Positions 1 through 64,000 of a stretch of DNA of 64,000 bases are shown in pieces. This DNA comes from Todiramphus chloris collaris. Lineage: Eukaryota; Chordata; Aves; Coraciiformes; Alcedinidae. The DNA lies in contig JANVCC010000048.1 of NCBI GenBank assembly GCA_025345505.1, positions 2,676,671 through 2,740,670 on the forward strand, written 5' to 3'. The notes below the pieces were generated by a model. It was not told the DNA's origin, made no database searches, and saw nothing but the letters and a program-made list of their open reading frames with translations. The position numbers and the translations under genes are program-made. Each line of letters starts with the position of its first letter. Position 1 is the stretch's first letter.

Positions 1-3000
1 TTCTTCTTAGTTTGAAGAAAATAAAAATTACATCTCTATGTAACAAAAATCCTTCCAAATGGAAAGACAAAATCTACATAAATCGACAATTCGATAAAAA
101 ATATCTGCCATGTTTATTTCACTGTTAATATAGATTATAAATTAAGGCCTCAGAAGAAGAAGTGCATCTTTCAATTCGGCAGCCTTGGCATCAGAAGAAA
201 GTGCTGTATTGTTCTTCACACAAACCGTCCCCATTAGAGCTCAAGATGTTCTTTTCCTTTTAATCCTCATTTGTACCCCTTAGCCATTTGTTTAGAATTA
301 AATTAACTGCAATTTGGAAAATGTGGATGAAAGGTAGGGCATTGAGTAGATATCACATGTTTCCTGAATAGTGCCTGTTCTGCCTCTTTCACAGCCATTC
401 ATTGTGCCTGAAAGGGTGTAGTGTGTGAATTGTTGGACTGTCACTCTGCAGTGAAGTCTAGTAGCCAGTATTACCATGGAAACAGCAGGAAAAAGACAAT
501 TAACAAAATGGTTCTGATTTTCCTTATTTCTTGGGGGAAGGGGTGTTCATTAGTGATTTTTTTTTGTTTGTTTTCTTTTGTTATTTTCCAAGAAGAAACA
601 CAGGAGAAGGGGAGGAATCTTCTTGTTAAATTAGATATTGTCATCACTGCAGGCCTAGCAATGCAACAGAAATGTGTGTTCGTGCAATAAAATCTGAGTT
701 TTTAAGTGTTGTCTAGTCTTATTCCGTTCTTTCCCATCACAGAAAAGAAGTCTCAAAATATTCTTAGGTGAGCAACTGTTAATGAGCAGAGCCTGTGAGT
801 TTAACCCTCACACATTCATTGGACTTTTAATTAGTCCCTCTCAGAATCACTCCTATGACAGAAACACAATATAGGCCTGAGAGGGGTTTAAACCAAAAGG
901 GGGCTCTCTTTAGATTTTTAGCATTAGTTTAAAATCAAATAAGATGGAGGAAAGTGCTGTGGGCTGCTGTAAAAGGCAGGTTTTTGTGCCCGAAGGACAT
1001 TCCAATGCAGGAGTCTATCTATAATTTTCAAGGCAGTCAAGGTCAAATTCTGCATCCAGAAGCACACGAAACAAAGGGGAGAAACTCAGGCTATTAAATA
1101 CATCTCTGCCTTTAAAATTGTTATTTCTGCATAACCGTGTAACCTTCACATATTGTAATTAAAGAGGGGAAAAAAAAAACCCCAAACAAATTCTACACTA
1201 ATATTTTATGTCAAACATTCCCAAAAGACAGAACTCCAGGTTGTGTTCACATCACATGGATCTAAGGACTATGGAAACAAAAAGAACTCTCCTCCTGCTT
1301 TATACAGATAGATCTGAGAACAGTTCCAGGCTTATTTTCATTTTTTGATCCTTTCCTTAGCAGGAGCAATACACATAGCAGAAAAACTGATGGAGAGCAT
1401 TGGGATTAGACGAGCCCTACTTCTTTATGCTCATTTAGGTGTATGACAACATAACTTTGTATGCTAGTAGTAGGTTTCACCAGGGATAAACTACAAGAAG
1501 ACATGCAGCTATCTGCAGTATTTGCTAAAAAACACTGGTAATTGTACGTCACAATCTATCAAGCCTGTTGATGCAGTACAAGTGGCTTGTGTTATTAGAA
1601 TAGCATCTCTGCCTTTGGAAGCAAGGACTCTCCTGGATCTCTAAATTCCACTGAAGTACAATTAATAACAATAAGAATAGCTGGTTTATTCTTTAAGGAA
1701 GAAGCTGTTATGAAGTCATACATTTGGTCTCTGAATAGCAACACAGGAAAGGGATTTACCTGCTTTACTGTCTAGCACACTGTCATATTCTTTTTACGGG
1801 AGAAATTATATCTGGTTTCAGATCCCGGTTTATCTCTGCATTTCACTCTATTATGCTTTTATTGTCAGCTGTTGGTTTAAATAGAAGTGCAGATTCCTGA
1901 AAGAGTGATGGTAGCTGTTGAGTAACCCACGGAGAATTATTTACACCAGCGTGTTCTATTTGAAGAAAGGTGAACAGTGCAGAAATGAAATGACAGCATA
2001 CATACTAAGAATATAGTGCAGAGATTTAGGATGGGTTCAGAGAGGAAAGAAGAACAAGTGGGTAAAAAAAAAAATAGCTGGAAAGTCCTGATCAGTGTTT
2101 GTCCTAGGTAAATACAGCAGTCCTCTAAAACAAAACACTAGAAAGGTGGAAGGCAAGCCTAGGGAACATATTCTGAAGGCATACCCTGACTGAAAGGATA
2201 TACTTTAGCAGTACTCAAGTAGATGGTTAGTAGGGGAATAGGAGGAAAAAAAAAAAAGCACACCAGTTTTAAATACAAAAGTTGAAGCAGCCATTGGGTT
2301 ATCTGATGACAAATACTGAATGGTCTCAGCCTGAGTGAATCTGTGAAGTAAAAAGAGGACAGGGAGACATGGACATTTCTTTGATCCACAGCAGTGTAAG
2401 TAATGCTGTGTTTTACATGATGTTAGCTTACAGGAGGTGCAACATGCGTGTGACTGCCCGAGGAATTCAGAACTGAAGAGACGCAAGTTATTTTGTATGT
2501 CACATCGTGCAGAAAACTCATTTCTGTTTTTTCTGTTGTAGTCTCTGCTTAAGGAATTTTCTGTAGTCCCTGAGCTCTGGTCAAAGAGCATTTTTAGCAT
2601 TGTTATTAGTATTAGTTTCTGACATACATTTATTTCCAAGCAACAAGCAATCTTTGCTGTGGATCTCAGCTGTTTGGCTGTAGATGACAACACAGATGTC
2701 ATCAGAAATCCAAGAAAAGCAAAGAAGAGCAAACTATTTACTTAGGGGAAAACCATCCTAAGATAGGCTTTTTTTCCACTTCACTGCCATTATGATTTCA
2801 ACAATGCTCCATTCACTCCCACAAACTGTTTTACTTTTATCATATGTTGAGGTAATTGGTGTTTTCATTGGGCTCAGCATGTTTCTTGCTTTAGTTAGTC
2901 CGTAGCATTAACACTAATGCCCTTGGAATCCAACACTTTGTAGGTTTTCCTGGGATTTAACTTCAGCAGGAGTGATCAAGCTCTGGCATCTTCCTTAAAG

Positions 3001-6000
3001 ATCACACCAACTAGAGAAGACTTTTAATCCAACTGATGAGAAACGAGAGGAAAAAGCACCAGTTAAAAATCCATAGAGTTTGTTGTAAGCTTACTTTAAC
3101 CCCAGTCAAATAAACCATGTTTATTTAGTTGATAAGTATGCAGAGTAATTAAGGGTAAAAGTAATTAATGTGCTTCTCTGGAGTGTGTTACACCAAAGTA
3201 TGTGCACATTTTGTGACTACTTGCATTGTGGACTGAAATATCCAAAGCAGTCACAGAGGTCAGTTATTTGTGTGTGTGTGAAAAATGCCATTATTTGTAC
3301 TGGTATGCATGCTTATCTTGCAACCAAATGTGGACATTTAGGCAAGAAATTGCATAAGGCTGACTTTGTGACAAGAGCCTTTAGATTTTTTTGGTAATTC
3401 TCTTTGGAATCTGCAAATTGGACTACAAAGTTTCCCAGAACAACTTCTCAGGTGAAATTTCTCATTTCTAACTGAGTTGGAGGTACTGAAAAAGCCTGTG
3501 CATTTAATTTCTAGGCTAAGACAAGGAGGAGAAGTGTAGTGTGGGGGAAATATTGCTGAACTCTTGCTTAGCTAACTGCAGGAGTTAGTAGAACAATTAC
3601 AAACCTCCAGAACCGTTCGGTACGTGTTGGGTTTAGCCCTTAATTGGCTGAATTGTTACATCCAATCCAGCTTGTTTATATAAGTAAAACCTGAACTTTC
3701 TCGGATGTTTTGAATTTTGGGAACCCTATTTGAAGATTTAAAGATCACATAGAGTTCATGTGCCATGAAACTGGTAAATACAAGGAGTTATTGTGCACAA
3801 ATACATGTTTTTTTTTTCCCAGTGCACAACATCCATTCGGCAAGGTAATGGGTCATTATTCAGTTGACTGTAAAGAAAGTGTGACATAAAGCTCAGTCAG
3901 CTTGGCCATCGTAGGCTGCTGACAGCAGTCAGTCACTTCCCGGATAATAAGGAGTAGCACAGGGTCCTTACTGCTGAAAAGAAGGAGGACTTTCAGTTTG
4001 CATTTCATTAGTACATCTGCTCACAATACCAACAGAGCTCTTTCCTGACCTTATACTGGGGCATTAGTTAAACATTGGCATTTGTGAAGGGTGGACAAGG
4101 GCATAACAGCTTTCGGCAGGTTTGCTTTGACTCTAATCTCTTTACAGAGCCTGAACGATTTGTAACTTCAGATCATCGTGGATTGAAGTAACACGACTGC
4201 CAGCTGACAAAATGATTTGACATTTTTACCATTTGTTTTGCAACCTGTGGTGAGAACAATATGATCAGTGAGCAGTTGCCTGAGTCCATGTGAATTAATC
4301 TGCCGCTTACATCTATTGTATTTTCAGCCAAGGAAAATTATTAAGAAAATATGAATGTGTCTAACTGCGCATATATTTACGCTGAAGAACAACACTGATT
4401 TCAACCCTATCTGGAAAAATGCCCATAGGGTGTTTAGTTTGCAACGTGCAGTAGCCAAGGTTTCAGAAACTAAAGCTTTAAAAATACCTGTGCATTGTGT
4501 GTGGTTTGGATTTCAGCAAGTGGATAAGGACAGGGATTTGCTATGAAACATTCATCTCAGAAAATGTCTGTACCAGAAATATCTCTGTGTGAGATCAGTA
4601 TGAGAAATTTCTGAGCATAATTAACACTTAAAATTTCCTCCAAGTGTTATGCACAAAACCACTTGAGATAGGTAGACAGATACTTGGACAGATGAATATG
4701 TACATATGAATCTTCACGAAATGCTCATCTAAATTATGACTGAATTATCTCAGGTTTTGTACTCTAGTTTGATTCTGGGTTTTGTGCCTGTTTCACTTAG
4801 AAGATCAAACTATGTATATGTGTCTGAAATTGGTATCCTGATGGCTTGCTGATTGATATGCTACTAGCATATTTCAACATGATGTGATAAAAAAGCCACA
4901 ATCTCAAATACATTTTACATTTTTTTCATGTAAATAGTGGTTGAGTAGAGAAGAGAGACATGTTAGTGCAGTTTGACCAGTAACTTTAGTACTTAACAAG
5001 GGACTCTGCACAGTAACGACATTGACAGTCTCAATTCACCACAGGAAATCAAAGCTTTGGTCAGAGCTTGCAACATAGTTCATGCTGCAGAACATTTCTG
5101 TAGTTCACAAATACTTAAAAAGTCTTAGTTCTAGTTACTTAGTTCCACTGCTCAGAACAATCACCATTATTATTATTATTAATACTGCTTGTGCCTTACA
5201 CTTTTATTTTGCAAAGTTGTAATAAGCAGAATCAAATGCTAGATTTCATACAGTCATAACTATGCTTTCCTATCTGCCTCTCATTGTATAAGGACCAAGA
5301 AGATTAGTCAGGTAGCATCCTTAAGGAATTCATGTTTTACACATCATTTTCTTATAATATCTGTCTCATTTCCAAAGGTCTTCTCTTTATGGGCCTGTGC
5401 AGCACAGCCATTAGCACGTGGTTGGCTTTTTGTATCATATATGTCCAAAGAGCTGGGGAGCCTTTCTTCTTATTATTATACACATTCTTGGGTTTGCTTT
5501 AACAACTTCATGTCGCTCAAAGTCACCATGCCCTTAGAGAAAAAGATCTGTGCTGTTCCCTAGTCAGCAAGAAGAAATACACTTCTTTCTGTCCAACATG
5601 GTCTCTGATAACCTCAGTTATATGTTTTATGTTATTTTGGACTCCACTGATCTTCTGAGAGTCTCATCAGTAGCATACTGTCTGAAGGTAATGCTTAGGT
5701 AGCAATATCTTAGCAGTATTATTGTTTATAAAGTCCTGAAAAGATAAGTATTGGTATATAGGAGGAGTGACATAAAATACTGTCATGAACAGTAAAACAG
5801 CAAGAATCTGTAGTCTGCTATCATCACCTCTTATGCACATGCTGTAGGTAAAAATTGTGTTGTTTTTGACAATGCTTTCATTAGCTCAAACTTCATGAGA
5901 CTTTTCAGGTAAGTATCTTCTGCAGGAAGAAGACCTCAAGCCAGTCAGTTGTTGCCTGTGAGTAGATTAACTAGAGTCAGATACTCTCCAAAGGCAACTG

Positions 6001-6027
6001 CAAACTTAAACTTGAAATAATTTTTGC
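1..6027. other. Unique AT-rich non-coding DNA, no gene recognised
   Basis: I see no recognisable exon, RNA gene or transposon here. The stretch is AT-rich with short T/G-rich runs (about 557-588), short A-runs (about 1170, 2070, 2245) and a short (ATT)n at about 5168-5182. A minus-strand frame is open from 2732 to 2205 (about 165 codons from its first ATG) but resembles no family I know. A sequence matching a strong splice-donor consensus after a short pyrimidine tract lies at 5900-5914. These are described under findings; none supports a gene call. Confidence 0.6.
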
Positions 6028-6181
6028 CTTTCCCTTTCCTTTCCTTTCCTTTCCTTTCCTTTCCTTTCCTTTCCTTTCCTTTCCTTTCCTTTCCTTTCCT
6101 TTCCTTTCCTTTCCTTTCCTTTCCTTTCCTTTCTCCTCTCCTCTCCTCTCCTCTCCTCTCCTCTCCTCTCCTCTCCTCTCC
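6028..6181. repeat. Composite pentanucleotide microsatellite (CTTTC)n then (CTCTC)n
   Basis: About 21 copies of a TTTCC-type unit run from 6028 to about 6133. They pass directly into about ten copies of a CTCTC-type unit ending at 6181. The two units differ by one T-to-C change, so the second block probably arose by a point change that then spread. The array is pure pyrimidine on the plus strand and pure purine on the minus strand. Because the 5-nt unit contains no stop, all three minus frames are open through it; the Lys/Glu/Gly/Arg-repeat proteins they would encode are artefacts. Confidence 0.97.
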
Positions 6182-8732
6182 ATGGAAATATGTGCAGTGA
6201 CAAAAGTCACATAACAGATAATATCTTACAACATTAATTTGATAATTTGTATTGTTAGTAGTCCATCTACTTTTATAATTTATAAGTGGGCCATTTACTT
6301 TCACTGACAAGACAGTGTGATGGCCACAGCATTACCTACTTTGTCCATAGTTGTGAAGGAACATATTCTTCCACTTTGTAAGTGGCAGAGTAGACACCTG
6401 CCAGGCCTAGCCATGAAGGTGTGGGAAAAGTTCCTCCTTAGCATGTAAAATTTAATTCTCATGTACACTAAGGCCATTTTTCACCATATAGGCAGAGGAA
6501 AGTGTCACAATGACTGATATCTTAAAGGTCCTTTATAATGCTACAATGATGTAAAGTAGCCATAATGTGAATGAGAGATATTGCCCAAGGGTATGGATGA
6601 AACATCAAACACTTAACAGAGATCTGGCACAGGTCCAGGAGAGGAGGACTGCAAAGATAGTTTTTATGTGTCAGTAGCACATATAGGTTTCCTTGCCAGC
6701 GTAAGTCCAAAGACTTGTTGTCACAATCCTATCCATAAAAAAGAAATAAATAAAAAATAATATAAGCAATTTAATTGGATTTTTTTTTTTTTCTAAAAAT
6801 AGAATGTGTTTTCCATTTACGTGGAGGTGATGTGTTAACAGAAAGCATGAATTGTTAACTGTACCTCTACAGGATGGTTTCTGTAGATTTTTATTTTCTC
6901 AAAGAGCAATGCCACTCCAAAGCATCATTCCTGTGTGTTTATATATTAATTTAAATAAAGCTGCCTTAACACCAGATGAATTGTCCATAATTATTTGATG
7001 TCATGAAAAGCAAGCAAGTCCCCAAAGAATAATGAGTCAACATCTATTCCTTCTCCCTCTTCCCCTCCCAGTTTTCCTCCTCGTAGCTGAGGGAATCTTC
7101 ATCTGGGGCTGCTCAGACAATGTTGGGCCATATTTGTCCTCAGTATAATTTCAGTGGAGTGAGTGTAGCTGCACAAGGCATTAACCTGGTCTTATTACTT
7201 TAAAGCAAAATACAAATGTGCCAGAAACAGCAGTATTAGGACCAGTGGCTGTAAAATGTTTATGAATGTGATTTTCAGCCCCTATCTTATCAGAATCAAG
7301 CTTTAAAAAAACCATCATAGGCTCCAGCAGAAATTTAGACCCTATATAACATTGCATTTAAAGAACTCGAATGAAAAGCTTTTCATCCAAGTATATGTGA
7401 AATTAAATTTTTAGACCATTATCAATACTTGAACCTCAAGGTAGTGTCTAACCGGAGTCTAATATCAGTACATTAAAGAACAGAAGATCTAGGTATTACC
7501 CAGAATACAAATTAATATGGACTTGTTTCTCTATTTTAAGGGTTTCTGTGTTGTTATTATGCAAGGTGGGGTGGGGAATCTTTGTACACCTCTCTTCCAA
7601 CATGAAATCAAAAGCAGACCTGTTGGAAATGGCTTTTCTACTCCATTTGGACCTGTGACATGCAAAAAACCATCTTCAGTCCAGTTTTATAGACCTCCAG
7701 TGTTGGAGACTTTGCAATTCTCTGCAGGTTTTTTACCATTTGGATATTTTTATGACACCTACTATGTCTGTTTCTTAATTAATTTTAAGTACATTTCTTC
7801 CTTTCCTAGGGCTGGAGAAAAGAGTGTTATTTTCATTGCTACAGCAGTTTTGAAGACAGTTTTCCTCTCCATGCTGAAACCATTCTTCCATGATTCTCAT
7901 ATTCAGCTTCTGATATAAATTTCCATCTCCTCTCCTGAAGAAGTAAATCAACCCCTAATTCTTCATTCCATGGTACACTGTGCAGTCAACGATTCCTACA
8001 TGGGGCACTTTCCACTGGGCTTTATTCCATCTTGTTCTGTTTTTCTTCAGTCTGTTACTGGCATTTTGAATTCCAGTCTTGTTCCCCAATGTATGTTAAA
8101 GTCTCTCTCACCTTCATGCCACTTGTAGGCTTAACACAGGTTGCTGTCTACTCATTGGTAAAGGCCTCTGTAGAAAGAGATATGGACAGACACAGCAGAA
8201 CAGCTTGATAGTCCTTTTGCTTGACTGATAAAATCCTAACTAAAATCCTGAATTCCTTCTCTCAGTCATGTGTAGGTATCTTTTCACATTCCCCATTAAT
8301 TACTACGCATAGACTGTCAGGCATGGAATTAATTTTATTTATTCATTGCTTTTGTTGAGTATGATGTCCCATTTCTTTGCACAATTAAACTTGCACCAGC
8401 AATTTATGGCCTTTAAAGAAGAGAAACATGTTTGCAAAGATCTTTTCCTTTTGTTTTCCAGGGCTTCTATAGCCCAGTCAAGGACCTTTACTATGAACTG
8501 TTACCATATTTATGCTTGGTTTTTAAGTTATTTGCAGTGAATACTGTGTAATGTCCTCTCTAGGTAAAATAACATACACTGAACATTTATCAGCAGGGAT
8601 TACTTGTACAATGGAGGACTTTTCCAACACACAGCCAGAGCTCCACAAGGGACAAGAGGAAATGAAAAAGGAGGCAGCAACGATGTGATTATGGAAACAA
8701 TGCCAATTTGTAAATGAAAAACTTCAAATCCC

Positions 8733-8758
8733 TTTTTTTCTTTTTTTTTTTTTTTTTT
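8733..8758. repeat. Poly-T tract
   Basis: Nearly pure T run with a single C, followed by a C/T-rich tail. It could be the tail of an old minus-strand retroposon or simple slippage. No body is recognisable next to it. Confidence 0.9.
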
Positions 8759-9861
8759 CCTTTCCCCCTAAAGCATAGTGCCCATGGGCATTTCTAACTA
8801 AATCTGGGCAGGCCTACAGAGAAATCAAAGCTCAGACAAGCCAAGGACCTGGCTATTCTCCATAAGCAAAACCACAAGCCAAGCTGTTGAATTTGGCTGC
8901 CCATTTACCAAAAAAACAACAACAACAAAAAAAAGAAGATAGGTAATTCTGTAATTGTGTGTAAAGCTTTATATAAAGTCAATGTTCCCATGAGGAAATC
9001 ATACCAAAGGTTTGTCTTTATTCACAGATGTGAAGCCAAGGCAAAGTTTGTAACTCAACAGGATCTCAGACTTCCTTTAAACTGAGTCTAAGTTTAAGTT
9101 CTGCAAATTTATATAATTGAAGTAGAATAGCAGGAATTTGAATGTCAACATAATCAGGTCCCAGGAACAAGTAAATCAGCTCTTCAGTGGAATTAACAGT
9201 TCTTACACAGCATAGAATTACACCTTTTAGAGAAAAGGAAGTTGGAGAGACAGGGAAAGATGAAAGAAGGAGCCTGTTAGAGACCTGATAATTAAAAGGG
9301 TCTTTTTCAAAAACAAACAGAAGATTATGACTTGAGTTAAAGAAATAGCAATGCTTATATATGCACTTATTATCAACAAAGGTCCAAGGAAGAAAAGTAA
9401 GATGAGAAATGTTTTCAAAGCAGAATATTGTTCATGGATTTCCATAAAATAATAGTGACTGTTTGGAAGGGTCCCTTTTAAATTATCACGGACTAAATCA
9501 GACAGTAGAACTAAAATGCATCCACTCTCTGGAAAATAATGGTAATGGAGGCTGCTGCTCTTTATGTGCCTTGTTCACATTTACTCTGCAAACATATAGT
9601 TCAGTTTAATTAGCATGTGATTGAAAAGTGTTGACGTCTTGTGTTCTGTGTTGCTAAATGGATTTCCTCATGCTGGGGAATATGCAAATTCCTTGAAGAA
9701 TTGCTTATGCTACCAGAGAGGCTTTTAACTAATTTTGATGACAAGAATTAAAGTAGGCAGTCAACATAGTTATTTTGAGGATTTAACATAGTTGTGAACA
9801 CAAGAGTGTAAATAACTTTTTCAAGGAGCTGAAGCAGTCTGTGAAAACAGCTGTACAGATA

Positions 9862-9902
9862 TTTTTTTTTTTTCTTTTTTTCTTTTTTTCTTTTTTTTTT
9901 TT
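9862..9902. repeat. Interrupted poly-T tract
   Basis: About 41 nt of T interrupted at regular intervals by single C residues (T11-13, C, T6-7, C, T7, C, T12), suggesting a spreading (T7C)-like unit. A minus frame through it gives a Lys-rich artefactual peptide. Confidence 0.9.
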
Positions 9903-10388
9903 CATTTCCTGGAACAGTAGAGTTTAATTGCAGCTTTTGTTGCTTCTCATTTCTGGCTGCCAAAAATATGATGAATAAATGTAAAAAAAAAAAAGCAAAC
10001 CCAAAAACCTCTTCTTCGAAGCACTGAATATCATTTTAAAAAGAAAAGATTTGAATATTTCTGTATGATTCTTCTCTGGGCTATGAAAGCATTGGATGTC
10101 TGTAGCTTCATTTATTTCACAGGGTATATTTCTGATTCACTATGGTTATATAAGAGAAAAATACGAATTAAAGTGTAAATTACACTTCTTTGAAAGCTAC
10201 ATCTTTTAGTTGTAAGAATGGCAGAGGCAAAGTGCTGTCAAAAGCTTGCACAGTTCAGACAAATCTAGAAATATATGGACACTGAAATTTCCCCTCCACA
10301 GAAAGTTTTGCGGCTTTAGAGTCAGAATTATGCTGAACTAAAGTGAAAAAGAACAAAGAGCTTTCCAAGAAACATAGTTTCCAAGAAT

Positions 10389-10468
10389 GAAAAACAACAA
10401 AAAAAGAAAAAGAAAAAAAAAAAATTAAAAAACCACCACCAAACCAACAAACAAAAAACAAAGAAACA
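10389..10468. repeat. A-rich low-complexity stretch
   Basis: Eighty bases of A-rich sequence that change from poly-A with G interruptions to CCA/CAAA-type units. No attached retroposon is recognised. Confidence 0.85.
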
Positions 10469-11052
10469 CCTTTAAAATATTAGATTGCTAGTATTTTCAG
10501 TCTTACAATGTTTTGAAAAACACTTTGAAAGTTATTTGAAGATGAGAAAGCTGAAAAACATTCCTGACATGAAAATGTCAAATATCTTTACTATTTGTTT
10601 TCAAATTCAACATAGTATAAATTACATCAATAAAAATTAGAGAGTGCTCTAGTTCTGTCCTAATGTATGGGCATTAATAATTATGAGCTGTATGGAAGAA
10701 TGTAAGAGTTGCATCAGCAACAACCAACAATATGAAACCACAGAGTTTTGGGATGTTACTGGCAAACCTGCCTGATTTTCAAGGGTGACTTCTTTCCTTG
10801 TCCCCAGCACTGACCCACCAAAGTCTCATAAATATATCACCACTGGAGAGGATTGTACCTTTATAGGCAGAAGATTATGTTGTAATAAGTATTAATCTAA
10901 ACTGAAGTAGTCACCAAACTCGAATCTTTTAAAGTTTCTGTCAGGAGATCTAAGATAGCTTCCTAAGCTTCCTTAGGACAAGGCAAAGAGTAATGTACAT
11001 CTTGAGAGTTGTTCATCTGTTCTAGACAGATGCTTACTGCAGAAAGGGTGTA

Positions 11053-11197
11053 GTTTGGCTTGGTTTGGTTTGGTTTGGTTTGGTTTGGTTTGGTTTGGTT
11101 TGGTTTGGTTTGGTTNNNNNNNNNNTTTGGTTTGGTTTGGTTTGGTTTGGTTTGGTTTGGTTTGGTTTGGTTCGGTTTGGTTTGGTTTGGTTTTTTT
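11053..11197. repeat. (TTTGG)n pentanucleotide array with a 10-N assembly gap
   Basis: The TTTGG/GGTTT unit is repeated on both sides of a run of ten N (11116-11125), with one C substitution near 11173 and a T-run at its 3' end. The N-run is exactly ten bases, so it is probably a placeholder and the true array length is unknown. The repeat is open in the plus frame and gives a Trp-Phe-Gly-Leu-Val repeat that should not be taken as a protein. Confidence 0.97.
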
Positions 11198-14100
11198 CCA
11201 TCAGATCTGTCTGTAGAGGGATTTGAACCAGTAGATTCTGAACTTCTGTGTGGGCAAAGTTAGGTAAAGTCTCACATTAAATGCCAAAATAAACCAAGTA
11301 GAAGGAAAAAACCCACCCTTTTTGGTACATTAGCCAGATAATAGTCCTTTGAATCCATTGTGTCACATCACAAGTGATGATGGTGTTGAACAAAAATTAT
11401 TTTTGCACAAATACAAAGTTAATCTACGTCAACAAAATTCATGTTTACAGTAGGTAAGTACTGTTTGTCAGGCTCTTTTCTTTTCTCCAGAAACTCTGGG
11501 AATGTCCTTCAGCTTACAAGTTTGAATCCCTGCCACTGAGGTACAATGAAGTGCAGGAGATTGGAGTTGTATCCCCAGCCTCGTCAGTCATTCCCATCAT
11601 CAGGCACACCGGTAGATGTTCTTCAGTAATTCTTCTCATCAGTCATGTGGATTTAAATAAAACTTCAGTGCAATCATAACTGGCACTATTCTGTCTGAAC
11701 AAAGGACAGTTGAAAGAGGGAGTGGAAAAAAATTAAAACCATGATGTCTTATCGGAACTTCAATCAGATTGTGATAAAGGAGATGGAAAAAGTTAAGGGA
11801 AGATAAGGGAAACAGAAAAGACTGCATAATGGATCAGCTCTCTCAACTAGTTCTAGAAAGTGTGAACCCAGACAACCTTGGAGATCCAGCCCATCAAAAT
11901 CAATGAAAATTCTATTGACTTAAATGGTGCCACATCACAGGCTCTTTTTATCCTTAAACCTTAGAGAGATACCAGGATGAGACAACTGTCTAACCACATG
12001 AAAGAACACTCTGCTCTGCTAAGCCACAGATTAACTTAAAATTAAGGAATTTCTGCAAATACTTAAGTTACCCTGTATCTCTTAACAGACAGATATATAA
12101 TGAATAGTTTAGCAGGTGATAAGAAGTAGAACAAAGGATGAAAATCTATCCAAGTGCAGACAGCATTTCAGTTTAATTTTATCAATATTTTAGAAACATA
12201 GATAGACACAAACAAACACAGACACAGTCATAGCAATAAGAAACAATATTATTTGTGCTTGCAGATAAATATTCTTTTGTTCGCAGAGAAAACTCTACTG
12301 TTTATGGATTGTAACATCCTTCTTAGAAGTAATAAAATCTTATCTGACATTTTATGGACACTACCTTGGCTTCTAAAGGCATTTCTTAAAACTGCAAGCT
12401 TTGTATGTCCAGTTTCTGAGATTAATACATTATATAAAATGTACAGAAGTATTCTTGATCTTTTCAACACATATTGAGTTCACAATGTTTGGAAAGTGAG
12501 AAAGGAAATACATCCTACCATCAATTTTCTAGCATTGATCATTCAGATATGTCAGAATTTAAATTTGGTCGAAGAAAATCCAGAGATGCTTTGAAAAGAA
12601 AGGTGACTTTTACTGATGTGTTGATGAAAGGTAATCTCCTGGCTTCATCTGTGGCCAACATAATCAACTGGTTTTGATTTCCTTCAACTATTTTGAGATA
12701 TAAACTATGTCTGCTATGTAACATAGTCACCTGTACACTGGCTCTTGAGGGAAAGACAGAGATCATGGACATTCCATGAAATTTCAGAGTGTGCTACAGG
12801 GATTGGCTTGATCTTGGCTACCTCAGTGACTCAAGCAGGACTCATATTTATGACTGAACAAATTGCAAATTTTTCCATTACAAAATTGTTCAAATTACTG
12901 GTCCCCACTCCATAAAAGTAAAAAAAATTCAATTTTAGAGTCTATTTTCATATCAGCTTTTGTACCTGTGCTACAAGAACAGATGGAGTATGGGAAAAAT
13001 TGGAAGTGCTAATTGATTTTGTTTGAATTTTATTACCCTCTGCTTGGTGTGAATTGTAGAGTTGTCAAAACATTAAGTTATATAAGGAACGGAGCACAGA
13101 GTAAACAAAATGATAATTCTATTGATATCAAAGGTGTCTTCAACTAGCAGATTATGTTCAGACTGGTTATCCCATCTCAGACTGTTGAAAAATAAGGGGA
13201 ATAATAAAAGATCAGAAAAATTAAAGAAAAAGCCCCTGCTTGGAAAATAAAAGTAACTTTGCTTCCCTTAGAAAAGAGATTAAAATGGAGAATTTCTGTT
13301 ACAGGTAATTTGTGGAGTTAAGGAATTTAAGTACTTTGAAATAGACTGGGAAAACAAACATGTACCAGACTCTCAAGAGTATCTTGGGTTATGATAATTA
13401 TACCCCAACATCTTAAAAGGTTTGTTTATCTTCATGTTTCAGAAATGTAACTATTATAAATCAGGATCTAATGTGGGGAAACATTACTTACTGCTTCTGT
13501 GAAGTCATGTCACCTTCCTCAGAAGCATCAGGCATAGACAGCTGGTATGGATGGGGTTAGGAAATGAGGAAGTAAGATCCTGTATAGCAGTTCCTGTACT
13601 TACATGAACAAAAAATATCAACAGAATAAAATGAGACACACAGAAACCTCCCAAAAGCTCTGACTTCATCCTATGGATCTGGTATTTGATCATGTGTAAT
13701 TCTGCTTATGGTCTGGAGTATAAATGATGTCTCCATAGGATTACATGGAATTTTCTACTGTCAGTCATTCCTACATTGAAGTCAGGAAGAATAAAAGAAA
13801 GTGATAATTAATCAGGATGAGATGAATACCTCTTTCACTGTCATGTAGGGTCTACCTTCAGTGCAATGAATCATTGTCATATCAAAATACTAGAAAGCAA
13901 ACCTTAGGCAACAACTTAGCTCAAGTTTCTCTGTCACAAAAAAAATTAGCTTTCCCTTCAAGATGTTTAAAACTGAAGTTTATTCTTGAAGTTATTGCAC
14001 CTCCATAATAATATTTTTGACCCATAAGAAAACGTAAATGTTCTTTTGCACAACAAGCAAATCAGGAAGAGAAATGAATAATGATGCTTGAGAAAAAAAA

Positions 14101-17100
14101 CACACTTTGCAAGACAAGAACATGTTACATCAATAGAGTAGCGTGGAAATATTTACAAATAACTAGCCAGTTACACTGCTAGCTGACAATATTTCAATGA
14201 ATGTAGGAATAAATGGATTAAAACCTCACTGTTAAAACCACCTCAAAATTAACTGCACATTATAGAGCAGAATGCTATGCAAGTTAACAAGGCTGATGAC
14301 TTCTACCTTTTCAAAACTGACCCAACAGATGAACACAAATAATAGAACTTTGTGCATACGAACTCTTAAGTGGTGAGTTATCACAACTTCAGATATCTTT
14401 TTTCTGTGTTTGGAATATTTGTTACTCTTTGCAGGCATCTAAACATAGGAATTTTCTGAGATTTTGTTAATATTTCTTGAATGCCTTCTTTCCATTGGTG
14501 GGATCTTTCAATATTATTCCTTTTAACTTTAATCAACAAAGAATGTGAAATCTGCTGGCAATTTGCTTCCTACCATGACTGAGACTATATATTGTTATTA
14601 ACCTGGGTCTCGTTCATGTTAATATTTTTTTTTCTGTGGATGAAAAATCAGTATCCTCTGGATCCCAATTATGTGGAAAATTCCTGCTTCAGGGACACTG
14701 GTTAGCAGAAATTTGTGGAAAAAAAAAGACACCATTACAAATTAACCAATCTTTGACAAGTTATGTCATTTTTAATCCTAGTCCTGCATGTAGAAAGAAT
14801 GCATTCGTTCATCTGTAAGGACTGATATTTTCTTGTTGTTTCTTTGTATCTTCTACTATTAAATCTCATTCGTTCCAACATAACTGTGCATTGCTTGCAC
14901 CCCGTAATGAAATCCAGTGCATGAATCAGCTGATGAAGGGTGATGCACATGGGTGAAATAATCCTGGAAACTGCTGGAATTTTTTAGAACATTTCACAAT
15001 CAAATATATACTAAATATACAAAAAGTTTTGGTTATGGTGCCATTCCAAATAAGAAGGTGGAGAATCAGAGGAGCAGGTCACCATACAACAAAGCAGATG
15101 CCAGAAATCTGTGTTAGATAATCTGTTATTAGTTTCTATTTAGCTCCCTCTCCCCCAGAAGAACCACAACTATTTTATACCTCACTTTCTCTATATCTAC
15201 GTTTGACTTGGAAACTCAATCTATGGTGGCCATACAACTCAAATACCATGAAGCAGAGGTACAGGTAAGGGACAGCTGGAATGACTTGATATTCCTAATT
15301 TTTAATGAAAATACAAGTAATTATTTGCCAAAGGAAGGAGGATAAAGTATGCAATCTGCAAGCCCCTGTAAGAGTTTTGTCATCACCTAACATTGTGGTA
15401 AAATAGTTAAAATAGGTTTTTTTTGTTTGTAAAGGCATTGTAAAATTACCTGGTTTGTAATTATCCTCTTTAAGCACCCATTTACGTAGGGGCATTTTGT
15501 AAATTGATGTAAGAGTTTGTTTAGTATCTGTAATCTGTTGCTGGATGAGGAAGACCATCATTGCAATTTTAATGATACGAGGGCTTGGCTTTTATGTTAA
15601 TCCTGACAGCCTTGTATTATAAAAATATAGTACGTTTTATCACAGTTCTCATTACTTAAGTTCACACTGGTAAAAAATACACATTTAAGGAAATGCTGAG
15701 CCTTCTCAAAACTATATTTTACTTGGCAATAATGGCTTTTGTAAGAAGCTGTACTGGCTGCAGACAGACAAGTGAGTTAAATTCATCTGTATTGATAAAG
15801 AGCCACTGAATTGAGTGGATTGACCACAAAGATGAAGTTGGCCCAGCATGCTGGAGAACAGTCACTTGCTCTCTTCTTGACAAGAGAACTTCAGTCCAAA
15901 AGAAGGAAAACATTCCCCTTTTATGGTCTAGTCTGGAAATCTCCACAGAATTAGAGAAGTACTTAAGTGTCACCCCTTGTCAATATTCCCTTTCTCCTAC
16001 TCTGTGACAAACCTGAATTATGTCAAGCAGAGAAACTGTCAAATTAACAGTAGCTAAATGAAAATTGTTTCCTCTCCTTAGTGATAAGAAGTGTCTTTAC
16101 TTCAGTTTTTCTTTTAGATCTGGAATGGTGAAAGGAAGGGTGAAAATATGCACAACGAATCCCTGTGCAATCCATTTTGTAATGTGTTTTTATATCAGCC
16201 AGTTGACTGAGAGTGTTGTTTTCTGAGTCTGGGAAGATGAGTCAACTGATGTACTCCATTTGGCTTCCTTCTCACCCTCATTCTCACCTTGGAATGTGTA
16301 CAAGAGATACTGATTCCTATCCCAGTCATTGCATAAGGATCACTTCACTCTTAACTAAATAGTCCTTACACTGTTGAGCACTGTAGGAAAATTGTAAGGA
16401 AACAGGACAACAAGCATGTCTAAACTCTCACATGGTCTGTGTCTTCATTATCTCTCCTGACCATCCACACTGTAGCTGACCAAATTTGATTCCTGGCAAT
16501 CTGAAAGTTGATTATAACAAATCTTTTCAAGGTGCATATGGTTTCTTGGTTTTGTCAGGGTTGGGGGGTTTTTGGAAAGTAATACATGTAACCCTATTAC
16601 TCATTTTGTGCAACTTGTGATGCTTCTCATGTGTGCTTCAGCAGCTCAGGTTTCATAAAGGTAGCTTGAAAGGCAGTGAAACAGGAGGCAAAAAGCAGGT
16701 TTTGGTCAGCCTGAGAAAACACCACACCTGCTGCATTACAATGCAAAATGACAAGTGGAAAAACAGGTTTGCTAGCAGAGAGTAAGTGAGAAAAGCTTCT
16801 ATGTGCATCTGAAAGAAAGGGCAAACCAAAACTTATTTAATCCTGTAGAAAGTCAGATTTCCTGTCTTTGATATTGTCCCCTTTAAGAGAAGATGTTAAC
16901 AAAACCGAGGGTAAGAAAATCCTGTAGTTCTTTTGATGGTGAAAGAGGAGGTTATATTGTTTAGTAAAATGCCAGCCAGGTATTTTTTTCACTGCTTCTG
17001 AGCTGTGGTTCTCACGTCCAAACCAAACCAAACCAAACCAAAGAAGTGAAAGTATAGAGATGCCTTATCACTTCTCTTTCCCATTTCATAACAAATTCTA

Positions 17101-19721
17101 AATTATTTTAGTGAGAGGGAAAGGTGCTACTGAAGCCGAATCATCTGTGGCAAAAGATACCTTTAATATAAAGACCTGTGAACATTTTTGGTGTTGTTCA
17201 AATGCTGCACCAAAACTGCTCTTGGAGCTTTACAAGATAATCATGCAATTGCTCTTCAGACTGCAGAAAGTTACTGTAATTGTAAAGTTTGATCCTGCTT
17301 CTATTGAATGAATGGGAAACATTATCTGAATTTCAATAGGAACAGAGCCACATCTTTAATTACACAAATTGTAAGGCATTTTCTTCAAACTGTAATAATT
17401 ACATTATTGATATGCAGGGAAATCTTTAGCATTTGGCTTGATAGTGAGGATGTAAAAGAAACTAGGTCTCAAAGGAAGTATTTTATATTTAAAATATATT
17501 TTTTAATACTAAGAAACATGTCTTTTAGGATTTCAAAAGCTCAGGAAAAAAAAAAAAAAGACAATATTTTTTCAAATAAGAGAGATGGTTTTACATGCAA
17601 ATCTTAATCTCCTGCTGAGAGTGCCAGAGGATACTTCAGGAATTATATCCTTCCAGAACCTCATTTTTACCTACACAAAATGGACTCTTAGGGCTTCCTG
17701 CCAAGGGATGCCAAGTTGCTAATTTCCTACAGAAAAGCTGTGTCCAAACTGAAAACCAGGGAATCCTCAAACATGAATATATGTGTCAGTCTTTCCTAGT
17801 TCACCAGGAAAAGACCATCCTAGTGGCTGCTTTCTGGACCTCTTGCTTGATGAAGTAATTCAGCTGTGATTGGAGAGAGTGCTGAGTGTTCAGAGTAGTC
17901 AGCACAGTGCTGCAGTCAAACAAAAAAACATGTCAGGACTCCTAAGGGGAATTTATCAGCAAAAAAGAGAAAATATGCATAATGCTAACATCAATTTTTC
18001 AAAGCATAAAAATAACTGTATACTCTTATGTCTCATTTTAAAGTGTAAGAAAAATTCCCCTGGGAGGTGAACACAGAGTGAGTTAAAAGCAAGCACACAT
18101 ATTCCAAACAACTAATTATAATCTAATTACAATATTGTAAAGAAAAAAAAAAAAGCATTATATTTGATTTGAATGTACAGCCTATGTACTATATGCTTAA
18201 TAGTCACTTTCAGTAACAAAAATAAATCAGTGTTAAATATTACCTGAGTGCCCAAAGCTTCCTGAAGAGAAAATGAAAAGAGATTGTCTAAGGTTTACAC
18301 GAAAATATCTGCAATAAAAATGAACAAAAATTAATACCGTCATTTAGGGCATTTTTTAGGTTACCTTCTGAACGTTCTTATCTTTTCAGATTACAGTAGC
18401 TGCAAAAAGGATTTGGAGAAGAGTTCCCTGAAGGAGTTTACCTGCTTCTGATGCACGGAGCAGGTATTTAATGATACACAGCATTGCCTGTAGGTGTGTC
18501 TGCACTGCAGTCAGCTGTCATTTAAATCGCAGCACCTTAAGTCTTGTGAAGAACCAAAGTTGGAAGTGGACTTCAGCATAAACTACAAAACATTCACTTG
18601 AGATCTTAGGCAGGATATGTGGCAGATAAAACCCATGCTATTTGTATCTCTTGGTTATAATATAGCCATGCCTTGGGGTAAAAAGGCATTGCATTTACAA
18701 CTGGAATCTGCAGCAAAAAAATGTATTTCTACACTGAAAGGGGCAGATACTATGAGATAGCACTGGGAAGTTTCTCTCACCCAATTTCAAGCATCTAAAC
18801 TGATGCCCTTAGACTCCTCATACAGCCTAGGCATTTCCAGAGGTGTGTTGACTCACTCCTTTCACTTGCCTACATTGCAATGAACTGAATCACACTCTGC
18901 AAATACATTATTTTTCCCCCCAACAACCAACAAGGAAGTCCTGGGAGTCTTGTTTCAGCCTTTGCTATCTAAGGTAAGGTAAAGTAACCCTACGCAGTAC
19001 AGCAGCATAAAGCTTCAGTAACAGGAGTGTCCAGGAATGGTTGAGAAATTGGTGAGAGTGCTTTTGGTTTTGGACTTAGTAAGGGTCAGGAATCTGTATA
19101 AAAGAGTTTGAATTATATTGTCACAAAAAATACATCTGTTTAGTTAGACATTTCATATAACTGGAATCCAGTTCCTTTTCCTACAACAATTTCTTCCTCT
19201 GCTGGGGGTTAATTGACCTATAATCATAGTACAAATTATTCAAGTGAGTTGGTGACATGTTTTTCTTTATCAACTTCCCGACAAAGTCCCTGGGATGTAA
19301 TTAGCTGGACACGATGCCAGTGCAGTCTAGAGGGTCACATCACTGATAGATTCTACTCCTAGCTGAAAACTCAGAGTTTTTGTGGATAAACTGTGACCTA
19401 TTCAGATGTGAAAATATAAAAATAAAAATAAAATGCACACAATGCATCTTACCAGGAGGGGTGATGACAAGCAGAGGGTTGTAAATACTGGCTTTCATTT
19501 CCCAAAGCTGACAAATTTCAAGTTCACAATATGTATAGGAAGAGCAGGAGGCAGTCTACAAAGCATAAGCAAAAAGACATAAATCAGTCTGAGGCCTCCC
19601 GTGTTCTTCAGACAAAGAAAGACTGCATACTCAAAAATTAGTTAATTTTTCCCAGCTATAGAAAATGATCTAATGAAAAGTTATTTCCTTCACTTACAAA
19701 TCTTGCCTTTCCTCTAAAATT
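11198..19721. other. Unique AT-rich non-coding DNA
   Basis: No exon, RNA gene or transposon recognised. A short (CCAAA)5 run lies at 17018-17042. The sequence at 11216-11226 matches a Pol III B-box on the minus strand, but the flanking bases do not form a T-stem. Short A-runs occur near 17550 and 18140. The rest appears unique. Confidence 0.55.
17018..17042. repeat. Short (CCAAA)n microsatellite
   Basis: Five copies of the reverse complement of the TTTGG unit that makes up the larger array at 11053-11197. The unit is the same and the strand is opposite. Confidence 0.9.
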
Positions 19722-20305
19722 TTCATAGAATCATAGAATGGGAGGGGTTGGAAGGGACCTCCGGAGATCATCGAGTCCACACCCTGTGCCAGAGCAGGAT
19801 CACCAAGAGCTTGTCACACAGAAACAGATCCAGGGGCGTCTTGAAAGTCCCCAGAGCAGGAGACTCCACAACCTCTCTGGGCAGCCTGGGCCAGGCTGTT
19901 CTTCCAGGGAAGAAGTTTTTTCTCATGCTAAGGTGTAACTTCCTGGGTTTCACCCTGCTACCATTACCTCTTGTCCTATCACAGAGCACCACTGACAAGA
20001 GCCTGGCCTCTTCTACTTGACCCCCACCCTGCAGATATTTGTAAACATTCATAAGATCCCCTCTCAGGCTTCTCTTCTCCAGGCTAAACAGCCCCAGGGC
20101 TCTCAGCCTTTCCTCATCAGAGAGATGTTCCAGTCCCTTCATCATCCTCATAGCCTCTGTTGGACTCTCTCCAGTATTTCCCTGTCCCTCTTAAACTGGG
20201 GAGCCCAGAACTGGATACAGCACTCCAGATGTGGTCTCACTAGTGCAGAGTAGAGGGAGAGGAGAACCTCCTTGGACCTGCTGGCCACAGTCTTCTTTGT
20301 GTACT
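19722..20305 (-). mobile_element. CR1 LINE, 5'-truncated 3' end
   Basis: A 5'-truncated CR1 copy, read on the minus strand. Its 3' tail at 19722-19740 is the avian CR1 ATTCTATG-type microsatellite. The minus frame from 20151 to about 19800 encodes the typical CR1 ORF2 C-terminus: an LEHLSDEERL block, GLFSLEKRSLRGDL, TRGNG and LPREVVESP. Upstream of 20151 the frame is lost by what looks like a one-base deletion in the QRA region, and codons for an FWAP-like segment follow in another frame. The 5' boundary near 20305 is approximate because similarity fades. It is a dead copy: it lacks the endonuclease, the RT core and an intact frame. Confidence 0.95.
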
Positions 20306-21315
20306 TATTATAAGCTGTTGGCTCTTCTAGTCATTGAGGGAAGTTATTCACCTCACCTAACATTAGCCAGCAAAGAGTTAGATAGCTGCTCTACACTGTT
20401 GCTTGTCTAAAAAAACAAAGATCCCCATTTTATTTCATTACAAACCCCCTCCAGCTGGTTTTCTTGGTGAGAAGCAGAACAAGTAAAGGGATGTGGAGGG
20501 TTCATCTTAAACTGATAATTTGGAAAATGTAAATCTGCTTGCAAAAAATGCCTAAACTCTATAGAAAAACTGGATTCTGTTGAGTGATTCATTATTTTAA
20601 TGACTTCCTGCTTTAATGCACATCCTCTCTTTCCCTTTGTGCAAGCTGCTTCAGTATCTGTTAAGGATTTAGCTTTGCAATGAAGCTTTTATAACTTTCT
20701 GGATCTTTGTCATGTTGGAATATGGGTCATTTCCTTTACACAAGGACAAGAAGAAGGAGGAGAACAGTTGTCCTGTGGGATAAGCAAAAATTCAAACCTG
20801 AACTGGCCAAGTAGTGCTCTGAAATACTGAGTTGTTTTTTGCCTTAGGAGCTAAGTGCTGGCAGGTAGCAAGTGTGAAGGAAACCTGAACAGATTTCAGT
20901 GCTATCTGTCCCAGCAGATGTCACTAAGAGGCAGTGGTGTTTATAGGATGGCCAAACTGGAGAAAAGCAGGTATGTTAAAGTAAAGAAAAAAAAAAGAAA
21001 AAAAATATGGAAAAGCTTTTCCTACCTACCAAACCAATGTTTCACCACTGAAACATTTTTTAGTTCCCAAATAGGGCTTTACTTTGGATCCAGGTCTGGA
21101 AAAAAACTCCACTACATTTCAAAGGTTATGGTCACATATACTCGTTATAGCAAACTGTGTGGAGATCAGGAGACAAGCTGAGTGCCATTGCTGAGGAAAT
21201 ACTGAAGGTTTAAAAGAAGTGGAGGTGTATTCATCTCCATGAAACACATATTTCTAAAGGAGGGAACTACAAGAATTTTTGAATGCTGCAAAGATTTAAA
21301 CCTCTCGTCAGATTT

Positions 21316-21366
21316 ATCATTATTATTGTTACTTTTAGTATCATTATTATACCTATTATTATTATA
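21316..21366. repeat. Imperfect (ATT)n microsatellite
   Basis: TTA/ATT triplets interrupted by G and C substitutions. An old, decayed trinucleotide run. Confidence 0.75.
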
Positions 21367-24300
21367 CAAACATTTGGAGCATAGAAGGAGAAAGAAAATT
21401 ATGGATTCCCAGGTCATAGGCTCTCAGAGACAAGGAACATCTCTCTGCACTGTGGCTGTGTGTTACCAAACGCATTGAAGTCTCAGTCCAGGGCAGTTAT
21501 TCTGGTGTCCTTGTGATATCCATTAACAGAGTCAATTGTAAACAAAAGATGGACCATTGCCATGTCAGGTCACAGATTACCTCCCACGTGGTTTTAATAA
21601 GAACAAACCACAGGTTACAGTTATATTTGCTGTTGTTCAGTCTATTCTCTTTAGCAAACGTGCAATGGGCATGAATTGTTCTTGTGTTTTAGGTAATGTG
21701 CAGAGTTTGAGGTCAGAGATGGGGGCAAGGTACATAAAGAGCAAAAAGCTTCCACTGAAAAACTAATGCTTTCCCCTCCAAAGCAGAGGTGCAGCCTGCA
21801 TCCCCAGCAGCACAGCCAGATGTTTAGAGGGCTGCAACACCCAGCTCATGGTGCAAGAGCAGCATGAACAGATGGTGCTTAGCACTCTCATATTCCTGAT
21901 TTTCCCACCCACCAGGACCTGCTATCTAATCCCCTTATGTTATTCAGCTTCCTAGTAACAAGTTATTACATTCTCACCTTTCATTTGTTTTGATATCACG
22001 TCAGGGCCATCTATGCTCACAGTCTGGGTTGAGACTACCAAAATTTGTGTCATTTTAGGAGTTCTGATTTCTACAGTTATGAGAGGAGAAGCAAACCCTT
22101 GCCTTCATTGAAAATATAGAACCTAGCATGCAAGAATTCTCTGTCCATTAAAAAACCATACAAGCAAACACATATCACTGATTAGGAGAAGGGAAACAGC
22201 AAAATTCTGTATATTGTGCAAGGGTAATAAACTTACTGTCTCCTTTGTGCTGTCTGTAACCTCACAGACTCATCACCACTTTAACTAGAGATGCCAAAAC
22301 CCCTGAAAATTACTTGGAGAACATAAATTCAGCTTCTTAGAGATTTTTAACATGGGTACGGCCCTGACAAGCATCTGTGTCTCATCAAGAATTTGTCTTC
22401 ATAAGGAGGTCCTTAGTAAGCCCCTAATTATGGGTTATGACTGTCCAAATTTTGAAGACTGTGAATGTCAGCAGTTTGTAAAAGCATCGCAGCCTCTCAA
22501 TTTTAGAAAGGTCAGTAGGACCTTATTAGAGTCAAATGTTCTCTGCAGGCTTCATAATTCAAACCTCTATTATTCCTTTCTCTCTATTCCACTTCCCTAT
22601 TCCTTTTCCAAATACTGTGTATGAATAAAAGGATCATCTTTTCAGTGCAGTGAAGCTACCCCTTGGATGGAAGAAATCAGTTCTGAGCCAGTAGCACTAC
22701 AGTATACAATTCCAGCAGCCAAAATCTGCCCTTGGACATCAGTCAGTGGAAACATGCACATTCAGTGGTAGACTCTGGCCCCAGAAGGAGAAGCAAAGAG
22801 TAACAAGAGCAGCTGAAACTGCCGAAGGGATTTAGGTTGGCAGAATGTATTTAACCTAAATTGGCATGTGGTCAGGACATGAGAAGCTAATAGCTCACCG
22901 CTTTAAAAAACTGCTTCTTTGTTTAATAGAAATGTTCATAATATTGGCTTCACTCCTTATCTGTCAGATCTAAAAAAAAAAAAAGAAATCCTGGTTTCCA
23001 TAACACTCTTACGTGTGAACGTTCGCTGTTGAGACCTGTCGCAAATCATGACAGCAATGAAACCATCAGCACATGGGTTCTCCTTGAGGGTTCTCCACTT
23101 ACTAGCCCAGACTTTAGACCTGACCTTCCCTGGGGAAGCATGGATACAATATGAATTAGATGGTAGAGAAAACTCACAGGAGCAGAGAGGTGTCTCTGAT
23201 CCTGACAAGGCCCCGAGGAAACACGTCCTTGCAGAAGAGACAGCCCACCACACCAAACCTAAACTCCAGACAGCACAGTGTCAGAACGAGTGGAAAGTAC
23301 ATAGTAGTGTCTGTATCAACAGCCTTGAAAATATAACAAACACTACCCTAATCCTGTTAAATGAAATAAACCAGGCTTTTTTTTTTCCTCAATAATTTCA
23401 TTCTTATGTAATAATCAGGCCACATAGTAATTCTTATTTCCATTATTTTCCTTCTCCTCTCTTCAAAGCAGTCATTATAATCTTCATTCTTTCTAAGTCT
23501 CTACCATGCCAATGCATTTACTAGTGTCACTTCTTACATCTGTGCCTAGTCCCGCTTATGTCCAAGAGAAAGGTTATAAATAGTAAATATGGAAAAGATT
23601 GACTGGGGTCCTCTGAAAACGTGTAATATTTGGCTTCTGAAATATTTGTAGCTGGTCATAACTTCTAATAAGAAGGCTAAACTTTCTGAGTTGAGCAATC
23701 TTTTCCTGACGCACGAATAAATGTTTCTTCATTCTCCTTTGAGGCTGATTTTTAGTTTGATGACTAAATATGACAGCATTGCAGTCATCTTAGACTGTGC
23801 ATTTTCACCTTGAGGGAGTATAGAGTAATTTCTAAGAAAATTATTTAAAGTCATTATGGAAAGCACACTTCTTGTCTGTAAACTAACTTAAAAGGGAGTC
23901 TAGTGGAAGATGGTCTCTAGCAATCTTCACATTTGAAAGTGATGAGCTGAGATGAACCTGATAAAACTCTTAGAGGCAACAGATCTGTCTGAAGCCCATG
24001 AAGGTGGGTTGATCTGAGGCCTCACCCTTTCCAGGGTGCTGTGCACCAGCTTTTCCCCTTTTGTCTGTACCTAGTACCAGTACCTCTGCTTAGTGCATCA
24101 CCTTTGTGAATCCCATTTAGACATTTAGAATCCCATTTAACACTCTCCACATACACAATACAGAATTTAGAGAACTAACTCACACCTTGATTTACACAAA
24201 ATATCAGGGTACCTATAACCTATATATAACCTATAGGTTTCCCTGGTAACAAAGAAAAATTTAGTCTCTGCATTTTTAGTTTGAAAGACTCAGTTCATGA

Positions 24301-26492
24301 TTTTATTTTTAAGCCGACTTACGTGACGAAACAATTGTCAAAACTTTTAGCTTTGCTGAAAAGTTCCCCAGAAGAAACTGTAAAATTTTGATGGCAAAGA
24401 AACTTTCTTGCTTGATTTAAGAGACAACAATGGCAATGTTTTAAGAACCATAACAGGGTGATATTAATTCTTGATACAGCAATAATAAAACAACAAATAC
24501 ATGAATACACAGTTGGATCATTCTAGAGATATACACTCTTAACTTCATAGATAAATTCCTAGATCTACAACCACAAATGGTACAAGAAGTTGAAATTCCA
24601 CCTCTGCTTTTTAAGATACAGTATTTCAAGACCAAACACATGCATTAGAATCCAATTCTAGATGTCATATTTATCCTTACCAAGTGCATATCCTGACCTC
24701 ATTGTCCCTTGCCAAGGCTTGGCCTTGCTATGTGCTATTTAAAAAGCAGAGAATATGAACTTGTTCAAACTCTGGGAATGTTTCAGGCTACAGCTCAGGA
24801 AAAAAGCCTTTATCTGAAACCAATGAACTTCTCAGGACCATTGAGAATTGACCAGAGGGGCCAATTAGCTGTTGCAGTCTCACAGATTCTGTGTCAATAA
24901 TTTATAAATTTAGAGATCAGGCAGGGGTTTGGTACTGGTTTAAAATTAAAGTGCCAGTACTCAGAAAGTCTGTGATACCCAGCTGAATTCAGAGGACAAA
25001 CACAGATCTAAACCCATTAAGGATATAACACAAATAGGCACGTTGTATCTTCAAACGTATTACTTCCTTTCACAAGCAAAATTTAGTTCACTGTTGAAAG
25101 TATATATTCATTAGATATCCATATTCTTCATATAGTGAAATAGCTACTTGGGTTTTCTTTTCTTTACAGGTAGGATGGGAAGGTAGCAGTTAGCTGTCAT
25201 TGGAAAGAGCACAGTTCAGTTTTACAACAAACGCAGGCACCTAAAAATCTGTTTTCCACCTCACGACAGCAGCAAACAATATCATAAGGCATTTTTGGTC
25301 CCCTTCTGGTTACACCCTCTGGTTTTTTCTGACTCCCAAGGAAACAAACATCTTTCAGATTCCATAGACTGGTTTTGTGTTGGCTGAATATTATTTAACT
25401 GGGAATGTTTTATTATGCATAGATTACATTGAACAAATGGATGTGGTAGGTGGGTTTGTCTGTGTACACAGAAGACAAGTATTATGTGTATCAGAGCCTT
25501 CATGGCCCCACCAAGGTCACTTATTTCTACTCCCTGCTTTACAAAGTGTGAATCCACTTCTTCACCAACACTGGGGCAGATTACAGTGCAGTCTGGGATG
25601 CAAAAGTCTGCCTTCACATAGCTGGGCTGAGTTTATTCACTCATTTGGCATAGATCAATAAGAGTATTGAAAACAAGTATTTTTAGACTATGCTGCACAG
25701 AAAATTGGTTTCTTGGCTCTAGAGCTTTCTGGGCATGCACTGTTGCTCTTTCCAGTTGATGCTGAAATTTCCAAACTTGATTTTTTTTTTGCCTGAGTAT
25801 GTGTAAAAGCCCATCAGACTTTTATGCTGAACACCTAAAAATCAATTAAAGTGTCTTTGTGCATTCCAAACATTAATTTTTTTATATAGGCAATTAGTTT
25901 TATTACCAGTGTTGAAGATTGTCTACACTGGCAAATATGACAGAGGTTCAGCAGTATGCTCATGGAGAATTAGAAAACGAATGAGAGACACTTATGATTA
26001 AGAAGCATCATCTAAGAACTAAGGTAAATAAGTTCCCAGACTCTCATTTCTTTGTATTATAAATCTGTGGTATCTTAAAAAAAAAACCACAACAGGCAAC
26101 CTCTTTCAGGAGGCCCAAGGAAGAGCATGCCCAGCTTTGGATATGCAGTTGATGGGGTCCAGTATAGTATAATTGTTTTCTGAAAGGACTTCCATTTAAT
26201 ATCAGCCAAAAAAAAATCTTGGCTTTCTTTAAATATGTGACCCAGAAGAAATTGATTCATTTTGAAGGGCACAGTAATCCTTTCCTGAAGCTACTGTAGA
26301 TATCTAGATATCTCTGGCAAAATGTGCCTGGTTGTTATGCTCAAGCCTAGAATGAGACCTGACTAAACTCATTTTCATGTGGTGTAAAAATAATGTACTT
26401 AGCTCCATGCACTCCTGAAATCCTGGCATTGCTGACTCCACAAAGATTCTATTGATATTTCACAGTTAGAAGATATATCAGCTTTATTTGGC

Positions 26493-26510
26493 TTTTTTTT
26501 TTTTTTTTTT
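26493..26510. repeat. Poly-T tract
   Basis: Eighteen consecutive T residues followed by GGTAAGAGAC. No retroposon body is recognisable beside it. Confidence 0.9.
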
Positions 26511-27189
26511 GGTAAGAGACCTTGATGGATTTAAGGCGATGTCTTTTTCCATCAAAATCAAAAGTTAACTTGGAAATAAATGAAAGAATGCAAATTAAAT
26601 TTACTGAATACCATTTTATGATCTATCCTGATGCATATAATTGCCATAGGTAGAAAATACATCTGTGGTGAAGAAGTGGAAAATTGGAACATTATGGTGT
26701 TTCCACCAGGCTCCCTTGTTAGTGAATCTAAACTAATCTTTAGTGAATTCCTGAGAAAGCATGAAGAGGTTTCTTCTCCTAAAAAAAAGTGCTGAGCAAG
26801 GGAAATTGGAGCCAGAACAGACACTGCCACTTTGCGTTAAGGATTTAGATATATTATGTAATTTGATTTCTGCAAAGACAAAACTAAACAGTGATTGCAG
26901 CTGATTCTCCCTGGAGTATCTGGTAATGTATATTAAGTAAACTTAATATAGAATGTAAAACAAAAGCCTTTGAATGAAAAGTTGTTCCATACTAGTGGTC
27001 AAACTGAATTATCTGGACAGATTCACAACACATTGTACTCTAGTTAAACTATGACTAAGTTTACCTCCCATAACAGCATTACAGTATATGATACGTGACA
27101 CGATTTTAAATTAACTAGCCAAAAACCTGTAGCCAGTCATCTGTGGCAGGATGGAGCTCAGTGAGGTCTAATTGACCTAGGTACTTACC

Positions 27190-27225
27190 CAGATTTTTGG
27201 TCAGATTTTTCGTCAGATTTTTCAG
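27190..27225. repeat. Three-copy 12-bp tandem repeat
   Basis: The unit CAGATTTTTSGT occurs three times in a row with one or two differences between copies. A small local duplication of no evident function. Confidence 0.8.
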
Positions 27226-29794
27226 GTTGCTTAATGCCATGCTGCTAATTTCCTTTAGCCTTTCTTTGCTCAAGTTATACCACTGAGTCATCCAGTATTA
27301 CAAGTATGTATTCTGAGTAAGAGCTTCAGGAAGGCACAAACTGGATCAAGGCCTCACAACACAGTACATGGAAAGGAGGACAGAGAAGGAAGATCTCCTT
27401 GACATCTTGTGTCTCACCATCTCCTCTCTGGCAGCACAGTGGGAGACTGGGTTGACACTCCAAAGACTATGTGGGGCAGGGTGGTCCTCTCTGCTATGAA
27501 ACCACCAGAATCTAGAGAGGATCACACGTTATAAAAGTACTGTGACCCTAAGGGGTTACTAGTTCTACCATATACTGAGGATAACTGGAGGCTCTAAACA
27601 CTGCAGTCAGCAAAACAATCTATACCTAATTAGAGTGCCAAGAGCTGGATGTTTCTAACCCCGTTTCCCCATGAAAATCTCTCATGGATTCACAGAGCTC
27701 TGCAGTGAACGTATGGCTGCACCACAAAGTTGTGGGAGAGATAACTGTTTCAGCATATTCCTCCAAAGACACGAGACCTATAATTTTACACCAAATAGGC
27801 TCTTAATTGCCAGGAAAAGCATTGCCTGTTCTGAGGCATTCTCTAAGGGCTTGCCTTTGCTGTGCAGAAAGTCAGATTCTCCCACTGTCCACAAAGTAAA
27901 GTCCTCTGACCTAAGGTTTTAAATAGAGACTAATTTATCTGGCTAGGATTACCTACCGAGAAAACCATTGAGAACTAATGACCTGTCCATTCCACTTCCC
28001 AACACTGAAAGGCAGGCTGGGAAGCACGGGGCCAGGTTTCAGCTAGAACTGGGTAGAATGAAAGAAGTGGAGGGAGGTGTCTACAAAGCCACAGGGAGAA
28101 ATTAAGATAACAGAGAGAGGCGCCAGAATAGGAGGCGCTGGTAGAAGTTGCTGAGAGGAAACTGCTCTGAGGGACCAAAAGGTATATATTTTAAAATAAC
28201 CTTTCCAACTGCAGGAGAGGAAGAACAGGTGACTGGAACAGGCCTCTGGATTCAAGTAGCTGTTCTGCCACAGATGAAGAGGTATGAGGCAGTCAGCTGG
28301 CTTTTCTTTTTTTTGTGCCTCAGAGACATGAAGTATCAGTATATTGCCTTTTTTTCCCCATCTGCAAAAATTGGGAATGACAGTTCTTCACTACTTCACA
28401 GAGTACACAAAAGACTTGGAATTGCTCTAACATTATGGTAACAGGAGCTGTAGCCAGTTTAAACCAACATGCTTTTGTACTTACTAATAAATATAATTTC
28501 TTTTAAGGAAGATGCTATTTTGGATTGTTTGGTTTTTTTTTTCCTATCCATGAATCTCCAAAGAGAAAAGATAACAGTGTCCATTAAGACCTGCAGAGTA
28601 CAAGTGTTTGTCATCAACAGATTGTCATAATGTAAAACTAAAAATATGAAATTCTATGTTAATATAAGGAAATTATGGAAACTTCCTTCAAATCTGATGC
28701 AGACACCTAGACGTTCAGAACCTGGAAGAAAGTCATTGCAGGTGACAGAACTTGCTGCTTGTAAGACAGCTTCCTTCTCAGTGACAGCTACCAATGATCA
28801 CTGCCTTAAAGATTTTGTAGACTTACCAAGAATGCACAAAGAGACACAAGAACGGTTTGACAATGGCATTATTTATGCTTTTAGTTCTCCTATGTGAGCA
28901 CAGAAAAATCTCAGTTGCAATGAACTGACCAGAGAATGAGTAAAGGATCTAATGATTAATGCTATGTCTGCTTTGGGCCAGTCTCTGGCATCTCAAAGAA
29001 ATATGTTCAACAAAGCAGTGGTGTGACTGGGAACATTTCATAAGAAAAGGTTAAGCACAATGTGGTGTGGTGTTTTCTTTTTTGGTTTGGTGGTTGGTTT
29101 TTCATTTATTTATGTATTTTCTCTAAACAATTAGCATATGCTATTCAGGTCATATAAATCCTTTTTTCAGGTTTCATTTTCTTCACTGTTTGAAGACTCA
29201 GTATGAGTCAGGAAAGAGTTACTGAGACTAGCTATTATACTTGAACTGTTGTGCAGCATCAGACAGAAACATAGAGAAAATAATGCAAGAGGGATTGAGT
29301 TCTCCGAGAAGCCATCTAGACATACTAGTCTGTTTATTTACCAAGCATGGAGTGAAAAATAATTATTAATTGAATAATATGTTGAAGTGTCTCCCAAATG
29401 GAGATTCATACCTGGGCTTCCTGAGGATACAGAACAGAGACAATAGAATGTGCTGGAAACTGGATTATGGCGTTTAACTTCAGTAGGTCTGAAGTAGTTC
29501 GACAGCCTTGGATGAGAAAAGAAATAGATAAACACAGAGACAGGAGTGTGAAGTGGGAATGTACTCAGGATTTCTGCTTGCTGTGTGCTACTGATGGTTA
29601 CCATGAGGTAGTTGGTGACCCTTTATGTCCAGCTAAACTACGAACATGCCAAGCCCTAAGGTAATTTATGTAGAACAAACCACTAATTGCTTTTTTCCTT
29701 TCTCTAGAAGACCTTAGGCTCAAATTACCATTGTTATATTGTAAATGTCTACAAGAAACCCAGGAAAAAATGAAAAAATATCTTCTCACAAGTA

Positions 29795-30070
29795 ACTAGT
29801 GACAGAACAAGAGGCAATGGCCTCAAGCTGCACCAGGGGAGGTTTAAATTGGAGAGTAGGGAAAAGTTTTTTCACCGGAAGGGTTGTCAGGCATTGGAAT
29901 GGGCTGCCCAGGGAGGGAGTTGAGTCACCATCCCTGGATGTGTTTAAAAGCCATCGAGATGTGGGGCTTGGGGATACGGCTTAGTGGTGGGCTTGATGGA
30001 GTAGGGTTAATGGTTGGACTCAGTGATCTTAAAGGTCTTTTCCCACCTAAATGATTCTATGATTCTACGA
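29795..30070 (+). mobile_element. CR1 LINE, short 3' fragment
   Basis: Plus-strand CR1 3' end. It begins in the conserved TRGNGLKL stretch of the ORF2 C-terminus. It passes through [16 protein letters not shown] and [10 protein letters not shown], which lie in a different frame, so at least one frameshift separates them. It ends in the 3' UTR with an ATTCTATG-type tail at 30053-30070. It shares the TRGNG and [11 protein letters not shown] signatures with the copy at 60833-61434, so the two may be of the same subfamily. Only the last part of ORF2 and the tail are present, so the copy is inactive. Confidence 0.95.
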
Positions 30071-33000
30071 CTCATGTCCTGGAAGAGAAACTCTGTGCTC
30101 CCTGGGGAGTATGTTTCCTTAGGTAGGTCTCAGTTTAGGTAAGCTTACATCATTCTAACTTCAAGTGCATCTAAAAGCATTGCAGAAATAAGAATATATA
30201 TAAAAACATAATTTTAAGAGCATAAGATTTATTACAAGGACTAATGCAAGCTGATAGCAATAAAGCAACAAGCAATATGCCAGCTAGGAACATAAGGTTC
30301 TCCTCTTCAAGACACAGAAAAGCAAACTCCTATGTGCCATCCCATCTGAGATGCTGGCACCAGCATTACTGAAGTAAGACATTTCTCTACAAGTACACTA
30401 TGAGCATATCCTGGTCATTTCCCTTTCCCTTGGATTCTTCTACTTCCATCTTCCCAGATAGCCCAGAAATACATGATCAGAACTTTTTAATGGTAATTCT
30501 CTGATGTTCATGTCACTAAGTTTTAGACCAGGGTCTGTCTGTGGTGCAGCACAAAATCAAACCTTGGGATCTGGCCCATATGCCATCAAATGTGTTGGAA
30601 CTTGTTTGTGTTCATAAGTGTGAAATGTGCTTCAATCTAGTCTTAAACAAGATAGAGTCATACCTATATATATAGTTTGAGTAGTAGAAAGAAATGATAC
30701 CATAGGAAGGTAGAATAACTAATTATTCCCAATGATACCATATTACTTTTAGCTTTATCATGCTACAGAAATATTTTTGTAGCAATCTGTTGTTTAGTAT
30801 TGATTACCTGGACATTGACCTTTAAAAGCTGAGTTTATACGAGATAAATTCTGAGGTGGTTTTTTTGTTTTTTAATAGAACAAACCCAAGGACCTTGAAC
30901 AAAGAAGAAAAATCCTTATCATGAACATTTTCCTTTTCCATTTTCCCCTGCTTCATCCACTGGACTGCAGAAAGAAAAAGCATATGTCAACTTGCCTCAC
31001 CTACAGAGCCTTCAGGCAAAATGCATCACTTTTTCGGGACTGTCAGGAACTGAATAAATCAGAGATAAGTGGGTTAAAATGTCAGGACCCACTGGGACCA
31101 AAATAAATCTGCCACATTTTTTAGTCCAAGTGAAATCCTAACTGCAGTACCACCAGCACCTCATTCATTCATTTAGGAAGACAGCATAAAACTCTTCATG
31201 ATTAATTTTTTTTTGGTTGTTGTTAAAAAAGAGAAAAAAACACAAGTTGCTGGCTTCCCCCCCACCCCACCCCATTGTAATAAGTCTGTGGAAGTCATCT
31301 TGTACAAAAGGTCAGATAAGCGTGATGTGAAAGATGGTGCTAAAAGGCTTTCAAACTTTGTTTATTAATAGATATAACCCTTTCACCTCTGCTACATCTG
31401 TCACCGCTAGGTTAAATATCATTTATCTTACTGGTCACCTGACTTTTTGTTATTAGTACAGGAAAATGCCACAAAAAACACTGAACAGTCACAAATCCAT
31501 TACATAAAAATGCAAGAGAAGAATTGCCTGAGCTCTCCTAATAAAACATAACCTAACATGGAGTAACTGAAGGCACTGAGGGTAGCCCCTGGCTTTAAAA
31601 GCGTTCACTAGACCATTGATCATTGAAGACAACACGGAGTGACCTCACACAAACACAATGTAAACTCCCAAACTCATTGATGGCATTCCTAGCGCTCTGT
31701 CCGAATTTATATTGCCTCTCTGTAAATTGTTTGACATAAGCAGTGAAAGATGGAAACAGAAAAGGGCCTTCTCAATATGATGAGCATACCACAAAATGCA
31801 GCTGGATGCAAGTGAATTAGCTTGTAGCTTGCTTTGATGTTCAGAGAAATCTCAGGCCAAGTTGTGTGTTAATAGACTTTTTTTTTTAAATAAGATTCTT
31901 GGAAGTATATTTTTTTCTTCTAGATAGCTCCAAAATATACTAGAGTACAAAAAGTTCCCGAGTCTTTCTTAAGGAGGTGAAAAAAAAGAAATGGAAAAGA
32001 CATATCATTTTATTATGCATTTATCAGGCAGAATGTAATCGCTTTGTAAGTCAAATCATGCACTCAGAGAGGCATGTGGGTGTCTCTCTCTGGGTGTCTA
32101 TCTGTCTCTTCCTCCCTCCCTTCCTTCTCCTATAAGCACCAAGCATGCACAAGTGTAAATCCCTCAGTATTTTCACACTTACTTGCACTAAAAGTGTTTC
32201 AAACACTGGACAAATGTGTCTGGTTTATACTTCAAAATTGGATAAATTAATTGTAATTGTGAATACACAGAGTAGGAGGCTGAAGGAAGCAGCAGAATGC
32301 TAACAGTTAGCATGTTAACTGTTAAAATAATTCATTTTAAAAGAAAAAGTTTTGGTATAGATAGAGACTTAAAATAATGGGCTCTCTTACTTGGATTATT
32401 GTAGACAGAAAGCTCAAGAACTGTTTTCTGGTGGGGTATTTTTGTTGCTCTTTTTTTGTTTGTGTGTTTGATGGGGGGTTTTTTAAGAGAGATGCTGCAA
32501 AAGTTTTGTAGGAAATTTATTTTTGCCCTTTTAGACACTGTACTACTGCAGCAAGTAAGTGGACAGGAGGGAAATAATACTGGAAATGTCTCCCTTCTGT
32601 TTCTAAGCCATCTGTACTAGCAGTAGCTAAGTTCTTTCCCTGCTCCCAAAAGAAGGAAGAACTCAAAGAGAAACAACGAAGTTGCATCTGAATGTGGTCT
32701 TTACTCTGCTCCTGGACTGAGGAAGGCACCTTACTTGGGAGATGATTGCTAAGATCCATTATAGCTCATTGCTGATAGTCTGTGAGATGCTGCTATCTGA
32801 TCCTTTCTATCATAGACTGCTTTCATGTGACTACAGGAGCAGTTACACATCTCATGACTTAGCACAATTCTAAGGGAAGCGCCAAAACAAAGACAAACGA
32901 CAAAAGGCAACATTGCTCTCCCGTGCAGAAAAACATTAAGAAACTAAAAGCATCTCATAGCACAATGGCTTTCAGCAAAGTTACTGCTTTTAAGCCATGA

Positions 33001-34153
33001 GAAAATACCTGGGCTGGTGTTTCCATTTACTGCAGAAGCCCACAGCTATAAGAAACTGTAAGGAGCACATCTAGGAAGATCAGACTTTTCTAAGAGAACA
33101 ACAGCTACAAAGACAGTTAAATATATAGCATTGTCTTATCATTTGAAGCAGAAATAACAGACAAAAAAAAAAAAATAGACAGCTAAGTATTTTTTTTTCC
33201 AACAGCAGTCTAATTTGATTCAAGTAGAGTGGCTAAGGTTTAGGAGTCTATGAGCTGCAATGAGAATCTGGGCAGGTAGCATCCCTCTAGTTTGATTTTC
33301 AGTCCGTTGCCTCATGCTAGCATAGCTCTCACCCACCTCCCAGAACCTCTTCTTTTCCAGAAAGGCAGAGGATCCGGTTTTGAATATCAGCCTTTTGTAA
33401 ATCTACGTGTAACTACGGTTTCACAGCCTGTATCTCCATTTCACCACTCCTTCGAGGAACTCGAGTCATCACTTGTTCTTAGCTATGAAGTGCAAAAGGC
33501 TAGCTTGTCTTCCTGGCCTGGCTCATATACTTTATCTCTTTCTTTCTTTCGATTACTATAAAGCTATCAGTGTATATTCTAGCCCTTGGGGGAGGTGGGG
33601 GGGAATGAAAAGAAAAACAAAAAAGAAAGCAGAGACAGAAACAAAAAAAGTGAATATTCAGTATAATTGAATATTCTATACACTGCAGCCTGTCATGCGA
33701 GAAGGTTCTGTCTACGACTGCCATATGAACAGATTTTGGAAACAGAATAGAAATTCTTTTCAAAATTACTTGGGAATAGAACATTTTGTATGAAAGAGCT
33801 GTCAAAACTCTGGTTTCAAGAAGAACAGGATTCTAAGCCATAGGACTGAGAGTGATTAATTGCATCATGAAAACCAGTTGGCACTCGCCCTGGAAGGGCA
33901 CTCAGATAGTGAGGCTTCCTGGGAGGTGCTTAACCCTAGACTTTGATGTATCTGATGGCTCCTGAAAGGACTAGCTACAGACTCTGTAGTGAACCATAGC
34001 TTGTATGGTACTCTAGCTCTGCTGGAGTTACACTTCTTCCTTTGGCTGCCTCGTCTCTCAGCCCAGCTCCTGGTGCCATGTCCCCTCCTAGAGAAACTGC
34101 TATCATCTTGTATTGGTCCTCTGCCTTGGCTTGACTCCTTAGACTCAAGAATT
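30071..34153. other. Unique non-coding DNA
   Basis: No gene recognised. The part at 31310-31830 has the look of a conserved non-coding element and is listed separately. A pyrimidine-rich run lies at about 32077-32130, and short A- or T-runs occur near 33165 and 33190. The stretch just before the CR1 (about 33880-34150) is richer in G and C than its surroundings, but I recognise nothing in it. Confidence 0.5.
31310..31830. promoter_or_regulatory. Candidate conserved non-coding element (speculative)
   Basis: About 520 bp with no simple repeats, no transposon and no long frame. It has balanced composition and many sequences resembling transcription-factor sites, among them an E-box CACCTG core near 31436 and AT-rich homeodomain-like cores. 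This is the texture typical of vertebrate developmental enhancers. The call rests on texture alone, because conservation cannot be measured from one sequence. Confidence 0.2.
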
Positions 34154-34948
34154 ACAGAATCATAGAATCACACCTGGCTGGGGTTGATGACAAGAGGTCA
34201 TCTGATCCAACCCCTCTGTTCAAGCAGGGACACCTAGAGCCAGTTGCACAGGATTGTGTCCAGATGGCTTTTGAACATATCCAAGGATGGAGACTCCACA
34301 ACCTCTCTGGGCTGGTGCTTGGTCACCCTCACAGTAAGAAAGTGTTTCTTGATATTCAGAGAGAACCTTCCATGTTCCACTTCGTGCCCGTTCCCTGTGG
34401 TCCTGCCACTACCCACCATTGAAAAGAGCCTGGCTTCATTCTTTTTGCACTCTCCCTTCAGCTATCTAAATAAATTAATAAATTGCACACCCCCACAAGC
34501 CCAGCATTTTAGTCATCCTTGTGGCTCTTCCCTGGACTCTCTCCAGTATGTCCATGACTTTCCAGTATTGGGAAACCCAGAACTGGACAAAGTTGTTGCT
34601 CGAGGTGTGCCTCACTAGTACCAAGTAGATGGAAAAGGTTCCCTCCCCTTGACCTGCCTGATGCAGCCCAGCACACACAATAAGCCTTCTGTACTGCAAG
34701 AGTATGTTGCTGGCTCATGTTCAACTTGATCAAGTAAGTTCTCCATAAGCTTTCCTGCCAATCTGCTCTCCAGCTTCTCCCTAGCTGCAGGGCTTTGCTC
34801 CTCTCTCCTTGCCAAACTTCACGAAGTTCCTGTCGGCCCCTTGCTGCATCCTGCCGAGGTCTCTGGATGGCAGCACCACCCTGTCGAGGTCTCTTTGGAT
34901 GGCAGCACCATCTTGTAGATGTTTCTCTGGGTGGCAGCACCACACGGG
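34154..34948 (-). mobile_element. CR1 LINE, 5'-truncated, directly abutting a tRNA gene
   Basis: Minus-strand CR1 of about 795 bp. The tail is at 34154-34169. Going upstream on the minus strand come LPREVVESPSLDMFKSHLD, KKHFLTVRVT, a shifted ILERVQ-like segment, an LNMSQQ block with LGCIRQ, a KALQLGR block, and an ADRNFVKF segment equivalent to the usual ADRNLMKF. Several frameshifts and a small deletion interrupt the frame, so it is dead. The most 5' part (34854-34948) is a 31-32 bp unit repeated three times, each derived from the CR1 segment coding for AAIQRDLDR. The 5' truncation lies within about 5 nt of the T5 terminator of the tRNA-Gly gene, in the same orientation. Confidence 0.93.
34854..34948 (-). 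repeat. Triplicated 32-bp unit inside the CR1 5' end
   Basis: Three head-to-tail copies (34854-34884, 34885-34916, 34917-34948) share a GGTGCTGCCA core on the minus strand. Each matches the CR1 codons for AAIQRD. Copy length is 31-32 bp and identity between copies is high but not complete. They lie between the body of the CR1 and the tRNA terminator, at the very 5' end of the truncated LINE. Confidence 0.85.
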
Positions 34949-34953
34949 TGTTC

Positions 34954-34958
34954 AAAAA
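34954..34958 (-). terminator. Pol III terminator of tRNA-Gly (T5)
   Basis: Five consecutive T on the minus strand, starting after a 5-nt spacer from the tRNA discriminator base. This is a standard RNA polymerase III stop and would give a 3' trailer of about ten nucleotides. Confidence 0.85.
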
Positions 34959-34974
34959 GGAGTTGCATTGGCCG

Positions 34975-34985
34975 GGAATCGAACC
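34975..34985 (-). promoter_or_regulatory. Internal Pol III B box
   Basis: GGTTCGATTCC on the minus strand, an exact match to the GGTTCRANYCC consensus bound by TFIIIC. It forms the T-loop region of the tRNA-Gly. Confidence 0.93.
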
Positions 34986-35017
34986 CGGGTCAACTGCTTG
35001 GAAGGCAGCTATGCTCA

Positions 35018-35028
35018 CCACTATACCA
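35018..35028 (-). promoter_or_regulatory. Internal Pol III A box
   Basis: TGGTATAGTGG on the minus strand, a full match to the TRGYNNARNNG consensus, located in the D-arm of the tRNA-Gly. Confidence 0.92.
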
Positions 35029-37280
35029 CCAATGCTCTGATACATGAAACTCCATCCTTCCTTCTGCTCCAGTTTCCATCTAGTCTTGGACTAACCACCT
35101 ACTAAAAAAAAAGATTCCTGAGGGAAACATTCAAGTTTTCTCCACAGCTGTCAAAGCTACTGGAAAACTTTTGTTTGTTTGTTTGTTTTTTAAACAGTGA
35201 AAATAATAAGGTATCACTCCATGAAGTATTTCCAAAGTCATGATTTGTTTAAAAGGAATTCCAAACAAAAGGACTACATCCTTCAGAAATGGCACTGCAG
35301 ATAATAGAAAACTGGGGGAAAAGGCCAGCTAACAGCTCCAGTCTGATGAAACAAGCATCCTCCTTTCACCATCATCAGTAAAAGAAATACACTCGCCAGC
35401 ATTAACGATGATGAAACTTCTTATTTCATGTTTGAAAGGTTAGGTAGTGAAAATGATAATGATGCATGTTGTCCTTTCCCTTAGCTATTGCTTTTCTCTT
35501 CTCAGTGTCATCTAAAGAAACACAAGATCATATGGAAAATGCAGCTGAAAATAAACAGGATGGATTTACAAAAAGATGATTTTGAAAGAGGGTTACCTGA
35601 AACACAAGTTTTGAAATTTTGAATCTCAAACTTCAGTACATTTTTATCACATGATGTATGACAACAGGTTTGCTATCACAGTGGATAGAGCGAACAAACT
35701 ACTTTAGAGGGACACACTCTCAAAACCTGCATTCTGTGAGGATATCTTATGAATAAGCCAAGGCATTCTGGGGCATCAGTGAGTTGTCTTCTGAATGTAT
35801 TGCTTTTCTCAGCAAGCCTATGGATGAGTACATTTTGTGCCAGGTCTCGGTTCCTTAATGAAGACACCTTCAGGTATCTTTAAGTCTCGAGTCCTCAGTC
35901 CTAAGTTTACTGCAATGGTTGTCAGAAAAGATGTAAGACCTAATATTGGTCAGACATCCACCAATCTCCTGATTCCTGACCCTTTCTATCACTCTGTCTT
36001 CATCCGAGGAATGAATAGATCCAGAGCAGGTCCCCTAGTACTATGCATTTTTGTCCATTTTACCCAGACTCTTCTAGTGTTTTTATTGATGAAATTCTAT
36101 GCAGCCTTAGAGAAAAGTCTACAGAGCACAGTTACACCAGGATACCAAGTCTTCTCTTGCATTCCTCTCACAATTCATTTTATAAAACATCAACATCAGC
36201 CAAGATCCTGTTTGGAAGCCTCTGCATATAGGTTGTGAGTGCACACTGTTAAGTACATCTATAACTAAGATTTAACGTAGCACACTAAGAGGGCTCTGCT
36301 GAATGATGTAGTCTGTCTTCACGCGACATGTGCTGTACACGTACTGCTCTGCAAGCACACGCTTCAGTTATGTGGTGCATGCACAGCAAACCGCTTCTTT
36401 TGGCTCCAGATTTTCTGCGCACTTGTTGCAGAATCCCTTTACATGGGGCCTTGGCCCTCAGCCAGTAAGCTAGTGATTGAAGAAGATGATACCATGGGAC
36501 ACATCAAACTCATTAATCGTAATGACTTCTGAAAAATTCATACCTTATTGTAATGATTTTCATACTTTTCTTCTGATCTGTAGACACCATAAATACTTTC
36601 TAGCAAATCTGGAAAGGCATGGATAATTAATTTCAGCACAGCAACAGTTGTTTCCAACATTATTGAAGGGTATGGTATGGTTTAACAATCGTCACAAAAG
36701 ACTATTCTTTATATACTTCCCTGCAGAAATATGCTATAGAAGCTGAATATCTGTGGGCTACCATTTGAAAATCTCTACCTTACTGTTTAGGAAATTCAAA
36801 TAACTGTAGCAAAGACAGTCTGGTAGAACTGCAAACCCCCTCTGAATTGAGAAAAAAGCACTGGGTGAGGATTGTCTGCTCTGAGAAAGCTGGAAGTTGA
36901 AGTGGTTGCGCAGAACAAGACAGAGAACTGGGACTAGTTAAGGGGATCTTTGTGAAAGGCAGACACCTGGGTCTCAGTTCATAAAGCTGCTTAAACACAC
37001 ATGAGATTCCTGAAGAATTTAAGCACCCAAAGTTGCAGATAAACTCAGAGGGCTGCATTTCCAAAGTCAAAGTACTCTTATGCTGCTTAAGAAAGTCTAG
37101 AAACACTCCTGAACATCTGGAGGTGCCTGGAAATCCATTGAAATCTGACCCCAGTGTTCCAGTCCCAAATGCAAAGCCTCCTTAACTTCAGTAACTCTTC
37201 TTCTGTGTTCAGACAATACACACACATTGACAAACCAGGGGCTCTGCGTGAAATTTGTCCTGATTATTTCTTGTTTCCCG

Positions 37281-37319
37281 ACTCTCTCTCACACACATGC
37301 ACACACACGTACACACAGA
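37281..37319. repeat. Imperfect (CA)n/(CT)n microsatellite
   Basis: CTCTCT passes into CACACA units interrupted by TG and GT. A short dinucleotide run. Confidence 0.85.
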
Positions 37320-37419
37320 TTCCAGTAGCACTTGATGAACAAGCAGATCAAATTAATCCTTAAAATGTCTTATCAGAACAAGATGCTTGTGCAACGGTAG
37401 CCTTTCCTAATCTGGTTTT

Positions 37420-37860
37420 AATTCACTAGGCAACAAATCTCTTGACTACAAGTCTACTGCATACAGCAGAGAGGAAGTTCTTTGCTGTGGCATAATTAAA
37501 AGGATTCCTGCCACACAAGCAATGACACGCTCTCTGCTTTCTTATTAAAGGCTCCCTTTGTTTGGCTTTACACCAAATTAGTTGCATATGTGACTGGTTT
37601 TGCTGCAAGATCATCTTCAACTGCTTAGTGCATCATCACACTAACCTCTCAATTAACCTTTGTCTCAAAGACTGCTCAGTGCAGGTGCAGCAACATCACT
37701 TTTCTGGCAAAAGACATGCCTTGCTCACTGCTGGTGACCTCTGTTATTGATGATGATCCAGGCATGCTACATATGCTTTTTGTTTACAGTGCAATGCCTC
37801 AGCTAATTGCGTAATCGAGGTGCTGCAGATCCACAGCACACAGCAACCTAGCAGCTAGTC
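37420..37860. promoter_or_regulatory. Candidate conserved non-coding element (speculative)
   Basis: About 440 bp without repeats and dense in recognisable site types. CATAATTAAAAGG is homeodomain-like. TTGCATATG near 37583 is POU-like. CTTTG-TCT-CAAAG at 37658-37670 is an inverted pair of TCF/LEF- or SOX-like cores. ATTGCGTAAT at 37806-37815 fits the C/EBP consensus RTTGCGYAAY. These matches are seen in the sequence. That the block is a conserved enhancer is inference. Confidence 0.25.
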
Positions 37861-39041
37861 AAACCGAAAACGTAAAACATGGGTCTAGCCAACACTGAAT
37901 TTGTCCAGTTTTCTGGCAATAAGCTTGTCCCCAGAGTATAGATCTCAGATTATTTATTCTGGAAGGATACTATGCTTACACTGTAGGTACGACAGATTCC
38001 TTAGTCCATATGAGAGCAAAAGGTTAAAAATAATAACATATCCCAAAATATTTCAGAACACTTTAGTGCCACCATCTCAACAGAAGCTATTACCCACCAC
38101 AAGTTTTATGAACTACTCCAGTAAAGCAACAGCATTACTTTTGCGAAATTAAAGACATCTAAGTTTTAGGAAAAAAACAAACCTACCTAAAATATATTAG
38201 GTAACTAGTGGTATGACAATGCTACAGACACGTGATCTTTTTAAGCTATTTGAAGGCTTCATGTATTTACACATAATATAGTTAAAAAAATAAAAAAATT
38301 TTAAAAAATTACAAATAATACTTAGGATAAGCCAAATATAAGTAGAATTAAAAAATAAATAATCAACCTTCATGAGGATCATGCTTGAAAATCTTATCTG
38401 TTATTATTATTCTTTTTTGGTGTAATCTAGTTGACTTAAGTATCGACTTCAGTTTACCAAAAGCTGTTCTCCAAATCAAATTATTTACAGCTATAAACTT
38501 CGTTGTACCAAGGTCACTCTCCTTGAGTTGTCAGTCCTTAACACACAGTAAAGATAGCACGCACAGACACATGTTTATCAAAGAAGATAACTCACATTTA
38601 TGAATACTTTAAAATGGACTATGTATAAGGCATTTCAAAATTCTTGTTTTGTTATCAAGGGATATGTTAAATGAAAATCTGAACTGAGTTTCTTTTCATG
38701 CATTCACTTGGTTTCAGAAGCTGGCTTGCTATGTAGGCATGTGTATGAGCACTTGCAGGGGGTCATTCATCTGAGCTTGGGATAAAGTGTCTAAAATAAG
38801 CTGGTGAAAAGTGTGCTGGAGAGACCTTTTTCTTTCTAATGGTGTTACCAATATGAAATGGTTAGCTTAAATGTAGAACTTTTACACAAGGTACCAATAG
38901 TACAACCTAAACATTTTAAAATTCACAGTAAACGACAACTCTCATTTTATCTAAATTGTCCTTATTGGCAGTTATGTCATTTTGAGAATGGGAATATCAT
39001 CTGGGAAGATGAAATTTGAGATACACTGCTGTATTGATACT

Positions 39042-39481
39042 TGTCAGGGTTTAGGGTGAGGGCAGCTGCTAGATCTATAACAGACATTCTCTGTTACCCC
39101 CCTCCCTCCCCAAAGGGGAAGAGAAAGGGAATGAGGGAGAGAGACTCATCCATAGACAAGGGAACTGCAACAGCTTCAATGACAATCAAATATTATTATT
39201 ATTATTTATTTATACATATATTAACAGAATATATACAAATTTATACAAAAGCAGTATCTAAGCCAACCCCCTGATGGCAGTTACGTCCCCATCACCACTG
39301 GTGCTGTGGAGCAGGCACTGGGAGAGACACAGATTCAGCCCATAGGGTGTTCTCGCTGCCAGCAGCAGCCCCTGCCTGTGCCAACAGCCGCTGCCTGCAG
39401 CCAGGGCAGGGGGAGAAGAGCTCACCTGGGAAGGGGAACCCCTGCCCACAAGCAGTCCTGTTCTCTACTCAAAACATGACA
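39042..39481 (-). mobile_element. Solo LTR of ERVL-like endogenous retrovirus
   Basis: A 440-bp block starts TGTCA and ends TGACA, so it has the TG...CA LTR termini as a 5-bp inverted repeat. It is flanked by ATACT (39037-39041) and ATATT (39482-39486), a 5-bp target duplication with one mismatch; 5 bp is usual for ERVL-type integrases. The minus orientation is preferred because its end, CTAAACCCTGACA, resembles avian ERVL LTR ends and an AATAAA-type poly(A) signal lies mid-element on that strand (near 39205). No gag, pol or env sequence is adjacent, so this is a recombined solo LTR. The subfamily cannot be named here. Confidence 0.6.
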
Positions 39482-41200
39482 ATATTGAATATTTTTTCTG
39501 CAGACCCGATACAAGACATTCAACAGTGATTTAGGTGTTTTCAGGATGGACACCATGCTTGCCTCAGAAATTATTTAATATTTAGAAATGAGCTATTCAA
39601 TCAGAAAGAACTTTACTGTCTCTCTGGTGCTTCAAGTAAACAGAAGCCACTGAACTTATTCCATTTGAGAACACAAAAATAAATAAACAAACAAATCAAC
39701 CCCAAACAAAGAGAATTGTTAAAAAAAACAAGGTGGGTTTTTTCCTTCTTTGAATTCATGTGGCTGATTCAAGAAGGCGGCTACACAGCCTTCTGCCTCT
39801 ATTCCAGATTCATTAGCCAGATCTGAAGTTGTTAAGTGGGTAGGCTTCAGGCTATTTCATTCTATAATTATACTCCTGTCCATTACAATGTCTGTTCTAG
39901 ATGATCAGATTTATGGACACAGTCACAGAGCAGAGTAGTCAAAGGACTTCTTTATTTCTACAGATTGCAAATGTAGAAGTCATGTACATACTTTAGCATC
40001 ATATATGATAAAGGAAGCCCAAAGATTCAGTTGGGTATTCTTTTGTTTTTACCCTCCAGCACACTCTTCTTCTTCATTCCCATTCCTACTTTCTTCAGAC
40101 CGCTTTCTTGGCATGGTTTTAAGGCAAGGAGAACGCACAGCATCCACCTTAAATCAAAACACATCACTGGAAGAGTTGATTCTGAATGCTGAATAGAAAG
40201 ACCTGATTAATATAGGAGTTTAGTTTTATAGTAGCAGAGGAAGTCAGACTTCATATACAAAGATTCAGATTCATTCTGTCAATTTGTTTTATCCTGTCGT
40301 CTCTTAGTATCTACTGTAGGGGAAAGTTTCTGATTTTGTTTTGGACTAGGTTATCCTGATTGATTTTGGCCACAGAAATATTTTATCTTTGCAATATAAT
40401 GTCTATATGTGTACAGTGATCTGGAGTCCAAGATTCTGCTTTACTCCATCTCATCTTTCTGGGATTTCAAAGGGAATTGCAGGGAATTACTGAATAAATT
40501 CTGCCTCTTCAGGGAAATATGCACATGGAAATAAGTATAACATGGCACTTGCATTTAGTTGAAGGGATTTCTTCCTTCTGAAAAGGTTGGCTTTTTTTTA
40601 CAGTAAGTCCAAAAGATTACACTTTCCAGAACCCTGTCAAATGAATATGATTGATGCACCAGTGGAAAATAAATATGGGGGAAATTGCTCTGGAGTATTT
40701 ATGCATTAAATAAACTAACATGCTCCATCCCAGAGGCTTACAGACAAATGATCAATTAAGCCACTTGATTCTTGTACTTCAGAGGAGAAATTTACTTTTA
40801 TGGAAATGAGGTGAACTATTTAAAGTGATTGTGGGTATTTCTCTGTCCTAGGCCTTGTTAATGACTTTTGTTCCGAGGTTTAGCATGAGCACTGAATCAT
40901 ATAACCCATTCCTGGCCAGGAGTGTCAGCTTTAGTCATATTGCTGGAAAACTTTCTAGAAAAAAAAAAATTGCTTTGAAAATAAATATTCATTTTGTAGG
41001 GAAAAGATTTTATTGTTTCAAATTCCTGCTGCAATTCAGGAAATTCCCTCTTGCAGTTCAGGCTTGACGCAGTTAGGACAGACTAAGACTGAATCTATAA
41101 ACATAAGTGCACAGCAATAATTTTATCACTCACACTTCTATTATATGGGTGTCATTTTCTGTGCAAGTTCATTTGGAATCAAAGTTTTTCAGTTGTCAAT
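39482..41200. other. Unique AT-rich non-coding DNA
   Basis: I see nothing recognisable here beyond short A-rich runs near 39680 and 39720. Confidence 0.55.
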
Positions 41201-41895
41201 ACAGAATCACAGAATTTCCTAGATTGGAAAAGACATTAAAGATCATCTAGTCCAATCATTAACCTAACATTGAGGACACCTCGACTAAACCATATCCCTC
41301 AGCACTACTTCTACACAACTCTTAAATACCTCCAGGGATGGGGACCAGCTACTCCCTGGAGCAAGCTGTTCCACTGTCTGAGAACCCATTCAGTAAAGTT
41401 CTTCCTCATATTCTACCTAAACTTCCCTTTATCAGGCAACTTAAGGCCACTCCCTCTTGTTCTATCACTTGATACTTGGGAGAACAGACCAACCCTCACC
41501 TTGCTACAACCTCTGGTCAGGTAGCTGTAGAGAGCAATAAGGTCTCCCCTGAGCCTCCTTTCCTCCAAGCTAAAAAACCCCAAGACTTGTACTCCAGGCT
41601 CTTCACCAGCTTGGTTGCCCTTCTCTGGACACACTCTAGTGCCTCAGTGTCCTCCTGGGAGTGAGGGGCCCACAGCTGAACCCAGGGGACTGCCCCAGTC
41701 AGCCACAGCTGCTGAAAAATGATGGAAAGGGGCTTGGTGAGCCCCTCCACTAGCTCTCAGAACTCTCAGGTGGATTCCATTGGGTCCCATAGACTTGTGT
41801 ACGTCTAAGTGGTGCAGCAGGTCATGGGCCATCTCTTCCTGGATTGTGGGGAGGATCATTCTGTTCCCAGTCTCCATTTTCTAGCTCAGGTGACT
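41201..41895 (-). mobile_element. CR1 LINE with in-frame internal deletion
   Basis: Minus-strand CR1. From the 3' tail (41201-41216) upstream on the minus strand come the 3' UTR, an RTRGSGLKL relic, an LLSTAT-type stretch, and a block [20 protein letters not shown]. Then near 41688 there is an abrupt jump to the start of the RT domain: PLSIIFQQLWLTGAVP and, in a second frame, LLHHLDVHKSMGPNGIHLRVL. The middle of the RT, including the catalytic FADD region, is missing. The frame runs unbroken across the jump (41750 to about 41600). It is inactive. The 5' limit near 41895 is approximate. Confidence 0.92.
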
Positions 41896-44800
41896 GGATT
41901 TCCAATCTCTACATCTGAAATATGGCAGAGCTTCTCTGAGATTTTGTTCACCTAATGTAGCTCTGTATACCCATAATTACATTATTTTAATCTAAATTTT
42001 CTGTGGAGACTCTTGTATAGTCCTTAAATTAGAATTTTATTGTCTAAAAATTAAATTACAAGTCATACCAACATTCCATTGGATTAACTGTAAATTCTTT
42101 GTACAACACATTTAGGTAGACTGTATACCTTTTCTTTCTTTTGTTACAATTTGGTGTAGAATTTGATTAGTTTTATACCTAACCCTCCAGTTACTAAAAA
42201 CCCCCAAGTTATCAGACATCAGTGAGGCCATGGAATTGTTTGCATGTTCTTCATGCATTGGCCATGGTCTGAAAAAGCAAATCCCACCATGGAGCGTAAT
42301 TCATAGTCACAGCAAATCAAGTTGACCTGCATTTCCTTTGGCTAAAAGCAGACAAACAGATTCTCCACAGATCAGCTGTTGTAAAGTAGATTTAAGTCAC
42401 TATAGCTACATTTTTATTGGTTACTTGCTAACTCTGCTTACGGATAAAAAGAGGAGAAAACCATCCATTTTAAGTCAAGAATTTATTGTTAGCCCTACTA
42501 AAATTTAGCTATAATACAGCCACAAAAAAAAAAAAGTTTGTGTTATTATTATTAGTCCAGTTGCAATGCTAGTAAAACTCATCAAATGAATCAAATATTC
42601 AACATTTTTCTATTCCAAATTCTCTGCTTAATAGAAATCAAATATCATTAATAGCACCATTAAAAAATGTTACAAAAAACTTCCTGTTTTCCACACTTTT
42701 TCCAAGGCTATGCTGTTTTCCCCACAGCTGTCTAAATTAAGGCCAACAGAACCAATCTTCCTCAGAAGAAGACAGCTGCAGTGAGTCAACAGCACCCCTG
42801 AGGAGAGTGATATTGATGATGGGATTTCTTCTTTTCCTTTTCTGGGAGCAGTATGTTGCTAATGGTTTCTTTCACCTTCCCCCAGGCTGCAGGTAAGAAA
42901 ATTTTTATACCTATTTATAGATTACACATTTTCATGCCTCATTCCTTCTCCACATTATACCTGAATTTAGTAATTATGGTTTTACTTACCTCAGTTTCTT
43001 ATTCTTTATTCTCTTTGCTACCCCTAAACCAGTTTTGCTCAGCTCCCAGGTTTGCATTTCTTTAAACTGACCTTTGTGAAGTTTTTGTACCCCTGGGATC
43101 TCCAGGGTGATTCCGTGCCCTGTCTTTTACCACCCTGTGCTTCTCCGCACAGCATCCTGGGTTCCCGTTGCCATCACCCCCCACTTGTATTGCTCTAACA
43201 CTTCATCATTAAGCTGGAGTCACATATTTTGTTCTGCAATGAAAAACTACTTGTTAAAACTACCTATGGAAAAGTTACAGTTCTATCATATATTATTCAA
43301 AGAAAAGCACACATTAAATCAGGAAATAAATGTCTGGTTTAGAAAGATGTTACAGCTTAATAAGGAGGAAAACCACTCAAAACAGGACAAGGCAGTTCCA
43401 GACAAGGTCTGGGAAATCATCGTACCAGATTTTCCTTTCCTTAATTGCTCTATCATATCCAGCTTAGTTCCCCCAAAAGCTTCACATTTCTGCTATCTTT
43501 ATGTCTCCACACAATTAAATACGAAGGAAATATGTGGGTCTCATGATTGTGTTAGCAGAGGATGTGCTATATATTCTCACACTGATGCCTTTTATCAGTC
43601 TCTTGACTTTCAAACATGCCAAATCTCACAAATGCCCCAGAGGAAAGGATTATTTTCTACACAGTACTACACTAGTGAAATAGAGAGGTTTTAATTGGAT
43701 AGCATATCACATGACCACTAATGTTAAGAACAGTATTCCAAAAGTCTTTATGCCTTACATGTCGAGGTAATGACTACTAAAATAAAACAGATGCTTTAGC
43801 CACTTCTCTCTGTGAAGACACCCCCTTGCCATTCCTATTTTGGTAGGTTGTGCTATCTGAGAGCTGTGTAGAACTTTTCTTTTCTTCACTGTTTAACACT
43901 CAGTGTAGGTTCTGCAGTTCTGTTCATGAATGCCAAGTCAACAAATTCTCCTGACCTTTCATGCTACAGTAAGTTCTCTTTGCCTAAAGTTTCCATCTTA
44001 AGGGCTGGTACGTCTCATATTTAGGATCATTTATTACAAAGATTCAGAAGCACTGCCTGATTCCTTTGTAAGCTGTCAACAGAAAGTAAAACACATCTCT
44101 AGTACTTTATTTTTCTGTCCCACATTGTGTAGGTTGCTTGGTTTTAGTCAAAGTTATATAGTTTTAATTCCCTCCATACATTTCTTTCACTCTGTCTCCA
44201 TTTTGTGTCATCTACTGTAGTTTTGCCAAACAAGCTGTAGCCAGCAAGTTGGTCATAGGGAAGGAACAGTTAATACAGGATTAGATGAAATAACAAGCGG
44301 GCAAACATGTTATGCTAACACAGACAGTCCCTGTTCCCCCCCCAAGAATCTATATGTGCACCTGTTTCAGGATAAATCCCTTTACTCCCATTGGGTTCCT
44401 GTTGTGTTTGGCACAGACAAAAGTGCAATGGAAGGACTTGACTTTTCAGAGATGCCTACTATGCACATACTCCTCTGAAGTTAGCAGGAGCTGTAGGTGC
44501 TCAACACATACTGAAAATCGTGCTTTAGTCAGAAATGTTATCCTCTCTCCTAGAAAGACTATTAGTTTTAAAAATCAGGTAGAAACCTGCTGTCTCATTT
44601 GACCTTTGCTTCCATGAATTCCTTCATCCTTCTGGAAACAAAAGGAAGTCTAATGAAAGAAACATTGTTTATTTAATGTCTTAGAGATAAACCGCCAAGG
44701 AAAAAAGAGTATAAGGAAAAGAAATGTCTAGGATTCAAACACTGGATAAAAATGAAACTTCTACAAAGCAGATAATTCTGAAGAAAGAGATATTTCAAGA

Positions 44801-45854
44801 ACATTAGAGTGAAGCAGCTTTGCTACAATGATTTCTCTAACACAACTGAAATGCTGTTCTGACATATTCAAGCTTTGCTCCTAAAACCTGAGGAAATACA
44901 AAAGCAAACATGACAAACAGTAAGACTGACAGAATAAAATGAAAAGAAAATGTATGAAATGAGCTGAAATAAAATAAAATGCAATAATCAAAGAACAAAC
45001 TAGAGAAAAGAAAACAATGGAACAAATTTATTCCCGCTGGGACTGCAGCAAACTAAATACATTTAAACCAGAGGACATTTTTTTTTTTTTACTGTCGTTA
45101 CATTTTGAATGCTTTTTACTTCATTTCTTTTTGAAGCCAACAGTTGAGAGGAGGAAAAAAAATAAAAATCACGAAGCAAAATAGGTAGTACCATTCATGA
45201 GGAAAATTTCTAAGTGCAGCTAAGCTTCAGGTCATAAAAAGTAGCTGATTATTAAGACCTCACTGAAACTACTGACACTGCTGTTCAGAGAAAGCAAAGA
45301 CTCTCTGTACTTTGTATTCTGGGCAGTGACACGAATGGTGCCTGCTTTCCCTGTAATATTCTCATGCAGAATTAACATGGGTTTTTATATCTCGTACTAA
45401 GGTTATTACAAAAAATAAACCAAAATATGGTAAACTACTGCTGGCTACAAATTATGTGCCAACTGTAGTACTTGCTACTGATTTGCCACTGCTAGTTCAG
45501 TCAATGCTCATGCTTTGGCAGTGCCCTGGTCACAGTTTATTCAATACAAAAGAGATAAGGAACAGAGTGTGTAGGGGTTGAAATACTGTTTCCTTTGCTA
45601 GTCTAATTTAAAGTGCTTAAAAGTATGTAGCATGAAAGCTCAGCTTCGCATCAGAACTTGAGGAATATGTCGTGTTAGGCTTCCCCACTAACTACAGATT
45701 GGAAAGCTTTCCTGTGACATGAGAACTACAGTTTCCAGACCACTTCATGATCAAATCAGCCCTAGAAAAAATTTCTCAGAATTCACTGATAGGAACTTTG
45801 GGTATTAAAATATTATTAAAAGAATGAAAAAAAACCCAAAAAACCCAGATTTCA
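41896..45854. other. Non-coding DNA with one long unexplained open frame
   Basis: No transposon recognised. The notable points are a possible 41-bp exon with good splice sites at 42852-42892 and a stop-free plus frame at 43107-43694 (listed separately). A C-run lies at about 44335-44343 and a T-run at 45080-45090. The rest is AT-rich and unremarkable. Confidence 0.5.
43107..43694 (+). other. Long open frame of unknown nature (not called as a gene)
   Basis: The plus frame is stop-free for 195 codons. The first in-frame codon counted is GTG; the first ATG is at 43239, giving 151 codons to the TAA at 43692-43694. It is the longest open frame outside CR1 and simple repeats. I recognise no domain, signal peptide or membrane segment. 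The middle is charged (Lys/Glu-rich) and the end is Cys/Ser-rich. It could be a chance frame, an exon of a lineage-specific transcript, or a relic of an unrecognised retroelement. Confidence 0.2.
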
Positions 45855-47345
45855 AGTCACTTTATCACAGACTGACTCTCAGAGGGACTTTAACCTCATA
45901 GATATTTGGCAAAAGAGCACAAGAAGTTAATAAAGCTTCTGGAGGGTGTCAAAGACAACTTCTTGATACAGGTACTGGATGGGCCAAGCAGGGGTGATAT
46001 GCAACTGAATCTGCTCTTCGGTAACAAATAAGAGCTGACTGGTGAGGCGATGCACAGTGGTAGTTTTGGCTGTAGTGACTACTGAAGAGAGGTGTTGAAG
46101 ATCCTGAGGGTGATAAAGAAGGAGTGTAGTGGACTGCAAACGCTAGACTTCAGTCATCAGTTTATTCAGGAGCAAGTTGGTGGGATCCTCAAGGAGACAG
46201 CTCTGAAAGGCAAAGTTGCTCGGGAAAACTGACAGGTCTTTGAGGACAGCATCCTCCAAGCACATGAACAGTCTATCCTGATACTCAGGAAAACATAGAC
46301 ATATTAAGTCAACCACTTGACTGAGCAGGAAATGAGCTCCAATGCAAAGGGGTGACATACAGGAGGAGGAAGCAGGGCTGAGCTATAAAGGAGTAATTTG
46401 GAAACAATTCCTGGGTATATATGGGCGGCGTTAGGAAGGCCCAAGTGCAGTTGAAAGTTGCACAGCCATTATGAGCAACAAGAACTTCTACAACTATGTC
46501 CAGACCAAAAAGCTGGACACAGGAAATGAGTGCATATTGTTGAATGAAGCATGTGGTTCAGAGGGAGCAGGCACAGATAAGGCTGAGGTACTCAGTATCT
46601 TCTTTGTCTTAGCCTCCCCCAAGATCATCTCCCATGCCTCTGTGCTTAGAGGTGAGGCTCAAGGTGGAAAACTGCAAAGAATGAATGAGGAGTTGACTAA
46701 TCTGATCTCTTCCTATGACAAGGTGATCCATATAGTGGGTGAGAAAAGGTTGTGGATGTTGTTGACCAGGACTTTAGTAAAGTGTTTTATACTGTCTCCC
46801 ACAGCATTCCCCTGGAGAAACTGGTTGCTCATGGCTTGGATGGGCGTACGCTTCACTGGATAAAAAAATGTTTGGGATGGCCAAGCCCTAAGAGCGGGGA
46901 TGAATGGAGTTAATACCAGTTGGCAACCAGTTACAAGTGGCCCTCATAAGTGTAATGTGGGACTGGTCTGCCTGGAGAAGGGAGGTTTGGGAGAGAAGGG
47001 GGAGCTTCAGACCCAAAATCAGTCTTCCCCCCAGTACCTATGGGAAGTCTGTGAGAAGGTGGAGTTGGCCTACAGTGCTATATGGTAGGAGAACAAGAGA
47101 CAGGAATTGAAATAAGGGAGCTTAGTCTGGATACAGGGAATACCTTTTCCCAAAAAACACATCTGAACAGAGAAGTTGCCCAGTGAGGCTCTGCAACCTC
47201 CATCCTAGGGGTTTCCAAAACTTGACTGCTTAAAGACTTGAGTGACCTGCTCTGATATCATGGCTAACCCTGCTCTGAGCAGGAGATTGGATAAGAGACT
47301 TCCTGAGGTCCTCTCCAACTTGTATTACCCTGCGATATACAATCA
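45855..47345 (+). mobile_element. CR1 LINE, internally deleted, longest copy in the window
   Basis: Plus-strand CR1 of about 1.5 kb. It starts in the endonuclease domain with a decayed GDFNLPD motif (about 45890). It continues through LLEGVEDNFLTQVL-like and LRVGKK-like segments (45930-46130, frameshifted) to the linker (46440-46560, KAEVL near 46590). Next come the first RT segments, resembling FSKAFDTVSH (about 46775) and SWQPVTSG (46918-46941). It then jumps near 46965 to the C-terminal LEKGGLGE block and the 3' UTR, ending near 47340 with a decayed tail. The catalytic core of the RT is absent and the frames are broken, so it is dead. The degree of decay suggests an older copy than the one at 60833. 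Confidence 0.9.
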
Positions 47346-48929
47346 GAGGGACTCTGTCCAAAACTGATTAAGAATTTTGTCAAAACATTTTAATACCTGG
47401 GGGGGAAAAAGGAGAACATTTTAAGAATATATTACACTTTTTAAATTAAATTCTTTTGCATTGTCTTAGCAAAGCTAAGAAGCTTTACTTCAGAGGCATG
47501 TTAAGAAGCCTTAGTGCTTTTTGTTTAATGTTTTGAGATCATTGAGTGGAAAACCCTCCTACCAGAGTAGTAAGGGATTATTTAAATCATTAGTCTGAAC
47601 TTTGATCTGATTCTTATCTGGAGGATATGATTTATTTTAAGAAGTCTTGGAAGAAATGGCTAAGATATGAATGTGACATATATATATAAATATGCAAATT
47701 TTAACTCTTTTGGCTGATTCTTTGCCTGCTGGACATCTGCCTGGGTTTTGGGAGGGATACTTTTGGAGGAATCGTTTCAGAAAAGCACTTTCTCTTCTTT
47801 CCAACAACAAGCTGTACATTTATATGTACTGCTAGGTACAAAATGCTGTGACATTGGGAGTTGCTCTACCATTCCAGTTGTATGAGATTTCCTCTGTTGG
47901 GGATGATCCTTTTGCTCTTCAAAAAAATCAGAGAAAATTAGAAGTAGGAGCAAGGAAAGAAGTCATCCAAATGGGGAAATATAAGAGGGTACAAGTACAA
48001 ATTTTATATGCCTGCTGATGCTTATGATCTTGCTGCAACTAGTAGAGGTGGTAACATCCAATACTCAGTGTAGTCAAGACATCTTTTAGTATCAAGGTGT
48101 CAAAAATAGTTTGACAGTGAAGTGACTCTATGCTGTATCAGGTTTGATCATAGGATAGTCACTGGCTAAATCAGTTGCCCTTTCCCTCACAGCCACTGAC
48201 TTTTGTAGCCAGTTTCATGATGTAAATAGAATTGGATTCCTGTTAATTGGAAAACTACAACATATTCCACACTATCTGCTAATGTAATAGATAGGACAAC
48301 CTTCTGTATGTGTAATCACATGTACTGATAATAATTTTTTGCCTTCACTTACAGTATTTTAAAATCAATACTTTTCTTAGAGTCATAATCTCCTGAGTTA
48401 TGTTCTCTTAGTTACAGGTGAAATTTATTTCCTGAGAAAAGTGCTGTACTAAGATGACTAAATATATGGCTTATTGTTGAATACTTAAGCACAGTTTTAA
48501 TAAAAGGTCATTAAATCTGATGGATGTGGCCTCTATAAACAATATTATCTGTCACTACGCTCAGTGAGAGGAAGTAGAAGAACAGCTGGTTTCTGTTCTC
48601 ATGAGTTTCATGTTTTCCTTATTTTAAATCACATGGGATAAATTCCTATAGTTCTAATCTGGCTTTTTAGTCACAGCTGAAACACAAAGGAGAATTTATA
48701 CCCAACCTGACATGTTTTGTCTAGTTTTGAGTTGAGAGCATAAAAAGCTATGTAGCTTGAGCATTTATTTTCTTGGAAATTATGCATCAGCTGGGTTTAA
48801 TTTTAATTAGGTAGAAGTTTGCAAACATTATTATCCAGTCAAACCTTGCTAACTACTAAGTATCAAAAAGGCCTCAAATGAGTGTGCTTTCACCTGATTG
48901 CAAGTTTATTGGTATTATGATTCCAGCTT

Positions 48930-49028
48930 GGGGAAGGAAAAGAAATAAAAAAAACTAAAAAAAAACAAATCAAAATGGAAAGAAAAATAAAAAAAAAAGG
49001 GAAAACAAGGGGGAAAAAAAAAAGCAGC
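48930..49028 (+). repeat. Purine-rich low-complexity stretch
   Basis: About 99 bp composed almost wholly of A and G with a few C and T (GGGGAAGGAAAAG, then A-rich, then AAGGGGGAAAAAA). It could be a decayed poly-A tail enlarged by slippage. No retroposon body is recognisable upstream. Confidence 0.8.
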
Positions 49029-51640
49029 ATAATAGATCAGCTTTCAGAAAAGATATTCTCTGCCAGATACGAGGTGCCTCATCTATCACATTAATGGAAG
49101 CCTACCTAGCTAATTATTGACTCATTGCATCTTATTTCTGTGAGAACAACCACAGTGTCGACAATGTATCATTACCCTGTGGACCCTGAAATAATGGTTA
49201 ACTTGTAATTCTGTCATTAATAAACCAAATTCTTTGAAATAAGTCAAAGAGAAAAAGAAATGCCAAAGAAGGAAAAAACACATCATTGTCCTAATTAGTC
49301 TAAAGAAGTCTACATAATAAAATGCTAAAAAAAGTAGAAAATATCCTCAGGAAACTAGCTGGATAGCAATAGGTTGAAATAAAATATAGACTAGACTATA
49401 GAATAATTTTTATGGCTTTATAATTATTGAATAGAAACAGAGATCTCAGAGTCTGAAGGAAGACTGAAGTTATTTATGAAGATAAGGCTAATTGTGCTGC
49501 CTTACTATGTTTGAGATACAGAAATCTAAATCTATCTATATTTAATGGTTTTATATTATGCATTTGTTGGTCATATTAACCACTAGGAATACACAGAAAA
49601 ATGGTGTGTTTTCACTTCTCTTACTATATGTAACATTTAATAAATCAAAATTTCCTAGTGTCTTCGCTGAAGATGGTTCAACATAGTCTGCACATGAAGT
49701 AGTACTTTCAGTTCTCTAAAAAGAGCTGAGAAATCATAAGCTGATCTTAAATATTACATAAAAAAATAAGTTCCATGCTGTGTGGTAATAGCCTCCACCA
49801 TGTCAAAGCCATAGAATTTCCCTAAATTCATGGACATGTAGGCTTAATCAGTTCAGTGTACAGCACTGAAATTGGACATTTGGAAAAAAGTGCAAAAGCA
49901 GAAACCAAAATATTTTCTTAACTGTCCAAAACTGGTTTTGTTGGGTTGTTTTATTCTTACTAAAGAAATAAAGGTATGGTTAGTCTTCCACCAAAACCAC
50001 ACTTCCCAGTGTACCCATGAGCCATATCTCACTTATCCCGAGCTGGTCTCAGGGACAATGATGAAAGCCAGTAAAGGAATCATAGAACTGGTCCCACATA
50101 AGATTAATTTCCAACTCAGAAAGCATTTGTGCCTATAAAGTAGATTGATAAAGTGGGCTGCAGACACTCCATTTGACTGTACCATATGTCACAGCACAGA
50201 TTACAGGAGGCAGCACTAATTTTGCAGCCTTCCTCATCTCCTTCCATCCCTAATCTCTTCCTAATTTGTGACATCATCTGACCTTGCCTATGAATACAAA
50301 AAACAACTGCACAATTTCAATACAGACCAAAACATTCATAAGGATGCTGTGTTTCAGAATTTCTGAAAATTAAAATAATATGAGGTTGAACTATTGGAAG
50401 GGTTTTCTATGCTAGGAGTTACCCTATCACATATGCTACCTATTGTTGTTACATCTTCTTCCACCTCTAAATTTAATATATGTATCTCTTATGTGGAAAG
50501 AAGGAGACCAGCCCTCATAAATTCTGTGCAGACTAACCTGACTTTTTCATCTAACACTATACTAATATCTTGGATTCAGTCAAAGCACTGAAGAACTCAT
50601 TTTTTTCTTTACATTATTTACTCTTTCTCCTAAAAACCTGACACTGGAATTCACCTCTTGCCCTTTGATAACTGGTATCTGAGTCTTTCCAGTGAGGGAC
50701 AAATCAGTGACAGAAAACATACAGATAATCACTCGTGTTATCTGCCAGTGCACAAATAAGGCTCACCTCCCATGAAGAAAATAGGAAAGTATGTGACCAC
50801 AAAATTAAACATGGTGTACTCATGCCTTAAAAAAGGCTAACTACTTCAGTCTTTCTAAGCAACCTACTTTGAACACCGCCTGTATGTTGGGTCCAAGATT
50901 TGCAGCCTTGCTGAACTTTTTTGCAGTGTTTGATATGCAACTCCCTAAATTTCTCTGAAGAATATAAGTAATCTCCTATTTAAACGTCTCGCTGATATCC
51001 TTACAGTTTACAAGCAACTTTGGGATCTTATTGCAGCACTTCAGTGAATATCTGACCGGTCATTTTGTGGGAATGAGGAGAGACATCCTTGTTTCACAGC
51101 TGTCAACTCACTGCAGGGAAGGGGTGTGAAGACTGGTAGGATTTAGGAATCCTGATTCTGTTTCAATTAGAGACAACCCTCTCATTGTCTCCACAAGGCC
51201 AAACTCCTCCCTGCATTTTTGTCTTCATCCAAATCCAAGGCTTTCTCCAGCACTGCGAATAACATTTCTCTTTGGCTCCAAGCATCTCACAGTGGCTTAA
51301 GAACAGCAAGTAATTAGTCTCACACATAAATCTGCATGTGGATGTGCTCCCAGCAGGATTGCCAGAGCTGAGCAACTACATGACTTCTCTTCCATGGTGT
51401 GAATAAGGCACATGCCACAACAAAGCCTGCTAGCAGGGAGGAAAGTTTAGACCCTCCTCCTATTTTCTATTTATTTTTCATTCTGTTCTGAGGTGTTTTG
51501 TATGATAGGAAGCTGAGACAAAAGGAGTGGTTAACAGCTACCACATAACATTGCACTCATGGGTTTGGTTCTGCAAGATTGAATGCACGCTCTTGCATTT
51601 AATTTATATATAGTTGTCATGCCTGTGCACAACTGAGAGT

Positions 51641-51708
51641 ATAAATAGCAAAGGTAGAATACAAGGAATGCAACATAAATAGCAAAGGTAGAATACAAGG
51701 AATGCAAT
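51641..51708. repeat. 34-bp tandem duplication
   Basis: Two adjacent 34-bp copies (51641-51674 and 51675-51708), beginning ATAAATAGCAAAGGTAGAAT, are identical except for the last base (C versus T). A partial third start (ATAAAC) follows. The near-identity suggests a recent local duplication that may still vary in copy number. Confidence 0.93.
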
Positions 51709-54700
51709 ATAAACAATCTGAAACTGTTTTTAAGAAGACATCTGGAAACTATCTGAGAATAACCCATTAGGGTAAGACTCCTTTAAAAAAAATCAAGGAA
51801 CAGCCTTTCCACTGAAGCAGAATTTAGGAACCTGAACTGCATCAGATAAAGACCCAAGCCAAGTTAATAATCGTGTTCATAAGCTGAAAGTCTGACTAAG
51901 GCACATAGATTTGTATGGACAACGGACATGATTATGAGAACTAAAAACTGTAAGTAAGAGTGTAAGCTCTGTGAGAGACAAGAACCAAACCAGCTCAAAG
52001 GTAGTAGGAAAATAATGGGAAGATAGACATTGGAGAGGATAGAGTTTTAAAAATTATGTAAAAAGACAAGAGTAGCACTTAGGAAATGATGGTACAATAA
52101 ATATATGATCTACAATTACACCCTTTTAATACAGGTAGAAAACCTTATGATAGAATTGCAATTGCATCATACTGCACTCATACAGAGCAACCCCAATAAC
52201 AATTTGGAATGAAATCTGTGACTGTCAGAGTGACTCTGAGTTGATGGGGAAGCCCAAGGCCGGAGTTGCCTTTAACAACACTGGAAATAGCAAAAGTCTG
52301 ACCCTGGTGATATATCAAAAGCAACTGAACTGCTGAAGTCATTGCTAGTGGGGAAAAAAGTTTGGAAAGACACATCAGACTATGACAGCCATCTACACAA
52401 GTGTTCTGAAATCCTCTGTAGGTTGGTAAAACACACACATTTCAGGAACATCTGAGTGAATTATGATTCACCTATTTATTTTGTTCAAATAAATTATTTT
52501 GTTTTGTTAGGAATATCCTTATAATCTAAGAAGCTCACAGTAAAAAATAGCGGCTTGCTTTAGGTTGTCCTAACCAGATGAATTTTCCTGTACAAACTCT
52601 CTTGTGACTTCCTTTCATGAAGCTCTTCCACTGGAAAAAAATCTTAGAAAGACATTCCCTTTCCTGATAAGCTCTCCCTCTCTTAATAACCCTATCCCTT
52701 AATAATTGTTTATACTTAGAGGCTGATTAAAATTTTTCTGACAAAGGCTTGATGCCTACTAAAGAGTTTACTATAGTAATGTGGTTTACTTTAGACAATC
52801 CTTTGAAATAACCAGTTGTCCTTTTTCTGTACTTTACCTGTCAAGCAGAAGGATGGAGAAGATAGCAATCGTTGAGTTAGGGTATCTTGTGCTGTAAATA
52901 TTTTCTAGTGGGTGGGAAATGCAAGTAACTACAGCATTTTTATTAGGATGTGTGATCACTGTGATATTTAATAGCCAACGACTTTGTGCAAGAATGGTAG
53001 TCACACTAACTCTCTTGAAAGTCAAGAAAGTAGGAAATTTACTTCAGATGCAATTATACAGAAAAACTTTTATCATTCTCACAGACTGGGGAGATAGTGA
53101 ACAATTTCAGAGCCTATATTTAATAAAAACTGATTCAGAAATAGCAAAGGGAACTATTTTCATTCAATAGTTTTCTTCCACTTTCCAATCAGAGCAACTG
53201 GATGACAAGGTAGTTTCTCTTTAATTCTAGAGATTCTCTAAGAGACTTCTTTCTGTTTTACCATGTGCTGTTCTGACATCACCATCTGAGTTGCTATGTC
53301 TGACCTATTTTGTTATTGAATTTATCCAGCTGTAATCTGGGGCAGAGGGAAAATCATTTCTCATTGGTTTATGAGGCAATCGCTGACGTGAGAACTCCCC
53401 CGTCACTGCTATGTGACCCCAGTCACAATTACAAATGTATTAATAACCTAAGCTGAGAGAGAAACAAAGGAAGAGATATTTTGGCTTTCTTTTCAGATTT
53501 AGAAAGACAAACCACGTGCAGTAGCATATATCCATTTTAGCTATGCTTGCTTTCACTACAGTCATTTGTGTATTTTCCCACTGAAAGAAATATTGCAAAC
53601 AGCAAGCTGAATAGTGGGAAGACACTAATTTACCCCAGCTGACTTTCTGACACGGTACCATAACTGGTGCAGATGTCACCAGCAAGCCAGAAAGTTACTG
53701 GTAACATCACACACAAGCAATCGTGTTTTCTCTGACTGTGTGGTGCGGAGTACAATCACCTACTTACTGTAAATCTTTTCCTGTCCCACTAATCCTGCTG
53801 GGTGTTCACCAGGACTGAATCAATTGTTTATTCATCATAAAGATTAATTTCATCTGGTGCCTGTAAAGAAAAAGGAAAAAAAAAAACCAAACCCCAACAA
53901 ATCAACCAACCAACCCGAAATACAACAATCTTTAACTGAAAGAGAAAAGTCTCAGTGCTCTTGTTCCATGCAGATGGTGCTATTTACCAGTTATCTCTCA
54001 GTGCAGGAAGGAGACCAAAGCCTAGATGAATTACAGCTGGTTTAAACTAATCCAGGCAAAAGCTGAAGTTAATGAGGAGGGGAAAAAAAAAAAAGTAATT
54101 TGTTGAATTCTGTGATAACCACGATCTCACACCTAGTCAAACTAGCCCCACTAATAGTCCACTCAGGATGCAAAAATTGCATCTTTGATACTCAAATTAT
54201 AGTGTTGCCAACAAAGATTTTTGCAGGAACTGATTACAGACTCTAATTTCTGATTAAAAATGACCTGATCTTTCCTCTTGAGAATACACTGCCCTTTTCT
54301 CTCATTTAGTTAGCACGTTACAACTCACTGGGTTTCTCTACTCCCTGGGTTAGAAGTCTAGGCCATGCAGGAGCTGAAAGTAACCCAAGCCACAAGCAGC
54401 CAGTTGAGACAGGAGAGTAACTCCAGTCTGGGTACTCCAGAACTCCAGTCACACCAGAGTGTGCCTCACCTCATCCAGACAGATCCATACTCTGTGTCAG
54501 GAAGGTACCAGTGCTTGGCTGCTTGGTAGGAGCCAACTGACGCTTCTTGGTACATCTGGAGATGAACACAAGCAGGAGTTAAGATGACAACCTCTTGCAT
54601 CAGGAAGGGTTGAGATAGCTCTGTGCCATGCAAGGTGCATACTTCTTCATAGCACAGCAGCTTGAAAGATCCTCTGACCAAATGAAATATATCTTGCTGT

Positions 54701-55394
54701 GGATAAATGAAGAGCAAATGAGACAAAAGAAAAAAAAAGAAAAAAGAGAGATGGAGGGGCATATAAAAGACTTAATTATCAGATACACAAATATATGTGA
54801 TTTCTGGGTATAAAGGAGTTGTCTCAATGAACTTCCACATGCACCTGCTGGCTGTCAGCAGAGATGTGCTGCACACAGGAGCCACATCTATGTGAATAAG
54901 ACCATTTGCTTTTCAAAAGAAGCATTTCTAAAGGCTGGAAGACAAATCTGCCCCTTTTCTACTGTACAGGTCAGCTAAGTGTGTATAAAATGCACTGTTT
55001 TTATTGGCAGAGTAAATTACTAACATTTTCTTTATCACCATAGTGAGTATAAATGATGGTTTTGCATGAAAAAGACACTAAGGTTCTCATACACTTGTCT
55101 ACAGGTACTCAGGTATTATTTATTGGAGTATGCTGACCTCAAATCATAACCTTCCACTCATTTGACTATCCTTTTCTCCTGTAGCCAGAGAGTTTGTAGA
55201 ATCCTTACCACCTATGAGAACATTTTTATTTGCTGATCACTGAAGTGAAGACTCATTATAACTCTTAAATACTGGAAGAAGGCAAAAGACTGATTCACAC
55301 CAAAGAAATACATGAGAAATCACACAGTGACAGAAGGGGGCATGACACAAGAGTAGTCACTTATTGACTTCCAGGCAATTGCAAGAGTTAAGAG

Positions 55395-55556
55395 CTGACA
55401 GAGATAAAAAGCCTTCTAGTACCCATTTCAGGGAGACTAGGTTAGACAAACATCTGTCAGGAATCATTGATCCTGCCTTCAGGCAAAGCAGTGGACAAGA
55501 TGACCTCCAAAGGTCTGCTTCCAGACCCGTTTTCCTGCAACAGTGTGATGAGACCT
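55395..55556 (+). mobile_element. Old CR1 LINE 3' end
   Basis: About 160 bp resembling the 3' UTR of an older CR1 subfamily. It has a GGTTAGACAAACATCTGTCA block (55440-55459), GATCCTGCCTTCAGGCA and GTGGACAAGATGACCTC (55468-55507), then a decayed CCTTCCAGACC-like stretch. The order matches CR1 3' ends shared by reptiles and birds. No coding part is kept and the tail is lost, so this is probably an ancient copy. Confidence 0.75.
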
Positions 55557-56189
55557 AAATTTCCTTAGGAGGATCAGGTGATAAAGCAGCAGCCTTCCTG
55601 TGGTGTTAGCCATCAAGCCTGGGAAGATTATTTTCATAGCAGCCAGTGTAGACAACTTTTAATAAGTAGAATTATTCTTGCTTTAATTAATTTTTTTCCC
55701 CCCATTATGCCTTGCTGCAAGCCTATGCCGAATACCTTCAGGCAAGGTAAGTCCTCAAGGATAATATTAGAAATCTTACTGGATTGCTGCGTAATTTCCC
55801 TGAGTTTTTTTGCTGCCTGCAGATGAGAGTAACTGGTCATACTTTTAACCCTGGTCATATTAATTCTGAAGTATAACAACTTTAGGAGTTTGAAAGTGAT
55901 AGGGAGCAAGGACCCTATTTGCAGAGGCACCTGCCCTTTCTTTACTTCAGGGTATCCATAGAACATTGTAGCATTGCTTGATTTTAATCTCCTATTTCAT
56001 TGAAAACAAAAGATCCAATTGCATGCAGCTCTTTATTTATCCAAAATGATGCTGTTAGGGGAAAAAAAGAAATAATAATAAAAAAAAAATACCACACACA
56101 GAGAAAAATCATAACAATGTATAAAAGACCAGAGTTTCCTGAAAAATGTAATTTTACATCCTCGAGTTGTGTTACTTTGTAAAGAATTA

Positions 56190-57090
56190 AAATGTTGGCA
56201 TTTTATGACAGGCAGGCTGATTGCTTGATAAGATTACACAGATAAAATGACGTTCATCATTTTTCACACATAATTAAGTACAACAAAAGTAATATTTTAA
56301 ATAGATAAGCAAGCGCACAAGGGGTAATTATGTGTATGGAGCTTTCTGTCTTACAGTGTATAGTGCTTAATTAGACCTTAAGGGACAGTGCAAATTTGCT
56401 AATCGTATGTGCCAGTCACAGCCAACATTTCATACCAAAGTTCCAGACTCCTGTCTACATCTGCACATCATTTGCTTATTAGTTTAAATGCCCAATTTCA
56501 ACTCTTTAACATTCAGTTTTGATTGGTTTTGCTACATTAATGGGATAATAGCATCATTCATAATCAATGTTCTCCAAATGTAAATGATTTTAATTGTTCA
56601 CACATAATAGCATTCTCTATTAAAAACACATACTGATGCCTAGTTGAGAAAATTAATTTGCTGTGTTTGTTACTATAATGAAATAAAAGTTGTCCCAATT
56701 TAATGAATTCAGCAGTAGATTTCATAACTTCATTATGAACACAAACTCAATTTTCTAGTGGTAACTTACCATTAGTTCAAATGAAAAGATTCATTCTCTG
56801 GAAAATTCAGGAGTCACTGGTTCTATTTCGTAGGGTCATTCCAATTAATAAAATGAGAAATATTTAACAATGCCATAGAGTGAGTATTGCAACATGCAGC
56901 TGAAATAATTCTTCCTACATCTTGAATTTAAGAGTTTTCCCCAGCTGAATTACTATGTTTAAAAAGTTTCCCAAGGGAGGAGACAGAAAAAAATAGCGCC
57001 AACATCATTTAACTATCTTCATACTAAATTATTTAAGGTCCTTTTGTATCATCTCTGATGAACTTAAAATCAACAGCTCTGGTTTTGTTC
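56190..57090. promoter_or_regulatory. Candidate conserved non-coding element (speculative)
   Basis: About 900 bp, AT-rich, free of simple repeats and transposons, with many TAATTA/TTAATT cores. Examples are near 56272 (TAATTAAG), 56325 (GTAATTATG), 56367 (TTAATTAG), 56590 (TTAATTG) and 56653 (TTAATTTG). This density of homeodomain-type cores in repeat-free DNA is typical of deeply conserved developmental enhancers, but AT-rich DNA produces such cores by chance too. Confidence 0.25.
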
Positions 57091-57536
57091 AGCAGATCAA
57101 CAGATTTGCAGAGCTTATCACCATTTAGCTTGAAGAGAATGAATTACCACATTGAAAAACTATATATATTTCATGCACAGATGTGGGAAACATCAACTCT
57201 GAGGCTTATTTAATGTATAGCACACAGAGTTACTTCACTGCTGCTGGGGGTAAAACTGGATATTAGTACTGAGCTCTTGCTCAGTAGTATAAAAAAAGAT
57301 TATGGTAAGCCAAAATCGACAATAAATTCCATCTGATAACTGACACTGACATACAGCTTTGGGGCCTTCTTTTGCTACATCTTAAAACCAAGTTACTAAT
57401 CTTCAGAGCTCTGGGAATAAAACCTTAGGGCTACTAGAAAAGTAGTGAGTTAGCATGGCTTAAATGAGAAATCTTTTCTTGAACCCTGATATCTCAAACA
57501 TTACTCAACTATTTCCTATGTTTGTCTGCAACTAGC

Positions 57537-57555
57537 TTTTTTTTTTTTTTTTTTT
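57537..57555. repeat. Poly-T tract
   Basis: Nineteen T residues followed by CCCC. It could be a retro-tail in the minus orientation; no body is recognisable. Confidence 0.9.
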
Positions 57556-57953
57556 CCCCTTCAACAAATCAATCAACAAATACAAAATTCCACCCCATTA
57601 AAGTTACGTTACCAAACTCCAAGCTAAAGGCAGTTTACTATACTGAGTTATTCCTGTGATTCAAGAAAGGCTTGAACACTGTTGGATTTTGTGGAGAACA
57701 TTCAACACCAACCTTAGAGGGATGAGCTATGTATATGTTGAACAAGCAAATGGGTGGATTCAGGATGGATGGAGGAAAAATGAGGCAATGTGTTCAGCCC
57801 TGAATGCGATATTGGATACTTCACAAGGTACCTCATTCTTATTCATCCTCCTGAAATCTGTGACCAATTTTGTAAATTCTGTGACTTAGGGCAGTTGGAA
57901 AAATAATCCTGACTTTTTAACACTTAGCCAAAGTGAATGGAAGCTTCAGACTT

Positions 57954-57988
57954 CTTTTTTTTTTCTTTTCTTTTTTTTTTTTTTTTTT
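57954..57988. repeat. Poly-T tract
   Basis: About 35 nt of T interrupted by two single C residues. No adjoining element is recognised. Confidence 0.9.
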
Positions 57989-58339
57989 AATGTTTAAGAA
58001 GAATGACACACTCTTGGACACCCTCCAGTTCTTGGTTAATGTGATAGAATTTTTCTATTTATAGAAAAATGATACCACTTCAGTAGACTACCATAAGTGT
58101 ATGTGGTATTTTCAGATCATTGCATCGAGAGGTCACCTTCAGGTGTCTGTCAGTTTTTCATAAAACTCCAGTTTTCCATGGAATCTGGTTATTAGCACCA
58201 GAGCAATGCATTATTTGGCTGCATGTGAATTTTATCTCACAGTAATCAAATTTACTAGCTACATGGGTAAATGAAAAATGATCCTCTCCTGAGCATAGTC
58301 CAAAGGCATAAGGTTTGAAGCTACATTAGCATTGATAAC

Positions 58340-58720
58340 TAATTCAAACGTTAATGTATAAGTACATAAAATAAATAAGCAAACTTTCTGCGCTCCCACA
58401 TTGAGTTTACTTTGCTTTCATCTCTTTCCCTACGGCATAAGGACAATTTACTTCAACTTATTATATTACCAGCCTTTTCACCCCTCTCCAAATCCAACCA
58501 TGAATGGCCTTTTCTCTTTTCCATCATTACAATTCCATAAACAGCTGTTTGCTTCTCTCTTTATCCCATAACAAGAATCCAGCGTATGAAAAATATCGAA
58601 AGGAATGGTTTTCATTCGTTTTAATTGGAGAAGTGTGAGAAGGAAAATGCCTGCATAACCAAACTGCCTGTGTTACAAATTGCATGTTAGACTAGAAGAT
58701 GATTTATGGCAGGATCCTTT
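58340..58720. promoter_or_regulatory. Candidate conserved non-coding element (speculative)
   Basis: About 380 bp without repeats, of balanced composition. It holds site-like cores including CAGCTG (E-box, near 58543), a CATTACAATTCC stretch, and TTTTAATTGG near 58619. The texture differs from the T-rich DNA before it. Conservation is not measurable from this sequence alone. Confidence 0.22.
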
Positions 58721-59837
58721 ATGTTTTCTTTTCCCCAAAAACACCCAGAGTTCTAATTCTTAAAAATAACAACAAAAAAAAAGTCTTGGTGATGACAAGA
58801 AAGAGAAAGTTGTTTATGAAAGTTTCCTGTTAGTGTTACTTGTATACATTTAGCAGATGAGGATGAGGGTAAGTAAGATCACAAATGGTAATATAAATAA
58901 ACAAAGAATGAAATGTCAATTCCATAATGAGAACTTTAATGAAATCACTGAGATTTCAGATGAGAGCAGAAATATATTTCTGTCCTTCTTATAGTAGGAT
59001 TAGAAACTAATCTTCTGCATAAGCAAAAGCCACTCTCTAACATGAGCCACCCTTTGTAATCTTGTACTTCCTGAGATTGATTTACATACAGAAGTAGAAA
59101 GAAATTTAGATTTTATACTTTGTGCTTGTCTTTTGTGTTTTAGGGAAAGGGAATCAGGCTTCAGGCTCCAGTGGATTTACAGCTAAACTCTACAAAACTT
59201 CATAGTACATTTTAAATTAAGGTTTTTTTTTGTAGGATCTATAATAAGGCATTTCAGGTCAATTCATTAATCAGTTCTCCTAGGAATGCTTTAATTACAG
59301 TGTTCTGAAACCAGAGGGAAAAATGGTAAATACGGTAGAACCAACAGACCAATATTGCTAATTAATATGGATTGCAGGAGAAAATGTTGACTAAAAAGTG
59401 TTGGATGAATTCTCACAGGGATAATGAATTATGATCAAGGGGGATTTATTAAAAATAAACCTGCTAACAATACTAAAATTCTGTGCACTTTCTAACACCT
59501 TTAACTCACAAACTTTTTACAAACATTAATTCTTCAAACATTTTAATAGCTTAAGTAACTACTATTAACCCAACTAAATAGACTGATGCTTTTTGAAATC
59601 GAGAAACTTGCCCAAAAGGCAATACTGCATCCATGGCAGACTTGAGAACAGATATTGCCTGTGTTTTGTTGGGTTTTTCCTTTGTCTTACTATGCCAGGC
59701 CACTTTCCTTTAGTTCCTGATCCAAAACCTAGCAAAATCAGCAAAAGCCGTTCAGCTGACCTCATGGGGCTTTGAATTGCCCACAAAGAGACATATCAGA
59801 CTGTTAATCAGGGCTACTGCCAGTAAAAATATAGCAT

Positions 59838-59885
59838 TGAAACAATACAGAGAAGTTGTGGTATTGTGGGCAAGGACCAATTGTT
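59838..59885 (+). pseudogene. U6 snRNA-like relic (tentative)
   Basis: Colinear similarity to the central part of U6 snRNA. ATTGAAACAATACAGAGAAG (59845-59864) resembles U6 ATTGGAACGATACAGAGAAG, including the full ACAGAGA box. About 11 nt later comes TGGGCAAGGA, against TGCGCAAGGA in U6, with roughly 3 nt lost between them. The 5' stem-loop and the 3' end are not recognisable, and no poly-A tail or target duplication is visible. It could be a decayed retro-copy or a coincidence. Confidence 0.3.
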
Positions 59886-60832
59886 CTTTCTCCTACTACT
59901 TCAGGGTAGTATTTGTATGGCAAAAGAAAATCTCAGGGAGAAAGTACAGTTTATGATGGTCTTCCCCTGCAGTACTGGACCAGGACCTCAGCGTGGTATG
60001 ACAACACAACATCCTTCTTTTGATTATCTTTATATGAAATAAAGTCAAGTCCATATTATTAAAGGACAACTTTTGCAGGAATATTGATGGAACTCCAACC
60101 ATCCAGCTGAATTCTAGTTATTTTATGCCTCTAGAACACCTCAAAATTTTTGAACTATTACATTAATTCATTAATTCTATCACTCTTTTTATGCATATAC
60201 TTATTTTTATGACTGAAAAGATTTGATTTGCTGGCTGGTTTCAAATTTTTCTGTGCGCCATTTGAACCGTGCAATAATTTGCTTTCAAATGTGGCTACAT
60301 TTGGGTTGTAGTGAGGCCTCTACAGAGAAGACACAGCAGAACAAGATCTTCACAAGTAAGAGACCAATTGGCTTTGCCAGGTTTTGTATGTAAAGAGCAT
60401 ATTGAACAGGACATACTTATCTTCTTCTATGGAAATGATCTGATGTACCGTTATTATTGTACATTGATATAATTCCTGTTGCACTGAGCTGTAATTGTTA
60501 TGACAAAAAGCTCATGCACTGATTCTTTCCCAATTTTACCTCGTGTGATCAAATCTAGGTGCTTTTATTACAGGACCAAAACAAAAGTGGGAAATCCAGC
60601 ACGACTACAGTGAAAAATGTGCTAAACGCGTAAATCTTGTGTATAAACAGCTAGCTCTGCTTTTATTTGTTTGTTTGGTTTGGATCAACTATTATTGTAG
60701 CCCAAACTATGAGTAGAAAATCTTATCTGTACTCCTGGTAAAGTCCTGATATCAAAAAAGTTGCAGTTAATCTTGCAAAATGGAGCTCTAAATGGTCACC
60801 AGAGGGCACAAAATGCCTTTGAATAAATGTAA
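59886..60832. other. Unique AT-rich non-coding DNA
   Basis: I see nothing recognisable except a short TTTG/GTTTGG run near 60660-60685. Confidence 0.55.
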
Positions 60833-61434
60833 GTGGAAGATGTACACCAACGTATCAGGAACAGTGGAATGAGCAGGGAGGTGATCATTCCTCTGTACTC
60901 TGCTTTGGGGGGGCTGCACCTTGAATACTGTGTCCATTTTTGGGCCCCTCTCAACAAAAAGGACATTGAGGTGCTGGAGAGGGTACAGAGGTGGGCTGCA
61001 AAGCTAGGAAAGGGTTTGGAGCATGTTTCTTATGAGGAAAGGCTGAAGGATCTGGGGCTGTTTGGCCTTGAGAAAAGGAGGCTGAGGGGAGACCTTACTG
61101 CCCTCTCCAGCTCCCTGAAGGGAAGTAGTAGTGAGGTGGGAGTTGGTCTGTTCTCCCTGGTGACAAGGAACAGAACAAGAGGCAATGGCCTGAAGCTGAC
61201 CCAGGGCAGGTTCAGGCTGGATCTCAGGAAGCATTTCTTTCCAGAAAGGGTTGTCAGGCACTGGAATGGGCTGCCCAGGGAGCTGGTGGAGCCACCATCC
61301 CTGGAGGGGTTTAAGAGCTGGGTAGATGTTGTGCTTAGGGACAGGGTTTAGTGGGTTTGATAGGGCTGGGAGTGAGGTTGGACTTGATGATCTTGAAGGC
61401 CTCTTCCAGCCAAAACTATTCTATGATTCTATAA
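60833..61434 (+). mobile_element. CR1 LINE, 5'-truncated, C-terminal frame still open
   Basis: Plus-strand CR1 of about 600 bp. One frame runs without a stop from 60833 to 61351 and encodes the ORF2 C-terminus: [91 protein letters not shown], and [18 protein letters not shown]. The frame starts without an ATG because the element is truncated. The 3' UTR and an ATTCTATGATTCTATA tail end at 61434. It lacks the endonuclease and the RT catalytic core, so it cannot move on its own. The lack of stops or frameshifts over about 172 codons suggests a fairly young copy. Confidence 0.96.
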
Positions 61435-64000
61435 CACCTTCTTACTTGGTCTCTGAAACTAAGTATGCAAAATCCTTTTTTTTTTTTTAATTATTTTTTT
61501 TATGTTAAAATAGCAGTTTCTTGTGTTCAAAAGTGAATAGTACAACTTGATGTCATGTCTTGGCTTTCATGTGAAACTAGACAGTCCTATTTGCCTTGAT
61601 GAATAAATCCAAGCTAACATACCCTAGAAATTTTTGCCGTGTTCCTTTGCTTGAGAACTTGTTATCAAGGAGTATCTGTATTGTTAAGGTATTCATGGAA
61701 CAATTCATACTAAATCATTTCAGCCTGTGAAGGCCTCATGCATTTCAAAGATCCATTTCTTGTTGGCTCTCTATTTGTGGGGCACAAAGAAGAGGAATTG
61801 CTAGAGTTAATTCCCTTCCTCTGAGGTGCAAAGATGCATTGTCACTGGTGACTTCCAACACAAGTTCATAACTGTCCTTCGCTATGGTATCCAGAAGTGC
61901 TGATCTTTCATCTTGCTTTCTAGCTACCAAGAAACTAAGAACAGCAGTATGATGAGCTCTGGCAAGATATGAAGCTTTTCTTTCAGTTCTTTGCTTTATG
62001 CTCCCTTTGGCTTGCCTGTGCTATCCCAGCTTAGAGTAAAACACTGGGTCCAAAAGCTATAAAATATGTTCAGTAACAAGATCTATGATCAAGACACATG
62101 ATAAAACATCTGCTTTTTAGAATATTACTTATCTCTCTCTCTCCTTCCACTACCGTGGCTGTGACTATTCAGACAGAAATCCAACCTCAATAATGTAAAA
62201 ATTTCCCCTTGTCCTTCTAAAAATGAAGTGGGATAAAATACAATGAAGTCATTGGGTAAGGGTTTGAACTATTATACTGATGACAAGACCTGGAAAAAAC
62301 ATGTAGTGGGTATAAATAAATCTGCTATTGAGTTCAGATGGAAGCCTATCCAGCCAAATGTGAAGTTAGAGAAGTATACCAAACCCTTTCTTCATGAAAA
62401 ACTCCACTTGTGAAAGCGATACAAGCAGAATTTTATTTGTAGAATATGGATACATAATACCTTGCCCTAGTGCTAATGATTGTTTCACTGTCTATTGTTG
62501 GCATCTATGACATTAACAGGCTATTAGTTTAAAAAATTACTTTTCATTGTAGTTGAGGCTTTTGCTTCTGGTGCTGAAGGTCCAAATATCAGTGTTATCA
62601 GGTAAAAAAAGAAAAGGAGATTATGATGACATCTTTTTTTGAGATTTCAGTATCAAATACCGTGATGAACTACAAGGCAATTCCCTAAGGGGACTAGGAA
62701 AGTCTTCCAAATTAAACACGTTGTTAAACTAGATTAAAATGACATAAAACAGAGAAGTCAGATTAAAGTCTGATCCTACTCCAACCTTAATTCACACTGC
62801 TGTAAAATTATATCATTACAGCATGCAAAACAGTGAATTTAAGATGAAGTGCCAGCTTTAAATTTAATTTCCTCACATTTGCCAGTTTCAGATTATCTAG
62901 TGCTAACATCATGACTGACAATTCACAGGCATGCCTGAAAATAAATTCCTCTAATCCAGGACCTCTCCTGCCAACATCTCAGTTGTCTCATGGGCTACAC
63001 TGAGTGGGTAGATTGAGGACTCAGTGGAATAGAAGGATTTTGGAATATAACACTAAAACTAGGACCATTGAGGCAAGACACAGATTAAAGACAGGGAATT
63101 AAAGTCAGATTAGATGTGATGTGAGGAACTAAAATGTCCCTTTGCTCTTACTTTTAAGTACCACCTCTGAAAGTGCTGCCTGAGAAGCCTCTTGATTAGA
63201 GCCAGAAACTTGGGTCTATATTTATGTAATGGGTTGAAGACCTTGGTAAAGCATTTGAGCACATAGGAAAGGATGTTGGGGTCTGTCTTCCTCTCCCTGT
63301 AAATGCAGTCACGTTCACAGGTAGAAAAAGGGGAGCAAGTTCAGCTACTGCCAAGCACATATACTTGAGACACTGACTACATTTCTTCACAAATGTGGGT
63401 GATACATTCTGTTTCTCGCTAGACCTCCTATAGCCTTCCTGAGTCCCTCCTTAGGTCAAATGATGTTTGCTGGACTTGAGATCCGCATTCAGATCTGCCA
63501 CAGTGCACAGCCTATTGTGAAGGACATTAGAACTTTATTCAAACCCTCTATCTGAATTTCTCACCGAGACCCTCACTTTACTTGTACATCATTATTGCTT
63601 GTATACAACTGAACAGTTTTTCAGCCTGTGGGTGAATTATATAAATAAAAAAGACTAAATAAATATGCTCAGCACTCAGTAAATAAAGCAACCACAAACC
63701 ATGCGGGCTATAAGACAAATAAACAAAGAAGTCTCGTAATCTGCAGGAGACCACAGATGAATTTGAGGTTAGTTGATGGAAGAGCACTACTCAAAGTCAT
63801 CTTTGTGGAGAAGACATCACACCCCATACAAATTCTTCTTACCTCCTGATCTTGCCCTTTTGTTAGCAGCTTACACCATCCTATCCTGGTTGTTTTGCTG
63901 GTAAAGTAAAAACACAGAATTTTAGCCTAGATTACACAAGGCTAAAATAAACAGTCAAAAAGAAAAGTGCAAGTACTATGTCTCCAAAAGAAGGAACATA
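61435..64000. other. Unique AT-rich non-coding DNA
   Basis: A T-rich run lies at 61472-61502. Otherwise I see no gene, RNA or transposon to the window end. Confidence 0.55.

Follow-up and report, generated by a model that had tools for sequence, protein, structure and literature searches.

A tRNA-Gly(UCC) gene followed by a 5'-truncated CR1 element in Todiramphus chloris collaris, a possible template-switch chimera in a genome with further small-RNA/CR1 joins

Described systems and the locus compared

Among LINEs, L1, L2 and RTE elements form chimeras with small RNAs by template switching (PMC4476161, in part). In the mammalian U6/L1 chimeras treated there, an snRNA head precedes a 5'-truncated LINE of like orientation, with the junction at the U-run of U6, and mammalian U5/L1 joins have 3'-truncated heads, which measure 36-48 nt in the inverted joins. 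For birds, the same part of that source mentions a single turkey U6, 5'-truncated and lying near a CR1-like element, and draws no conclusion from it; a chimera literature search directed at U6/CR1 (U2/CR1 being unsought, and most subscription journals lying outside the search) found no other U6/CR1 case in print. TguSINE1 and PittSINE are CR1-mobilised passerine tRNA SINEs; they form amplified families in which a head from tRNA-Ile or tRNA-Asp is joined to a short stretch of CR1, and a template switch to tRNA-Asp has been proposed as the origin of PittSINE (PMC5729268, in part). TE-borne tRNA-like sequences in birds were described by Ottenburghs et al. 2021 (as cited in PMC8044554). In Dictyostelium, the element TRE3 shows targeted insertion 40-150 bp downstream of tRNA genes (PMC5911963, in part). 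Parts of PMC8665684 and PMC4316615 give the background on avian CR1.

The locus considered here lies in a window of 64,000 nucleotides (the whole stretch of DNA that was analysed; contig JANVCC010000048.1, positions 2,676,671 to 2,740,670), within which all positions are numbered. On its minus strand a tRNA-Gly head, a T5 run and a 5'-truncated CR1 follow one another in one orientation. The arrangement is like that of the mammalian U6/L1 chimeras (PMC4476161, in part), from which it differs in that the LINE is CR1 and the head in the window is an intact tRNA. A tRNA head with a CR1-derived tail is also what TguSINE1 and PittSINE have (PMC5729268, in part), whereas here one Gly copy is joined to about 800 nt of CR1. 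Membership in a tRNA SINE family was rejected, the tRNA-Gly being unique within 3 mismatches and not amplified, and no abundant tRNA-Ile head was found in the assembly by the TAGCTCAG pattern (32 matches). As in the cases of Ottenburghs et al. (PMC8044554), a tRNA carried by a transposable element may be kept by selection while the element erodes; the Gly locus would, however, be a single-event LINE chimera and not a tRNA inside an amplifying element. With TRE3 (PMC5911963, in part) it shares a LINE downstream of a tRNA gene in the same orientation, but the spacing at Gly is 0-12 nt and copied, truncated snRNA heads occur elsewhere in the genome.

The tRNA-Gly(UCC) gene and the adjoining CR1

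A sequence-only reading of the window had proposed a complete minus-strand tRNA-Gly with A and B boxes, a 5-nt spacer and T5, all of which were recovered. The complete tRNA-Gly, anticodon UCC, occupies 34964..35035 (minus strand; ARAGORN; Rfam RF00005, 63 bits) and contains TGGTATAGTGG and GGTTCGATTCC, by consensus its A box and B box. The trailer ACTCC (5 nt, 34959..34963) and then TTTTT (T5, 34954..34958) follow on the same strand, the latter presumably being the Pol III terminator and the U-run of the primary pre-tRNA transcript. Energy folding of the tRNA together with flanking sequence gave no cloverleaf (z -0.64), and the identity rests on Rfam and ARAGORN; neither of these detected a second tRNA in the window. 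In the 1.17 Gb assembly, the 72-nt tRNA sequence occurs once at up to 3 mismatches and an A-box/B-box pattern search found Gly(UCC) at this locus only, so that no source gene was seen by either search. Used as a query, the tRNA with its 5' flank matched itself, one tRNA-Gly(GCC) and one 46-nt stretch of flank. Exact tRNA patterns had no match in the collections viral_contigs and genome_contigs.

The CR1 part spans 34147..34941 on the minus strand, in the orientation of the tRNA, as delimited by blastn, profile and divergence, with 34941-34886 assigned by tandem units. Blastn against paralogous CR1 copies gave a match from about 34893 to 34147-34154 and the CR1 profile a match at 34885-34147 (E 5e-160), bearing out the proposed 5'-truncated CR1 that reaches its normal 3' tail; the homology to genomic CR1 copies is accompanied by the 8-nt microsatellite of CR1 at the 3' end (ATTCTATG ATTCTGTA). 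At the 5' edge a 32-nt unit stands three times in tandem (34860..34955, minus strand; repeat search; 81% and 69% against the reference unit). The triplication looks local to this locus, since seven paralogous CR1 copies show the unit once (by eye). That the unit is triplicated right at the tRNA/CR1 junction is an observation for which stutter of the reverse transcriptase or a later duplication are candidate origins.

Because the 5' edge consists of this triplicated unit, the first clear CR1-like sequence is GGTGCTGCC (34941), 12 nt past T5; the first unit alone gave no CR1 profile match. Extension of CR1 into the intervening 12 nt, GAACACCCGTGT (34942..34953, minus strand), scored no better than shuffled sequence (4294 of 5000 shuffles scored equally well), and a CR1 start exactly at T5 is not supported. 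The CR1 had been placed within about 5 nt of T5: the adjacency holds, and the distance becomes 0-12 nt. Likewise, of a junction placed at the end of the pre-tRNA transcript, the trailer and T5 are present, with the CR1 start somewhere from 0 to 12 nt past T5.

Over 310 nt, the CR1 part differs by a K80 distance of 0.202 from the majority of 20 paralogs, which themselves lie 0.094-0.200 from that majority (median 0.148). The avian neutral rate is near 2 per billion years. Judged by this divergence, the join would date back some 100 million years in order of magnitude and should therefore be common to many birds. With 63 bits in Rfam and both promoter boxes present, the tRNA seems to have been preserved during the drift of the CR1 part. 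A 4-bp TTGA stands at both CR1 edges (34955-34952 and 34148-34145), but 922 of 1000 shuffles contain a match of this length, which chance is thus expected to give; the longest repeat flanking the whole composite of tRNA and CR1 has 5 bp, a length reached by 796 of 1000 shuffles. Target-site duplications of the CR1 clade peak at 3-5 bp (PMC4245944, in part).

Several of these features would also fit a chance insertion of CR1 just past the terminator of an old tRNA-Gly(UCC), with accidental orientation and distance and with terminator-destroying insertions having been lost, which is the less likely history in view of the other loci described below. It has in its favour the intact tRNA beside a CR1 about 20% diverged, the TTGA at both edges, which fits a 3-5 bp duplication with insertion (subject to the shuffle result above), and Gly(UCC) as the sole copy found in the assembly; moreover, bird tRNA genes average 169 per genome (PMC8044554; 38 were tallied here from 63 of 45,664 scored candidates), so few that each should be well kept. 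The intact, sole tRNA-Gly(UCC) with no source gene seen, and the TTGA, are at the same time points against a chimera. The argument from the sole copy is weakened by an apparently incomplete tRNA set, as A-box/B-box-type patterns found no usual-form bird tRNA-Asp, -Ile or -Cys in the assembly. These three are indispensable to a bird, and the assembly seems incomplete for tRNAs, with tRNA-rich regions missing, because they are absent by pattern. The statement that this is the only Gly(UCC) gene and hence old was accordingly dropped as strong evidence.

Joins of CR1 with U6 and U2

Further U6/CR1 joins, for which the sequence-only reading had proposed a genome search, were found in the window's own assembly (1.17 Gb). 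Rfam gave 18 U6 matches, 11 of them above the cut-off; 17 stretches were examined, the 18th match lying inside one of them, and each covered 100 nt upstream as against about 400 nt downstream. A same-strand, 5'-truncated CR1 followed U6 in 10 of the 17 stretches (L088, L089, L090, L091, L092, L094, L095, L096, L099 and L103; CR1 profile, E 3e-86 to 2e-14), whereas a CR1 on the opposite strand followed in none of the 17. In the other seven (L087, L093, L097 at E 0.096, L098, L100, L101 and L102) no CR1 was found at threshold. The CR1 entry points of the ten joins are all different (profile positions 28 to 959), and the joins are for this reason read as separate events. The CR1 match begins -3 to +12 nt from the end of the U-run in five of the ten and about 28-79 nt past it in the remaining five; in L095 it follows a T-rich stretch, and in L096 it lies near the profile's own 5' edge. 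Among the four U6/CR1 copies with the CR1 end available, no clear target-site duplication was found.

Two of the ten heads (L099 and L103) are themselves 5'-truncated, their alignments to U6 being confined to its final 47 and 51 nt. Here the CR1 enzyme seems, from the alignments, to have stopped inside the U6 template; such heads are not readily produced by insertion of CR1 beside a gene.

Regarding U2, Rfam gave 12 matches (10 above the cut-off), all of which were examined. A 3'-truncated head that begins at U2 nt 1-4 is followed by a same-strand CR1 in 3 of the 12: L111, with the head ending at 121 and CR1 22 nt after it by profile alignment (0 by envelope), L114, ending at 92 (51 nt, or 27 by envelope), and L115, ending at 78 (18 nt, or -2 by envelope). 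Two more of the 12 (L118 and L121) are inverted, the 5' end of a U2 head of about 40 nt abutting a CR1 of opposite orientation. In one further copy (L110) about 200 nt separate U2 from a same-strand CR1 downstream of it, and six of the 12 have none. U2, which has no U-run, thus failed as a negative control, as it also joins CR1; the difference between 10 of 17 (U6) and 3 of 12 (U2) same-strand cases is not significant (Fisher 0.13). Reversed tRNA, U6 and U2 loci gave no CR1 profile match at E 0.1. In 20 CR1 loci with their flanks no small RNA was detected at Rfam gathering scores, and chimeras are therefore a small share of CR1 copies.

The 3'-truncated and inverted heads of the U2/CR1 joins resemble those of mammalian U5/L1 (PMC4476161, in part). 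Since the inverted heads of about 40 nt come near the 36-48 nt of U5/L1, analogy suggests twin priming by CR1 in L118 and L121, and inverted small-RNA/CR1 joins probably arise in this way. The truncations and orientations of the U6 and U2 heads are those that template switching by a LINE, and twin priming, leave behind. The sequence evidence strongly supports template switching of CR1 onto small nuclear RNAs in this lineage, and the U6 and U2 copies indicate that such chimeras are made often. Dated U6/CR1 and U2/CR1 copies could serve as marks of avian CR1 activity, as U6 copies do for mammalian L1.

Other tRNA loci and the origin of the Gly locus

Twenty-four tRNA loci, together with the window, were scanned with a CR1 profile made from 18 copies. 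The tally comprised 38 tRNAs in 22 of these loci and the window, a subset of the tRNAs of the assembly; as the RF00005 search scored 63 of 45,664 candidates, decayed tRNA/CR1 copies above all are undercounted. Left out were the bacterial-type loci on C618, L053 and L061, the overlapping loci L018, L026, L036 and L045, and the tRNA-Lys-like L059 and L062 at LTR-like starts, while L086 and L104-L106 were examined apart.

Among the 38 tRNAs, a same-strand CR1 begins within about 30 nt downstream at three independent loci. Besides Gly, which is counted on the basis of the tandem units (79 nt lie between the tRNA and the start of the profile match), these are a pair of tRNA-Phe(GAA) copies and a tRNA-Asn(GUU) (C16:15537201, profile start 27 nt after the tRNA). 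In the Phe pair the profile starts 22 nt after the tRNA at C88:4745944 and 17 nt after it in the inverted duplicate at C88:4759036; the true start of the Phe CR1 may fall anywhere from the end of the tRNA to some 22 nt beyond it. No CR1 lies within 30 nt upstream, or downstream in opposite orientation, of any of the 38, the nearest upstream one being 86 nt before one Phe copy. A BLAST match to CR1 on the other strand, 171 nt upstream of tRNA-Asn, was discarded as unconfirmed by the profile. At the density of the window (6 copies in 64 kb, or one per 22 kb on each strand), chance would give about 0.05 such cases for 38 tRNAs, and the probability of at least two such loci is 0.0013, or 0.004 at a stricter CR1 density, with the 30-nt limit set after the cases were seen. 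Chance adjacency alone was rejected for the excess of three loci over about 0.05 expected. Against a chance insertion at Gly there also stand the placement of all three loci (same strand and downstream) and the many U6/CR1 and some U2/CR1 chimeras of the same genome.

The two Phe copies (L031 and L032) lie 13 kb apart in inverted orientation with 260 bp common to both; 52 nt of upstream sequence, the tRNA and some of the CR1 are alike in the two, and divergence is sharp beyond. A trailer common to the pair and to a CR1-less paralogue at C67:207739 was considered and dropped, being no better than other trailers; that tRNA-Phe-like copy carries several changes. The pair resembles a local inverted duplication that carried tRNA and CR1 together, and thereby lends something to the idea that a tRNA and an older CR1 were joined later, by deletion or by segmental duplication of a distant tRNA. 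Such rearrangement gives no reason for several loci to have the same orientation and is very improbable as the origin of the Gly locus.

Downstream CR1 in the same orientation at three tRNA loci is also what would be seen if CR1 were drawn to Pol III genes, inserting beside them like TRE3. The spacing of 40-150 bp is not found, as the tRNA-to-CR1 distances are about 0-27 nt (0-12 nt by sequence at Gly; profile starts at 17-27 nt for Phe and Asn). The truncated heads (U6 in L099 and L103; the 3'-truncated U2) are copies and not target genes, and the tRNA clusters on C7, C11 and C146 have no CR1 within 100 nt. Targeting of this kind is improbable here.

Three low-scoring RF00005 matches comprise one with CR1, one tRNA-Lys-like sequence at an LTR-like start and one without CR1. 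The first (L104, C57:8777559) is a decayed tRNA-Gln-like copy, followed by AACATTT and a same-strand CR1 (E 4e-50). The proposed search for other tRNA/CR1 joins thus returned the Phe pair, Asn and this copy. Three of the four tRNA/CR1 heads score intact, which counts against a chimeric origin, as copies dead on arrival should mostly be decayed.

As small-RNA/CR1 chimeras are frequent in the genome, the best reading of the Gly locus places it among them. We give a probability of about 0.55 to its being an old template-switch chimera made by CR1, the best single explanation because order and orientation are alike, the junction lies near the U-run and chance yields too few cases. During target-primed reverse transcription the CR1 enzyme would first have read the 3' portion of the CR1 RNA, then switched to a nuclear pre-tRNA-Gly(UCC), entering it at the U-tailed 3' end and continuing as far as the 5' end, leaving the whole tRNA, trailer, U-run and 5'-truncated CR1 in one orientation. 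The tRNA copy could then be transcribed, since the promoter of a tRNA gene is internal, and selection would preserve it while the CR1 drifts. We infer that the Gly locus arose like the other small-RNA/CR1 joins and that its tRNA is expressed. The template switch to a pre-tRNA put forward in the earlier reading is therefore upheld as a mechanism by the U6, U2 and tRNA joins; for this locus it is the better reading, not a proven one.

CR1 may occasionally plant a new tRNA gene. A tentative and rather doubtful extension is that CR1 template switching is a source of working bird tRNA genes, with Gly(UCC), Phe(GAA) and Asn(GUU) selected and the U6, U2 and most tRNA chimeras decayed. Should the tRNA cases be chimeras as well, a LINE would have given rise to intact internal-promoter genes in a tRNA-poor lineage.

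Two minor observations concern the remaining tRNA-like sequences. Contig C618 (3.4 Mb) holds many bacterial-type tRNAs, often CCA-encoding, and is probably a bacterial contaminant. Three tRNA-Lys-like sequences ending in CCA (L059, C17:11734341; L062, C32:9533440; L105, C9:47255116) lie a few bases before LTR-like starts, which read TGTCCTGG... and TGTCATGG... in L059 and L062; they are perhaps full-length copies of a tRNA-Lys primer beside an ERVK-type LTR.
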